This document shows, piece by piece, positions 1-55,103 of a stretch of DNA of 55,103 nucleotides. A program made the translations under genes and the position numbers. The number at the start of each line of letters is the position of its first letter. The first letter of the stretch is position 1. Source of the stretch: Gemmatimonadota bacterium (GTDB lineage: Bacteria; Gemmatimonadota; Gemmatimonadetes; Gemmatimonadales; Gemmatimonadaceae); NCBI GenBank assembly GCA_021298835.1, contig JAJTHG010000028.1:1-55103 (forward strand), in the 5' to 3' direction. Below the pieces are notes generated by a model that did not search any database, was not told the DNA's origin, and saw nothing but the letters and a program-made list of their open reading frames with translations.

Positions 1-3000
1 CCTGCGGGTTCCCCGACGGGCCGGTACCGCCCAGAATGCCCGACAGCGTGACCTCCGTGACACTGAAGGTCGTCGCGCTCGGGCCACCGATGTTCGGTGC
101 ATCAACGGCGAGTACCCCGTCGAGCCAGTACCGAGCGCGCGCCACCGGTGCCATTTCGAACAGCACCTCCACGCGATGCCAATCGCCACGCGAGAACGGC
201 AACGTGGACTCGGGAATCCGTCCGGGGGTGCCACCGTTCAATTGATTGACGAAGTACGGAACCAGTGTCTGGTTGCCGGCGCCGAGCACCTCCACCCACA
301 ACGAACTCCACACGTTCCCCGGAGCCGACGTGCGGATGTACGCGAGCTTGTTGATGCCGCTACCGCCATGGCCGTGGAAGTTCGGGCTGACCCGGACGTA
401 CATGCCGAGATACACCCGGGTGTAGTTGCCCGGGACACTCAGGTACGCCTCGACGCCACCACCGCTGATGTGGTTGGCCGGATACGTGTGGCGCAGGGTG
501 CGCTGCTCACCGACGATGCTCGAGGACGAGGCGATACCGACCGAGCGCGACCCGTCGAGGAACTTGATCTGCCAACCATCCCGCGTCCCCGACGTCCAGT
601 TCCCTTCCGTCACACTCTCCCACCCGGTCGAACCGGGACTCACCACGGTCATCCCGTTCGGCTCATTCGGCCACGAGGCCTGCGACGGGGGACCTCCCGA
701 CACCGCCGTCCCGGAGAAGGTCACGGTGCCGTAGCCACTCGCCGTCGCCGTGAGCGTGTTCAGGCCGGTGCTCGAGCCAAGGGCCCACCCGCCGATCGTC
801 GCCACGCCCGACGCATTCGTGTTCACGGTCGCCGGCCCGACCATGGTGCCGCCGCCGACGCCGATCGCGAACGTCACCGGTACGTTCGCCAGCACCGCGC
901 CGAACTGGTTCCGGATCACCACCGACGGTGCCACCGCCACGGTGGCGAGCGGCGCGGCCTCCTGACCGTCGCCCACCGCGATGGTGATGGAGCCAAGGGA
1001 GACCGTCTGGCCCGTCGCGGTGAAGGTCACCGGTGCGAGGCCCGCGACCGTCGCCGACAACCGGTTCACCCCGGCGACAGGACCCAGCACCCATCCGCCG
1101 GGCGATGCGCGACCGTTCTGGTCGCTGGTGGACGTGGCCCCCTGTACGGTCCCGCCGCCAAGGGTAACGGCGAAGGTGACCGAGGTGCCGGATACGCCGT
1201 TGCCGAACGCATCGCGGATCTGCACGGTCGGGCGGATCGCCACCTGCGTTCCGACCGGCGCGATCTGGCCTCCTCCGCTGACGATCGCGACCTGCGTCGC
1301 CGGACCGGCGCGCCCCGTCACGCTCGCGGAAACCGGGACCAACGTGCCGGCCGTCGCACGAAGGGTGTTCACCCCCGCTGCCGTTCCGAGCGTCCAGTTG
1401 CCGGCCGTCGCGCGACCGTTGGCGTCGGTGCTGTCGATCGTCCGAATCACCAGGCCGCCACCCGCCGTCACGTCGAAGCGAACCTGTACGCGCGACACGG
1501 GATTGCCGCCGGCGTCGCGTACCAGAACGGCCGGGGCGGTCCCGAGCGCGGCACCTACCGTCCCTTGAGCCGGCAGCCCCCCCTCGAAGCTCATCTGCGT
1601 GGGGGGGCCCGCCACCGCCGTCGCCGTGATCGTCGCGGCCGGCAAGGTTCCGTGCGTCGCCCGCAGGGTCTGCGATCCCAAGGTGTTGCCCGTGGTCCAC
1701 GTGCCGACGCGCGCCACGCCGGTCGAGTCGGTCACGGCCGAGGCGCCTGTGATCGTCCCGCCGCCGGAGCCCACGGCGAAGTTCACGGTCGCCCCGCGAA
1801 TCACGTTGCCAAGGGCGTCGGTCAGGCGAACCGCCGGCGAAACGGGAAGAGGGGTTCCCGCCACGACCGTCTGCCCGGCGCCCGAGGCCACGCTCAGCAG
1901 CGCCGGCGTACCCGGCTGCGCCTGGACGCTCATCGTCACGACGGGAAGGCCCGTGACCGTCGCGCGGAGCGTCTGTGTCCCCGCCACCTGACCGAGTGTC
2001 CAGGTCCCGGACGACGCGTGTCCGGTTCCGTCCGTCGTATCGGCCGTCCGGGCTATCGTCCCACCGCCGGCGATGACCTCGAAGCGCACAACGGTGGTTG
2101 GGACGGCGTTCCCGAATGCGTCGCGTACGGCCACCGTGGGCAGGTTCGGCAAGGCAGCTCCCACCGTGGCATTCGTCGGGACCGGCGCGATCAGCACGAC
2201 GGTGGAGGGCGCGCCGGGACGACCGGTGGCCCCGAAGACCGCCGGGGCGATCGTACCGGTCGTTGCGCTCACGGTCTGCTGGCCGGCCGAGCGCCCCAGC
2301 GTCCACTCACCGGACCGGGCCTTGCCGGCCGAGTCGGTCACGGCGGCCGTCCTGGCGAGGGTCCCGCCTCCAGCCGTGACGCTGAAGGTCACGGCCTGCG
2401 TCGCGACGGGATTCCGCCGCCTGTCCATGACGCGCACGACGAGCGCGGTGGCGAGGGTCGTGCCAACCACGCCCTCCTGGCCGTTCCCCTCGACGACCTC
2501 GACGAGTTCAGGCGTACCGGCCGTTCCGCGAGCGCGGGCCCGCAGCGGCGGGAGGGCGGCGACGCCGATCGAAAGCGTGTTGTCACCCGCTCGGTCACCC
2601 AGCGTCCATCGAATCCGTGCCCGACCCGTCGAATCGGTACGCCATCCGGTCCCGGCAACCGGAACGGCGACGCCTCCCCCCCCGTCCGCCGCGACGGCCA
2701 AGCTCTCGGCCGGCACCGGATTGTCGAAGCGGTCAACCACGCGAACCACCACTGGTAGTCCCAAGGCCTCGCCTGCAGTGCCCGCCTGGCCATCCCCGGA
2801 CTCGAACGCGATCACGGTGGCCGGACCGGCAACGGCCTTCGTCCACAGGAGCAATGAGGGACCGGACGCCAGCGACAGTCGAAGGGACTGCTCGCCGCTG
2901 CTGGTGCCCATGGTCCAATCCCCCACGCGCACGGCGCCCAGCGAATCGGAGACGCGGGAGTTGGTGCCGACGGTGCCGCCCCCGGAGACCACGGCGAGGG

Positions 3001-3544
3001 TGACCGGAACGCCCGGCACGCCGTTGCCGAATTCATCTCGGACCGCGACGACCGGGGGCGTGAGCGGCAGGGACCCCACGCGAACCGTCGGTTCGACGGC
3101 GACCGCCGGCGCGAGGGCGACCGGCGCACCGGGTGCTGCCACCGCGTGTACCACCAGCGGCGGAAGCCCGGCGACGCGCGCCGAGAGCCGCTGGCGGCCA
3201 GCGCGCCGGCCAAGGGTCCAACGGACGCGCGCCGTGCCGGTCGTGCCGGTGAAGGCCTGCGCGGCGTCAACCGAGCCGGAGGCGGAGTCGGGGGCGAAGG
3301 TCACCCGGGCATGTGCCAGTGGGTCGCCAGCCGAGTCGGCGACGAGCACGACGATGTCGGTCGCGAGCGGCCGGCCGGCCGGGCCCGCGAGCGTGTCACC
3401 GGCAGTGGTCCGCAGCGAGGCCGCACGGCTGGACGCGTCGGGGCCCGACAGGCGGTCGGAGCCACATCCTGCCATGATGACGAGCGACGACAGGGCGGCA
3501 CAACCGCCCCGGCGGACACCCGCAGACAGGAATCGACTCGGCAA
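1..3544 (-). CDS. Ig-like repeat surface lipoprotein with lectin-like C-terminus (3' end outside window)
   Basis: The gene reads leftwards and runs off the window, so at least 1181 residues are visible without a stop. I chose TTG at 3544-3542 because a strong ribosome binding site (GGAGGGGGG, 3558-3550) lies 5 bases upstream. The start is followed by a lipoprotein signal ending in IMAGC. Nine Ig-like repeats of about 95-100 residues follow, each with a VRDxFGNxVP-like strand, a GGGT turn and a WTLG strand, as in bacterial Big_1 or invasin-type domains. The last 230 or so residues (about 1-690) resemble a LamG/concanavalin-like sheet, with motifs such as YLGMYVRVSPNFHG and RYWLDGVLAVD. It is probably an exported carbohydrate-binding or adhesive protein; the ligand is unknown. 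Confidence 0.82.
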   Translation of the reverse strand, partial: MPSRFLSAGVRRGGCAALSSLVIMAGCGSDRLSGPDASSRAASLRTTAGDTLAGPAGRPLATDIVVLVADSAGDPLAHARVTFAPDSASGSVDAAQAFTGTTGTARVRWTLGRRAGRQRLSARVAGLPPLVVHAVAAPGAPVALAPAVAVEPTVRVGSLPLTPPVVAVRDEFGNGVPGVPVTLAVVSGGGTVGTNSRVSDSLGAVRVGDWTMGTSSGEQSLRLSLASGPSLLLWTKAVAGPATVIAFESGDGQAGTAGEALGLPVVVRVVDRFDNPVPAESLAVAADGGGGVAVPVAGTGWRTDSTGRARIRWTLGDRAGDNTLSIGVAALPPLRARARGTAGTPELVEVVEGNGQEGVVGTTLATALVVRVMDRRRNPVATQAVTFSVTAGGGTLARTAAVTDSAGKARSGEWTLGRSAGQQTVSATTGTIAPAVFGATGRPGAPSTVVLIAPVPTNATVGAALPNLPTVAVRDAFGNAVPTTVVRFEVIAGGGTIARTADTTDGTGHASSGTWTLGQVAGTQTLRATVTGLPVVTMSVQAQPGTPALLSVASGAGQTVVAGTPLPVSPAVRLTDALGNVIRGATVNFAVGSGGGTITGASAVTDSTGVARVGTWTTGNTLGSQTLRATHGTLPAATITATAVAGPPTQMSFEGGLPAQGTVGAALGTAPAVLVRDAGGNPVSRVQVRFDVTAGGGLVIRTIDSTDANGRATAGNWTLGTAAGVNTLRATAGTLVPVSASVTGRAGPATQVAIVSGGGQIAPVGTQVAIRPTVQIRDAFGNGVSGTSVTFAVTLGGGTVQGATSTSDQNGRASPGGWVLGPVAGVNRLSATVAGLAPVTFTATGQTVSLGSITIAVGDGQEAAPLATVAVAPSVVIRNQFGAVLANVPVTFAIGVGGGTMVGPATVNTNASGVATIGGWALGSSTGLNTLTATASGYGTVTFSGTAVSGGPPSQASWPNEPNGMTVVSPGSTGWESVTEGNWTSGTRDGWQIKFLDGSRSVGIASSSSIVGEQRTLRHTYPANHISGGGVEAYLSVPGNYTRVYLGMYVRVSPNFHGHGGSGINKLAYIRTSAPGNVWSSLWVEVLGAGNQTLVPYFVNQLNGGTPGRIPESTLPFSRGDWHRVEVLFEMAPVARARYWLDGVLAVDAPNIGGPSATTFSVTEVTLSGILGGTGPSGNPQ

Positions 3545-3792
3545 ACGCGCCCCCCTCCGACACTATCAGCGCTGTCTATGGATGCGACCCAACCTTCGGC
3601 GCGGGTAGAAAATCATTATCCGGTGTCAGGGATGCCATCACGCAGAAGGCGAAGCCACCGGACCGGCGTGTGCATTCCCCCTTCACGACACGCCGAATCG
3701 AACGCGAGGCGCGAGCGACTCGTCTGGGGTGAGGTGCATCACGTGACGGGGGCGGGGGTGGGGGCGGGCGGCTTGGCATGGAGGTGGGCACC
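3545..3792. other. Non-coding stretch between the divergent lipoprotein gene and the metF leader
   Basis: This stretch separates the divergently read lipoprotein gene from the metF promoter candidate. It includes the lipoprotein ribosome binding site at 3550-3558. No reading frame here looks like a protein and no tRNA-like fold was seen. The G-rich tract around 3750-3770 is low complexity. The lipoprotein promoter presumably lies here, but I could not pick out convincing boxes. Confidence 0.5.
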
Positions 3793-3821
3793 TTGCGCAC
3801 GGTGATGGTGTCTTCTATCCT
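3793..3821 (+). promoter_or_regulatory. Candidate sigma-70-like promoter of the metF-metH leader
   Basis: TTGCGC at 3793-3798 and TATCCT at 3816-3821 are separated by 17 bases. Transcription would start near 3828, just ahead of the riboswitch candidate at 3846. Matches to the consensus are only partial, so the position is an inference from spacing and context. Confidence 0.35.
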
Positions 3822-3835
3822 TCCATCCGGATAGA
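3814..3835. repeat. 7-bp perfect inverted repeat over the candidate -10 region
   Basis: TCTATCC (3814-3820) and GGATAGA (3829-3835) are perfect inverted copies around an 8-base spacer. The left arm overlaps the candidate -10 box. It could be an operator or a small hairpin at the 5' end of the transcript; no regulator can be named. Confidence 0.35.
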
Positions 3836-3845
3836 CAAATGAATC

Positions 3846-3894
3846 CGAGGCGATTTCCGGGCAAATTGCGGCCTCGTTAAACAACCCGCTAAAG
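3846..3894 (+). promoter_or_regulatory. SAM-II riboswitch candidate
   Basis: The segment matches the SAM-II aptamer in sequence and fold. Helix P1 pairs CGAGGC (3846-3851) with GCCTCG (3871-3876). The conserved GATTT follows P1 (3852-3856), TTGC sits at 3866-3869, GTTAAA at 3876-3881, and the 3' GCTAAAG at 3888-3894. A pseudoknot can form between CGGG (3858-3861) in the loop and CCCG (3885-3888). SAM-II elements bind S-adenosylmethionine and usually precede methionine or SAM biosynthesis genes; here the downstream genes are metF and metH. The terminator that follows suggests control by transcription termination. Confidence 0.85.
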
Positions 3895-3901
3895 CGCCAG
3901 C

Positions 3902-3933
3902 CCCGGCGTCGCCCACGACGACCGGGATTTTTT
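3902..3933 (+). terminator. Intrinsic terminator between the riboswitch and metF
   Basis: A GC-rich hairpin pairs CCCGGCGTCG (3902-3911) with the segment 3916-3926 around the loop CCCA. There is one bulged A (3921). Six T residues follow at 3928-3933. It starts only 7 bases after the aptamer and ends 23 bases before the metF start, which fits the expression platform of a riboswitch. How ligand binding would change its folding is not evident. Confidence 0.75.
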
Positions 3934-3956
3934 CGTCCGTCCGGCCCCGATCCACC

Positions 3957-4859
3957 ATGGCCAAGCGCTCCGCTCAGCCCTTCCGCGTCTCGTTCGAGTT
4001 CTTCCCGCCCAGGACGGCGGACATGGAAGACCATCTCTGGCGCGCCATCCAGCGGCTCGCCCCGTTGGGGCCGGCGTTCGTGTCCGTGACCTACGGCGCC
4101 GGTGGCGGCACCCGGGAGCGCACCCACAGCACCGTGCGGCGCATTCTGGCCGAGACGGCCGTGAAGCCGGCTGCCCACCTCACCTGCGTCGCGGCCACGC
4201 AGGACGAAGTGCTGGCCGTCGCCGACGACTACTGGGCCGCCGGGGTCCGACATCTGGTCGCGCTGCGCGGCGATCCGCCCGGCGGCACCGCCGACTCGGC
4301 CTACACCCCGCATCCCGGGGGCTTCGCGTTCGCCGCGGACCTCGTCGCCGGCCTCCGCGCCCGCCACGACTTCGAGGTCTCCGTCGCCGCCTACCCCGAG
4401 GGCCATCCCCAGGCGCCGTCGCTCAAGGCCGACCTCGACAACCTCAAGCGCAAGGTGGACGCCGGTGCCACGCGCGCGATCACGCAGTTCTTCTTCGACA
4501 ACAGCGCCTACCTGCGCTTCGTCGAGCGCGCGCAGCGCGCGGGGATCACGGTGCCGATCGTCCCCGGCATCATGCCGGTGACCAACTTCGCGCAGGCGGC
4601 GAAGTTCGCGAAGCAGTGCGGCGCCACCGTCCCGAACACGATGGCGTGGCTCTTCGAGGGCCTCGACGACGACGCCGACACCCGGCGCCTCGTCGCGGCG
4701 ACGGCGTGCGCCGAGCAGGTGCAGCAGTTGGTGAAGGAGGGAGTGGACGAGTTCCACTTCTACACGCTCAACCGCGCCGACCTCACCTACGCGATCTGCC
4801 ACATCCTGGGGCTGCGGCCCGTCGAGGTGCCGGTGCCCGCGGCGCCGGCGGGGGCCTGA
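3957..4859 (+). CDS. metF: Methylenetetrahydrofolate reductase
   Basis: This 300-residue cytoplasmic flavoenzyme reduces 5,10-methylene-THF to 5-methyl-THF, the methyl donor used by the next gene, metH. Family motifs are in order: SFEFFPP (12-18, with the catalytic Glu14), VTYGAGGGT, HLTC, ALRGDPP, AAYPEGH, ITQFFFD, GIMPV and FHFYTLNR. The length is normal for bacterial MetF and the TIM barrel appears complete. No clear Shine-Dalgarno sequence precedes ATG 3957. It lies directly behind the SAM-II candidate and terminator, and metH begins 3 bases after its stop, so the two form a SAM-controlled operon. Confidence 0.97.
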   Translation: MAKRSAQPFRVSFEFFPPRTADMEDHLWRAIQRLAPLGPAFVSVTYGAGGGTRERTHSTVRRILAETAVKPAAHLTCVAATQDEVLAVADDYWAAGVRHLVALRGDPPGGTADSAYTPHPGGFAFAADLVAGLRARHDFEVSVAAYPEGHPQAPSLKADLDNLKRKVDAGATRAITQFFFDNSAYLRFVERAQRAGITVPIVPGIMPVTNFAQAAKFAKQCGATVPNTMAWLFEGLDDDADTRRLVAATACAEQVQQLVKEGVDEFHFYTLNRADLTYAICHILGLRPVEVPVPAAPAGA

Positions 4860-4862
4860 GCG

Positions 4863-7800
4863 ATGAGCGGCCGGTCCCACGCGCATCCCACGCTCGCGCT
4901 CGACGCGCTGCCGCCCCGCTGGACGGAGGGGCCGGCCTCTCCCCTCTCGCGCGCCGAGCGGCTCGGGCGGCTGGAGGGCGAGCTGGCGCGGCGGATCCTC
5001 GTCCTCGACGGCGCGATGGGGACGATGATCCAGCAGTACCGGCTCACCGAGGCCGAGTACCGCGGCACCCGCTTCGCCGGGTGGGCCCGCGACCTCCGGG
5101 GCAACAACGACCTCCTCACGCTCACGCAGGCCGACCTCATCCGGGGGATCCACGCGGCGTACCTCGAGGCCGGCGCGGACATCCTCGAGACCAACACGTT
5201 CAACTCGACGGCCATCGCGATGGCCGACTACGGGATGGAGTCGCTGGCCTACGAGCTGAACGTCGCCGGCGCGCGCAACGCGCGCGTGGTGGCGGACGCG
5301 TTCGAGGCGCTGACGCCCGACCGGCCGCGTTACGTGGCCGGGATCCTCGGCCCCACGAACCGGACGGCGAGCATCTCGCCGGACGTCAACGACCCCGGGG
5401 CGCGCAACGTCACGTGGGCCGAGCTGGTGGCCGCGTACGCCGACGCCACGAACGGCCTGCTCGACGGCCGCGCCGACCTGCTGATGGTCGAGACCATCTT
5501 CGACACGCTCAACGCCAAGGCGGCGCTGTTCGCGATCGAGCAGGTCTTCGAGTCGCGCGGCGAGCGGGTGCCGGTGATGATCTCGGGCACGATCACCGAC
5601 GCGTCGGGGCGGACGCTCTCGGGGCAGACGACCGAGGCGTTCTGGCACTCGGTGATGCACGCGCGGCCGCTCTCGGTGGGGCTCAACTGCGCGCTTGGCG
5701 CCAAGGAACTGCGCGGCTACGTGCAGGAGCTGTCGCGGGTGGCGGACTGCCACGTCTCGGCCCACCCCAACGCGGGGCTGCCCAACGAGATGGGGGGCTA
5801 CGACGAGACGCCGGACATCACCTCGGCGATCCTGCGCGAGTTCGCGGGCTCGGGGCTGGTGAACATCGTCGGCGGCTGCTGCGGCACGACGCCGGCGCAC
5901 ATCCGCGCGATCGCCGAGGCGGTGGCCGGACTGCCGCCGCGCGCGCGACCCGAGGTGCCGAGGCGGCTGCGGCTCTCCGGTCTCGAGCCGGTGGTGATCG
6001 GCCCCGACACGAACTTCGTCAACATCGGGGAACGCACGAACGTCACCGGCTCGGCCAGGTTCGCGAAGCTGATCCTGAACGGCGAGTACGAGGCCGCGCT
6101 CGAGGTCGCCCGTCAGCAGGTGGAGGCGGGGGCGCAGCTGATCGACATCAACATGGACGAAGGGATGCTCGACGCCGTCGAGGCGATGACGACCTTCCTG
6201 CGGCTGGTGGCGTCGGAGCCGTCCATCGCGCGCGTGCCGATCGTGCTCGACTCGTCGAAGTGGTCGGTGCTCGAGGCGGGGCTGCAGCAGGTCCAGGGCA
6301 AGGGGATCGTCAACTCGATCTCGCTCAAGGAGGGCGAGGCCGAGTTCCTGCGCCAGGCGCGGCTCGTGCGGCGCTACGGGGCGGCGGTGATCGTGATGGC
6401 CTTCGACGAGCAGGGCCAGGCCGACTCGGCCGAACGCAAGGTGGCGATCTGCACCCGGGCCTACCGGCTGCTGGTGGACGTCGTGGGCTTCCCACCCGAG
6501 GACGTGATCTTCGACCCGAACATCTTCGCGATCGCGACGGGCATCGAGGAGCACGACGGCTACGCGGTGGCGTTCATCGAGGCGTGCCGGCGCATCAGGG
6601 CCGAGCTGCCGCACGCGTCGATCAGCGGCGGGGTGTCGAACGTCTCGTTCAGCTTCCGGGGGAACAACCCGGTGCGGGAGGCGATCCACAGCGTCTTCCT
6701 GTACCACGCGGTGCAGGCGGGGCTCACGATGGGCATCGTGAACGCCGGCCAGCTGGTGATCCACGAGGACATCCCGGCGGAGCTGCGCGAGCGGGTCGAG
6801 GACATCGTGCTCAACCGCCGGGGCGACGCGACCGAGCGGCTGCTGGCGGTCGCCGACCGGTATAAGGGGGAGGTGGCGCAGAAGGCGGCGGATCTGTCGT
6901 GGCGCGCAGCGCCGGTGCACGAGCGGCTGGCCCACGCGCTGGTACACGGCATCGCGGACTTCGTCGTCGAGGACACCGAGGAAGCCCGCAAGCTGGCCGA
7001 GCGGCCGATCGAGGTCATCGAGGGCCCGCTGATGGCGGGGATGAACGTGGTGGGCGACCTCTTCGGCGCCGGGAAGATGTTCCTGCCGCAGGTGGTGAAG
7101 AGCGCGCGCGTGATGAAGCGCGCGGTGGCGCACCTGATCCCCTATATCGAGGCGGAGAAGTCGGCCGGCGCCAAGGCCAAGGGCCGGATTCTCATGGCCA
7201 CGGTCAAGGGGGACGTCCACGACATCGGCAAGAACATCGTGGGAGTGGTGCTGCAGTGCAACAACTTCGAGGTGCTCGACCTCGGGGTGATGGTGTCGGC
7301 GCAGAAGATCCTCGAGACGGCGAAGCGCGAAGGGGTGGACATGATCGGCCTCTCCGGGCTCATCACGCCGTCGCTCGAGGAGATGAGCTTCGTGGCGAGC
7401 GAGATGGAGCGCGAGGGCCTGCGCATCCCGCTGCTCATCGGGGGCGCCACGACGAGCCGGGCGCACACGGCGCTCAAGATCGAGCCCCACTATTCGGGCC
7501 CGGTCGTGCACGTGCTCGACGCGTCGCGCGCCGTGGGGGTGGCAGGGTCGCTGGTGAGCGAGGGGCTGCGCGAGGACTTCGTGCGCGACGTGAAGGCGGA
7601 GTACGCCGACATCCGCCGCAACCGGGCCGAGCGGCGAACGGCCGAGCCGCGCGCGACGCTGGCCGAGGCGCGGGCGAACAAGGTGCCGGTGGACTGGGCG
7701 TCGTACGCGCCGCCGGCACCGTCGTTCACCGGGGTGCGGACGTTCGAGTCGTGGGACCTGGCCGACCTCGTGGGGCGCATCGACTGGACGCCGTTCTTCC

Positions 7801-8624
7801 AGACATGGGAACTGGCGGGATCGTACCCCGCCATCCTCGACGACCCGGTCGTCGGCGAGCAGGCGCGGGTGCTCAAGGCCGACGCCGACCGGATGCTGGC
7901 GCAGGTGGTGGCCGGTCGCTGGCTGACGGCGAAGGCGGTGGTGGGCTTCTGGCCGGCGGCGCAGGTGGAGGACGACGACATCGCGGTGTACGCCGACGCG
8001 TCGCGGGCGCAGGAACTCGCGCGCTTCCACACGCTGCGGCAGCAGCAGAAGAAGGCGGACCGGCCGAATCTGGCGCTCGCCGACTTCGTCGCGCCGGCGT
8101 CGAGCGGGGTGCCCGACTACGTGGGGGCCTTCGCCGTCACGGCGGGGGTGGGGCTCGACGAGCGCGTCGCGGCGTACGAGGCGCAGCAGGATGTGTACAA
8201 CAGCATCCTGCTCAAGGCGCTGGCGGACCGGCTCGCCGAGGCCTTTGCCGAGCGGCTGCACGAGGAAGTGCGTCGCACGCTGTGGGGCTACGCGCCGGAC
8301 GAAGCGCTCGACAACCGTGCGCTCATCCGGGAGCAGTACCGCGGCATCCGGCCGGCCCCGGGCTATCCGGCGTGCCCGGACCACACGGAGAAGCGGACGA
8401 TCTTCTCGCTGCTCGGGGTGACGGAGCGGATCGGCGTGACGCTGACCGAGAGCTTCGCGATGGTGCCGACCGCGGCGGTCAGCGGGTACTACTTCGCGCA
8501 TCCCGCGTCGCAGTACTTCGGCACGGGGAAGATCGGGGCGGACCAGGTGGCGGACTACGCGGCGCGGAAGGGACTGCCGGAGCGCGAGGTGCGGCGGTGG
8601 CTGGCGCCGGTACTGCACGAGTGA
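4863..8624 (+). CDS. metH: Cobalamin-dependent methionine synthase
   Basis: At 1253 residues it is full length for MetH, which transfers methyl from 5-methyl-THF through cobalamin to homocysteine. All four modules are present. The homocysteine-binding barrel has zinc ligands Cys276, Cys339 and Cys340. The pterin-binding barrel begins near residue 380 ([14 protein letters not shown]). A cobalamin cap is followed by the B12 domain with DVHDIGKN, His786 being the lower cobalt ligand. The SAM-binding reactivation domain ends with [12 protein letters not shown] and [12 protein letters not shown]. It is cotranscribed with metF, so the pathway is B12-dependent and probably repressed by SAM. The cells must make or import cobalamin. 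Confidence 0.97.
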
Positions 8625-8773
8625 TGGGCGTCGGACGTCCGGCGTAGCGCCGCCGACGTCTCGCACGAATGCCCTGTCTGATCCGGGTGCGAGGATTACC
8701 CACGATCACGGGCATGGCACCCAATTTGATCTCTCCCCGCGCCATGGCCGTCTCCCCTCCCGCTCCTGCGACC

Positions 8774-9877
8774 ATGCGACGCTCGCTCGGGGACCTGCTC
8801 TCCCAGAGCCACCTTCCGGCGTTGGACGGCCTGCGGGCCGTCTCCGTCTTCGTCGTGGTCCTCGGGCATCACGATCGCGCCTGGTCCGAGGGGCCCGGCC
8901 GAATCACGTCCTGGAGCGTCGAGGAATACGTCGGCGTCCTCCTGTTCTTCGTGCTGAGCGGCTTCCTGATCACGCACCTGCTGCTGCGCGAGCATCAGGA
9001 GACCGGGCGCGTGGCATTCGGCCGCTTCTTCGCGCGTCGGGCCCTCCGCCTGCTGCCGGCGTACTACACGTTCTTCGTCGTCTCGGTCGGCCTCTGGCTG
9101 CTGCGCGGGTTCGAGTTCCCGGCCGGTCGCGTCATCGCCGGCGCCTTCTACGGGATGAACTACTGGAACGCGCTGGCACCCACGAGCGACCCGCAGAACC
9201 CGATCTACCACGTCTGGTCGCTCGCCGTCGAGGAGCAGTTCTACCTGCTGTGGCCCCCGCTCCTGCTGTGGGCGGCCCGCCGCGGCCGCAAGACCGTCGA
9301 GCGCACGCTCTGGTGCATCATCGCCACCGCCGCCACGTGGCGGTGCGGGCTCATGTGGTGGGACGTGGCCCTCAAGCCGTACGCCTACAACGCCTTCGAC
9401 GCGCGAGCGGACAACCTCGCGATCGGGTGCCTGCTGGCGGTGCTGGTTCGGGACGACCGCTGGCGCGCGCGGTTCGAGCGCCTGGCCGCTGACTGGTGGA
9501 TGCCGGTCGCAACGGCCGCCCTGCTCGCCCTGTCCGTCTTCGCCGGGTCAAACTCGGACCGGTACCGCTACGGGCCAGCCCTCACGCTCGAGGCGATCCT
9601 CAGCGGCCTGTTGATGATGCAGCTCCTGCTGGTGAGCGCCCTTCCCGGCTGGCGCTGGCTGGATCATCCGCTCGCGGTCTGGCTCGGCCGGCTGTCGTAT
9701 CCGATCTACCTGTGGCACGTCTTCGCGCTCGGGCTCGACTCGCGCATCGCGACCTTGCCGATTCCCGTCCGCGTCGTCCTGGTCTTCGCCCTCGCGGTGG
9801 CCTTCGGCGCCGTCTCGTACTACGTCGTGGAACGACCGTTTCTGCGCATGAAGGGCCGGTTCGCCGCCCCACGCTAG
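8774..9877 (+). CDS. Membrane acyltransferase, OafA/YrhL (acyltransferase 3) family
   Basis: A polytopic inner-membrane protein of about 367 residues. It carries the family signatures LPALDGLRAVSV with a nearby GHH (the likely catalytic histidine region), FFVLSGFLITHLLL, FFARRALRLLPAYY, and a late YPIYLWH with VVERPF. Such enzymes move acetyl or other acyl groups onto periplasmic glycans, lipids or O-antigen; the acceptor here is unknown. I prefer ATG 8774, which puts the conserved block near the N-terminus. In-frame ATGs at 8669, 8714 and 8744 would add up to 35 unremarkable residues. It stands alone between metH and the two-component system. Confidence 0.9.
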   Translation: MRRSLGDLLSQSHLPALDGLRAVSVFVVVLGHHDRAWSEGPGRITSWSVEEYVGVLLFFVLSGFLITHLLLREHQETGRVAFGRFFARRALRLLPAYYTFFVVSVGLWLLRGFEFPAGRVIAGAFYGMNYWNALAPTSDPQNPIYHVWSLAVEEQFYLLWPPLLLWAARRGRKTVERTLWCIIATAATWRCGLMWWDVALKPYAYNAFDARADNLAIGCLLAVLVRDDRWRARFERLAADWWMPVATAALLALSVFAGSNSDRYRYGPALTLEAILSGLLMMQLLLVSALPGWRWLDHPLAVWLGRLSYPIYLWHVFALGLDSRIATLPIPVRVVLVFALAVAFGAVSYYVVERPFLRMKGRFAAPR

Positions 9878-9932
9878 GCGGCCGGTACCGAGCGCCCGGC
9901 GCGTCGCAGATCTTCGAGGGCGTTCGGTCGCG

Positions 9933-9986
9933 GCGCGCAACACCCGCCGCGCCGCCTGACTCGTCGGCGCGGCGGGTGTTGCGCGC
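9933..9986. terminator. 22-bp perfect inverted repeat, strong hairpin
   Basis: Two perfectly complementary 22-base arms (9933-9954 and 9965-9986) enclose the 10-base loop CCTGACTCGT. The hairpin lies just after the acyltransferase stop and before the response regulator, so a terminator is the simplest reading. No T tract follows on either strand, so release would need Rho or the hairpin alone. It could instead protect mRNA ends or be a dispersed palindrome. Confidence 0.6.
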
Positions 9987-10092
9987 ACGCGACATCGTTC
10001 CGACGTTACCGGCTTCGCGGGAACTGCCGGATGCGAGGAGCCCTCGCGACCGGACCCGGTGCCTGCCCTGCCCTTCACGATACCTTCGCCCC

Positions 10093-10770
10093 ATGCGCGT
10101 CCTCGTCGTCGAAGACGATCCGCGCCTCGCCGACTTGGCGGGGCAGTACCTCGAGCGCCACGGCTTCGCGGTGGACCTCGCCGGCGAGGGGACCCGTGCC
10201 CTGCAGCTGGCGGCCCTCAATGCGTACGACGTGGTCGTGCTCGACCTCATGCTCCCCGACCTCGACGGCTTCGCGGTCGCGCGCCACCTGCGCGCCCTCC
10301 CCTCGCCGCCGCGCCTCCTCATGGCCACCGCCCGCGACGCCGTCGAGGACCGCATCGCCGGGCTCGACCTCGGCGCCGACGACTACCTCGTCAAGCCGTA
10401 TGCCCTGGCGGAGCTCGTCGCGCGCCTCCGGGCGCTGCTCCGGCGGCCGGCGGCGGGGCTCGACCCGGTGCTCGCCGTCGGCCCCCTCGCGCTCGACACC
10501 GCGGCCCGCGCGGCCCGTCGCGGCGGGCGCGCGATCGCGCTGACCACCAAGGAGTTCGCGGTGCTCGAGGCGCTCATGCGCCACGCCGGCGAGGTGCTCA
10601 CGCGCGAGCACCTCGCGGCCCACGCGTGGGACGACAACTACGACCCGGCCTCGAACGTGATCGACGTGTACATCGCCCGGCTGCGACGGAAGGTGGACGC
10701 GCCGGGTGAACCTCCGATGCTCGAGACGATCCGCGGTGCCGGCTACCGACTGTCGGCGGCGCCGTCATGA
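10093..10770 (+). CDS. Response regulator, OmpR/PhoB family (CusR/CzcR type by context)
   Basis: This 225-residue DNA-binding regulator has a receiver domain with the acidic pocket Glu7-Asp8-Asp9, phosphoacceptor Asp51 (VVVLDLMLPDLDG), Thr79 and Lys101 (VKPY). A winged helix follows, with LTTKEFAVLEAL, SNVIDVYIARLRRK and IRGAGYRL. Its stop overlaps the kinase start by 4 bases (ATGA), so the two are translationally coupled. An RND metal-efflux operon follows, as in cus, czc and cop loci, so it probably activates efflux in response to metal. That role is inferred from neighbours. The start at ATG 10093 gives the canonical RVLVVEDD N-terminus. Confidence 0.93.
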   Translation: MRVLVVEDDPRLADLAGQYLERHGFAVDLAGEGTRALQLAALNAYDVVVLDLMLPDLDGFAVARHLRALPSPPRLLMATARDAVEDRIAGLDLGADDYLVKPYALAELVARLRALLRRPAAGLDPVLAVGPLALDTAARAARRGGRAIALTTKEFAVLEALMRHAGEVLTREHLAAHAWDDNYDPASNVIDVYIARLRRKVDAPGEPPMLETIRGAGYRLSAAPS

Positions 10771-12092
10771 CGCGCACGCTCATCCGGCGCCGCGTGGCGG
10801 CGTGGTTCGGGCTGTCGGTGTTCGTCGTGCTTGTCGCTGCGGCCGTGGTGCTGCGGCAGCTCTTCGCCGACGCGCTCGACCGCGAGTTCGGGGCCTCCCA
10901 GGAGGGGATCGGCGCGCTGGTCCACAGCTTCTTCCTGGCCGAGGTCCCCGAGTACAAGACCGTCGAGAACACCCTGGCCCACATCGCCGCGGAGCACGAT
11001 TTCGCCCAGAGCCGTGTCCACTTCGTGCGGCCGGACGGCACGACGTTCGAGCCGCTCCCCGGCGCCGGTACCGCGCATCCGACGCTCGCCCCGCCGGTGC
11101 GCGCGGCGACCTTCCCGCTCGAGCGCGACCTCGCGCCCGGCTGGACGGTGCGCGTCGAGACCAGCGCCGCGACCCTCGTGGCCTCGCGGCGCCGTCTCGA
11201 CTGGTGGCTCGCGGCGACGGTCGGCGGCGCGGTGCTCGCGGCGCTGCTGGCGGGATGGCTGCTGACCGGTCGCGCGCTCGCGCCGGTGCGCGCGATGACC
11301 GACGCCGCGGCGGCGATGGGGCCGCAGGCCCCCGGTCGCCGGCTGCCCGTGGCGGACGCGCGCGACGAGCTCGGGCTCCTGGCCGAGCGCTTCAACGCCC
11401 TGCTCGATCGCCTCGACGACGCGATGGTGCAGCAGAAGCGGTTCCTCGCCGTCGCGGCGCACGAACTGCGCACGCCGATCGCGCGGTTGCGCAGCGAGGC
11501 CGAGGTGGCGCGCCTCGCCGGCGCCGATGCCGGCGAGGCGCTCGGCCGGATCGAGCGCGACCTGCAGGGGCTGGCGGCGATGGTGGACCAGTTGCTGCAG
11601 CTCGCCCGCGCCGACGCCCTGCCCGAAGGGGTGACGCCGGTGGCGGCGTCGCTCGACGACGTGGTGGCGGAGGCGGTGGAACGCTGGCGCGCGCCGGCGA
11701 CGGCGCGCGGCCTCTCGCTCGCGGTGCGGGCGCTCGACGAGGCGCCGGCGCGGCTCGACGTCCCGTACGCGGCACGGCTGGTGGACGTGCTGCTCGACAA
11801 CGCGGTGCGCTACACGCCGCGCGGCGGCACGGTGACCGTGGCGGCGGGCCTCGAGGACGGCCGCGCGACGGTGACGATCGACGACACGGGACCGGGCGTG
11901 CCGGCCGCCGACCGGCCGCACGTGTTCGATCGCTTCTGGCGGGGCGGATCGGCACGGCAGGCGGTGCCGGAAGGGAGCGGACTGGGACTCGCCCTCGCGA
12001 AGTGGATCGCCGAGGCACACGGGGCGACCATCGCCGTGGGCGAGGCGCCCGGCGGCGGGGCGCGGTTCCAGGTGGTGTTCCCGGTGGCGTGA
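10767..12092 (+). CDS. Sensor histidine kinase (CusS/CzcS type by context)
   Basis: This 441-residue membrane kinase has transmembrane helices at about 12-30 and 146-166, which bracket a periplasmic sensor of about 115 residues. A HAMP linker follows. The dimerisation helix has the phospho-acceptor His232 in AAHELRTP, and the ATPase domain has N-box LLDNAVRYTP, G1 DDTGPGVP, F-box HVFDRFW and G2 GSGLGLALAKW. It pairs with the response regulator, overlapping by 4 bases. The sensor has no obvious metal-binding cluster, so the signal is inferred only from the efflux genes downstream. Confidence 0.93.
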   Translation: MTRTLIRRRVAAWFGLSVFVVLVAAAVVLRQLFADALDREFGASQEGIGALVHSFFLAEVPEYKTVENTLAHIAAEHDFAQSRVHFVRPDGTTFEPLPGAGTAHPTLAPPVRAATFPLERDLAPGWTVRVETSAATLVASRRRLDWWLAATVGGAVLAALLAGWLLTGRALAPVRAMTDAAAAMGPQAPGRRLPVADARDELGLLAERFNALLDRLDDAMVQQKRFLAVAAHELRTPIARLRSEAEVARLAGADAGEALGRIERDLQGLAAMVDQLLQLARADALPEGVTPVAASLDDVVAEAVERWRAPATARGLSLAVRALDEAPARLDVPYAARLVDVLLDNAVRYTPRGGTVTVAAGLEDGRATVTIDDTGPGVPAADRPHVFDRFWRGGSARQAVPEGSGLGLALAKWIAEAHGATIAVGEAPGGGARFQVVFPVA

Positions 12093-12095
12093 GCG

Positions 12096-12183
12096 GCGCC
12101 CCCGCCGCGCCCCCGCCGCGCCCCCGCCGCGCCCCCGCCGCGCCCCCACCGCGCCCCCACCGCGCCCCCACCGCGCCCCCACC
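12096..12183 (+). repeat. Minisatellite: eight tandem 11-bp units
   Basis: Eight uninterrupted 11-base units start 4 bases after the kinase stop. The first four are GCGCCCCCGCC and the last four GCGCCCCCACC, so one G-to-A variant was amplified. The array ends at GGGGGGCGG (12184-12192), which could pair with the C-rich units. A unit that is not a multiple of three fits its position outside a gene. It separates the regulators from the efflux genes and could affect readthrough or spacing. Confidence 0.95.
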
Positions 12184-12233
12184 GGGGGGCGGTCGTTCAT
12201 CGTGCATTCACGCACGGGCGTTACCGTGCAGGC

Positions 12234-13508
12234 ATGACGTGGAAAGGGCTGTTCCCCGCGCTGGCGGCCACCCTCATGACCGCCTCGACCTCCCTCGCGG
12301 CGCAGGCGCCGACGCTGTCGCTCACCGACGCCGTCGCGCAGGCCCGCCGGACGAGCCCGCTCGTGCTGGCGGCCGCGAGCCGGCGCGGTGTCGTGGCGTC
12401 GCGGGCCCGGGCCGAGGCGGTGCAGCCGAACCCGGTGCTCGAGTGGCGCCGCGAGAACGACGGGACCCCGATCCTGCCGGACGTGTTCACGACGCTCGCA
12501 TTGCCGGTGGACGTCACCGGCCGGCGGATCGGGCTCCGCATGGCCGCGTCGGCCGCCGCGCGCCGCGCCGAGGCCGAGTCGCTGGCGGTGGTGCGCGAGG
12601 CCGAGTACGCGGCGGCACGCGCCTGGTGGCGGACGGCGCTGGCGCAGGGGCTGCTCGCGGTGGCGCAGGCGCAGCGCGAGGCGATGGCCGGGATCGCGGC
12701 GTTCGACTCGACGCGCTTCGCCGAGGGGGCCGTGGCCGAGGTCGTGGCCCTGCGCACGCGGGTCGAGGCGACGCGCGCGCGCATCGCCGAAGCCACCGCG
12801 GTGGGGGACCTCGCTCGCGCGCGCACCGAGCTGGCACGGGCGCTGGGGCGGTCGGTGGATTCGCTGGCACCGGTGGACGCCCCCGACGTCGGGGCGGCGG
12901 CGCGGGCGCCCGCGGGCGCGGCAGACGCACGCGAGTGGTTCGCCCCCGACACGACCGCGGTGCTGGCCGCCGCCCGCGAGCGCCCGGACGTGCAGGCCTC
13001 GCGTCACGCGCTCCTCGAGGCCCGACGCCGGGCCGACGCCGAACGCCGCTACGTGCTGGGCGGCGACGTGCAGCTCGTCGGTGGCCTCAAGCGCACGCAG
13101 GGACTCGATGCGGCGGTCATCAGCGCCTTCGTGCCGATCCCGCTGTTCAACCGCAACGCCGCCAACGCCGGGCGCGCGACGGGCGAGCTGTACCTGGCCC
13201 AGGCCGAGGCCCGCGACGCCGAGACGCGCGCGCTGGCCGAGGCGCGCGCCGCGCTCGCGTCGGTGCAGGCCCTCGTGGCCTCGGCCCCCGACGGCGCCGG
13301 GGCGCTGGTGGTGGCGGGCAATGACGTCGCGGCGATCACGCAGGCGGCGTACCGCGAAGGCGCCGCCTCGCTGCTCGAACTGCTCGAGAGCCAGCGGGCG
13401 CGCGCCGAGGCGCGGGCCACCGCCCTCCGCTGGCGCCACGACGTGGCCTTGGCCCACATCGACCTCGACCGCGCGACGGGTCGCCCCGTGCGCACCATGG
13501 CCCCATGA
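12234..13508 (+). CDS. Outer-membrane efflux channel, TolC/CzcC type
   Basis: This 424-residue protein has a signal peptide ending near SLAAQ. It is almost entirely alpha-helical and Ala/Arg/Glu rich, with two related halves as in the outer membrane efflux protein family (LSLTDAVAQA in the first half; the DVQASRHALLEARRRADAER and FNRNAANAGRA segments in the second). It should trimerise into the outer-membrane tunnel of the RND pump encoded next. Its stop overlaps the adaptor start by 4 bases (ATGA). Metal specificity cannot be read from the channel. Confidence 0.9.
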   Translation: MTWKGLFPALAATLMTASTSLAAQAPTLSLTDAVAQARRTSPLVLAAASRRGVVASRARAEAVQPNPVLEWRRENDGTPILPDVFTTLALPVDVTGRRIGLRMAASAAARRAEAESLAVVREAEYAAARAWWRTALAQGLLAVAQAQREAMAGIAAFDSTRFAEGAVAEVVALRTRVEATRARIAEATAVGDLARARTELARALGRSVDSLAPVDAPDVGAAARAPAGAADAREWFAPDTTAVLAAARERPDVQASRHALLEARRRADAERRYVLGGDVQLVGGLKRTQGLDAAVISAFVPIPLFNRNAANAGRATGELYLAQAEARDAETRALAEARAALASVQALVASAPDGAGALVVAGNDVAAITQAAYREGAASLLELLESQRARAEARATALRWRHDVALAHIDLDRATGRPVRTMAP

Positions 13509-14707
13509 CCCGGATCCCGCTGCGCCTGTGCGCCGCCGCGACGCTGCTCGTCGCCGCCTGCTCCGCCGACGCGCCCGCCCGAGGCGGCGACGCCGGCCTC
13601 CAACCCGACGCGGACGCCAGCGGGGACACGGCGCTGCTTGGCGCACGCACAGTGCAGATCGCGCGCTTCGATCTGGTGCCGGTCCGCCGCATGCCGTGGC
13701 GTGACGCCACGCGCGTTCCCGCGCGGCTGACGCTGGCGCCGACGGCCACGCAGCGGCTCGGCGCGATCGCCGAGGGACGGATCACGCGCGTGCACGTGCT
13801 GCCCGGCGACGTGGTGCGCCGCGGGCAGGTGCTCGTGCGCATCCACAGTCACGAAATGATGGACGCGCGCGCCAAGCTGGCGCAGGCGCGCATCCTGCGG
13901 CAGCAGGCCGAGGCCGATCTGGCGCTCGCGACGTCGCAGGCGGACCGCGCCGAGCGGCTGCACGCCGCCCGCGCACTGGCACTGGCCGACCTCGAGCGCG
14001 CCCGCACGATGCAGCTGGACGCCCAGGCGAGGCGCGACGCGGCGCAGGCCGAGCTCGACCGCGCCCGGGGCATGGAAGAGCACCTGCTCGGCGACGGCCC
14101 GCTGCCCCCCGACTACGACGAGCACGACGTGCTGATCCGGTCGCCGATCGACGGGGTGGTGGTCACGCGCGACGCGCAGGAGGGGGTGGTCGCGACGGTG
14201 GGGATGCCGCTGGTGACGGTGAGCCGGACCAGCGAGTTGTGGATGCAGGTGCACGTGCCCGAGACGGCGGCGGCGGTGGCCCGGGTGGGGACGCAGATCC
14301 GCTTCACGGTGACCGCGCTCGGCGACCGCACCTTCAACGCCCGCGTGGTGCGCGTGGCACCGGCGGTGGACACGCTGACGCGGACGATCGAACTGCAGGC
14401 GGTGGTGACCTCGCGGGACGCGGCGCTCAAGCCCGAGCTCTTCGCGACCGCCGAACTGGGCGGCGCGCCCGGGGCCCCGACGTGGGTGGTGCCGGCGAGC
14501 GCGATCCAGGCGCTGGAGGGCGACACGGTGGTGATCGCTGCCGACCGCCGCGGCGAGGGGCTCAAGCTCGAGGCCGTGCGGGTGCGGACGGGGCGACGGA
14601 CGGGCGAATGGGTGGAGCTGCTGTCGGGGGTGGACACCACGCGCGCGGTGGTGACGGGCGGGGCGGCGATCGCGAAGGCCGAGATCCTCAAGCGCCGCGG
14701 CGGCTGA
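13505..14707 (+). CDS. RND efflux periplasmic adaptor, CzcB/CusB type lipoprotein
   Basis: This 400-residue membrane fusion protein has a lipoprotein signal (LLVAAC, Cys19). A split lipoyl/barrel-sandwich domain follows (GRITRVHVLPGDVVRRGQVL early, IRSPIDGVVVTRDAQEG later) flanking a helical hairpin of about 75 residues, then a beta-barrel and a membrane-proximal domain (WVVPASAIQALEGDTVVIA). It links the inner-membrane pump to the outer-membrane channel. It overlaps the channel gene by 4 bases and lies 6 bases before the pump gene. The N-terminus has no Met-rich CusB-like copper site that I can see. Confidence 0.92.
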   Translation: MTRIPLRLCAAATLLVAACSADAPARGGDAGLQPDADASGDTALLGARTVQIARFDLVPVRRMPWRDATRVPARLTLAPTATQRLGAIAEGRITRVHVLPGDVVRRGQVLVRIHSHEMMDARAKLAQARILRQQAEADLALATSQADRAERLHAARALALADLERARTMQLDAQARRDAAQAELDRARGMEEHLLGDGPLPPDYDEHDVLIRSPIDGVVVTRDAQEGVVATVGMPLVTVSRTSELWMQVHVPETAAAVARVGTQIRFTVTALGDRTFNARVVRVAPAVDTLTRTIELQAVVTSRDAALKPELFATAELGGAPGAPTWVVPASAIQALEGDTVVIAADRRGEGLKLEAVRVRTGRRTGEWVELLSGVDTTRAVVTGGAAIAKAEILKRRGG

Positions 14708-14713
14708 GCCCCC

Positions 14714-17700
14714 ATGCGTCGCCTGCTCGAGTACGCGCTGCACCGCCGGTGGGTCGTCGTGGGTGGCACGCTGCTGGCCGCCGCCCTGGGGCTGGCGGCG
14801 CTGATGCGGGTCCCCTTCGACGCCTTTCCGGACCTCACGGGAACGCGGGTCGAGGTGATCACGGTCGCGCCGGGGATGTCGCCGGAGGACGTGGAGAAGC
14901 TGGTGACCTACCCGGTGGAGCAGTCGCTGATGGGCCTGCCGGGCGGCAGCGACATGCGCTCCATCTCGAAGTACGGGCTGTCCATCATCACGGTCCCCTT
15001 CCCGGACGGCACGGACGTGTACTTCGCGCGGACGCTGGTCGCGCAGCGGCTGAACGACGCGAAGGAGTACCTCCCCGCGGGGATCGAGCCGACCCTCGGA
15101 CCGGTCTCGACGCCGATGGGCGAGGTCTACCAGTACACGCTCACGAGCGATTCGCTCTCGCTCACCGAGCTCAAGACCATGCAGGACTTCACCGTGCGAC
15201 CCCGGTTGCGGACGGTGCCCGGCGTGGCCGAGGTGAACACGTGGGGGGGCTTCACCGAGCGGGTGGACGTGGTGGTGGACCCGGTTCGGATGACGGCGCG
15301 CGGGTTGACGCTGCGCGACGTGCACCAGGCGCTGGCCGAGAACAACCAGGCCTTCGGCGGCTCGTTCCTCGAGACCGCCGGCGAGCGCTTCACGCTGCGC
15401 GGGCTGGGCCGGGTGGAGACGGCCGACGAGGTGGGCGGCCTGCTCGTGAAGGCGGCGGGGGGCGCGCCCGTGCGCGTGCGGGACGTGGCGACCGTGACGC
15501 TGGGCGCGGCGCCGCGCAACGGCGCGGTGACGCAGGACGGCCGGGGCGAGGTCGTCGCCGGGATGGTGCTCAAGCTCAAGGGGGCCGATTCGCGGCGGGT
15601 GATCGCCGACGTGCGCGCGCGGATGGCGGAGGTACAGGCGGCGCTGCCGGCGCACGTGACGATCACGCCGTTCTACGACCAGACCGACCTCGTGCGGCGG
15701 ACATCGCAGACGATCGTGAAGAACCTCGTGGAGGGCGGCCTGCTCGTCGTGGCGGTGCTGTTCCTCTTCCTGCGCAACCTGCGGGCGTCGCTCATCGTCG
15801 CGAGCGTGATTCCGCTGGCGATGCTCATCGCATTCGCGGCGATGTGGGCCGGCGGGCAGTCGGCCAACCTGATGTCGCTGGGGGCGCTCGACTTCGGGCT
15901 CATCGTGGACGCCTCGGTGGTGATGGTCGAGAACTTCATCCGGCGGCTCGAGCACGACGTGAACGACGCCGTCGAGCACCGACTGTCCATCCTGCGCGAA
16001 GCGGCAGTGGAGGTCGGGCGGCCGATCCTCTTCGGCATCGCGATCATCGTTGCGGTGTACATCCCGATCTTCACGCTCGACGGGATGGAGGGCCGGATGT
16101 TCAAGCCGATGGCCTTCACCGTGGTGGCGGCGGTGCTGGGGTCGCTGCTGCTGGCGCTCACGTACGTGCCGGCGGTGAGCGGCTGGCTGCTGCACCACGC
16201 CGAGGAGAAGCCGAGCCGGTTCTTCGGGGCGGTGCGGTCGCGCTACGAGCGCCTGCTCGAGTGGGCGCTGCGGCACGGGACGCGCGTCGTGATGGTGTCG
16301 TCGGTCGGGGTCGTGACGGCCATCGGGTCGCTGCTGCTGATCGGCACCGAGTTCATGCCGAAGCTCGACGAGGGGGCCGTCCTCATCAACACGCGCCGGC
16401 TGCCGAGCATCTCGCTGGGCGATGCGACGCGGCTGTCGCTCGAGGCGGAGCGGATCGTGCGGCGCTTCCCCGAGGTCGTCACCGTCGTCACCAAGGAGGG
16501 CCGCCCCGATCTGGCGACGGAGGCGATGGGGCTCTTCGAGGGCGACCTCTACGTGATCCTCAAGGACCGCGCGGACTGGACGACCGCGACGGATCGCGAG
16601 GGGCTGGTCGCCGCGTTCGACTCGGCCCTCGCGGCCGTGCCGGGCCTCACGGTGTCGTTCACGCAGCCGCTGGCGATGCGGCTCGACGAGGCGGAAAGCG
16701 GCATCAAGACGGACCTCGGCGTGAAGGTCTTCGGTCCGGACATCGAGTCGAACCAGCGCGTCGCCGAGCGGATCCGGCGCATCATCGCCACGGTGGAGGG
16801 CGCGGCCGACGTGGCGCTCGAGGTGAGCGAGGGATCGGGGCAGATCCAGCTGGTGCCGCGGCGCGAAGCGCTGGCCCAGTACGGGTTGAGCATCGCCGAC
16901 GTGCGCGCGGCGGTGGAGCTCGCGACGGGTGGCCAGGTGGCCACGGAGATCGTGCGCGGGCCGCGCCGGATCGGCGTGGCGGTGCGCTATCCCGCCGCCG
17001 ACCGCGGCGACGTCACCGCCCTCGCGCGCCTGACGGTGCGCGCCCCGGGCGGTGAGCTGGTGCCGCTGGCCGCGGTGGCGGAGATCGTCTCGGGCACGGG
17101 CCCGGAGCTGGTGGGGCACGAGCACGGCGAGCGGCGGGCGATCGTGCTGGCCAACGTGCGGGGGCGCGACCTCGGCGGCTTCGCGGCGGAGATCAAGCGG
17201 CGGGTAGCGAGCGAGGTGGCGCTGCCGCCGGGGACGTACCTCGAGTGGGGCGGGCAGTACGAGAACCAGACGCGCGCGATGGGCCGGCTGGCGCTGGTGG
17301 TGCCCGCAGCGCTGGCGCTGATCGCCTTCCTGCTCTGGCTCTCGTTCCGGAGCGTGGCGGAGAGCGTGCTGGTGCTGGCGAACGTCCCGTTCGCCCTGGT
17401 CGGCGGCGTGGCGGTGCTGTGGGCGCGGGGGCTCAACCTCTCGCTCTCGGCGAGCATCGGGTTCATCGCGCTCTTCGGCATCGCGGTGCTGAACGGCGTG
17501 GTGCTGGTGACTCACCTGAATGCGCTGCGCGACGAGGGCATGGACCTCGAGACCGCCGTGCGCCGGGGCGCGGTGGACCGGCTCCGCCCGGTGCTGATGA
17601 CAGCGCTGGTGGCCGGCCTCGGCTTCGTGCCGATGGCGCTCTCGACGAGCGCGGGGGCGGAGGTGCAGCGGCCGCTGGCGAGCGTGGTGATCGGCGGGCT

Positions 17701-17869
17701 GTTCACCAGCACGCTGCTGACGCTGCTGGTGCTGCCGACGTTGTATCGGACGCTCGGGCGGTGGCAGGAGCGGCGGCGCGATCAGGCGGTGCGCGGGTAT
17801 CGCCCTTCCACCGACGCTCCCCTGCCCGCCCCGGCATCGAACGCCATCGCGACGTTCCTGAGGAAGTAG
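14714..17869 (+). CDS. Heavy-metal efflux RND pump, CzcA/CusA type
   Basis: This inner-membrane proton/metal antiporter of 1051 residues has the usual RND length, with 12 transmembrane helices and two large periplasmic loops. The heavy-metal subfamily is shown by TM4 DFGLIVDASVVMVEN (Asp393 and Asp399), by PFDAFPDLTGTRVEV near the N-terminus, and by EFMPKLDEGA in the second half. It is the engine of the tripartite pump with the two preceding genes. The substrate (copper/silver or cobalt/zinc/cadmium) is not settled by motifs I can read. Its last 88 bases overlap the convergent hemN gene. Confidence 0.95.
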   Translation: MRRLLEYALHRRWVVVGGTLLAAALGLAALMRVPFDAFPDLTGTRVEVITVAPGMSPEDVEKLVTYPVEQSLMGLPGGSDMRSISKYGLSIITVPFPDGTDVYFARTLVAQRLNDAKEYLPAGIEPTLGPVSTPMGEVYQYTLTSDSLSLTELKTMQDFTVRPRLRTVPGVAEVNTWGGFTERVDVVVDPVRMTARGLTLRDVHQALAENNQAFGGSFLETAGERFTLRGLGRVETADEVGGLLVKAAGGAPVRVRDVATVTLGAAPRNGAVTQDGRGEVVAGMVLKLKGADSRRVIADVRARMAEVQAALPAHVTITPFYDQTDLVRRTSQTIVKNLVEGGLLVVAVLFLFLRNLRASLIVASVIPLAMLIAFAAMWAGGQSANLMSLGALDFGLIVDASVVMVENFIRRLEHDVNDAVEHRLSILREAAVEVGRPILFGIAIIVAVYIPIFTLDGMEGRMFKPMAFTVVAAVLGSLLLALTYVPAVSGWLLHHAEEKPSRFFGAVRSRYERLLEWALRHGTRVVMVSSVGVVTAIGSLLLIGTEFMPKLDEGAVLINTRRLPSISLGDATRLSLEAERIVRRFPEVVTVVTKEGRPDLATEAMGLFEGDLYVILKDRADWTTATDREGLVAAFDSALAAVPGLTVSFTQPLAMRLDEAESGIKTDLGVKVFGPDIESNQRVAERIRRIIATVEGAADVALEVSEGSGQIQLVPRREALAQYGLSIADVRAAVELATGGQVATEIVRGPRRIGVAVRYPAADRGDVTALARLTVRAPGGELVPLAAVAEIVSGTGPELVGHEHGERRAIVLANVRGRDLGGFAAEIKRRVASEVALPPGTYLEWGGQYENQTRAMGRLALVVPAALALIAFLLWLSFRSVAESVLVLANVPFALVGGVAVLWARGLNLSLSASIGFIALFGIAVLNGVVLVTHLNALRDEGMDLETAVRRGAVDRLRPVLMTALVAGLGFVPMALSTSAGAEVQRPLASVVIGGLFTSTLLTLLVLPTLYRTLGRWQERRRDQAVRGYRPSTDAPLPAPASNAIATFLRK

Positions 17870-19161
17870 CGCCCCGCCGGCGTCACGGCGAGCCCGTCGG
17901 CGCCGAACTCGACCAGTCCGTCGGTCGCCATCGGCCGCAGGCGATGCAGGAAGACCGACGGGTCGTCGCCCATGATGGCGTAGGGGACGAACTGCCGGCA
18001 CAGGAGGCGGGTGACGAGGTCGCGCCGCCAACGGTCGTCGTCGGTCTGGACGTGTCCGCGCTGCACCGGGAGGTCCCCGTCGTCGAGCCCCTTGGCCCAG
18101 CCCGGGAGTTCGCCCTCCATCTGCACGTAGCGTCCGGCGACGTCGCCGATGGCGCTCATGCCGAGCCCGAGTTCATGCGCGGCGGACACCGAGGTCAGGC
18201 CCATGAGGGAGCGCGTCAGCACCCCGTCGCGGTGCGCCCGGGCGAGGGGGTCCCCCGGGCGGGCGAAGTGGTCCGGGCCCAGCCACTGGTATCCGGCCTG
18301 CTCGAGGCGCTCGGCGGCAGTGCGGAAGAGCGAGAGCCGCTCGTACGCCGTCGGCAGCGCCGCGTCGGCGAAGGCGCGCTGGTTCGGGCGCAGCGACGGC
18401 AGGTGGGCGTAGCCGAACACCGCGACGCGGTCGGGGCCCCAGGCCAGCACTTCGTCCACCGTCGAGGCGACCGAGTGCGTCGTCTGGCCGGGGAGGCCAT
18501 AGACGAGTTCGAGGTGGAGTCCCTCGAACCCCACGTCGCGGGCCATCGCGACCGCCTCGCGCACGACCCCCGCCGGCTGCACACGCCCGATGGCGCGCTG
18601 CACGTCGGGATGCAGGTCCTGCACGCCGTAGCTGAGCCGCCGGAACCCGAGTGCGTACAGCCACTGCAGCTGGGTGTACGACACGTGCCGCGGGTCGGCC
18701 TCGAGGGAGCGCTCGGCATCGGAGGCAACGGCGAAGTGCCGCTCGAGGAACTGGTGCAACACCAGCAGCTGCGACTCGGTGAGGATGTTCGGGGTGCCAC
18801 CTCCGAGGTGCAGCCGCGTGACGCGACGGGCGGTGCCGAGCTCGCGGGTCACGCGCTTGACCTCGATCTCGAGCCGATGGAGGTACGCGTCCACCTTCTC
18901 GGCGCGGCGGGTGACGCTGACGGGGCAGCCGCAGTAGAGGCAGCGCTGCGGGCAGAAGGGCAGGTGGACGTAGAGGGCGACGTCGCCGTCGTCCTCCGAG
19001 GCCTCGCGCAGGGCCGCACGGTAGTCGGCGGCACCGAACGGCCGCCCCCACGCCGGCGCGGGCGGGTAGCTCGCAGTGCGCGGGCCGCTCGCGTCGTATC
19101 GGGCGACGAGCGCGGCGTCGAGCGCGGCGTCGAGCGCGGCGGGCGGCAGGGCTCGTCGCAT
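17782..19161 (-). CDS. hemN: Oxygen-independent coproporphyrinogen III oxidase
   Basis: This 459-residue radical SAM enzyme decarboxylates coproporphyrinogen III to protoporphyrinogen IX in haem synthesis without oxygen. The cluster motif CxxxCxxCxC is at Cys70, Cys74, Cys77 and Cys79. Other HemN features are ASYPPAP (30-36), LHLGGGTPN, YGVQDLHPDVQRAIGR, LELVYGLPGQT and a full C-terminal domain. These separate it from the shorter HemW. Its 3' end overlaps the end of the pump gene by 88 bases, tail to tail. It is divergent from the acyl-CoA dehydrogenase across 128 bases. The N-terminus has a small AALD repeat from a 12-base duplication. Confidence 0.93.
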   Translation of the reverse strand: MRRALPPAALDAALDAALVARYDASGPRTASYPPAPAWGRPFGAADYRAALREASEDDGDVALYVHLPFCPQRCLYCGCPVSVTRRAEKVDAYLHRLEIEVKRVTRELGTARRVTRLHLGGGTPNILTESQLLVLHQFLERHFAVASDAERSLEADPRHVSYTQLQWLYALGFRRLSYGVQDLHPDVQRAIGRVQPAGVVREAVAMARDVGFEGLHLELVYGLPGQTTHSVASTVDEVLAWGPDRVAVFGYAHLPSLRPNQRAFADAALPTAYERLSLFRTAAERLEQAGYQWLGPDHFARPGDPLARAHRDGVLTRSLMGLTSVSAAHELGLGMSAIGDVAGRYVQMEGELPGWAKGLDDGDLPVQRGHVQTDDDRWRRDLVTRLLCRQFVPYAIMGDDPSVFLHRLRPMATDGLVEFGADGLAVTPAGRYFLRNVAMAFDAGAGRGASVEGRYPRTA

Positions 19162-19289
19162 GGTCCACGCTACGGCCGGCCGGCCGGACGACGCGTCGGG
19201 GAATGCCCTTGGGTGGGCGGGGTTTACCCGTACCTGCGCGCGGCCGACATTTCCCGCCGTCCCCCTGCCACTTTGCGAGGATGCCCCCG

Positions 19290-20453
19290 ATGGCCATCGC
19301 GACCGACGCCCGTCCCGCCCTGACCCACCTCTCGGACGAGGAGCAGCTCTTCCGCGACTCGGTCGCGGGATTCGCCGCCGAGCAGGTCGCGCCGCGCGTC
19401 CGCGCGATGGAAACGGCGGGCCGAGTGGACCCCGACCTCATCCGCCAGTACTTCGCGATGGGCCTCATGGGGCTCGAGGTCGGCGAGGCGTACGGCGGCG
19501 CCGGCGGCTCGCTGACGATGGTCACGATCGCCGTCGAGGAGATCTCGAAGGTGGACCCGGCCGCGGCGATCCTCGTGGACGTGCAGAACACGCTGGCGAT
19601 GTATCCCATCGCCACCTACGGCACCGAGGAGCAGAAGCAGCGCTACCTGCCGCGCATGACGCGCGACACTGTCGGCGCCTACGCATTGTCGGAGGCGGGG
19701 TCGGGCTCGGACGCCTTCGGGCTCGCGACGCGCGCACGCCAGGAGGGCGACGACTGGGTGCTCGACGGCCGAAAGCTCTGGATCACCAACGGCGCCGAGG
19801 CGGGGGTGTATGTGGTGTTCGCGACGGTGAACCCCGACGCGGGCTACAAGGGCATCACGGCGTTCGTCGTCGAACGCGGCTTCCCGGGCTTCGCGGTCGG
19901 GCGCAAGGAGGACAAGCTCGGCATCCGCGCGTCGTCCACCTGCGAGCTCATCCTCGACAACTGCCGCGTGCCGGCGGCCAACGTGCTGGGCCCGGTGGGC
20001 CAGGGCTACAGGATCGCGATCGACACGCTGAACGGCGGGCGCATCGGCATCGGCGCGCAGATGATCGGCGTCGCCGGCGGCGCGCTGGGCGCGGCCATCG
20101 GGTACGTGAAGGAGCGCCGGCAGTTCGACAAGCCGCTCGCGGACTTCCAGGCGATCCAGTTCCAGCTGGCACAGGCCGCGACGGACCTCGAGGCCGCCCG
20201 GCTCATGGTGTACAACGCGGCGCGGCTCAAGGACGCGGGACAGGACATCGCGCGCGAGGGGGCGATGGCGAAGCTCTTTTCGTCGCAGGTGGCGGAACGG
20301 GTGACGGGCCTCGCGATCGAACTGTTCGGGGGCTACGGCTACACCACCGACTACCCGGTGGAGAAGTTCTGGCGCGACGCCAAGATCGGGCAGATCTACG
20401 AGGGAACCTCGAACATGCAGCTGCAGACGATCGCAAAGGCGATCCTGCGCTGA
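19290..20453 (+). CDS. Acyl-CoA dehydrogenase, short/branched-chain type
   Basis: This FAD enzyme of 387 residues introduces a trans-2 double bond into acyl-CoA. Family motifs include YALSEAGSGSDAFGLATRA, KLWITNGAEAGVYVVFA, KLGIRASSTC, LNGGRIGIGAQM and IYEGTSNMQ, which carries the likely catalytic Glu. The wording is closest to short/branched-chain (2-methylbutyryl-CoA) dehydrogenases, so branched-chain amino acid breakdown is the likely role. I chose ATG 19290 because GCGAGG (19275-19280) sits 9 bases upstream. An ATG at 19281 would overlap that ribosome binding site too closely. It is the first of two same-strand genes. Confidence 0.93.
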   Translation: MAIATDARPALTHLSDEEQLFRDSVAGFAAEQVAPRVRAMETAGRVDPDLIRQYFAMGLMGLEVGEAYGGAGGSLTMVTIAVEEISKVDPAAAILVDVQNTLAMYPIATYGTEEQKQRYLPRMTRDTVGAYALSEAGSGSDAFGLATRARQEGDDWVLDGRKLWITNGAEAGVYVVFATVNPDAGYKGITAFVVERGFPGFAVGRKEDKLGIRASSTCELILDNCRVPAANVLGPVGQGYRIAIDTLNGGRIGIGAQMIGVAGGALGAAIGYVKERRQFDKPLADFQAIQFQLAQAATDLEAARLMVYNAARLKDAGQDIAREGAMAKLFSSQVAERVTGLAIELFGGYGYTTDYPVEKFWRDAKIGQIYEGTSNMQLQTIAKAILR

Positions 20454-20461
20454 GCGCTTCC

Positions 20462-22108
20462 GTGCTCAACCATTACCGGCTGCCGGGACTGCCGGTGGTG
20501 TGCTGCGAGTATCCGGCGGTGCCGCGAGACGCCGCGAAGTCGCGCGCCAAGCTCGCCGAGCTCGCCCAGTACGAGCCGGCGCTGATCGTGGACCTCACCA
20601 CGAAGGCCGACCGGGTGGACGGCTACGACCCGGCCGCCGCCCGGTTCCCCGCCGGGCAATGGGGGCAGGGGTCGTGGGCGCCGGAGCGGTTGCACGCACC
20701 GATTCCCGATGCGGGCGTCCCCGACTCGCTCGAGGCGTTCGCCGCGCTGATCGAGCGGATCGGTGACCGGACCGGCTGGGTCGCCGTGCATTGCCGCGGC
20801 GGCATCGGGCGCACCGGGATGGTGGCGGCCGGTCTGCTCGTCCGTGCCGGCTGGCCGGTCGAGGAAGCCCTCGACGCCGTGAACGCGCTCTGGCGCGGCA
20901 CCCCCAAGGCGCAGCAGGGGCCGCTGCGCTTCCTGCGCGCACCGGAGACCGAGGCGCAGTGGGGCATGGTGCGCGCCTACGCGGCGCGCGGCGTCCCGGC
21001 GAAACCGATGCGGCTCGTGCCGCCGTCGGGCGCGGGACGCTGGCACGGGCTCCGCGCCCCGTCCCGGCTCGCGCGGGCCTGCCTGCTCGGGGGGGCGATC
21101 GGCGACGCACTCGGCGCGCCGGTGGAGGTCCGGACGCTGGCGGAGATCCAGCGCGACTACGGCGAGGCGGGCATCACGACCTTCGACGACGCCTACGGCG
21201 TGCGCGGCGCGATCACCGACGACACGCAGATGACGCTGTTCACGGCCGAGGGCGTCTTGCGCGGCCTGACGCACTGGTGGCACGGAGGCAGCGATGCCCC
21301 GGCCGTGATCGCGCGCCGGTCGTACCTGCGGTGGGCGGCGACCCAGGAGCCGGCGGAGCCCGGCGCACCGCGGGGGACGACGCCGCTCGACGATCCGCGC
21401 CTCGCGGTCCAGCGCGCCCCGGGCACGACGTGCCTCACCGCGCTGCGCCCGGGCGCGACCCCCGAGCGGCGGGTCTTCGCGCGCAACGACAGCAAGGGCT
21501 GCGGCACGGTGATGCGCGTGGCACCGGTCGGGCTGCTGCTCGAACCGTCCGCGGCCTTCACGCGCGGCTGCGATGTCTCGCGCATCACGCACGGGCATCC
21601 CGTCGGGTGGCTGGCGGGAGGGGCGATGGCCTCGCTCGTCGCGCACCTCGTACGGGGGGAGCCGCTCGCACACGCGGTGACGAAGGTCGGGGAGCGGCTG
21701 CTCGCGGCGAAGGGGCAGGCGCGCGCGGGGGCACACGTCGCCCGGGCGCTGTCCACGGGCCACGCGGTGGGCTCGATGTGCGGGCCCGACCTCGCTCCCG
21801 CGCAGATCGAGCGGCTGGGCGGTGGCTGGGTGGCGGAAGAGGCGCTCGCGATCGCCGTGGCGTGCGCGGCGGCGAGTCCCGGCGACTTCGCCACTGCGGT
21901 GCGGCTGGCGGTGAATCACTCCGGCCTCTCGACCGGTTCGATGACCGGCCAGCTCGCGGGGCTGCTCGTCGGGCTCGAGGGCATTCCGGTCGAGTGGCAC
22001 CGGCAGGTGGAGCTTGGCGACCTCGTGACGGCGGTGGCGGACGACCTCGCCTTCGGCGGGCCGGGGGAGCGGTGGTGGCGCGCGCGGTGGCCGGAGGAGC
22101 AGGGGTGA
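20462..22108 (+). CDS. Fusion of a dual-specificity-type phosphatase and an ADP-ribosylglycohydrolase
   Basis: The protein is about 548 residues from GTG 20462, 8 bases after the dehydrogenase stop. Residues 1-180 form a cysteine phosphatase domain with the signature HCRGGIGRT (His110, Cys111, Arg117). Residues from about 195 to the end resemble the DraG/ARH ADP-ribosylglycohydrolases: GGAIGDALGAPVE, AITDDTQMTLFTAEG and a late NHSG (485-488). The usual metal-binding stretch after NHSG (D-S-D-S/T) is missing; here it reads LSTGSMTG, about two residues short. The first metal motif, TDDT, is intact. A role in removing phosphate and ADP-ribose marks is an inference, and the second activity is doubtful. 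Confidence 0.85.
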   Translation: MLNHYRLPGLPVVCCEYPAVPRDAAKSRAKLAELAQYEPALIVDLTTKADRVDGYDPAAARFPAGQWGQGSWAPERLHAPIPDAGVPDSLEAFAALIERIGDRTGWVAVHCRGGIGRTGMVAAGLLVRAGWPVEEALDAVNALWRGTPKAQQGPLRFLRAPETEAQWGMVRAYAARGVPAKPMRLVPPSGAGRWHGLRAPSRLARACLLGGAIGDALGAPVEVRTLAEIQRDYGEAGITTFDDAYGVRGAITDDTQMTLFTAEGVLRGLTHWWHGGSDAPAVIARRSYLRWAATQEPAEPGAPRGTTPLDDPRLAVQRAPGTTCLTALRPGATPERRVFARNDSKGCGTVMRVAPVGLLLEPSAAFTRGCDVSRITHGHPVGWLAGGAMASLVAHLVRGEPLAHAVTKVGERLLAAKGQARAGAHVARALSTGHAVGSMCGPDLAPAQIERLGGGWVAEEALAIAVACAAASPGDFATAVRLAVNHSGLSTGSMTGQLAGLLVGLEGIPVEWHRQVELGDLVTAVADDLAFGGPGERWWRARWPEEQG

Positions 22109-22163
22109 CGGCCGTCGCAGCTCGGGCGCATGTCTCGCCCGACGCCGCGACGGGATCGCCCCT

Positions 22164-23993
22164 TCAGGGATCGGTGCGCCCGTGCAGGATGCCCGCGCGG
22201 ATCCGCTGGGCCGCGGGGGTCGCGCGCGGGTCGGCGACCAGTCGCGAGACTGTCCGCACGCCGAGCGCGAGTGGCAATTGCAGCCGCACGTCCGCGCCGC
22301 CCCGCCGCACGACGAGCGGCAGCAGGGTGCCCGATGGCACGTCGCGGTACTTCGCGCGGAAGCGCGCGCCGAACGTACCGTCGGTCACGGGGATATCGCC
22401 CACCATGGCCAGCAGGTCGCCCGGTTGGACGCCCGCCTGCGCGGCGGCCCCGCCGGCGGTGACCTCCTCGACCCGCACGCCCGTGGAATCGGCGCGCGTG
22501 AGCACGCCGAGCCGCGGCTCGCGGATCGAGTCCACCTGCAGCCGGAAGCCCGCGAGCGGCAACCACGCGTCCCACGGGTACGGCTCGCGACCATCCACGT
22601 ATCGCTCGCGGAACCCCGCGAGGCGGGGCGCCTGCGGCCCAGCCGCTCGGGTCACCGACGCCCACCACTGTTCCTCGGTGAAGCCCTGGCCCCGCTTGAA
22701 CGTCTGCTGGTAGAGCGCACGCATGACGTCGTCGAGCCCGGCCGCATTGTCGGACGCGTCGCGAATCAGGATGTCGAGGGCGAACCCCGCGAGCGCTCCC
22801 TTGGGATAGTAGACGCCCTGCGAGCCGTCCTCGGGAAGGAGCCAGGCACCCAGCGACGCATCCTCGAGCGCGGTCACCGGGGCCTGCGCGGCCTGCGCCA
22901 TCTTCTCCACGACCGCCGACATGAAGTCGGTCGAGTCACCGACCGCGCCCCGGACGAGCATGACGTCGGCGTAGTAGTCGGTGATCCCTTCGCTCACCCA
23001 GAGCAGGGTCGTCGGCTGCCAGCGGTCGTAGCGATACGGGACGAGGTCGCGCGGGCGAAGCCGCTTGACGTTGAACGCATGGAAGATCTCGTGCGAATAG
23101 AGCGAGTGGAGGAACGGATCGCCGATCGCCGGCAACGCCACGACGTCGAGGTGCGAGTTCGCGTGCTCGAGGCCGCTCGCACCGCCGAAATCCGGGGCCG
23201 CCACCTGCAGCAGCGTATAGTGCGCCCAGGGTACCTCGCCGAAGACCGCCGCCTGCGGCGGGACCATCCGCGCGAGAACCGCCCACACGGAATCGCGGGC
23301 CGTGCCGGCCAGCGACCCGGCAGGATACGTCGCGAGGCGGAACGGCTTGCCCGCGACCTGCGCCGAGTCGAGGTCGAACGCGCCGACCAGCACCGGCGCG
23401 TCCACCAGCTCGTGGTAGTTCGACGCCCGGTACGTCCGCGGGGCACCGGCCGGCTCGAGCCCGGTCGCGACCTTCCAATCGGGCTCCGTGGCGACGGTCA
23501 CCGTCGCCCCCCAGTCGGTACCGCGTCCCTCCGGATAGTGGAACAGGTTGGTCCCGTTGAAGAAGCCGACGTCGGCCGCGGTCCACGCTTCCGAGGGGTC
23601 GAGCTTCGTCGCGAGGTAGCGGAACCGCACGGTCAGGCGCCCGGCCACTGCGGGCCGGACGCGCCAGGTGTCGGGATCGAGCTTGTCCCACGTGACGGGA
23701 CGGCCGGTGGCGTCCACGACCTCGAAGCCGGCGACCCATCGGGCGAAGTTCGTCACCTCGTATGCGCCGGGCGTCCAGACGGGGAGCGATAGCAGGACGG
23801 GAGCGTCGCCGCCCACCGTGAACTGCATCGCGACGGCGAACTGCCGCTGGGCCGCGGTCGCGCGCGTGAAGCTGACGGTGTACGCGACGTCGCGGATCGG
23901 GGCCGAGACGGGGGTGGGTTGCGCGGCCGCGGGGGCCGGGGGCGATGCGGGAACCGCGAGGCATCCGACGGCGGCGAGGGCGAGGAAGCGCAT
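22164..23993 (-). CDS. M61 family (glycyl) aminopeptidase with PDZ domain
   Basis: This exported zinc peptidase of 609 residues has a signal peptide ending near PAAAQ. The N-terminal beta domain (about 30-200) precedes the catalytic domain with HEIFH (301-305) and the downstream ligand Glu335 in WVSEGITDYYAD, as in M61. A PDZ domain near residues 490-580 carries AGVQPGDLLAMVGD. Enzymes of this family release N-terminal Gly or Ala from peptides in the periplasm. It is read leftwards, and its start is 65 bases from that of the divergent OPT transporter, which may import the products. That link is an inference. Confidence 0.93.
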   Translation of the reverse strand: MRFLALAAVGCLAVPASPPAPAAAQPTPVSAPIRDVAYTVSFTRATAAQRQFAVAMQFTVGGDAPVLLSLPVWTPGAYEVTNFARWVAGFEVVDATGRPVTWDKLDPDTWRVRPAVAGRLTVRFRYLATKLDPSEAWTAADVGFFNGTNLFHYPEGRGTDWGATVTVATEPDWKVATGLEPAGAPRTYRASNYHELVDAPVLVGAFDLDSAQVAGKPFRLATYPAGSLAGTARDSVWAVLARMVPPQAAVFGEVPWAHYTLLQVAAPDFGGASGLEHANSHLDVVALPAIGDPFLHSLYSHEIFHAFNVKRLRPRDLVPYRYDRWQPTTLLWVSEGITDYYADVMLVRGAVGDSTDFMSAVVEKMAQAAQAPVTALEDASLGAWLLPEDGSQGVYYPKGALAGFALDILIRDASDNAAGLDDVMRALYQQTFKRGQGFTEEQWWASVTRAAGPQAPRLAGFRERYVDGREPYPWDAWLPLAGFRLQVDSIREPRLGVLTRADSTGVRVEEVTAGGAAAQAGVQPGDLLAMVGDIPVTDGTFGARFRAKYRDVPSGTLLPLVVRRGGADVRLQLPLALGVRTVSRLVADPRATPAAQRIRAGILHGRTDP

Positions 23994-24058
23994 GGGGAGG
24001 GGCGGCGGGGCGTGAGGCGACCGAGGCGAAGCTAGCGCCCGGCGGGCATATTCGGAGC

Positions 24059-26215
24059 ATGCCCGCCCCAGCCGCCCCCGCGCCGGCCCCAGACGCCGGC
24101 GACGCGCCGACGCCCTACGTCGCCGCCGACCGCACGCTCGTCGAGTTCACCCCCGGAGCCGTGCTCCTCGGGGTGCTGCTCGGCCTCGTCTTCGCCGCCT
24201 CGAGCGTGTACCTCGCGCTCAAGATCGGGCTGACCGTCAGCGCGTCGATCCCGATCGCCGTGCTGTCCATCACCATCTTCCGGTGGATCGGCTCCGCTAT
24301 GGGGGCGGAGGGACCGCAGATCCTGCGCAACAACCTCGTCCAGACGACGGGCTCCGCCGGCGAGTCCATCGCCGCCGGCGTGGTGTTCACCCTGCCGGCG
24401 CTGCTGCTGCTCGGGTACGAACTGCCGTGGACGAAGGTCGCGGCGATCGCGCTCGTCGGAGGGCTCTTGGGCGTGCTCTTGATGGTCCCGCTGCGGCGAT
24501 CGCTGATCGTCAAGGAGCACGCGACGCTGCGGTATCCCGAAGGCACCGCCTGCGCCGACGTGCTGATCGTCGGCGAGGAGCGCGGCGTGCAGGCGAAGAC
24601 GGTCTTCCTCGGCTTCGGGCTGGGGGCGCTCTACAAGCTCGGCAATGCGGGGCTGCACCTGTGGACCGAGGTGCCGCGCTGGATCTTCGAGCGCGTCGGC
24701 CCCGGGGGAAAGAAGCAGCTCTTCGGCGAGCTGCAGGTCGAGGTGAGCCCCGAACTCACCGGCGTCGGCTACATCATCGGCCCGCAGATCGCGGGCTACC
24801 TGTTCGCGGGCGGGGTGCTCTCGTTCTTCGTGCTGATCCCCGCGATCAAGCTCTTCGGCGCCGGGCTCGCCGAGCCGATCTTCCCCGCCACCGTGCCGAT
24901 CGCCGAGATGACGGCGATGCAGGTGCGCGCGAACTACGTGTTCTACATCGGCGCGGGGGCGGTGACGGCGGCGGGGATCATCTCGCTCGTCCGCTCGCTG
25001 CCGGTGATCCTGCAGGCGATGGTCGCGGGCCTCGCGTCCATCGGCGCGGGCGGTGCCGCTGGCACACTCCGCACGGAGCGCGAACTGGCGATGCCGGTCG
25101 TCCTCGGCGGCGCGGTGGCGGCGGTGGCGGCGATGGTGCTGCTGCCCCAGATCGGGATCTCGTTCGCGGGCGCACTGCTGGCGCTGGCCTTCGCCTTCCT
25201 GTTCGTGACGGTCTCGAGCCGCATCACGGGCTCGATCGGCTCGTCGTCGAACCCGATCTCGGGGATGACCGTCGCGACGGTGCTGCTGACGGCGCTGCTC
25301 TTCCTGGCGGCGGGGATGACGAGCATCGAGCATCGCGTGCTGGCGCTCTCGATCGGCGGCGTGGTGTGCGTGGCGGCGGCGGTCGCGGGGGCGACGTCGC
25401 AGGACCTCAAGACGGGCTTCCTCGTGGGCGCGACGCCCAGGAGCCAGCAGGTCGGCCTGGTGTTCGGCGCGGTGACGAGCGCGCTGCTCGTCGGCGGGAT
25501 CATCGCGTTCCTCAACGAGTCGAAGACGACGCTGGTGGCACGCGACTACCCCGGGGTGGCGGTTGACGCGATCGGCGAGCGCACGCGCACCGCTCCCGAC
25601 GGCCGGACGTACCGCGAGGGCCACCTGTACGAGACGACCGGCTCCGCGCCCGCGGGGCGGTACCTCGTGGACGACGCCGGGGCGATCCGCTTCCTGGTGG
25701 ACCCGGGGATCGGCGGACGCGAACCGGTGGGCGCGGACGGCCGGACGGTGACGAAGCTCGACTCGCCCAAGGCGCAGATCATGGCGCTGGTCGTGGACGG
25801 GATCCTGACGCAGAAGTTGCCGTGGGGACTCATCCTCATCGGCGCCTTCCTGGCGATCGCGCTCGAGCTCATGGGCCTGTCGTCCCTGCCGATCGCGGTG
25901 GGGGTGTACCTGCCGATCGCGACCAGCGCGACGATGTTCATCGGCGGGGCGATCCGCTGGATCGTGGACCGGCGGACCGCGGCGGGCGAGGCGCACGGCG
26001 ACTCGGGACCGGGCGTGCTGTTCTCGAGCGGCCTCATCGCGGGCGGCGCGATCACGGGCGTGGCGCTCGCCGGGATCGCGGCGAAGCAGTGGGACGGGGC
26101 GCTCAACCTCGGGGCGGCGCTGGGGCCGATGGCGGAATCACCGGTCGTTGCCCTCGGCGTGTTCGTGGCGGCGCTGGTGGTGCCGCTGCTGGTGGTCGCG
26201 CGTCGGAAGGGCTGA
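24059..26215 (+). CDS. Oligopeptide transporter, OPT family
   Basis: This 718-residue polytopic inner-membrane protein has about 14-16 hydrophobic helices. The family signature near the N-terminus is GLVFAASSVYLALKIGLTVS, followed by AEGPQILRNNLVQTTGSAGESIAAG. OPT proteins are proton-driven symporters of small peptides or, in some subfamilies, metal chelates. A soluble insert near residues 500-600 includes the segment RTYREGHLYETTGSAPAGRY. I chose ATG 24059, which gives a short Pro/Ala-rich N-terminus; an earlier in-frame ATG at 23945 would overlap the divergent peptidase gene. It is divergent from the M61 peptidase. Confidence 0.92.
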   Translation: MPAPAAPAPAPDAGDAPTPYVAADRTLVEFTPGAVLLGVLLGLVFAASSVYLALKIGLTVSASIPIAVLSITIFRWIGSAMGAEGPQILRNNLVQTTGSAGESIAAGVVFTLPALLLLGYELPWTKVAAIALVGGLLGVLLMVPLRRSLIVKEHATLRYPEGTACADVLIVGEERGVQAKTVFLGFGLGALYKLGNAGLHLWTEVPRWIFERVGPGGKKQLFGELQVEVSPELTGVGYIIGPQIAGYLFAGGVLSFFVLIPAIKLFGAGLAEPIFPATVPIAEMTAMQVRANYVFYIGAGAVTAAGIISLVRSLPVILQAMVAGLASIGAGGAAGTLRTERELAMPVVLGGAVAAVAAMVLLPQIGISFAGALLALAFAFLFVTVSSRITGSIGSSSNPISGMTVATVLLTALLFLAAGMTSIEHRVLALSIGGVVCVAAAVAGATSQDLKTGFLVGATPRSQQVGLVFGAVTSALLVGGIIAFLNESKTTLVARDYPGVAVDAIGERTRTAPDGRTYREGHLYETTGSAPAGRYLVDDAGAIRFLVDPGIGGREPVGADGRTVTKLDSPKAQIMALVVDGILTQKLPWGLILIGAFLAIALELMGLSSLPIAVGVYLPIATSATMFIGGAIRWIVDRRTAAGEAHGDSGPGVLFSSGLIAGGAITGVALAGIAAKQWDGALNLGAALGPMAESPVVALGVFVAALVVPLLVVARRKG

Positions 26216-26245
26216 GGCGCGACCCGGTCGGGGACGCCGCTCGCG

Positions 26246-26380
26246 GTGGCGCGCGGCGCGACGGAGCTGGTGATGAACCCGACGGCCGAGGGGCAGGCAG
26301 CGCGGCCGCGCATCCGTCAGCTCACGGAGCCGGCAGGGGTGGTGCTGCCGCAGCTCGTGGCGCTGCCCGAACTGGCGTGA
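26246..26380 (+). other. 44-codon open frame in frame with the end of the OPT gene; possible remnant
   Basis: After the OPT stop the same frame stays open to TGA 26378-26380. From GTG 26246 it would encode 44 residues with protein-like composition (TELVMNPTAEGQ, VVLPQLVALPELA). No ribosome binding site is evident and I recognise no family. It could be the 3' end of a lost gene or chance in GC-rich DNA. The remaining bases to 26470 hold nothing I can identify. Confidence 0.25.
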
Positions 26381-26470
26381 CGGGCGTCACGCCACGGAGG
26401 TGATGGCGGTCATCGTCCCGATGTGCGCCACGCCCACGCGCGCGGGGGCGGTGCTGCGACATCGTGCAGC

Positions 26471-27130
26471 ATGCGACCACACTCGGGCACGTTCATCGTC
26501 GTCACGCTCCTCGCCATGCTGGCCACCGGATGCTCCCACCCCATGCAGATCCACGGTCCCCGGATTCGACCGGGCACGAGCATTGGCGTCGTGCTCCCGG
26601 GCTTCACACGCGCGAGCCCGGGGCCCGGCGGCGCGCCGCGTCATCCCGTGCGGGTCCTCCCGGTGGGTGGCTTCGTCGCGTGGACGGGACGGCTCGAGGA
26701 CGAAGGCGCGTGGAAACCCGGCTGGCTGCTCGGCGCGCATCTCCTTCCCTTCGACCTCCTGCCCCGCGCCACTGGCTACGTGGAACTGACGAACCCCACG
26801 TCGCCGGTCACGATGGGCGTCGGCACCACGCTGGGCCACAACATCGGCCAGCTCTACGCCATGGGCGGCGTTGCGCGGGGCGGGGCGTCGATGTTCGGTG
26901 TCGTCCGGGTGACGTCGCACCATGAGCCGCGGCAGTCGCTGTCGGCGACTGTCGTCCGGCCCCTCACCAGCACGACCGCGACCGGGGGCGGCATCGAGAT
27001 TCCCATCGTGCAGGATCTCGCCATGCGACTCGTGATGGAACTCACGAATGGGCGCCGGGTCATCCCGGGTCGCCGCGAGGAGATCCGGCACTGGATCGTG
27101 ACGTTCGGGTTCTCCCGGAGGATTCCCTGA
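26471..27130 (+). CDS. Hypothetical lipoprotein
   Basis: The product is about 219 residues and I recognise no family. From ATG 26471 it has a lipoprotein signal, TFIVVTLLAMLATGC. The mature part is rich in Gly, Val and Thr with alternating hydrophobic residues, for example GWLLGAHLLPFDLL, TSPVTMGVGTTLGHN and WIVTFGFSRR, which suggests a small beta-sheet or barrel-like protein at the outer membrane. An in-frame start at 26423 would add 16 residues lacking a signal character. It is followed 45 bases later by the beta-propeller gene; no functional link is evident. Confidence 0.65.
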   Translation: MRPHSGTFIVVTLLAMLATGCSHPMQIHGPRIRPGTSIGVVLPGFTRASPGPGGAPRHPVRVLPVGGFVAWTGRLEDEGAWKPGWLLGAHLLPFDLLPRATGYVELTNPTSPVTMGVGTTLGHNIGQLYAMGGVARGGASMFGVVRVTSHHEPRQSLSATVVRPLTSTTATGGGIEIPIVQDLAMRLVMELTNGRRVIPGRREEIRHWIVTFGFSRRIP

Positions 27131-27175
27131 CGTGCGGCGGCTGGCCGACGGCCGCCGCACCGCATAGCGTCAGGC

Positions 27176-28249
27176 ATGCCCACTCGTCGCCCCGTGCGGA
27201 CCCGCCCGGCGTTCCGCCCGGCGTTCCGACGTGCCGCCGTGCTCGCGCTGCTGACCCCCGCGTCGCTCGCGGCCCAGCCGGTGCGCGAGTCCCTGATCGT
27301 CCTGCTCAAGTCGGCCGCCGTGGCCGCGGTGGTGGACCCGGTCACCGGCGGCGCACGGTTCCAGGTGGAAACCGGCGCGGCACCCCACGAAGTGGTGACG
27401 AGTCCCGACGGCCGGCTCGCCGTCGTCGCCGACTACGGGACGGGCGAGTCGCCGGGCCGCACGCTGACGGTCATCGACCTCGCGGCGCAGCGCGTGCAGC
27501 GGACGATCGACCTCGGCGACTTCCGCCGGCCGCACGGCCTGCAGTGGATCCCGGGGACACGGCGGGTGGCCGTGACCAGCGAGCAGAATCAGGCGGTGGT
27601 GGTCGTGGACGTCGCGATGGGACACGTCGAGTTCGCGATCCCCACCAACGCGCGCGGCACGCACATGATCGAGCTGTCGCGCGACGGCCGATGGGCATGG
27701 ACCCCCAACATCGGCAGCGGGTCGGTATCGCTGTTCGACCTCATCGAGAAGCGGCTGGTGAAGACGGCGACGGTCGGCGCGGGTCCCGAGGCGATCGCGC
27801 TCTCGCCGGACGAGCGCGAGCTCTGGGTCGGCGACCGGCAGCTCAACCGGGTGACGATCCTCGACGCGCGGACGCTGGATTCGCTCGCGACCCTGCCGAC
27901 GGGCGAGTTCCCGAACCGCGCCAAGTTCACCCCCGACGGCCGTCGCGTGCTCGTGTCGAACGCGCGCTCCGGGACGATCGCGGTGTACGACGCGGCGAAG
28001 CGCCAGCGGCTGGCGGACATCGTCCTGCCCTTCGACTCGACGCGCGCCCGCGACCAGATGCTCGGCGCCGCGATGGGGCGATCGGCGGTGCCGCTCGGGA
28101 TCGTCGTCCACCCGAACGGCAGGCGCGCCTGGGTGGCGCTGGCGGCGACGGACCAGATCGCGGTGCTCGACCTCGAGCGCATGACGGTCGAACGACTGCT
28201 CGAGGCGGGGCGCGAGCCGGACGGGATGGCGCTCGTCATCGGACGGTAG
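27176..28249 (+). CDS. YncE-like seven-bladed beta-propeller protein
   Basis: This 357-residue exported protein has an Arg-rich signal peptide ending near SLAAQ. Propeller blades follow with repeating HxVVTSPDGRLAVVADYG, GLQWIPGTRRVAVTSEQ, MIELSRDGRWAWTPN, AIALSPDERELWVGD, AKFTPDGRRVLVSN and GIVVHPNGRRAWVA strands. This is the YVTN/YncE/cytochrome cd1-like pattern. Such proteins often bind partners or carry cofactors, but no haem or metal site is visible here, so the role is unknown. The TAT-exported aminotransferase starts 92 bases downstream on the same strand, and the two may be cotranscribed. Confidence 0.85.
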   Translation: MPTRRPVRTRPAFRPAFRRAAVLALLTPASLAAQPVRESLIVLLKSAAVAAVVDPVTGGARFQVETGAAPHEVVTSPDGRLAVVADYGTGESPGRTLTVIDLAAQRVQRTIDLGDFRRPHGLQWIPGTRRVAVTSEQNQAVVVVDVAMGHVEFAIPTNARGTHMIELSRDGRWAWTPNIGSGSVSLFDLIEKRLVKTATVGAGPEAIALSPDERELWVGDRQLNRVTILDARTLDSLATLPTGEFPNRAKFTPDGRRVLVSNARSGTIAVYDAAKRQRLADIVLPFDSTRARDQMLGAAMGRSAVPLGIVVHPNGRRAWVALAATDQIAVLDLERMTVERLLEAGREPDGMALVIGR

Positions 28250-28341
28250 GACGACGGGCACCGTGCCGCCAGCGGGGGCGCCCTTGTCGTTGCGTCGGCG
28301 CGGCAGCACGTTCCGGCGACGCCTTCCCCCGAGCCGACACG

Positions 28342-29463
28342 ATGTCCCAGACCCGCCGCGACTGGATCCGTTCGTCCTCGCTTCTCGCCGGAGCGGGCCT
28401 CGTCCTCGGGCGCGAGGCGCTCGCGTTGGCACCGGCCGAGGCGGCCGCGCACCTCGCGCCGCGCGGTGCCGACGGTCGCATCCGGATGGCGTTCAACGAG
28501 AATCCGTACGGCCCGCCGCAGAGCGCGCGCGAGGCGATGGTGCGCTACTGGAGCGAGGCGAGTCTCTACATGCCGGCGGGGATCCCCGAGCTGCAGCAGC
28601 TCGTCGCCAGCCAGTGGGGGGTGCCGGCCGACCACGTGCTGGTCACGCAGGGCTCGAGCGAGGGGCTCGACGCGACCGCCGCCACCTTCGCGCGCGGCGG
28701 CGAGCTGGTCGGTGCATCGCCGACGTACGACCGGCTGCTCGCGTACGGCGAGGCACTCGGCGCGTCGGTGGTGACGGTGCCGCTCGACGCTGCGCTGGTG
28801 CACGACCTGCCGGCGATGGAGCGCGCTGTCGGGCCCTTCACGCGGCTGGTCTTCGTCTGCAATCCCAACAATCCCACGGGCACGGTGGTGGACTCGGCGG
28901 CGCTCGAGGGGTTCTGCACCCGCGTCGCGCCGCGGGCGCCGGTGTTCGTGGACGAGGCCTACTTCGAGTACGTCGAGGTGCCGGGCCACCGCTCGATGAT
29001 GCCACTGGTCGTCGCCGGCCACGACGTGATCGTCTCGCGGACGGCGAGCAAGATCCACGGGATGGCGGGGCTCCGCGTGGGCTTCCTGGTGGCCCGGCCG
29101 GCGCTGCTCGACCGCATCCGGCCGTACGTGATGGGATTCCCCAACGCGATGGCGGTGCGCGCGGCGATCGCCGCGGTGCGCGATTCCGGCGCGCAGGTCT
29201 TCGTGCGCCGGCAGAACACGGCCTCGCGCGAGGCGATCTACCGCGCGCTCGACGCGCTGCGGCTGCGCTACGTGCCGAGCCAGGGGAACATGGTGTTCTT
29301 CCGCACGGGACGGCCGGTGACGGAGGTCATCGCCGGGTTCGCGGCGCGCGGGATCGACGTCGGTCGCCCGTTCCCGCCGATGCTGGACTGGTGCCGCGTC
29401 AGCACCGGGACGCCGCAGGACACCGAGCGATTCGTCGCGGCGCTGCGCGGGGTGCTGGCGTAG
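28342..29463 (+). CDS. PLP-dependent aminotransferase, histidinol-phosphate type, with TAT signal
   Basis: The protein is 373 residues from ATG 28342. The N-terminus SQTRRDWIRSSSLLAGAGL is a twin-arginine-like signal, so a folded, cofactor-loaded enzyme would be exported. The rest is a class I/II fold: FNENPYGPP, QGSSEGLD, FVCNPNNPTGTVVD, VFVDEAYFEY, and SRTASKIHGMAGLRVGF with the PLP-binding Lys. These motifs are closest to HisC-like enzymes. HisC itself is cytoplasmic, so an exported enzyme probably has another substrate, unknown here. No other his gene is in the window. Confidence 0.88.
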   Translation: MSQTRRDWIRSSSLLAGAGLVLGREALALAPAEAAAHLAPRGADGRIRMAFNENPYGPPQSAREAMVRYWSEASLYMPAGIPELQQLVASQWGVPADHVLVTQGSSEGLDATAATFARGGELVGASPTYDRLLAYGEALGASVVTVPLDAALVHDLPAMERAVGPFTRLVFVCNPNNPTGTVVDSAALEGFCTRVAPRAPVFVDEAYFEYVEVPGHRSMMPLVVAGHDVIVSRTASKIHGMAGLRVGFLVARPALLDRIRPYVMGFPNAMAVRAAIAAVRDSGAQVFVRRQNTASREAIYRALDALRLRYVPSQGNMVFFRTGRPVTEVIAGFAARGIDVGRPFPPMLDWCRVSTGTPQDTERFVAALRGVLA

Positions 29464-29468
29464 CGGCA

Positions 29469-30485
29469 CTACACCGCGGCAAACCACCCCGTCGCACCAC
29501 GCCGGGCCATCCACGGCTGGTGCGGGTGGAACAGGTAGCGGCCACGCGTCGGCAGCCGGAATTCCAGGATCGCCCGCTCCATGGGGCCCAGCGTCACGAC
29601 GTCGGTGTGCTCGTCCGGCGCGCGGCGCGTGCCCGTCCGGTACACGTCGAACGTCGCTGCATGCAGGTGGAACGACGCCGCCGCGTCGGTGAGGCAGGCG
29701 TTGACGAGGTACACCCGCACCAGCTCGCCGACCGGCACCTTGAGCGGCTCGCGCGCGAAGAGTCCCGCCACGCCGTTCCACGTGTACACGGCCGCCCGCC
29801 CATCCGCGCCGGGCTGGTGCCCCGACAGCGCCAGCACGAACTCGTGCGCCGGCGCGCGTCCGTCGCGCGGATCGACGATCAGTACGCCGTGCATCCCGGC
29901 GAGGACGTGGTCGTCGTGGTGACCGACGTGGCAGTGGTACGGATGCACGCCGAACGGCGCCGCCGTGAAGCGATACGTGGCCTCGCCCCCGGCGGGCACC
30001 GGCTCCCAGCCATCGGCCTGGGCGCCGTGGCGGCCGTGGAAGTGCACCGTGTGCGGCACCGCGCCCAGATTGCGGCACCGCACGACGACGGCGTCGCCCT
30101 CGGTGCAGCGGAGGATCGGGCCCGGAATGGTGCCGTTGTAGGTCAGCGACGGCACCACGAGATCGCGCGCGATCGGCACCGGCTGCTCGGCGACCCACAG
30201 GTTCACTTCATGCGTGGCCGGGGCCGCCGTCTGCGCCCGGGCCGGCGGCGGGACGACGAGATCGCGCCGGCCGGCGAGCGTGACGCCGACGGGGGGCTCC
30301 GCGCCATGGCCGTACGCGCGGCGCGTGGAGCGCGGCGCGTCCGCTGCCGTGCCCGGCTCCCGTTCGCCGTCCGGGTGCGCCCGCGTCGCAGCCCGAACGC
30401 CGAACCACGACGCGGCGGCGGCCCCCGCCCCGCCCCCCGCGAGCCACTTGAGCCACGAACGCCGACGCATCGGCTCCTCCGACAC
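29469..30485 (-). CDS. Two-domain multicopper oxidase (type C arrangement), TAT-exported
   Basis: This 338-residue protein has a twin-arginine signal (RRRSWLKWLAGGGAG, 7-21). Four HxH motifs can build the trinuclear copper centre: His148/150, His184/186, His273/275 and His320/322. The type 1 copper ligands lie in domain 1: His145, Cys185, His193 and Met198. Domain 2 has HPHQPW with no Cys, so only the first domain carries type 1 copper. That matches two-domain oxidases called type C, which work as trimers. Substrate is unknown; cuprous ions or small phenols are family options. It starts 3 bases after the stop of the cupredoxin fusion gene, in one operon. Confidence 0.85.
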   Translation of the reverse strand: MSEEPMRRRSWLKWLAGGGAGAAAASWFGVRAATRAHPDGEREPGTAADAPRSTRRAYGHGAEPPVGVTLAGRRDLVVPPPARAQTAAPATHEVNLWVAEQPVPIARDLVVPSLTYNGTIPGPILRCTEGDAVVVRCRNLGAVPHTVHFHGRHGAQADGWEPVPAGGEATYRFTAAPFGVHPYHCHVGHHDDHVLAGMHGVLIVDPRDGRAPAHEFVLALSGHQPGADGRAAVYTWNGVAGLFAREPLKVPVGELVRVYLVNACLTDAAASFHLHAATFDVYRTGTRRAPDEHTDVVTLGPMERAILEFRLPTRGRYLFHPHQPWMARRGATGWFAAV

Positions 30486-30488
30486 GCG

Positions 30489-32300
30489 TCAACCCCGTCC
30501 GCCGTACCACCACCCACCGGCGGCGATCAAGGCCAGCGTCAGCGCCAGCGCCGCCGCCAGCAGCCATGCCCCGCGCGCGACGCGTCCGCCACGCACCCCG
30601 GCAACGAGCGCCCCGACCCCCCACAGCGGGATGCCGAGCGTCCACCACATCGCCGCACCGCCGAACACGAGACGTGCCACCGAGAACGTCGCGGCCGTCC
30701 GCGCGCGGTACTCGGCGACCGTAGCGGGGAGCCGCACCGTGTCGGCGCGGAAGGCGAGCGAAGCAAACACCCGTACCGCCGGCCGCGCCGACGCGGTGGA
30801 AGCCGCGGGCATGTTCGGCTGCGGCGGCGGCGCGGGCTGCGTGCGCCAGTCGCCGGCGACGACGTCGCCGCGCCGCGCGCGCTCACCGCGCCAGAGCATC
30901 GCGACGGCGGGAATCACGTCGAGGCCGGTCGCGAAGACGCGCCGGCCGCAACCGCCGAGGAAGGTCAGCAGCGTCGGGGCCATCGGGCCGTCGCCGTTGC
31001 GGGCGGCGCAGTTGTCGCTCGACCACGGGCCGGCGACGGCGACGTCGGCGCGGCCCGATCCGCGCACGTCGTTGTCGCGGACGACGTTGCCGCGGGCCGG
31101 CCAGTAGTGGCGGTCGAGCATCGGTGCGACCAGCACGCCGTGCATGGGGTGCCCGACGACGAGGTTCCGCTCGACCACGTTGCGCTCGCCGCCGGTGAGG
31201 AGAATGCCGTTGCCGAACGCGGCGGCCTCGAGCGGCAGCGTCGGGGCGTCGGCGTTGCCGTTGTCGGCGACGACGTTCGCGACGAGGTGCGTCTCGGCCT
31301 GCGGCGGCAGCAGCTCGGTGTCGAGCGTGTTGGGCACGATGCCGACACGGTTCAGCCGGAACGTCGAACGCGCGATGGTGACGCCGCTCGCATTGGTGCC
31401 GCTGTAGCCCAGTGCGTTGCGCTCGGCGGTGACGTCGAGGAGGAGCGCGCGGCACGGCCGGCACTGGCCCACGTAGAATCCCGCGTCGGGGGACCCCGAG
31501 GCGTAGCTGTGCTCGAAGAGCCCGTCGCTCGAGTCGAAGGCGTAGATGCCGTAGTCGCCGTTGTTGACCGCGGTGAGGTAGGAGCCGCGCCAGCCGGTGA
31601 CGCCGCTCCAGAAGAAACCGTTGAGCAGCGCATGGCGCGCGGTGAGGTTCTCGATCGCCACGCCGTCGGCGAGCGCGACGATGCCGTTGCCCCGGACGAA
31701 CTCGGCGTCGATGACGGTCGTGTTGCGGTCCACCCCGCGCACGACCACCGAGGGGGTCGTGATCGTGACTTCCTCGCGGTAGGTGCCGGGACTCACGAGC
31801 ACGAGGTCGCCGGGGGCCGCGGCGTCCACCCCCGCCTGGATCGTGGGGTAATCCTTCGGGACGCGCCGTACGACCCCGGTCGAGCGTTCGACCGGGGCGA
31901 GCCGGGCGCGACCCGACGACGAGTCCACGGCGTCGCCGACGACGATCGTCCCCGCCATGCCGCGGCCGTCGGGGGTGCCGTGGTACGTGCAGTAGTACCG
32001 ATAGACCCCGGCGGTGTCGAAGGTCACCGCCGCCTGCGCGTCGGCGGGCATGGCCAGCGCCCCGTAGGGGCGCTCGGTGCTCCACGAGCGCCCGTCGGAC
32101 GCGACGGCGTTGTGCGGATTGCGCCCGACGTTGGCGAAGGTCACTGCGGTGCCCGGCGGCACCCGCATCGTCACCGGTGAAAACGCGTTGTCGTACATCC
32201 GCACCTTGACGGTCGCGTCGTCCGGCGGCGGACCGCAGCTCGCGGCGAACGCGAGGAGCGCGCACAGGCCGGCGGCGCGTCGAGGGGTGACGGGTGGCAT
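30489..32300 (-). CDS. Cupredoxin / right-handed beta-helix fusion with C-terminal membrane helices
   Basis: This 603-residue protein begins with a probable lipoprotein signal (ALLAFAASC, Cys22). Residues 28-122 are a cupredoxin with type 1 copper ligands His63, Cys104, His107 and Met115 (YYCTYHG, GMAGTI). Residues 140-460 form a parallel beta-helix (DYPTIQAGVDAAAPGDLVLV, then repeated N-rich coils), like NosD-type or pectate-lyase-like proteins. It has a CRPC motif. The last 70 or so residues have two hydrophobic helices. The upstream position in the oxidase operon suggests it passes electrons or copper to that oxidase; this is inferred. Confidence 0.82.
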   Translation of the reverse strand: MPPVTPRRAAGLCALLAFAASCGPPPDDATVKVRMYDNAFSPVTMRVPPGTAVTFANVGRNPHNAVASDGRSWSTERPYGALAMPADAQAAVTFDTAGVYRYYCTYHGTPDGRGMAGTIVVGDAVDSSSGRARLAPVERSTGVVRRVPKDYPTIQAGVDAAAPGDLVLVSPGTYREEVTITTPSVVVRGVDRNTTVIDAEFVRGNGIVALADGVAIENLTARHALLNGFFWSGVTGWRGSYLTAVNNGDYGIYAFDSSDGLFEHSYASGSPDAGFYVGQCRPCRALLLDVTAERNALGYSGTNASGVTIARSTFRLNRVGIVPNTLDTELLPPQAETHLVANVVADNGNADAPTLPLEAAAFGNGILLTGGERNVVERNLVVGHPMHGVLVAPMLDRHYWPARGNVVRDNDVRGSGRADVAVAGPWSSDNCAARNGDGPMAPTLLTFLGGCGRRVFATGLDVIPAVAMLWRGERARRGDVVAGDWRTQPAPPPQPNMPAASTASARPAVRVFASLAFRADTVRLPATVAEYRARTAATFSVARLVFGGAAMWWTLGIPLWGVGALVAGVRGGRVARGAWLLAAALALTLALIAAGGWWYGGRG

Positions 32301-32383
32301 GCGCGACGCTAGGCCGCGGCCGTGCGCCCGTCAAGCTGGCACCCCCCTGACGCCGGGACACGCCGGGGGGCGATCATTCGCCG

Positions 32384-33106
32384 GTGCGCGCCCTCACGTT
32401 GCTGCTCCTGGTATCCATCGCCTCGGCTCGGCGCGGGGTGGCGCAGGTGGTCGTGCCCTTCCGGCCGGGCGAGGTCGCGACGTACCACGTGGAGTTCTCG
32501 GGGATCGGCGTCGGGTCGGGGTCCATTCGCGTGGACTCGGGACCGAACATCGACGGCGCGGCGACGTGGATCCTGCGCTTCGCGGTCCGCGGCGGCATCC
32601 CGTTCTTCCGCGTGAACGACGTGCTGGAGTCGTGGTACGACCCGGCCCGGCAGGTTTCGGTGCGCTTCGCGCAGGAGCTGCACGAGGGGCCGAAGCGCTA
32701 CTCGCGGCTCTTCGAGATGCCGCTCGGGACGGGACAGTTCATCGAGCGGGGCAAGCCACCGAGCCCGAGCGTGGCGGATCCGCTCGACGACGCGGCGTTC
32801 CTGTTCTTCGTCCGCACCCAGCCGCTCGAGGTGGGTCGCCGGTACGAGTGGGACCGCCATTTCCGGCCGGACGCGAACCCGATCCGGGTGACGGTCGAGC
32901 GGCGCGAGCGCATCCGGGTGCCAGCGGGCGAGTTCGACGCGCTGGTGCTGCGGCCGTCGTTCCGGTCGCGCGGGGTGTTCGGCGAAGGGGGCCGCGCCGA
33001 GCTCTGGGTGGCCGACGACTCCACGCGGCGCGTGCTGCAGATGAAGTCGCGGCTCTCGTTCGGCTCGCTCAACCTGTTCCTGACGGGCTACCAGCCGGGA
33101 CGGTGA
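32384..33106 (+). CDS. DUF3108-like exported protein
   Basis: The product is 240 residues from GTG 32384, with a signal peptide ending near RGVAQ. The mature part matches the DUF3108 pattern: FRPGEVATYHVEFSGIGVGS at the start, DVLESWYDP, a central DDAAFLFFVRTQPL, then IRVPAGEFDALVLRP and AELWVADDSTRRVLQMKSR. These proteins are probably beta-rich periplasmic or outer-membrane-associated proteins of unknown role. Its TGA overlaps a GTG by 4 bases (GTGA at 33103-33106), which begins the decayed YhhN-like gene, so the pair was once translationally coupled. Confidence 0.8.
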   Translation: MRALTLLLLVSIASARRGVAQVVVPFRPGEVATYHVEFSGIGVGSGSIRVDSGPNIDGAATWILRFAVRGGIPFFRVNDVLESWYDPARQVSVRFAQELHEGPKRYSRLFEMPLGTGQFIERGKPPSPSVADPLDDAAFLFFVRTQPLEVGRRYEWDRHFRPDANPIRVTVERRERIRVPAGEFDALVLRPSFRSRGVFGEGGRAELWVADDSTRRVLQMKSRLSFGSLNLFLTGYQPGR

Positions 33107-33595
33107 GGCGGTCCGTGACGGTCGGGCGATGGGACGGCGTCATCCTCGCGTGCGCGGCGCACGGCGACGCTCGCGAGCGCCGTCGGCTGGACGCTGCTGC
33201 ACTGGATCGCCAAGTCGCTGGCGACCTTGGCGTGCCTCGCGCTGGCGTGGGCCGGGGGCGACGGCGTGTCGGCGCGCTGCCGCGCCGTCGTGGCGACGGG
33301 CATGGCACTGCGCCTCGTGGGCGACCGGACGGGCGCGCTGTTCGTGCCGGTGGCCGCATGCGCCGCGATCATCTCGCTCACGGCGTGGCAGGCCACTGCC
33401 CGCGCCGCACAGCCGGGCGGCCGCGCAGCGGGGGCGGGGATGTTCCTGTTCGTGCTCAGCGACCTGGAGCTGGCGGCCGACCGTTTCGGCGACGTCTTGT
33501 CATCCCCGGTGGATCGCGAGGTGATCCAGGGGACCTACTGGGCGGCCCAGGGATGCATCGCCACGTCCGTCGGGGGGCGACGGGCGATCGCGTGA
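33103..33595 (+). pseudogene. Decayed YhhN (lysoplasmalogenase/TMEM86) family gene
   Basis: Reading begins at GTG 33103, overlapping the previous stop, with GRWDGVILACAA. Near 33165 the coding frame shifts by one base. It continues as ATLASAVGWTLLHWIAKSL, then LALAWAG, MALRLVGD, and the C-terminal block FVLSDLELAADRF and YWAAQGCIATSV. These are YhhN landmarks in order. The stretch normally found after the LxGD motif (about 60-70 residues, several membrane helices) is missing between LRLVGD and RTGALFVPVAA. The family is a roughly 210-residue polytopic membrane protein; here only about 155 codons remain in two frames. Confidence 0.7.
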
Positions 33596-33602
33596 TCGCC
33601 CG

Positions 33603-35297
33603 TCACTGCACGCATTCGGCGGTCGGCCCCGGCACCGGCTTGTCGAGCGCGAAGCGCGACTGCCGGTTCGCGGCCGCCTGCGCGAGGTCGGCCACGAACC
33701 GCGTCACCCGCGTGAAGTGCGGGTAGTTGAGGTACTGGGGCTCGTCCGTCATCATGTGGTAGTCGGCGTGCCCACCGGTGGAGAAGAACACCACCGGGAT
33801 GCCGTAGCGCGCGTAGTTCCAGTGATCCGACCGGCAGTAGTACTGCTGCGGGTGACCGTTCGCGTCGAAGGTGTAGTCGAGCGCGAAACGGTGCGCCGGC
33901 CGCTTGTTCACCACCTCGACGAAGTCGCCGTAGGTCGTCGAGAGCCGGCGGGAGCCGAGGATCTGCAGGTAGCGGTCGCCGCCGCCGGCAATGTCCTGCG
34001 CGGCACCGCGGCCGATCATGTCAATGTTGATCGCCGCGACGATCGAGTCGCGCGGCACGGTCGGATGGTCGGTGAACCACGCGGACCCCCAGAGCCCGAC
34101 CTCCTCCGCGGCATGCCACACGAACAGAAGGGACCGCGCCGGCCGCGCCGCCGGGCTCCCGGCGAAGTACTCGGCCACTTCGAGGAGCCCCATCGAGCCG
34201 GAAGCGTCGTCGTCGGCGCCGTTGTAGATGCTGTCGCGACGAGCCGGCCGCAGCTTCGCGACGGAGTCGCGCGCCGCGTCGAGGCGCGCGCGCTGCTCGG
34301 GCGTCAGCCGCGCCGGGGGGCCGTCGGCGCCGTCCTTCCGGTAGAGGCGATTGGCGAGCAGCAGCGAGTCGTGGTCCACCGCCTGAGCGTCGAGTCCGAC
34401 GTGATCGGAGTGCGCCCCGAGCGCGACGTACTGGCCGCGCAGTCGCGGGTCCCGCCCGGGCAGCACCGCGACGACATTGCGCACCGGATGCTCGACGGGC
34501 ACCGTACGGAAGCGGATCGTGCCGCGCACGACGCCGCCGGCGACGCCGGGCTGCGCCTGCGCGAGCGGCCGTCCCACCAGCGCCTCGGCCATGGCCTGGC
34601 TCACGTACGCGTACACCGGCAGGACCGGGGCGTTCAGGTCACCGGTGCCGCCGTCGAGCGACGGCACCGACTCGCGCAGCATGGCCGCGACGTTCGGCGG
34701 CAGGCGATCGAGGGTCGCGACCACGATGCCGGCGGAGCCGAGGTAGCGCTGCGTCAGCACCTGGCGGTTCGGCGTCGGTGACGCCGTCGCGGGGACAGCG
34801 AGGACCACGAGCTTGCCCGCCGCCGCCGCGGGGGCGACGAGGGTCGTGGTGTCGCCCAGCGAGCCGCCGTAGATCACGTCGGCACTATCGAGCGAGCGTG
34901 CCCCGGGACCGGCATCCCGGGCGATGAAGTCGCTGGCCGGCGAGAAGGTCCGTCCGTTGACGGACGGGGCCGTCGTGGTGTCGAGTACGCGTCGCGTGAT
35001 CGGCAGCGTCTGGAACCAGGAGCCGCCCTCGCCGGCAGGCACGAGCCCGAGCCGGGCAAGTTCGCGGGCGATGTAGTCGGTGGCCTTTACGTGGCCGCGG
35101 GACGCGGTGTTGCGGCCTTCCATCGAGTCCGCAGCGTACGCGAAGACGCGGTGCCGGAGGTCCGCCGCCGTGATCGCGGGAGACGTCGCGGGCGTCGTCT
35201 GCGCCGACAGCGCCGACAGCGCCGACAGCGCCGACAGCGCCGACACGGCGGCGAGGGTGAACGCGACGGACAGGATCAGGCGTGACGGACGCGGCAT
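33603..35297 (-). CDS. M28 family zinc aminopeptidase/carboxypeptidase, exported
   Basis: The protein is 564 residues from ATG 35297, which directly precedes a signal peptide; earlier in-frame starts would lengthen it without a signal. The h-region is made of SAL repeats encoded by a 9-base tandem repeat. The catalytic domain has the two-zinc ligand set of M28: GAHSDHVG, NGADDDASG, AAEEVGLWGS, INIDMIGRG and DYHMMTD. A protease-associated-like insert lies between about residues 120 and 260. It probably trims peptides in the periplasm or outside the cell. It is convergent with the decayed YhhN gene (7 bases between stops) and divergent from the nuclease-like gene. Confidence 0.92.
   Translation of the reverse strand: MPRPSRLILSVAFTLAAVSALSALSALSALSAQTTPATSPAITAADLRHRVFAYAADSMEGRNTASRGHVKATDYIARELARLGLVPAGEGGSWFQTLPITRRVLDTTTAPSVNGRTFSPASDFIARDAGPGARSLDSADVIYGGSLGDTTTLVAPAAAAGKLVVLAVPATASPTPNRQVLTQRYLGSAGIVVATLDRLPPNVAAMLRESVPSLDGGTGDLNAPVLPVYAYVSQAMAEALVGRPLAQAQPGVAGGVVRGTIRFRTVPVEHPVRNVVAVLPGRDPRLRGQYVALGAHSDHVGLDAQAVDHDSLLLANRLYRKDGADGPPARLTPEQRARLDAARDSVAKLRPARRDSIYNGADDDASGSMGLLEVAEYFAGSPAARPARSLLFVWHAAEEVGLWGSAWFTDHPTVPRDSIVAAINIDMIGRGAAQDIAGGGDRYLQILGSRRLSTTYGDFVEVVNKRPAHRFALDYTFDANGHPQQYYCRSDHWNYARYGIPVVFFSTGGHADYHMMTDEPQYLNYPHFTRVTRFVADLAQAAANRQSRFALDKPVPGPTAECVQ
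35203..35247. repeat. Tandem 9-bp repeat inside the M28 signal peptide
   Basis: Four perfect copies of GCCGACAGC (35203-35238) are followed by a partial fifth copy. On the coding (minus) strand each unit gives Ala-Leu-Ser, making the hydrophobic core of the signal peptide. Slippage would change signal length in steps of three residues without a frameshift. Confidence 0.9.
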
Positions 35298-35442
35298 GCG
35301 TGGCTCGTGGTGGGCTGGGACGAGACGGAGGTTCGACACCGTGAAGAATACGTCGGCGGGGGGACCGGGTTTCGCCGACCGATGCGGCGCCGGCGTGGCC
35401 GTGCCCCGCACTTTCACCCGCTGGACACTAGAATACGGGCCG

Positions 35443-36357
35443 ATGCGCCCTATTCGGCTCCGGCTCCTCGCCGTCGTCCTCGCCGCCGTCGGCCTCGCCG
35501 CCGCCTCCCGCACCGGCACGCTCTGGGGGGATCACGGCCATCGGCTCGCGGCCGCCGCCGCCGTGCAGGCGCTGCCGACGGAGATGCCGCCGTTCTTCCG
35601 CGCCGCCGGCGACCAGCTCGTGTGGCTCGACCCCGACCCCGACCGATGGCGCGACCTCGACGAGACGAAGGCCGACCCGGCGCTCAATGGCGCCAACGCC
35701 CCGGATCACTACGTGAACTTCGAGTTGACGACCGCGGGGAGTCTCAAGGCGCCGAACCGGTACGCGTACGTCGATTCCCTCCGCGCCAGCGGCCAGACGC
35801 AGCTGCCCGGGTTCCTGCCGTTCCGCATCGTCGAGCTGACGCAGCGCCTGCGCACCCAGTTCCGCCTGTGGCGCCGCATGCCCGAGGGACCGGAGAAGCG
35901 CTTCCTTGAACAGCGGATCATCAACGACGCGGGCGTGCTGGGGCATTACGTCACCGACGGCGCCAACCCGCATCACACGACGATCCACCACAACGGCTGG
36001 GTCGGGGCGAACCCCGACAGCTTCCCGACCGACTTCCGCACGCACGCCCGATTCGAGAGCGTGTACGTCGGCGCGAAGATCACCGCCGAGGACGTCGCCC
36101 CGCGCATGACGACCGCGCCGCAGGTGGTCGCGCCGCTGCGTGACGGGGTGCTCGGGTACCTCCGGGCCACGCACGCGGAGTTGCGCGCGCTGTACGTGCT
36201 GGACAAGCAGGAGCGCTTCTCCGAGACGACGCAGGGCGCGGCCCATCGCGCCTTCGCCTCGGGGCGCCTCGCCGCCGGAGCGACGATGCTGCGCGACCTG
36301 TGGTGGACGGCGTGGGCGACGAGCGTGCCAACCGACGGTCCGCCGTCGCGCCGGTGA
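35443..36357 (+). CDS. S1/P1 nuclease / zinc-dependent phospholipase C superfamily-like exported protein
   Basis: The product is 304 residues from ATG 35443, with a signal peptide. The mature protein would begin near Trp28 in TLWGDHGHRLAAAAAVQALP, which resembles the N-terminal W-G-x-x-G-H zinc-binding start of the S1/P1 nuclease superfamily. Further His/Asp motifs follow: APDHYVNFEL, GVLGHYVTDGANPHHTTIHH and NGWVGANPDSF. The spacing of later ligands differs from true S1/P1 nucleases, so a phospholipase-like or other hydrolase is possible. The acyltransferase gene starts 10 bases downstream and is probably cotranscribed, which would suit a lipid role. Confidence 0.7.
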   Translation: MRPIRLRLLAVVLAAVGLAAASRTGTLWGDHGHRLAAAAAVQALPTEMPPFFRAAGDQLVWLDPDPDRWRDLDETKADPALNGANAPDHYVNFELTTAGSLKAPNRYAYVDSLRASGQTQLPGFLPFRIVELTQRLRTQFRLWRRMPEGPEKRFLEQRIINDAGVLGHYVTDGANPHHTTIHHNGWVGANPDSFPTDFRTHARFESVYVGAKITAEDVAPRMTTAPQVVAPLRDGVLGYLRATHAELRALYVLDKQERFSETTQGAAHRAFASGRLAAGATMLRDLWWTAWATSVPTDGPPSRR

Positions 36358-36367
36358 GCGGCCGGCC

Positions 36368-36940
36368 ATGACGCTCGCCCAGCGCCTCGGGCACGCCTTG
36401 CTCGGGCTCGCCGGGTGGAGGGCCGTCGGCCGGATGCCGGACGAGCCGAAACTGCTCGCGCTCGGCGCGCCGCACACGTCGAACTGGGACTTCGTGATCA
36501 TGCTGCCGTTCGCCCTGGCGATCGGCGCGAAGATCACCTGGATGGGCAAGGACTCGCTGTTCCGCTGGCCGTTCGGTCCGGTCATGCGCGCGCTGGGTGG
36601 TTTCCCCGTGCAGCGCGGCGCGCGGCTGAACGCGGTCGAGCAGGCGGTCGAGCGATTCCGGCAGTCCGACCGGCTGATCCTCGTGATGTCCCCCGAGGGG
36701 ACGCGCCGCCGCACCGCGCACTGGAAGAGCGGGTTCTACCACATCGCGCGCGGCGCGAACGTGCCGGTGGTCCTCGGGTTCCTCGATTATCCCAACCGCA
36801 CGGCGGGGATCGGCCCGATGGTGCACCTGACGGGCGACGTCGAGGCGGACATGGGCACGATCGCGGCCTTCTATGCCGACAAGCGCGGCAGGCGGGCGGA
36901 TCAGGCGACGCCGGTCCGGCTGGAGGCCGGAAAGGCCTAG
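36368..36940 (+). CDS. PlsC-like lysophospholipid acyltransferase
   Basis: This short (190-residue) glycerolipid acyltransferase carries the catalytic HxxxxD motif in APHTSNWDF, the acceptor-binding block GGFPVQRG, and block III MSPEGTRRR, followed by FYHIARGANVPVVLGF. These are the hallmarks of 1-acylglycerol-3-phosphate acyltransferases, although it is shorter than typical PlsC and lacks an obvious N-terminal membrane anchor. It most likely adds a fatty acyl chain to a lysophospholipid at the inner membrane. ATG 36368 lies 10 bases after the preceding hydrolase gene, so both may act on lipids. Confidence 0.9.
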   Translation: MTLAQRLGHALLGLAGWRAVGRMPDEPKLLALGAPHTSNWDFVIMLPFALAIGAKITWMGKDSLFRWPFGPVMRALGGFPVQRGARLNAVEQAVERFRQSDRLILVMSPEGTRRRTAHWKSGFYHIARGANVPVVLGFLDYPNRTAGIGPMVHLTGDVEADMGTIAAFYADKRGRRADQATPVRLEAGKA

Positions 36941-37006
36941 GGCGATCGCGCCTCGGCCGCCGAGCGATCGCATTGCGTTTCTCGGGTAAGGCGCCAGAAT
37001 CAGCGA

Positions 37007-38674
37007 ATGCACAGGACCCTCCTGCTCGGTGCGGCGCTCGGCGCAACGGCGCTGCCCGCCCAACCGGCCGCCCCGACGGCCGACATCATCGTCACGAACG
37101 CGCGGATCCACACGGTGGACGAGGCGCGACCGCGCGCCGAGGCCCTGGCCATCAGGGACGGCCGGGTGCTGTTCGTCGGCCCCGCCCGACTCGCGCTGGC
37201 GCACCGGGGGGCCGCGACGCGCCTCGTGGACGCCGGGGGCCGGACGATCATCCCCGGGATGACCGATGCGCACGGCCACGTCGTCGGCCTCGGCCAGACG
37301 CTGCAGAGCGTGAACCTCGTGGGCACCGCGTCCTACGCGCAGGTGATCGCGAAGGTCGTCGAGCGCGCGAAGGTGACGCCCAAGGGGCAGTGGATCGTCG
37401 GCCGCGGGTGGGACCAGAACGACTGGGGCGACACCCGTTTCCCGACCCATGACGCGCTCTCGAGCGCCGTCCCCGACCATCCCGTGTTCCTCACGCGCGT
37501 GGACGGGCACGCGGCCCTCGCCAACGCGTCCGCGATGCGCCTCGCCGGCGTCGGCCGCGAGACGCAGGACCCGAGCGGCGGCCGGCTCGAGCGCGATGCG
37601 CAGGGCCAGCCGACGGGGGTGCTCGTGGACCGCGCGATGGGACTCGTCGGCGCGAAGATCCCGACGCCGAGCGACGCGCAGGTGCGCGACGCGATCCTGT
37701 CCGCGGTGAAGGAGATGCACCGCTGGGGGCTCACCGGCGTCCACGACGCCGGCGCGTCGGCGCAGGCGCTGGCGCAGTACGAGGCCCTGGCGAAGGCGGG
37801 TGCGTACGACCTGCGTCTCTACGCGATGATCGGCGACCACGCCCCCACCCTCGCGACGTGGTTCCAGCGCGGACCGCTCGTCGGCGCCGGCGACGGGCGG
37901 CTGTGGGTGCGGAGCATCAAGCTCTACGGCGACGGTGCGCTCGGCTCGCGCGGCGCCGCGATGCTCGACCCCTACAGCGACGACCCGCACAACCACGGGC
38001 TCGTCATCTCCGACGTTGCGCACGTGCGGCGGGTCGCCGTCGAGGCGCTGCGCGGTGGCTTCCAGGTCTGCACGCACGCGATCGGCGACCGCGCCAACCG
38101 CAACGTGCTCGACGCCTACGAGGCGGCGCTGGAGCAGGTGCCGGTGGCCGACCACCGCTTCCGCGTCGAGCACGCGCAGATCGTCAGCCCGCCGGACATC
38201 CCCCGCTTCGCGGCGCTCGGCGTGATTCCCTCGATGCAGGCGAGCCACCAGACGAGCGACATGTACTGGGCCGAACAGCGCATCGGCTCGACGCGCGTGC
38301 TCGGCGCCTACGCGTGGCGGAGCTTCCTCGACCAGGGCTCGATCATCCCCAACGGGTCGGATTTCCCCGTCGAAGCGGTGAACCCGCTCATCTCGTTCCA
38401 CGCCTCGATCGCGCGACAGGACGAGCACAACTGGCCCGCGGGGGGTTGGCACGCCGAGATGCGGATGACGCGCGAGGAGGCGCTGCGCAGCATGACGCTG
38501 TGGCCGGCCGTCGCCGGCTTCCAGGAACGCGAGCTCGGCTCGCTCACCCCCGGCAAGCGCGCCGACTTCGTCGTGCTCGATCAGGACATCATGACGGTGC
38601 CGGCGGAGGACGTGCTGCGGACGCGGGTCCTGCAGACGTGGGTCGGCGGGAAGCTCGTCTTCGAGGGGAAGTGA
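37007..38674 (+). CDS. Exported amidohydrolase, YtcJ-like
   Basis: This 555-residue metal-dependent hydrolase has a short signal peptide (ending near ALPAQ). The family landmarks are ADIIVTNARIHTVDEARPRA, IIPGMTDAHGHVVG with the HxH metal motif, WIVGRGWDQNDW, RVDGHAALANA, QVCTHAIGDRANR, RVEHAQIV, NGSDFPVEAVNP and the closing LTPGKRADFVVLD. These match the amidohydrolase_3/YtcJ group, whose substrates are mostly unknown and include N-substituted formamide-like amides. The next gene overlaps its stop by one base (TGATG), so they are cotranscribed. Confidence 0.92.
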   Translation: MHRTLLLGAALGATALPAQPAAPTADIIVTNARIHTVDEARPRAEALAIRDGRVLFVGPARLALAHRGAATRLVDAGGRTIIPGMTDAHGHVVGLGQTLQSVNLVGTASYAQVIAKVVERAKVTPKGQWIVGRGWDQNDWGDTRFPTHDALSSAVPDHPVFLTRVDGHAALANASAMRLAGVGRETQDPSGGRLERDAQGQPTGVLVDRAMGLVGAKIPTPSDAQVRDAILSAVKEMHRWGLTGVHDAGASAQALAQYEALAKAGAYDLRLYAMIGDHAPTLATWFQRGPLVGAGDGRLWVRSIKLYGDGALGSRGAAMLDPYSDDPHNHGLVISDVAHVRRVAVEALRGGFQVCTHAIGDRANRNVLDAYEAALEQVPVADHRFRVEHAQIVSPPDIPRFAALGVIPSMQASHQTSDMYWAEQRIGSTRVLGAYAWRSFLDQGSIIPNGSDFPVEAVNPLISFHASIARQDEHNWPAGGWHAEMRMTREEALRSMTLWPAVAGFQERELGSLTPGKRADFVVLDQDIMTVPAEDVLRTRVLQTWVGGKLVFEGK

Positions 38675-39048
38675 TGCGCGACCAGCCCAGAGTGGCCCTG
38701 CCGATGATCCGGCTGGCGATGGGAGCCGGCACGCTGGCGTTCGGCGCCGTGGCCATGGTTCTCGCCCGGAGCCGGCCCTCCGACGTTCCGCCGCCGCCGG
38801 GCCTGTCGTGGGTCGCGTGGGGGGTGTGGGGCACCGCGCTGGCGGCCCTCGCCGCGTGGCGCCTCCTGCGCGCCCCGCAGGTCGAGCGCGGCGACCCCGC
38901 GACGCTCATCGTAGGATGGGCGATCGGTGAGGTGCCCGCGCTGTTCGGGGCCGCCTACGTGATCCTCACCGGCCAGCCGACGCTGCTGCTCGCGGGCTTC
39001 GTGATCTACGCGGCGTCCATGGCGCTCTTCCCCATGCCCAGGCGTTAG
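38674..39048 (+). CDS. Small hypothetical membrane protein
   Basis: This 124-residue protein has three or four hydrophobic helices: MIRLAMGAGTLAFGAVAMVLA, WVAWGVWGTALAALAAWRLL, and the segments LIVGWAIGEVPALFGAAYVI and LLLAGFVIYAASMALF. No catalytic or cofactor motif is visible and I recognise no named family. The ATG overlaps the amidohydrolase stop by one base, so translation is probably coupled. It is convergent with the TSUP permease gene, with 31 bases between their ends. Confidence 0.75.
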   Translation: MRDQPRVALPMIRLAMGAGTLAFGAVAMVLARSRPSDVPPPPGLSWVAWGVWGTALAALAAWRLLRAPQVERGDPATLIVGWAIGEVPALFGAAYVILTGQPTLLLAGFVIYAASMALFPMPRR

Positions 39049-39079
39049 CGCGGGCCAGGCCCGTGCCGCGGCGCGACGC

Positions 39080-39454
39080 CTAACTGGCCGTGCGGGTGTC
39101 CCAGAACAGCTTGGCCGCCACGAGTACCAGGAACACGGCGAAGGCCCGCTTGAGCGTGGGGCCGGTGGAGGCCAGCGCGACCTTCGCGCCGAGGAGCGCG
39201 CCGCCGAAGAGCCCGAGCGCGATCAGGGCCGAGGCCTTCACGTCCACGTGGCCGGCACGGTGGTAGGCCATCGCGCCAAGGAACCCGACCGGCAGCAGCA
39301 GCGCGCCAAGCGACGTGCCGACGGCCGCCTGCTGCTCGAACTTCGCAGCGAGGACGAGTGCCGGCACGATCACGATGCCGCCCCCGATGCCGAAGAGGCC
39401 GGACAGGATGCCGGCGCCGAAGCCGATCGCCACGTAGAGCAGGGTCCCGAGCAT
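39080..39454 (-). CDS. Half-size TSUP/TauE-SafE family membrane permease
   Basis: This 124-residue membrane protein has the N-terminal TSUP signature GFGAGILSGLFGIGGGIVIVP near residues 12-30, then GTSLGALLLPVGFLGA, and about four transmembrane helices. Full TauE/SafE permeases are about 250 residues and contain two such halves, so this one would have to act as a dimer. Sulfite, sulfoacetate or other organic anions are known substrates of the family; none is implied here. I chose ATG 39454, giving a normal N-terminus. It is divergent from the M42 peptidase gene across 121 bases. Confidence 0.88.
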   Translation of the reverse strand: MLGTLLYVAIGFGAGILSGLFGIGGGIVIVPALVLAAKFEQQAAVGTSLGALLLPVGFLGAMAYHRAGHVDVKASALIALGLFGGALLGAKVALASTGPTLKRAFAVFLVLVAAKLFWDTRTAS

Positions 39455-39575
39455 GCTGCACCTTGGGCGGGACGCGGCATCGGCGCAAGTCGCGGGACCG
39501 CAGGAGGTCGAGGCGACGTCCCGGGGCCTCGGTGCCCTTGCGATGCGATTAGCATTCGGAGACACTCCCCGGCCC

Positions 39576-40661
39576 ATGCCTCCTGCCACGTCCGTCGCCT
39601 TCCTGCGCCGCCTGCTCGAGGCAGTCGGTCCCTCCGGGTTCGAAGATGCCGCCGCCCGCGCGTGGCGCGCCGAGGCGGAGACCTTCGCCCGCGTCGAGGT
39701 GGACGTCGTCGGCAACAGCTTCGCGTGGGCGGGGGAGCGGGGCGGACATCCCGATCCGGACCAGCCGACGATCCTGCTGGCGGGCCACATCGACGAGATC
39801 GGGCTGATCGTCACGTACATCGACGAGCAGGGCTTCGCATGGGTCGCCCCGATCGGCGGCTGGGATCCACAGGTGCTCGTCGGCCAGCGCATGCGGTTCC
39901 TGGGGCGCGACGGAGACGTGACCGGCATCGTCGGCAAGAAGCCGATCCACCTCATGAAGCCGGACGAGCGCGAGAAGGCGTCGAAGCTCACGGACCTCTG
40001 GGTGGACATCGGCGCGACGTCGCGCGAGGAAGCGGAACGGCGCCTGCGCGTCGGCGATCCCGGCGTCGTCGAGCAGCCCGTGCTCGAGTTCCCCAACGGC
40101 CGCGTCGTCTCGCGGGCGATCGACAACCGGATCGGCGCCTACGTCGTGCTCGAGGCGCTTCGCCGCTATCACGCCGAGCCGGGCGAGGCGCGTGTCGTCG
40201 CGATCGCCAGCTCGCGCGAGGAGATCGGGCTCACGGGCGGGGGCATCCTGCCGGGTGCCGCCGCGACGCACGCGGTGATGGGCCTTGTGGTGGACGTGAC
40301 CTTCGCGACCGACCACCCGCAGGTCGAGAAGAAGGAGCACGGCGACCACGCGCTCGGGAGCGGCCCGGTGCTCACGCGGGGTTCGGTCATCTCGCCCGTC
40401 GTCTTCGACCTGCTCCGCCGCACGGCGGAAGGGGCCGGCATTCCGCATTCCGTCCAGGCGGCGGGGAAGCTCACCAGCACCGACGCCGACTACGTCATGG
40501 TCGCGCGCACGGGCATCGCCACCGGGCTGGTGTCGGTGCCCAACCGCTACATGCATTCGCCGAACGAGACGGTGAGTCTCTCGGATCTCGACCACGCCGC
40601 CGAGCTGCTCGCGCGCACCTGCCGGGCGGTGACCAGGGACACGCGGTTCACCCCGCGCTGA
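39576..40661 (+). CDS. M42 family metallopeptidase (glutamyl aminopeptidase/endoglucanase M type)
   Basis: This 361-residue cytoplasmic two-metal peptidase carries the M42 ligands in order: AGHIDEIGLIV, SRAIDNRIGAYV, SSREEIGLTGG, VVDVTFATDHP and NRYMHSPNE. The N-terminus FLRRLLEAVGPSGFED is also typical. M42 enzymes form tetrahedral dodecamers that trim short peptides from the N-terminus. I chose ATG 39576; an in-frame ATG at 39453 would add 41 residues and overlap the divergent permease. No signal peptide is present. It ends 18 bases before the convergent HEAT-repeat gene. Confidence 0.93.
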   Translation: MPPATSVAFLRRLLEAVGPSGFEDAAARAWRAEAETFARVEVDVVGNSFAWAGERGGHPDPDQPTILLAGHIDEIGLIVTYIDEQGFAWVAPIGGWDPQVLVGQRMRFLGRDGDVTGIVGKKPIHLMKPDEREKASKLTDLWVDIGATSREEAERRLRVGDPGVVEQPVLEFPNGRVVSRAIDNRIGAYVVLEALRRYHAEPGEARVVAIASSREEIGLTGGGILPGAAATHAVMGLVVDVTFATDHPQVEKKEHGDHALGSGPVLTRGSVISPVVFDLLRRTAEGAGIPHSVQAAGKLTSTDADYVMVARTGIATGLVSVPNRYMHSPNETVSLSDLDHAAELLARTCRAVTRDTRFTPR

Positions 40662-40678
40662 GGCGCGCCCGGCGCGCC

Positions 40679-42529
40679 TCAGCCCTGGACGGCCTGCATC
40701 GCCCGCGTCGTCCGCCGCCCGTGGATGCGGGTGGCCTGCGCGAGGGCGTCACGAACGGCCCGCTCCTTGTCCTGCGACAATCCTTGCAGGACGGCACTGA
40801 CCCCCGGCATGCGCAGCTGCGCCAGCGCGTGCACGGCCGCGACGCGCAGCGCGAGCGACTTCCGGCGGAACAGCCCTTTCGCCGGCTCGGCAGCGGTGAC
40901 GAGCGGTTCGACCGACTCCGGCAGCGCCACGCGACCGATGGCCTGCACGAGCGCCACCTGCGCCTCGGGCTCGCCCTCGTCGGTGAGCGCCGCGTTCAGG
41001 ACGGCGACCACGCCGGGCGGCTTGAGCCGCACGAGGCCGACGACGGCCTGCAACCGCACGGTGATCTCCCCGTCCCGGAGCGCCCGCACGTGGGCGTCCA
41101 CGGCGCGAGGCGACTCGAGCGCGGCGAGCGCCGACAGCGCCTCGCGCCGCACCTCCGGCGCGGCCTGCTCCACGGCCTGCGCCAACGCGGCATCGGCCGC
41201 ACCGAGCCCGAGGTCCGCGATGAAGCGGGCCGCCTGGCGGGCGACGACCGGGCGGGCCGACAGCACCGTATGTCCCAGTCCGGACGCGGCGCCTGGGAGG
41301 AGCTGCACGAGGTGCCGGAGCTGCTCGCGCATCGGCGTCGAGGTGGCGGCGACGACGCGAGCGACGATCGCCGGCACGGCCTCGTCTCCCGCGCGTCGGA
41401 GCACCGCGAGCGCCAGCGGATCCGCCGGTGCCCGCCGCACGGCCAGCCGGACGACGACGTCGAGGATCGGCGGCTTCGCCAACCGTCGCAGGGCGAGGAG
41501 CAGCGCCGACCGGGCCTCCGCCTCGCCCATCGAGGTCTCGGCGGACACCAGACCGTGATACGCGTGCAGCGCATCCTCGAAGTGCCCTTCGCGCTGGCTG
41601 ACCTCGACGAAGGTGCAGAGCTCGTCGAGGATGCGCCCCAGGCGACGCGCCGACTGCGGCTCGCGCAGCGCGTCGAGCAGCCCCGGCACGGCCTCGCGCG
41701 CCGTCCGTGCGCCAGCCACCGCGTGGAACAGCGAGGCCGCATCGAGCGCCGCTGCCTCCGGCTCGTCGCGGGACGGTGGGGCCGGAACGTCGGCTCCGGG
41801 CAGCTCCGCCGGCACGGCCTCGCTGGGCAGCTCCGCCGGCACGGCCTCGCTGGGCAGCTCCGCCGGCACGGCCTCGCTGGGCAGCTCCGCCGGCACCGCC
41901 TCGCTGGGCAGCTCCGCCGGCACGGCCTCGCTGGGCAGCTCCGCCGGCACCCACACACTGGGCAGTTCCGCCGGCGCCCACTCGCTGGGCAGCTCCGCCG
42001 TTACGGCCTCGTTGGGCAGCTCTGCCGGCACGACCTCGCTGGGCAGTTCCGCCGGCACCCATACGCTGGGCTCCGCCGTCACGGCCTCGCCGGGCGGCTC
42101 GGCCGCAGCGGGCGTTCCCTCGACCTCCTCCAACGCGATCGCCGCCCGATCGGTGGCGAACGTCAGGCGCACCGAGGCTGGCGGCGTGCGCAGCAACTCC
42201 GCGAGTGCGCCGGGCGTGGCCGGAGCGGCGATCGCCCGCGCGAGGACGAGCAGGTCGGCCGGCGACGCGCCGCCCCTCGCGTCGAGGCGCTCGAGGCCAA
42301 GGGCCACGAAGCGGGCGGTGAGTTCGCGCACCCCGTCGAAGATCGGCGAGACCGGCGAGTCGTCCGCGTGCAGGCCCCCGCCGTGGAGCCGGAGGCACAC
42401 GGCACCGCCGCGCGTCGCCATCGCGGCCGCACGCAAGTGGAGCTTCTGCTCCTCGACCGGCGCCTGACCGGCGCCGAGCAAGGCAACGAGCTGCGCGAAG
42501 TGGCGCGCGAACGTGATCCCCGGTCCCAT
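40679..42529 (-). CDS. HEAT-repeat protein with a repetitive AELPSE linker
   Basis: This 616-residue protein has no signal peptide. Residues 1-140 are alpha/beta and unrecognised. Residues about 155-255 are a low-complexity linker of about ten 9-residue units (VPAELPSEA and variants). The C-terminal 340 residues are HEAT/Armadillo-like helical pairs (EVRREALSALAALESPRAVD, VRLQAVVGLVRLKPPGVVAV, AQVALVQAIGRVALPESVEP). HEAT arrays usually serve as protein-binding scaffolds, so this may be an adaptor; the partner is unknown. It is divergent from the M28-PDZ gene. Confidence 0.82.
   Translation of the reverse strand: MGPGITFARHFAQLVALLGAGQAPVEEQKLHLRAAAMATRGGAVCLRLHGGGLHADDSPVSPIFDGVRELTARFVALGLERLDARGGASPADLLVLARAIAAPATPGALAELLRTPPASVRLTFATDRAAIALEEVEGTPAAAEPPGEAVTAEPSVWVPAELPSEVVPAELPNEAVTAELPSEWAPAELPSVWVPAELPSEAVPAELPSEAVPAELPSEAVPAELPSEAVPAELPSEAVPAELPGADVPAPPSRDEPEAAALDAASLFHAVAGARTAREAVPGLLDALREPQSARRLGRILDELCTFVEVSQREGHFEDALHAYHGLVSAETSMGEAEARSALLLALRRLAKPPILDVVVRLAVRRAPADPLALAVLRRAGDEAVPAIVARVVAATSTPMREQLRHLVQLLPGAASGLGHTVLSARPVVARQAARFIADLGLGAADAALAQAVEQAAPEVRREALSALAALESPRAVDAHVRALRDGEITVRLQAVVGLVRLKPPGVVAVLNAALTDEGEPEAQVALVQAIGRVALPESVEPLVTAAEPAKGLFRRKSLALRVAAVHALAQLRMPGVSAVLQGLSQDKERAVRDALAQATRIHGRRTTRAMQAVQG
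41798..42067. repeat. 27-bp minisatellite encoding the linker of the HEAT protein
   Basis: About ten 27-base units lie in frame. Five on the left side of the plus strand (the C-terminal end of the linker) encode identical VPAELPSEA, while those toward the N-terminal end have drifted (VPAELPSEV, VPAELPNEA, VTAELPSEW, APAELPSVW). The gradient suggests recent expansion at one end. Unit length is a multiple of three, so copy-number change alters linker length only. Confidence 0.92.
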
Positions 42530-42586
42530 GTGGCTCGTCGAAAGGTCGGCCGGGGCCGTACGGAACGCCAGCGCCCCGGCGGAACG

Positions 42587-42622
42587 GCCGCCTCAGCCGC
42601 CTCGGCCGCCTCGGCCGCCTCG
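42587..42622. repeat. Four tandem 9-bp units in the divergent intergenic region
   Basis: GCCGCCTCA is followed by three GCCGCCTCG units, and a further GCCGC. The array lies between the divergent HEAT and M28-PDZ genes, 50 bases before the M28 start, so it may fall within a leader or promoter. No function can be assigned. Confidence 0.85.
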
Positions 42623-42671
42623 GCCGCGAGAGGGATGGTCGCCGCCGACGCGTCCCGCGAGATTTCCCGAC

Positions 42672-43976
42672 ATGCGCCTCCGCCCCGCGTGTGCGGCCGC
42701 CCTCGTGGCGGCCATCGTCGCATCCGGCTGCCGCCCCGGCCGCGTCGCCGTCAGCGTCGCCACGACCGCGGACTCGGCCCTCATCCGCCGCGACGTGGCG
42801 TGGCTCGCCGACGACGCACGCGAAGGCCGCGCCACCGGCAGCGCGGGCAACGGGGCGGCCGCGGACTTCATCGCCGCCCGCTTCGCCGCGCTGGGGCTCG
42901 AGCCCGCGGCACGCGTCTGCGCCGCCGCGTGTCCCGACGGCTGGTTCCAGCCGTTCACGGCCCGGGTGATCGCCCGGCAGCGCGCCGGTCTCCCGTTCGA
43001 ACTCCCGGCGCGCAACGTGATCGGCGTCGTGCCGGGCACCGACCCGACGCTGCGCGGTGAGTTCGTCGTCATCGGCGGCCACTACGACCACCTCGGGCGC
43101 GACACGACCGGGGCGCTCGACCCCGACGCGAGAGACGCGATCCGCAACGGCGCGGACGACAACGCGTCGGGGACCGTGGCCGTGCTGGAGCTCGCGCGCC
43201 TCGTCGCGCGTACGCCGCTCAAGCGGACGGCGGTGTTCGTGGCGTTCAGCGGCGAGGAACTCGGGCTGCTCGGATCGCAGCACTTCGTCGAGACCTCGCC
43301 GGTGCCGCTCGGGAGGGTGCAGGCGATGTTCAACTTCGACATGGTCGGCCGACTCGACGGCGGCCGGCTCCAGGTCTTCGGCACGGCCACGGCGGCCGAG
43401 TTCCCGTCGGTGCTCGAGGCCGCGAACCGCGCGTACGGCTTCCAGCTGACGACGGGCGGCGACGGATTCGGCCGCTCCGATCATGCGTCCTTCTACGCGA
43501 AGGACATCCCCGTGCTGCACTTCTTCACCGGCACGCACGCCGACTACCATCGCGCGTCGGACGACGCGTCTGGCATCAACGCCGCCGGCGAGGCGAAGGT
43601 CGTGGACTTCGCCTTCGCCCTCCTGCGCGATGTCGGCGACCGTCCTGCGCGCCTGACGTTCGTCCGCGTGCCGGCGCCGGTGGCGGCGCAACCGCGCGCC
43701 GGTCGCGGTGCCTACCTCGGTTCGATCCCCGACATGGCCGCGGGGGACGGCACCGGCCTCCGGCTCACCGGCGTGCGCGCCGGGAGCCCTGCGGACGACG
43801 GCGGCCTCAAGGCCGGGGACGTGATCGTCGAGTTCGGCGGCAGGCCGGTGACCGACCTCTACGCTTACACCGACGCGATCGCCGCCTTCGCCCCCGGCGA
43901 CACCGTACAGGTCGTCGTCCGCCGGGCCGGTCAGCGGGTCGCGCTGACCGTCGTGCTGGGGCGGCGCGGATCCTGA
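42672..43976 (+). CDS. M28 family peptidase lipoprotein with C-terminal PDZ domain
   Basis: The product is 434 residues from ATG 42672, which directly precedes a lipoprotein signal ending in IVASGC; an in-frame upstream ATG at 42513 would add Pro/Arg-rich sequence without a signal. M28 two-zinc ligands are clear: GGHYDHLG, NGADDNASG, SGEELGLLGS, FNFDMVGR and THADYHRASD. A PDZ domain (about 350-430) has AGSPADDGGLKAGDVIVEFG. It is probably anchored to the outer membrane and trims peptides there. It is the first gene of a long same-direction run, and the histone-deacetylase-like gene follows immediately. Confidence 0.92.
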   Translation: MRLRPACAAALVAAIVASGCRPGRVAVSVATTADSALIRRDVAWLADDAREGRATGSAGNGAAADFIAARFAALGLEPAARVCAAACPDGWFQPFTARVIARQRAGLPFELPARNVIGVVPGTDPTLRGEFVVIGGHYDHLGRDTTGALDPDARDAIRNGADDNASGTVAVLELARLVARTPLKRTAVFVAFSGEELGLLGSQHFVETSPVPLGRVQAMFNFDMVGRLDGGRLQVFGTATAAEFPSVLEAANRAYGFQLTTGGDGFGRSDHASFYAKDIPVLHFFTGTHADYHRASDDASGINAAGEAKVVDFAFALLRDVGDRPARLTFVRVPAPVAAQPRAGRGAYLGSIPDMAAGDGTGLRLTGVRAGSPADDGGLKAGDVIVEFGGRPVTDLYAYTDAIAAFAPGDTVQVVVRRAGQRVALTVVLGRRGS

Positions 43977-44032
43977 GCCCCCGTCCGTCCGGCCTCCGCC
44001 GGCTTCGCGTCTGGTCGTCGGCGGCGTACGCG

Positions 44033-44905
44033 GTGCCGCTGCCCGAGGGACATCGCTTCCCCATCGCGAAGTACGCGATGCTGCGCGAGCGCGTGCTCGC
44101 CGACGGCACGGTGCCGCACGTCGAGGATCCGCCGCGCGTCGGCGCCGAGGACCTCGCCCGCGTCCACGATGCCGAGTACGTCTCCGGCCTGATGCGCGGC
44201 ACGCTCCCCGACGCCGCGTGGCGGCGGCTCGGTTTCCCCTGGAGTCCCGGGCTCGTCGAGCGGTCGCTGCGAGCCACCGGCGGGACCCTCGCCGCCGCGC
44301 GGGCCGCGCGGGAGGACGGCGTGGCGATGAACCTCGCCGGCGGCACGCATCACGCCTTCGCCGACCGCGGCGAGGGATTCTGCGTCTTCAACGACGTGGC
44401 GGTCGCGGTGCGGACGCTGCAGGCGGACGGCGCGATCCGTCGCGCCGCCGTCGTGGACCTCGACGTGCACCAGGGCAACGGTACCCACGCCATCTTCGCC
44501 GACGACCCGGCGGTCACCACGTTCTCGATGCACGGCGCGCGCAATTACCCGTTTCACAAGGTGGCCGGCGATCTCGACCTGGAGCTCGCCGACGGCACGG
44601 GCGACGACGAGTACCTCGACCGGCTCGCCGCGGCGCTGCCGGCGCTGCTCGCGCGGGCCGAGGCCGATCTGGTGTTCTATCTCGCGGGCGCCGACTGCCA
44701 CGAGGGAGACCGCCTCGGCCGCCTGAAGCTGACGTTCGACGGGCTGGCGCGTCGCGACCGCTTCGTCCTCGACACGTGCCGCGCCGTCGGGCTTCCCGTG
44801 TGCATCGTGATCGCGGGGGGCTACGGGCGCGACATCGCCGACACCGTGGCGGTGCACGCCCGCACCGCGCGCCTCGCCGCCGAGCGGTTGCAGGAGGACG
44901 CCTGA
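44033..44905 (+). CDS. Histone deacetylase family protein (class IV-like amidohydrolase)
   Basis: This zinc hydrolase of the arginase/HDAC fold has at least 290 residues. Active-site blocks are NLAGGTHHAF, GEGFCVFNDVAVA, VVDLDVHQGNGT, LAGADCHEGDRLG and IAGGYGRD. Bacterial members deacetylate acetyl-polyamines, acetyl-lysine or acetoin-related substrates. GTG 44033 is the first usual start codon, but conserved N-terminal residues (LRVWSSAAYAV) are encoded just upstream in the same frame. A CTG at 43973, overlapping the previous stop as CTGA, may be the true start. The downstream hydrolase begins 29 bases after the stop. Confidence 0.88.
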   Translation: MPLPEGHRFPIAKYAMLRERVLADGTVPHVEDPPRVGAEDLARVHDAEYVSGLMRGTLPDAAWRRLGFPWSPGLVERSLRATGGTLAAARAAREDGVAMNLAGGTHHAFADRGEGFCVFNDVAVAVRTLQADGAIRRAAVVDLDVHQGNGTHAIFADDPAVTTFSMHGARNYPFHKVAGDLDLELADGTGDDEYLDRLAAALPALLARAEADLVFYLAGADCHEGDRLGRLKLTFDGLARRDRFVLDTCRAVGLPVCIVIAGGYGRDIADTVAVHARTARLAAERLQEDA

Positions 44906-44934
44906 GCCCGATCCCGCCACCGGTTGCGACCGGG

Positions 44935-45807
44935 ATGACGACCACGACGGCCGTCCCGCTTCACTGGGCCGCGTGGGGCCCCGACGACGCGCCGCCGGTG
45001 GTGCTGCTCCACGGCGGCCCGGGGGCCCATCACGACTACCTGCTGCCGCAGATGCTGCACCTGGCTCGCGCGTATCGCGTGCTGACGTACGACCAGCGCG
45101 GTGGCGGCCGGTCGCGCACCGACGACCCGGCCCCGATCGGCTGGCAGGCGCACGTGGCCGATCTCTCCGCCGTGCTGCGCGAGCGCTCCGTCGGGCCATC
45201 GCCGGTGCTGGTGGGGTACTCGTGGGGGGCGCTCCTGGCGATGTGCTACGCGATCGAGGCGGTCGCGGGCCGGGTCGCCCCCGTGCCGGGCGCGCTTGCG
45301 CTGGTGAGCCCGGCGGCGATCACCGCGACGTTCCGCCGGGCCGGCGAGGCGGCGTTCGCGGCGCGGGCCGCCTCGCCGGCGGTGCGCGCCCTGCGGGAGG
45401 CGCATGCGGCCGATCCCCGCCGCGCGACCGATCCGGCGGGTTGGCGGCGGCGCGCGTTCGAGGTCGCCGTCGCCCCCTGGTTCCACGACCCCGCGCTCGC
45501 ACACGACCTCACCCCCTTCCGGCTCGTCGAACGGGTGCAGCGCAGTACGTGGGACAGTCTCGGGGAATACGACCTGCGGTCGGGGCTCGAGGCCGTCCGG
45601 GCAACGGGCCGCGTACGCGGGCTGGTGGTGAGCGGCCGCGACGACCCGATCCCCGTCGCCTCGGCGGAGGCCGCCGCCGAGGCGCTCGGTGCAGGGTGCG
45701 TGGTGCTTGACGCCTGTGGTCACGTGCCGTATGTCGAAGCGTCAGCGGCGCTCTTCGCCGCGATCGACCCCTTCCTGCGTACCGCCACCGGTGCCCGGCC
45801 GGCCTGA
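44935..45807 (+). CDS. Alpha/beta hydrolase, proline iminopeptidase-like
   Basis: This 290-residue cytoplasmic serine hydrolase has the oxyanion-hole motif LLHGGPGAHHDY, YDQRGGGRS, nucleophile elbow VGYSWGALLA, the acid in VSGRDDPIPVAS and the catalytic His in ACGHVPYVE. HGGPG with DQRGxGxS is typical of proline iminopeptidases and related aminopeptidases (S33), so an N-terminal-proline peptidase is the first guess; other hydrolase roles remain possible. I placed the start at ATG 44935. It sits in the same-direction run and ends 1 base before the next ATG. Confidence 0.88.
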   Translation: MTTTTAVPLHWAAWGPDDAPPVVLLHGGPGAHHDYLLPQMLHLARAYRVLTYDQRGGGRSRTDDPAPIGWQAHVADLSAVLRERSVGPSPVLVGYSWGALLAMCYAIEAVAGRVAPVPGALALVSPAAITATFRRAGEAAFAARAASPAVRALREAHAADPRRATDPAGWRRRAFEVAVAPWFHDPALAHDLTPFRLVERVQRSTWDSLGEYDLRSGLEAVRATGRVRGLVVSGRDDPIPVASAEAAAEALGAGCVVLDACGHVPYVEASAALFAAIDPFLRTATGARPA

Positions 45808-45808
45808 G

Positions 45809-46261
45809 ATGCCCAACGACGAGATCCTCCAGCCGTACATCGCGACGATCGAGGCCGACAACCGCCGGTTTGTCGTGACGTGCCGCACCACCTTCGACGG
45901 GATCGAGTACGTCGGCCGGCTGTGGTTCGCCGACGAGTCGTGGGACGACATCGGCATTCCCGACCGTGGGGGCCTGCCGGGGCGCACGAAGGACGACGTG
46001 GTCGCGCTCGCCAAGCGGCTGACGCACGAGGAACTCGCGATGCGGTACCAGCGGGCCCTCGCCGAGAAGCGGCGCTACCGGTCGCTGCGGCGGACGACGG
46101 ACGAGATCCTCGCGAAGATCCGCTACTTGAACCAGGTGGCAATCTCGATGCGCGCCGGGCTGCTGGACATCGAGGGCGCTGCGGGAGAACTCGACCTGAC
46201 CGAGCGGCAGCTGCACGAGATCGTGGACCAACTGCGCGACGTCGCCGGTCAGGAGCAGTAG
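45809..46261 (+). CDS. Hypothetical protein of 150 residues
   Basis: I do not recognise this family. The product has no signal peptide or membrane helix. Residues 10-60 look like a small beta-sheet domain (FVVTCRTTFDGIEYVGRLWF, then WDDIGIPDRGG), and residues 65-150 are predicted helices rich in Arg, Glu and Leu (HEELAMRYQRALAEKRRYRS, ELDLTERQLHEIVDQLRDVA), possibly a coiled coil. It starts 1 base after the hydrolase stop and precedes the PolX-like gene by 50 bases, so it is probably cotranscribed. It may be a small regulatory or adaptor protein. Confidence 0.7.
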   Translation: MPNDEILQPYIATIEADNRRFVVTCRTTFDGIEYVGRLWFADESWDDIGIPDRGGLPGRTKDDVVALAKRLTHEELAMRYQRALAEKRRYRSLRRTTDEILAKIRYLNQVAISMRAGLLDIEGAAGELDLTERQLHEIVDQLRDVAGQEQ

Positions 46262-46311
46262 CCGCGGGGGACGCACCACGGGAACCGGCGGATCGCCGCT
46301 ATATTGCCGCG

Positions 46312-48045
46312 ATGGAATCCCGCGCGGTGGCACACGTGCTGGACGAGATCGCGACGCTCCTCGAGCTGCACGGGCGACCAGACGCCGCCGGCTTCCGGGG
46401 GGCGGCACGCGCGATCGCGGGACTGCAGGGCGTCGACCTCCCCGCCCTGGCGGCGGGCGGCGGGCTGGCGCGCGTGCGCGGCCTCGACGACGGCCCCCGC
46501 GCGGTCGTCGAGGACCTGCTGGCGACCGGCGATTCCGAGCTTCGCGACCGGCTTCGCGAGGAGACGCCGGAGGGGCTCTTCGAGATGCTGCGGCTGCCGG
46601 GACTGGGACCGGCACGCATCCGCCAGCTGCACGAGGGGCTGGGCATCGAGTCGGTACAGGAACTCGAGGAAGCGGCCCGCAACGGCCGGCTCGCCACCCT
46701 CCCCCGCTTCGGCGACCGGATGGCGGAGAAGATCCTGCGCGGCATCGCGCAGTGGCGCGAGACGGGGACGCCGGTGCTGCTGCCGCACGCGATGGCCGAC
46801 GCCGCGCGGCTGCTGGGATGGGTGCGCGAGCATCCCGACGTCGCGCGCGCCGAGGCCGCCGGCGCACTCCGACGGGCAGCCGAGACGGTCGCCGAGTTCG
46901 ACCTGGTGCTCGTGTGCCGAGCCGCACCGGCGGAGGTGCTGGCCTCGTTCACGCACGGGGCGCGCGTGCGCGAGGCGATCGGGGCTGGGAGCCGGCTGGT
47001 GACGCTGCGACTCGACGACGGGCTCGTCGTGCGGCTGCACGGCACCTCGGCGGACGACTTCGCGGTGGCGTGGTGGCGGGCTACCGGGAACGAGGAGCAC
47101 GTCGCCGAGGTGCGCCGTCGCCTCGCGGCGCGCGGGCGGCGGCTGGTCGGTGACACGCTCCGCGACGCCGACGGTCGGGTGCGGCCGGTGCCGGACGAGG
47201 CCACGCTGTACGCCGAGGCCGGCCTCGCGTACGTGCCGCCCGAGCTGCGCGAGGCCCGCGGCGAGGTCGCGCGGGCGGCGGCCGGGCCGCTGCCGGCCGT
47301 GCTCGAGGTTGGCGACCTGCTCGGCGCCCTGCACTGCCATTCCGGCTACAGCGACGGCGGGTCGCAGATCGCGCAGCTCGCCGACGCGGCGGCGGCGCGC
47401 GGATGGCGGTACGTCGGCATCAGCGATCATTCGCAGTCGAACCCGCACGCCGGCGGGATGGACCGCGAGGCGATCCGCCGGCAGCACGACGAGATCGACG
47501 CCATCAACGCGTCGCGCTCCGACGTGCGCGTGCTCAAGGGGGTCGAGGCCGACATCCTCCCGTGCGGCCGGCTCGACTTCGACGAGGCGACGCTGGAGTC
47601 GTTCGACTACGTGATCGGCTCGGTGCACACGCGCTTCGGCATGAACGAGGCGCAGATGACCGAGCGCATCCTCAAGGCGATGGACGCGCCGCACCTGACG
47701 ATTCTCGGGCATCCCACCGGCCGGCTGCTGCTGACGCGCGAGCCCTACGCGGTGAACCTCGACGCGGTGCTCGAGAAGGCCGGCGCGGCGGGGGTGGCGG
47801 TGGAACTCAACGCCGACCCCCACCGCATGGACCTCGACTGGCGCTGGCTGGACACGGCCCGGCGCCACGGCGTGCAGATCGAGATCGCCCCCGATGCGCA
47901 CGCGGTGTCGAGTCTCGAGCATGTGGCGCTCGGCGTGCTGATGGGCCGCAAGGGCGGGCTCCGGCCTTCCGACGTGCTCAACGCGCGCGACGCGGACGGC
48001 GTGCTCGCCTTCGCGCGCGCGCGGCGGTCGCTGGCGCCCGCGTGA
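46312..48045 (+). CDS. PolX-like protein: HhH and nucleotidyltransferase regions plus PHP phosphoesterase
   Basis: This 577-residue protein has the layout of bacterial family X DNA polymerases: helical 8-kDa-like region, helix-hairpin-helix (LPGLGPARIRQL), palm, then a C-terminal PHP domain. The PHP metal set is complete: LHCHSGYSDGG (His341, His343, Asp348), ISDHSQSN, EADILPCG, IGSVHTRF, ILGHPTGR and PDAHAV. The palm is not. The GDxD site reads AEFD (Glu195, Asp197), and the third carboxylate site in the VDLR strand reads VVRLH (Arg241). It may keep nuclease/phosphoesterase activity but not polymerise. Endonuclease III overlaps its stop by 4 bases, which suggests a DNA-repair unit. Confidence 0.88.
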   Translation: MESRAVAHVLDEIATLLELHGRPDAAGFRGAARAIAGLQGVDLPALAAGGGLARVRGLDDGPRAVVEDLLATGDSELRDRLREETPEGLFEMLRLPGLGPARIRQLHEGLGIESVQELEEAARNGRLATLPRFGDRMAEKILRGIAQWRETGTPVLLPHAMADAARLLGWVREHPDVARAEAAGALRRAAETVAEFDLVLVCRAAPAEVLASFTHGARVREAIGAGSRLVTLRLDDGLVVRLHGTSADDFAVAWWRATGNEEHVAEVRRRLAARGRRLVGDTLRDADGRVRPVPDEATLYAEAGLAYVPPELREARGEVARAAAGPLPAVLEVGDLLGALHCHSGYSDGGSQIAQLADAAAARGWRYVGISDHSQSNPHAGGMDREAIRRQHDEIDAINASRSDVRVLKGVEADILPCGRLDFDEATLESFDYVIGSVHTRFGMNEAQMTERILKAMDAPHLTILGHPTGRLLLTREPYAVNLDAVLEKAGAAGVAVELNADPHRMDLDWRWLDTARRHGVQIEIAPDAHAVSSLEHVALGVLMGRKGGLRPSDVLNARDADGVLAFARARRSLAPA

Positions 48046-48725
48046 CGCGCTCGAAGCGCCCGCGCTCGAAGGCCGAGAAGGCCGCGCAGGCGCGGGCCGT
48101 GTGGGACGCGCTGACGGTGCTCTACCCCGAGGCGCACTGCGAGCTCGCTCATCGCAACGCCTACGAATTGCTGGCGGCGACGATCCTGAGCGCACAGTGT
48201 ACCGACAGGCGGGTGAACATGGTGACGCCGGCGCTGTTCACGGCGTATCCCGACGCCGCGGCACTCGCGGCCGCCCGACAGGAGGACGTCGAGGCGATCG
48301 TGCAGAGCACGGGGTTCTTCCGCTCGAAGGCGAAGAACCTGATCGGCATGGCGGGGGCGCTCGTGGACCGGCACGGGGGCCAGGTGCCGGCCGACATGGA
48401 CGCGCTCACGCCGCTGCCCGGCGTCGGCCGCAAGACCGCGAACGTCGTGCTCGGCAACGCCTTCGGCCTCAACGTCGGCGTGGTGGTGGACACGCACGTG
48501 GCGCGGATCGCGAAACGCCTCGGCCTGACCCGCCACGACGATCCGGTGAAGATCGAGCGTGACCTCATGGCGCTCTTTCCGCGCGACGACTGGACGTTGC
48601 TGAGCCACCGGTTCATCTGGCACGGGCGCCGGTTGTGCGACGCGCGCAAGCCGCGGTGCGGGGACTGCCCGTTGGCCGCGCGCTGCCCGTTGGCCGCGCG
48701 CTGCCCGTCGGCCGAGCGCGCGTGA
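48042..48725 (+). CDS. nth: Endonuclease III, DNA glycosylase/AP lyase
   Basis: This 227-residue repair enzyme removes oxidised pyrimidines and cleaves the abasic site. The helix-hairpin-helix LPGVGRKTANVVLGNAF includes the catalytic Lys, and VVVDTHVARIAKRLG the catalytic Asp. The 4Fe-4S loop C-x6-C-x2-C-x5-C (CDARKPRCGDCPLAARC) is intact. Just after it, the C-terminus is extended by tandem copies of CPLAAR encoded by 18-base repeats, which add one extra Cys. GTG 48042 overlaps the PolX-like stop by 4 bases (GTGA), so the two repair genes are translationally coupled. Confidence 0.96.
   Translation: MTRSKRPRSKAEKAAQARAVWDALTVLYPEAHCELAHRNAYELLAATILSAQCTDRRVNMVTPALFTAYPDAAALAAARQEDVEAIVQSTGFFRSKAKNLIGMAGALVDRHGGQVPADMDALTPLPGVGRKTANVVLGNAFGLNVGVVVDTHVARIAKRLGLTRHDDPVKIERDLMALFPRDDWTLLSHRFIWHGRRLCDARKPRCGDCPLAARCPLAARCPSAERA
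48666..48719 (+). repeat. Three tandem 18-bp units at the 3' end of nth
   Basis: Two identical 18-base units (48666-48683 and 48684-48701) and a diverged third (48702-48719) encode CPLAAR, CPLAAR and CPSAER. The duplication extends the C-terminus just behind the iron-sulfur cluster and adds Cys residues; the cluster motif itself is complete in the first unit. Confidence 0.92.
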
Positions 48726-48765
48726 GCCGGTCTGACCGCGCGCGGTTGACGCGCGTGCGTCCGCC

Positions 48766-49629
48766 GTGAGCCCGGCACGGCGGGCCGCAGCGCCCCGATC
48801 CGGCGAGCCATGGCTCGCGTCGGTCTCTCGCAAGCCGGGCGCCGCGTGGGGGAGCGGCCATCCCTTCGACGTCGCGACGATCGCCGCACTCGAGACACTC
48901 TCGCTCGACGCGCCGGTGACGTTCTTCGTCGGCGAGAACGGCTCCGGCAAGAGCACGCTGCTCGAGGCGATCGCCTCGGCCGCGCAACTCCCGGCCGTCG
49001 GCCGCGACGAGGTGTCGCGGGACGACTCGCTCGCGGCGGCGCGCGCACTCGGCGCGGCCTTGCGCCTCTCGTGGCGCACGCGGACGCGCCGCGGGTTCTT
49101 CCTGCGGGCCGAGGACTTCTTCGGCTACGTGCGCCGGCTCGCGGCGCTCCGCCACGAGATGGAGGATCGCCTCGAGGCGGTCGATCGCGAGTACGCCGAC
49201 GCCTCGCCCCTGGCGCGGACGCTCGCGCGTGGCCCGGCGACGGCATCGCTCGGGGCGCTCGAGGCCGACTATGGTGCCGCCGGCCTCGACGCCCGTTCGC
49301 ACGGCCAGGCCTTCCTCGCCTTGTTCCAGCGGCGCCTCGTGCCGCAGGGACTCTACCTGCTCGACGAACCGGAGACGCCCCTCTCGCCCCAGAACCAGCT
49401 CGGCCTCCTGGCCCTGATGCACGATGCAGTACAGCAGGGCTCCCAGTTCGTCGTCGCCACCCACGCCCCGGTCCTGCTGGCGTATCCCGGCGCGCGCATC
49501 CTGTCGTTCGACGCCGCGCCCCCTGCCCTGACGGCTTTCGGCGACCTCGACCACGTTCGCATCACCCGCGATGTCCTCACCGATCCCGCGCGCTGGCTGC
49601 ACCACATCCTGACGCCGCCCACCGAATGA
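48766..49629 (+). CDS. AAA/ABC-type ATPase, predicted
   Basis: This 287-residue soluble ATPase starts at GTG 48766. It has Walker A GENGSGKST, a Walker B strand LYLLDEPETPLS, and an H-loop VVATHAPVLLA, in the manner of ABC/SMC-like AAA_23-type ATPases. No membrane partner or substrate-binding gene is adjacent, and no TOPRIM domain follows, so it is not an obvious OLD nuclease. It may be a stand-alone regulatory or repair-linked ATPase. Its stop overlaps the start of the broken M20 peptidase by 4 bases (ATGA). It lies 40 bases after nth. Confidence 0.85.
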   Translation: MSPARRAAAPRSGEPWLASVSRKPGAAWGSGHPFDVATIAALETLSLDAPVTFFVGENGSGKSTLLEAIASAAQLPAVGRDEVSRDDSLAAARALGAALRLSWRTRTRRGFFLRAEDFFGYVRRLAALRHEMEDRLEAVDREYADASPLARTLARGPATASLGALEADYGAAGLDARSHGQAFLALFQRRLVPQGLYLLDEPETPLSPQNQLGLLALMHDAVQQGSQFVVATHAPVLLAYPGARILSFDAAPPALTAFGDLDHVRITRDVLTDPARWLHHILTPPTE

Positions 49630-50896
49630 TCCCCCTCCGTCCGTTCCTCCTCGCGTCCCTCCTCCTGCTGCCGGTGGCCTCGACCGCCACCGCGCAGCAA
49701 CGGCCCGCCCACCCGCGCCCCCTCACCCGCTGGGAGCAGACCGCTCGCGACCTGCTCGAGGAACTGATCGAGATCAACACGACCGAGAGCAGCGGCAGCA
49801 CCCTCAAGGCCGCCGAGGCGATGGCCGCGCGCATGCGGGCCGCCGGCTTGCCGGACAGCGACGTGGTGGTCGTCCCCCAGCCGCCGCGGACGGGCAACCT
49901 CGTCGTGCGCCTGCGGGGGCGGAACCGCACGCTCAAGCCGATCCTCCTCCTGTCGCGCATCGACGTCGTCGAGGCGAAGCCCGAGGACTGGACACTGCCG
50001 CCGTTCACCTTCATCGAGAAGGACGGCACCTTCTTCGGCCGCGGCGTGGCCGACGACAAGGATGACGCGGCGATCCACCTGACGATCCTGGAGCGGATGA
50101 AGGCCGAGGGCGTCGTGCCGGACCGCGACATCGTCGTGGCGTTGACGACCGACGAAGAGGGCGGCCCCGAGAACGGAGTCGGCTTCCTGCTCGAGCGCTG
50201 CCCCGACCTGATGCGGGCGGAGTTCGCCTTCAACGAATGAGGCGCGGGCATCGAGCGGGACGGGCGCAAGGTGTCCAACGACGTGCAGGCGAGCGAGAAG
50301 CGCGTCGCGAACTTCCGGCTCGAGGTCACCAACGAGGTGGGCCACAGCTCGACGCCGATCAGGGACAACGCGATCACGCGGCTGGCCGAGGCGCTGGCGA
50401 AGCTCGGGGCGCACGACTTCCCCGTGCGGCTCAACCCGGTGACGACCGCCTACTTCGCCCGCTCGGCCGAGCTCGTCGGCGGCCCCATGGGGCCGCGATG
50501 CAGGCGATCGTGGCGAACCCGCGCGACGAGGCGACGCCGGACGTGCAGGCGACGCTGCACCGGGTGGTCGGCGACACGGCGGTGAAGATCACGGTGCTGC
50601 GCGCGGCGGAGGCGAGCCCGCCCTCGCCGCTGGCTCCCGGGCTGATCGCGCAGATCGAGCGCGTCACGGCCGAGATGTGGCCGGGCGTCAAGGTCGTGCC
50701 GACGATGAGCTCCGGCGCCACCGACGGGCGGCTGCGGCGCAACGCGGGGATCCCGGTGTACGGGCTGGCCGGCCAGTTCTACGGCAACCCGAACGCGCAC
50801 GGCATGAACGAGCGGATCCCGGCCGCCGCCTTCTACGAGTCGCTCGAGTTCATGACGCGCATCGTGCGGGCGATGGCGCGGAGCGGGGGGATCTGA
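49626..50896 (+). pseudogene. Broken M20 family peptidase gene
   Basis: The reading frame opens with a signal peptide (ending near ATAQQ) and M20 motifs RGVADDKDDAA and TTDEEGG. Four defects are visible. The zinc-binding His of the usual HxD motif is Arg (LLLSRIDVVEA). An in-frame TGA follows AEFAFNE at 50238-50240. A one-base loss in the G run at 50489-50492 shifts the frame after ELVGGPMG. About 50 residues normally between VANPRDEA and PDVQATLHR are missing. The C-terminal part resumes in the third frame up to MARSGGI (50896), keeping the late His motif NPNAHGMNE. An exported dipeptidase is the likely ancestor. Confidence 0.85.
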
Positions 50897-50904
50897 GGCC
50901 GCCC

Positions 50905-52113
50905 TCAGAACCGCCACGCCAGCGACGAGACGACGACGAGGTTCCCGCGCCCCAGCCCTCCGGCGGCGTCGCGGTCGGCGAAGACCGCATCGCGCCCCCG
51001 CAGCGCGCGGAGCTCGGTCCGCCACAGGACCCCCGGTTGCGGGGCGACGTCCACGTTCACCGACGCTCCGCGGGCGAGGAAGGCGCCGCCGCCCGCCGGC
51101 CGGATGATCACCCGGTCGGGATCGTGGTAGGCCTCGCCGCGGAGGGCGACCCACGCCCGACCCGGCGAGACCGCGTGTCGGGCGACGAGAGCGGTGCCCC
51201 ACCACGTGGCCGTTCGGCCCGCCGCGGTACTACGGGCCTGCCGGCCGAGGTCGAAGGTCGCCATGGCCTCGAACCGGTCGGTCAGGGTCCCCTGCCACGA
51301 CAACTCGTGGAACAGCCGCAGGCGTCGCGGGACCGAGTCCGGTTGCTCGTTCCCCGCGAAGGCGTCCCACGAAAGCACGTGGCCCCGGGCGAACGTCCAG
51401 TCGAGCGATGCGGCGATCGCCTTGTCGTCGTTGGTCTCGCTGATGTTCTGCCAGCCGTTGAGCACGTGCAGCTGCGCCGACACGGTCGGCGTCGCCACCC
51501 ACGAGAGCCGGACCCCGCTCTGGTAGTACGGCGAGTGGTCGGCAATCAGCGAGCGCGTGTACGTCCAGTTGTCGGCGGAGATCCAGCCCTCGCGGCCGAA
51601 CGGCGCGAAGTGGATGCCGGCGTCCACCCAGAGCCCGTCGCGCAGGCGGACACCGGCGTAGGCCTCCTGGAGCAGCCGGGCGAGGTCCGGGCCCGACGGG
51701 GCGCCGACGCGCGGCTCCGGTGCATAGTTGGCCTGGACACTCGTGCCCCCCTGCAACGCCAGCCGACCGCGGACGCGCTCCGACGTCCACGTCGCCCCGA
51801 GATAGGCCAGGTTCACGTTGAACTCGGCGTGCCGGGCCGCCGTCGTGGTGTAGCCGCGCCCGAGATCGGCCGGTCGGCCCGCATCCCAGGCGACATAGGT
51901 ATCCACGAACCCGCTCCAGGCGAGGCCGGTGCTGCCTGCGCCCTGCACCGCCGGCACCGCCGGCACCGGCCGAGCCGGGTCCGGCGAGACCTGCGACGAG
52001 GCAATGCCGGGCGCGATCGTGCCGGCCACGAGGCAGGCGCCCATGAGGGTGGCGGCGCAGGCGGCGCGTGGGCGGCGCGGCCCCCGTGATGCCCGTGCCG
52101 GGAATGGACGCAT
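50905..52113 (-). CDS. Outer-membrane beta-barrel porin, BBP2 (OmpL-like) type
   Basis: The product is 402 residues with a signal peptide (ending near IASSQ) and a C-terminal Phe (SLAWRF), the usual outer-membrane targeting end. The mature part alternates hydrophobic and polar residues throughout. Its motifs GFVDTYVAWD, NVNLAYLGATW, NWTYTRSLIADHSPYYQSGV and LHVLNGWQNISETNDD match the putative porin-2 family. ATG 52113 is the start that gives a signal peptide; an earlier in-frame start would remove it. It probably forms a channel for small solutes. It is divergent from the TonB-C-like gene, with 59 bases between the starts. Confidence 0.85.
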   Translation of the reverse strand: MRPFPARASRGPRRPRAACAATLMGACLVAGTIAPGIASSQVSPDPARPVPAVPAVQGAGSTGLAWSGFVDTYVAWDAGRPADLGRGYTTTAARHAEFNVNLAYLGATWTSERVRGRLALQGGTSVQANYAPEPRVGAPSGPDLARLLQEAYAGVRLRDGLWVDAGIHFAPFGREGWISADNWTYTRSLIADHSPYYQSGVRLSWVATPTVSAQLHVLNGWQNISETNDDKAIAASLDWTFARGHVLSWDAFAGNEQPDSVPRRLRLFHELSWQGTLTDRFEAMATFDLGRQARSTAAGRTATWWGTALVARHAVSPGRAWVALRGEAYHDPDRVIIRPAGGGAFLARGASVNVDVAPQPGVLWRTELRALRGRDAVFADRDAAGGLGRGNLVVVSSLAWRF

Positions 52114-52172
52114 GGCGCCCAAGGTGGGCCGGTGCCGTCGGCGAGTCCATCCCCACCGACTAAGTTCCGGGG

Positions 52173-52613
52173 ATGAGCCATGTACGCTTCGCCCGCGCTG
52201 CGGCGTTGACGGCCGCTGCGTTCGTTGCGGGGGCGTGCGCCGGATCCACGCCGGCCCCGACCCCCGCGGCTGCGCCCTCGGACGGCTGTGCCTCGATCCG
52301 CGCCGAAGTCGCCGCCGCCCCGTCGGCCGGCGTGGACCAGCCCGCTGCCCCGATCGCCATGAAGCCGGCACCGGTGCGCGTGCCCGTGCCGCGCAGCGTG
52401 CTGCGGGTGGACCAGACGCCCGAGCTCGAGGTGAACGTCGTCGTGGACACCCTCGGCAGGCCGGACATGAAGACCTTCACGGTGGTGAAGTCCACGCACC
52501 GGTGGTACGCGGACGGTGCGCGGACGGCGATCACGAAGTGGACCTTCACGCCGGCGATGCACCGGGGGTGCAAGGTCGTGCGACCCTATACCTTCAAGTT
52601 CACGAGCCGGTAG
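52173..52613 (+). CDS. Lipoprotein with TonB C-terminal-like domain
   Basis: The 146-residue product has a lipoprotein signal (AAFVAGAC), a Pro/Ala-rich linker (about 25-75), and a C-terminal fold of about 65 residues. That fold reads like the TonB C-terminal domain: [20 protein letters not shown], then [20 protein letters not shown] and RPYTFKF. No TonB TM helix is present, so it is not an energy transducer. Such free TonB-C domains are common in this kind of genome, with unknown roles. It is followed 31 bases later by the cyclophilin. Confidence 0.75.
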
Positions 52614-52644
52614 GCGGCTCCCGTTCCCCATCCACAAGACCGCA

Positions 52645-53106
52645 ATGCCGAAGACCGCCACCTTCGAGACCAACCGCGGCACGATCGTCGCCGACCTGTT
52701 CGACGCCGAGGCCCCGGGCACCGTCGCCAACTTCGAGAAGCTCGCCAACTCGGGCTTCTACGACGGCGTGAAGTTCCACCGCGTCATCCCCGGCTTCGTC
52801 GTGCAGGGCGGCGACCCGCACTCGCGCGACCTGCCGGAGGGGAATCCCCGGATCGGCACCGGCGGTCCGGGCTGGACGATCAAGTGCGAGACGAAGGGCA
52901 ACCCGCACACCCACAAGGTCGGCGCCCTCTCGATGGCGCACGCCGGCAAGGACACGGGGGGCAGCCAGTTCTTCATCGTGCTCGACGAGGGCAACACCCG
53001 GCACCTCAACGGGGTGCACACCGTCTTCGGCCAGGTGACCTCCGGGCTCGACGCAGTGCAGGCGATCAAGGGGAACGACGTGATGACGTCGGTCCGCGTA
53101 TCCTGA
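52645..53106 (+). CDS. Peptidyl-prolyl cis-trans isomerase, cyclophilin type
   Basis: This 153-residue cyclophilin catalyses proline isomerisation. The signature [15 protein letters not shown] contains the active-site Arg of the FHR motif and the Gln of [23 protein letters not shown] and [17 protein letters not shown] follow. It lacks a signal peptide, so it is probably cytoplasmic. ATG 52645 begins 31 bases after the upstream lipoprotein gene. It ends 21 bases before a small membrane protein gene and the cbb3 oxidase. The length and fold are complete. Confidence 0.96.
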
Positions 53107-53127
53107 ACAGACGAGAGGACACACGAG

Positions 53128-53295
53128 ATGTCGCACGCGGAGCATCATCCGGAAGACAAGGGCGCGGCGTTCGCCGGGCTGATCGGGGGCATGGTGTTCG
53201 TCGGGGCGGTGATGCTGGGGATCACGCTCTGGACCAACGCCAAGTTCGCGGGGCACAAGGCGGAGAAGGCGGCGGCCGAGGCGCCGAAGTCGTAG
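53128..53295 (+). CDS. Small single-pass membrane protein, 55 residues
   Basis: The frame starts at ATG 53128 with a good ribosome binding site (GAGAGGA just upstream). It encodes a His/Glu-rich start (MSHAEHHPEDK), one transmembrane helix (AAFAGLIGGMVFVGAVMLGI), and a charged tail ending EAPKS. It lies between the cyclophilin and ccoN on the same strand, 331 bases before ccoN. Small one-helix subunits are common near cbb3 oxidase genes, so it may be one, but no known accessory protein matches. Confidence 0.7.
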   Translation: MSHAEHHPEDKGAAFAGLIGGMVFVGAVMLGITLWTNAKFAGHKAEKAAAEAPKS

Positions 53296-53625
53296 GTCCG
53301 TTCGCCGTCGCACACCGGGCGGCGGCGGGACGGCGGCAACCGGAGGCGCTGCTCCCGGGGGACGCCCGGGGCGAGCGGAGCGGGGGCGCGGGCCGCGAGG
53401 TCCGCGCCCCCGCGCGTTCCGGCCCGGGCCTCGAGGGACGCCGCGTCGCCCGGTGCTGCCACGCGCTCGTGCGGGCCACCACAACCCGGGTGCGGGAATC
53501 CTCCGACACGCCGCGTCGGGAGGCCTCACAGCCCATCCGGATTCCCCCGACAGCTTGCGATGGTGCGCCCCCGGAACTTGTCGGGATCTCGCAAGACGTC
53601 CCCCTTCGAACGTCCGGAATCCCCC
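53296..53625. other. Intergenic region upstream of ccoN
   Basis: This 330-base stretch holds a strong hairpin (53380-53413) and no recognisable gene. The ccoN promoter should lie between the hairpin and 53625. I looked for an FNR-type TTGAT-N4-ATCAA site and saw none. No clear Shine-Dalgarno sequence precedes ccoN. Confidence 0.5.
53380..53413 (+). terminator. 12-bp perfect hairpin, probable terminator
   Basis: The arms GCGGGGGCGCGG (53380-53391) and its perfect complement (53402-53413) enclose a 10-base loop. It follows the 55-residue membrane protein by 84 bases. No T tract follows, as with the hairpin at 9933, so it may be a Rho-assisted or structure-only terminator that separates the upstream genes from ccoN. 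Confidence 0.5.
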
Positions 53626-55103
53626 ATGGCCGCTGCCACCGCCGCCGCCGCGTCGTCCCGGCTCGAGAGCTTCTCGTACGACGACGACATCGTCCGCAAG
53701 TTCCTCTTCGCCACCGTCCTGTGGGCGGTCGTGGGGATGCTCGTCGGGCTGATCATCGCCCTTCAGCTCGCCAACCCGATCTTCAATTTCGGCGACCTGC
53801 CGGAGCTGAGCTTCGGGCGGCTGCGCCCGCTGCACACGAACGCGGTGATCTTCGCGTTCGCCGGCAACGCGGTGTTCACCGGCATCTACTACAGCACCCA
53901 GCGGCTGCTCAAGGCCCGGATGTTCTCCGACGGGCTGAGCGCGTTCCACTTCTGGGGCTGGCAGGCGATCATCGTCGCGGCGGCGCTGACGCTGCCCCTT
54001 GGCTTCACCCAGGCGAAGGAGTACGCCGAGCTCGAGTGGCCGATCGACATCGCCATCGCGGTGGTGTGGGTGGCGTTCGCGATCAACTTCTTCGGGACGA
54101 TCGCCCGGCGGCGCGAGCGGCATCTGTACGTCGCGATCTGGTTCTACATCGCGTCCATCGTCACGGTGGCGCTGCTGCACATCTTCAACAACCTCGCGGT
54201 CCCCGCCGGCGCGCTCAAGAGCTACAGCATCTACGCCGGCGTGCAGGACGCGTTCATGCAGTGGTGGTACGGCCACAACGCGGTGGCCTTCTTCCTCACG
54301 ACGCCGTTCCTGGGGATGATGTACTACTTCATGCCGAAGGCGGTCGAGCGGCCGGTGTTCTCGTACCGGCTGTCCATCCTGCACTTCTGGACGCTGGTCT
54401 TCCTGTACATCTGGGCCGGCCCGCACCACCTGCACTACACCGCGCTCCCCGACTGGGCGAGCACCTTCGGCATGCTCTTCAGCGTGATGCTGTGGATGCC
54501 GAGCTGGGGCGGCATGGTCAACGGCCTGCTGACGCTGCGCGGCGCGTGGAACAAGGTCGCCGACGACCCGATCCTCAAGTTCTTCGTCGTCGCCGTCACC
54601 GCGTACGGCATGAGCACGTTCGAGGGCCCGATGCTCTCGATCAAGACCGTCAACTCGCTCTCGCACTACACCGACTGGACGATCGCGCACGTGCACACGG
54701 GGGCGCTCGGCTGGAACGGCTTCCTCGCCTTCGGCATGATGTACTGGCTGGCGCCGCGCCTCTTCCAGACGGAGATCTTCAGCCGGAAGTGGATGGAGTG
54801 GCACTTCTGGCTGGGCACGCTGGGCATCCTGCTGTACGTCGCGTCGATCTACTCGGCCGGCGTCACGCAGGGGCTCATGTGGCGCGCCTTCGACGAGACC
54901 GGCCGGCTGGCGTTCCCGGACTTCGTCGAGACCGTCATGAAGCTCATGCCGATGTACTGGGTGCGCGTGGCGGGCGGTACGATGTACCTGGCCGGCGTGA
55001 TCCTCGGCGCAGCGAACCTGGTGCTCACCTGGCGGCGGCGGCCGGCGACGTACGAGGTGCCGGTCTTCCGGGCGGCGCCGCTGGCCGTCCCGGCGCCCGC
55101 GAC
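53626..55103 (+). CDS. ccoN: cbb3-type cytochrome c oxidase catalytic subunit I (3' end outside window)
   Basis: The visible 492 residues from ATG 53626 cover essentially all of subunit I, with 12 or more membrane helices. Haem and copper ligands are in place: His70 (low-spin haem b), His217 and His267/His268 (CuB), Tyr261 for the cross-linked tyrosine region, His355 (haem b3) and His357. The motif [17 protein letters not shown] is typical of cbb3 oxidases. The frame is still open at the window end ([11 protein letters not shown]), so a fused CcoO domain is possible. The enzyme reduces oxygen at low concentration and pumps protons. Confidence 0.96.

What the first reader, a model, noticed from the sequence alone, without database searches (positions are those of the whole stretch)
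3846..3933. SAM-II riboswitch with a terminator controls metF-metH
Seen: P1 pairing, GATTT, TTGC, GTTAAA, GCTAAAG and a loop-to-tail CGGG/CCCG pseudoknot, followed 7 bases later by a hairpin and six Ts. Known: SAM-II aptamers were described mainly in Proteobacteria and Bacteroidetes, upstream of methionine/SAM genes. Inferred: here, in a probable Gemmatimonadota genome, it controls a metF-metH operon by transcription attenuation, although many SAM-II elements are thought to act on translation.
Basis: partly seen in the sequence, partly recalled or inferred. Interest (0 to 1): 0.75.

Follow-up and report, generated by a model that had tools for sequence, protein, structure and literature searches.

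The report
SAM-II attenuator under a SahR-like operator
In a bacterium that is likely one of the Gemmatimonadota, two methionine-synthesis genes (metF and metH) carry a SAM-II riboswitch sequence and a terminator-like hairpin, which would likely stop transcription when S-adenosylmethionine is plentiful, and just upstream lies a DNA site predicted to bind a repressor that would likely sense the used-up form of that molecule, so that together they would read both halves of the cell's methylation cycle.

Summary
The RNA is real: RF00521 (SAM-II) matches 3837-3912 at 43.3 bits (cut-off 36), the only gathering-level Rfam hit in the window, followed by a hairpin (3902-3926), the window's only run of five or more Ts, and metF-metH. 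Two corrections: the conserved pseudoknot is GGC 3860-3862 : GCC 3896-3898, not CGGG:CCCG; and terminators are ordinary for SAM-II. SAM-II is also common in this phylum (262 of 395 genomes), so the riboswitch is a new member of a known kind.

The surprise lies upstream: an inverted repeat (3817-3832) found in 26 of 30 metF-first SAM-II leaders and 0 of 115 others. Its 17-mer occurs twice in the held genome: here, and before an ArsR-methyltransferase (SahR-like) gene followed by ahcY. Proteobacterial relatives of metF carry such a regulator gene next door (66 of 68) and no SAM-II (0 of 68); so do 5 of 42 Gemmatimonadota loci. The other 37 have SAM-II and no such neighbour. A regulator gene and a riboswitch thus replace each other (direction unknown), and dual SAM/SAH control is the best reading. 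Binding of either ligand or of the protein is untested.

The parts
3793..3821 (+). candidate promoter: TTGCGC 3793-3798, 17-base spacer, TATCCT 3816-3821; start of transcription predicted near 3828
   Evidence: read by eye; weak (one search found no promoter-like site); the sahR-like gene of the same genome has TTGACC, 17 bases, TATCCT before the same repeat (read by eye)
3817..3832 (.). inverted repeat ATCC-N8-GGAT, predicted operator of a SahR-like repressor
   Evidence: pattern in 26 of 30 metF-first SAM-II leaders, 0 of 61 metH-first, 0 of 54 others, 1 of 6000 shuffles; 17-mer only here and before the sahR-like gene
3837..3912 (+). SAM-II aptamer, RF00521 match
   Evidence: 43.3 bits, gathering score 36
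3846..3851 (+). P1 5' strand CGAGGC (pairs with 3871-3876)
   Evidence: its A-U pair is U-A in 131 of 135 distinct aptamers, a change on both sides
3871..3876 (+). P1 3' strand GCCTCG
3860..3862 (+). P2b 5' strand GGC in the P1 loop
3888..3894 (+). conserved GCTAAAG core of SAM-II
3896..3898 (+). P2b 3' strand GCC
3894..3909 (+). local antiterminator candidate: GCGCC 3894-3898 with GGCGT 3905-3909 (-7.2 kcal/mol); excludes both P2b and the terminator
   Evidence: 24 of 25 metF-first leaders with a lax terminator call make at least 3 such pairs, 16.7 expected from shuffles; no signal in the swap test
3849..3913 (+). long-range antiterminator candidate: 3849-3854 with 3908-3913 and 3857-3861 with 3902-3906
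   Evidence: minimum-energy fold of transcripts 3828 to 3913-3922; 2% of shuffles as good here, at most 5% in 13 of 119 loci
3902..3933 (+). terminator-like hairpin 3902-3926 and T6 3928-3933
   Evidence: -16.8 kcal/mol, only run of five or more Ts in the window
3957..4859 (+). metF, methylenetetrahydrofolate reductase, 300 aa
   Evidence: TIGR00676 346 bits, cut-off 293.7; PF02219
4863..8624 (+). metH, B12-dependent methionine synthase, 1253 aa
   Evidence: TIGR02082 1718.6 bits, cut-off 1010.85

Best explanation
A SAM-II aptamer and a terminator-like hairpin lie upstream of metF-metH, behind an inverted repeat; SAM binding would likely lock the aptamer and let the terminator form, while the repeat is predicted to be the operator of a SahR-like, likely SAH-responsive repressor encoded next to ahcY. 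Shown by calls: the aptamer match, the hairpin and T-tract, the repeat, its second exact copy before the sahR-like gene and ahcY, and the distribution of these over relatives. Inferred: the promoter, SAM binding, the switch between antiterminator and terminator, repressor binding, SAH as its effector, and the joint logic (on when SAM is low and SAH is high). At the RNA level the tail GCC (3896-3898) would pair with the loop when SAM is bound; without SAM the same bases, or the P1 strand and loop, would pair with the terminator's 5' arm and delay it. The complete leader folds into the terminator even without ligand (-37.1 kcal/mol to 3928-3934; the antiterminator fold of the shorter transcript has -27.2), so the control would have to be kinetic.
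For: RF00521 above gathering. P2b covariation. Terminators behind SAM-II in relatives: strict score 59 of 145 loci, against 0 of 137 stretches 700-830 bases further on and 1 of 145 shuffles; lax rule 119 of 145, against 19 of 407 stretches further downstream and 486 of 1450 shuffles. Only T-run of the window. Repeat in 26 of 30 metF-first leaders and 0 of 115 other SAM-II leaders. The 17-mer occurs twice in the held genome; the second copy stands 5 bases before the start of a protein with an ArsR-type HTH and a methyltransferase domain, followed by AhcY (TIGR00936, 632.3 bits, cut-off 497.6). Of the 30 best sahR-like loci, 29 carry the repeat pattern within 180 bases upstream and 30 are followed by an AhcY-like frame (read from the translations). 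Leyn 2014 (passages): SahR is SAH-responsive and ArsR-family, its core regulon is sahR, ahcY, metH, metH2, metF, metK, and gamma-proteobacterial SahR and SamR motifs share ATC-10 nt-GAT, a spacing that the repeat has. Exchange: the regulator gene stands next to metF in 66 of 68 proteobacterial and 5 of 42 Gemmatimonadota loci, all 71 without SAM-II; 37 of 42 have SAM-II and no such neighbour.
Against: No binding or transcription data. The consensus scan finds neither a promoter nor a terminator here, the strict score misses the window's own hairpin, and a third of shuffles pass the lax rule. Neither antiterminator candidate shows coevolution: swap ranks 0.48-0.60 where 0.5 is chance, and 0.53. 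Four of 30 metF-first leaders lack the repeat pattern. The window's repeat differs from the commonest form at two bases; matches with up to three mismatches are expected 0.26 times by chance in a window of this size, and 21 of 100 shuffles had one. The sahR-like protein is 32-41% identical to the metF-adjacent regulators of Proteobacteria (66 loci) and matches no family model of a SahR, so the name and the ligand are inferred.
Confidence: 0.7

Rival explanations
1. Riboswitch alone: a SAM-II attenuator controls metF-metH, and the repeat is a leftover or serves another protein.
For: The attenuator is complete by itself; 4 of 30 metF-first SAM-II leaders do without the repeat pattern, 3 of them from one genus-level group.
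Against: The repeat is nearly constant while flanking bases vary and is confined to metF-first leaders; it precedes 29 of 30 sahR-like genes.
Confidence: 0.18
2. The terminator is constitutive and the aptamer acts on RNA stability or makes a small RNA, as reported in part for S. meliloti metA.
For: In S. meliloti metA the terminator after SAM-II is not predicted to depend on SAM (PMC9373788); the complete leader here folds into the terminator without ligand.
Against: S. meliloti metZ SAM-II is predicted to control termination; the GCC strand of P2b lies three bases before the terminator arm, so the two could communicate.
Confidence: 0.08
3. Translational SAM-II: the pseudoknot hides the ribosome site.
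For: Six metH-first loci of a neighbouring family have an ATG a few bases behind the aptamer and no terminator call.
Against: In the window 58 bases and the terminator-like hairpin lie between P2b and the start codon.
Confidence: 0.03
4. Degenerate aptamer that no longer binds SAM.
For: 43.3 bits is moderate; the best relatives score about 61.
Against: All core motifs are intact; P1 carries a change on both sides that keeps the pair.
Confidence: 0.03

Closest known systems
SAM-II (SAM_alpha, RF00521) riboswitches with terminators, e.g. S. meliloti metZ
   Same: aptamer class, core motifs, terminator just behind the aptamer, methionine genes
   Different: phylum Gemmatimonadota; metF-metH rather than metX, metY or metA (genes as given in PMC4239095 passages); a SahR-type repeat upstream
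SahR regulon (ArsR family, SAH-responsive; PMC4239095 passages)
   Same: ArsR-type HTH plus methyltransferase-fold regulator (the fold of SahR itself is recalled, not from a call); repeat with ATC-10-GAT spacing; targets sahR, ahcY, metF, metH
   Different: here the regulator gene sits with ahcY, not with metF, and one predicted target also has a SAM-II leader; the published alpha and delta motifs are 20-bp palindromes that I could not compare letter by letter
Tandem and bi-mechanism SAM riboswitches (SAM-II/SAM-V; PMC9481103 passages)
   Same: two layers of control on one message
   Different: the second layer here is a predicted DNA operator with a probably different ligand (SAH), not a second RNA

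Membership tests
SAM-II riboswitch (RF00521) | covariance score at or above gathering | tested here: met
   43.3 against 36 bits
SAM-II riboswitch (RF00521) | P1 stem with GATTT, TTGC and GCTAAA core | tested here: met
SAM-II riboswitch (RF00521) | P2 pseudoknot between P1 loop and 3' tail | tested here: met
   GGC:GCC, complete in 104 of 135 distinct aptamers and covarying
SAM-II riboswitch (RF00521) | binds SAM and discriminates against SAH | not testable with these tools
   needs in-line probing
SAM-II riboswitch (RF00521) | upstream of methionine/SAM genes | tested here: met
   metF-metH
Intrinsic terminator | G+C-rich hairpin followed by a U tract | tested here: met
   -16.8 kcal/mol and T6 with one A between, lax rule; not called by two stricter scans
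SahR regulator | ArsR-type HTH joined to a methyltransferase-like domain (second part recalled) | tested here: met
   PF01022 and PF08241 in the 328-aa protein; no SahR family model among the 25 best NCBIfam matches shown
SahR regulator | palindromic operator before sahR and SAM-cycle genes | tested here: inconclusive
   repeat before the sahR-like gene with ahcY and before metF, with the ATC-10 nt-GAT spacing; the full 20-bp published motif was not available
SahR regulator | SAH as effector | not testable with these tools
   inferred from ahcY linkage

The most novel reading that the evidence does not exclude
The metF-metH leader is a two-input methylation gauge: a SahR-type repressor reads SAH on the DNA and a SAM-II attenuator reads SAM on the nascent RNA, and this pairing arose when an operon shared with Alphaproteobacteria exchanged its linked regulator gene for a riboswitch leader and came under the host's own ahcY-linked repressor.
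Probability: 0.5. Interest if true: 0.7.

Novelty: new variant of a known kind. Interest (0 to 1): 0.55.

Why it matters
In the papers seen here SAM-II and SahR are described on different genes. If both act on one leader, this is a natural circuit that reads the SAM/SAH balance, with a simple genetic test. The comparison also shows a regulator gene and a riboswitch replacing each other in front of the same operon, which makes riboswitch gain or loss traceable. It would extend SAM-II to a phylum for which three text searches listed no paper that is about it (four listed papers were not opened).

Tried and rejected

Coevolution of an antiterminator: two candidates, both plausible by folding, neither supported by swaps. 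The first pair lists that I forced (P1 and antiterminator) were off and held non-pairs; those lines are not used, and P1 was redone.

Alternative start near 3844 (TAGACA 3832-3837 as -10, by comparison with relatives): kept as an alternative; refolding from 3844 gives the same two folds.

Direction of the metF-metH transfer: the quick MetF tree (67 rows; 27 of 67 proteobacterial rows kept) separates the groups, but its root rests on branches of length 5, so direction is open.

SAM-I and SAH riboswitches in the own genome: none found; the SAH search rang in no control either, so that absence is weak.

Rows dropped: of 154 loci (L001-L154), 3 gave no aptamer by pattern (L096, L133, L142), 2 gave two, and 8 copies with identical aptamer and flanks were removed, leaving 145. 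These loci are the better-scoring matches of capped lists, not a random draw; the pattern fixes GATTT, TTGC and GCTAAA but none of the P2b columns. Genes of the 54 loci without metF or metH were grouped by similarity only; four proteins were named by profile. The 42 Gemmatimonadota metF loci (30 from the genome search, the window's included, and 12 named ones) hold some genomes twice. The 68 other loci (L197-L264) are labelled Proteobacteria, mostly Alphaproteobacteria; the two labelled Gammaproteobacteria (L222, L234) are the two without the adjacent regulator gene.

Papers: PMC9373788 outline with abstract, section 5 and part 1 of 2 of section 11; PMC2258182, PMC1273637, PMC4239095, PMC6152003, PMC9481103, PMC8877191 and PMC5343134 passages only; all others search listings.

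Full report
What is there. The RF00521 model matches window 3837-3912 (+) with 43.3 bits against a gathering score of 36; it is the only gathering-level Rfam match in the window and the only SAM-II found in the 3.46 Mb held genome, which is 91.6% complete. P1 is 3846-3851/3871-3876. A hairpin 3902-3926 (-16.8 kcal/mol) is followed by T6 at 3928-3933, the only run of five or more Ts on either strand of this 72.8% G+C window. metF (3957-4859) and metH (4863-8624) follow, three bases apart.

Correction of the pseudoknot. On 137 distinct rows 89% of the cells of the GGC:GCC register are paired, against a permutation mean of 78% (largest of 1000: 82%) and 18-49% when slid. Its outer pair covaries: G-C 70, C-G 28, A-U 7, G-U 6, the rest unpaired. 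The window's P1 carries A-U where 131 of 135 carry U-A.

Terminator. A strict score calls a terminator in 59 of 145 loci, in 0 of 137 stretches 700-830 bases further on and in 1 of 145 shuffles, but misses the window's own. A lax rule of 145, the window included, 19 of 407 stretches further downstream and 486 of 1450 shuffles. The general scanner called nothing in 3560-4000. So terminators are well supported in the group, and in the window by the hairpin and the single T-run. The whole leader folds no better than shuffles (19 of 200 as good).

Switch. Nascent folds from 3828 put 3849-3861 against 3902-3913 once 3913 is out, and change to the terminator by 3925. Shuffling the terminator arm gives as good a duplex in 2% of cases here, but in the relatives only 13 of 119 loci reach 5%, with about 6 expected. 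A local alternative pairs 3894-3898 with 3905-3909 (-7.2 kcal/mol); at least three such pairs occur in 24 of 25 metF-first leaders with a lax terminator call (16.7 expected), but in 93 of 119 overall (73.4 expected) and without coevolution in swaps. Which one acts is open.

Distribution. 262 of 395 Gemmatimonadota genomes (drawn evenly from a larger group) and 165 of 179 of the family match RF00521 at E 0.001 or less; 221 of 395 and 145 of 179 exceed the gathering score. Of 145 loci, 91 stand before metF or metH (30 metF-first, 61 metH-first). The phylum name rests on the labels of named MetF relatives: the first 12 of 80 rows are Gemmatimonadota.

Two operons, one riboswitch. Among metF-first loci MetF and MetH are 72% and 73% identical to the window's (medians; ranges 68-100 and 64-100, the window included). 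In metH-first loci the medians are 34-37% for MetH (range 29-74) and 24-26% for MetF where found. The next MetF relatives are proteobacterial, 62-70%. None of those 68 loci has SAM-II by pattern in 350 bases upstream; Rfam found none in the 11 of the 68 that I gave it, nor in the 5 Gemmatimonadota loci without a pattern match.

The repeat. In 26 of 30 metF-first SAM-II leaders the 75 bases before the aptamer core hold ATCC-N8-GGAT (mostly ATCCGTTCATCCGGAT); 0 of 61 metH-first and 0 of 54 other leaders do; 1 of 6000 shuffles does. The window copy is ATCCTTCCATCCGGAT, 3817-3832; a match with up to three mismatches is expected 0.26 times in such a window. In the held genome the extended 17-mer occurs twice, and a search with two mismatches adds one further place, against none for the reversed control pattern. 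The second exact copy stands 5 bases before a 328-aa protein with an ArsR-type HTH and a methyltransferase domain, followed by AhcY. Of the 30 best-scoring relatives of that gene (the window genome's included), 29 have the repeat pattern upstream and 30 are followed by an AhcY-like frame (only the window genome's was scored by a profile). Leyn 2014 (passages) describes SahR as SAH-responsive and ArsR-family, with core targets including sahR, ahcY, metH, metF and metK, a 20-bp palindrome as motif, and ATC-10 nt-GAT as the consensus that gamma-proteobacterial SahR shares with SamR.

Exchange of regulators. Next to metF an ArsR-methyltransferase gene is present in 66 of 68 proteobacterial loci (32-41% identical to the window genome's protein) and in 5 of 42 Gemmatimonadota loci; none of these 71 has SAM-II or the repeat by pattern. 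The other 37 Gemmatimonadota loci have SAM-II and no such neighbour; 32 of these also have the repeat. In the MetF tree four SAM-II-free Gemmatimonadota rows branch nearest the outgroup, but the root is unsafe, so whether SAM-II was gained or lost with the change cannot be said.

Comparison with print. Corbino 2005 (passages) and Barrick and Breaker 2007 (passages) report terminators for SAM-II. S. meliloti metZ SAM-II is predicted to terminate upon SAM binding, and the metA and metZ promoters themselves respond to SAM conditions by a route called unknown (PMC9373788: abstract, section 5, first part of section 11). Ensifer aridi work names SahR and SAM riboswitches as parts of methionine-cycle control still to be investigated (PMC8877191 passages). 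Searches for SAM-II or riboswitch with Gemmatimonad* (0, 1 and 3 papers, none opened) and for SahR, a SAH repressor or dual control with riboswitches listed no title or abstract that reports this pairing. In the passages I read, Leyn 2014 gives SAM_alpha and SahR different target genes. Rfam's own member list could not be consulted, and subscription journals are mostly not held.

Verdict. The riboswitch is a new member of a known kind. Its pairing with a SahR-type repeat, and the exchange between a regulator gene and a riboswitch, is a new variant worth testing.

Noticed in passing
L002 (- strand), L022, L025, L029, L032 downstream of SAM-II: SAM-II stands before panB-like genes (3-methyl-2-oxobutanoate hydroxymethyltransferase, which like MetF uses 5,10-methylene-tetrahydrofolate: recalled); one of the five was scored and passes the panB cut-off.
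   Followed up: partly
L002, aptamers at about 1797 (+) and about 1560 (-): Two SAM-II copies on opposite strands about 240 bases apart, facing panB and an ATP-grasp-like gene (named by eye).
   Followed up: no
L063, L122 downstream of SAM-II: SAM-II before metK-like genes; one protein scored 495.1 bits against a cut-off of 309.4.
   Followed up: partly
L007, L008, L011, L014, L016, L137: An ATG lies a few bases behind the aptamer and no terminator is called: probably translational SAM-II before metH in a neighbouring family of the same phylum.
   Followed up: partly
L147, positions 415 and 5180: Two SAM-II copies on one strand about 4.8 kb apart.
   Followed up: no
G000:C24:3577-3592: Third near match to the repeat in the genome, ATCCGTTCGACCGGAT; context not read.
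   Followed up: no
aptamer loop base -6 against tail base -2 (window 3860 and 3886): A second covarying contact of the same loop base (108 of 135 paired), possibly a ligand-free alternative or a triple.
   Followed up: no
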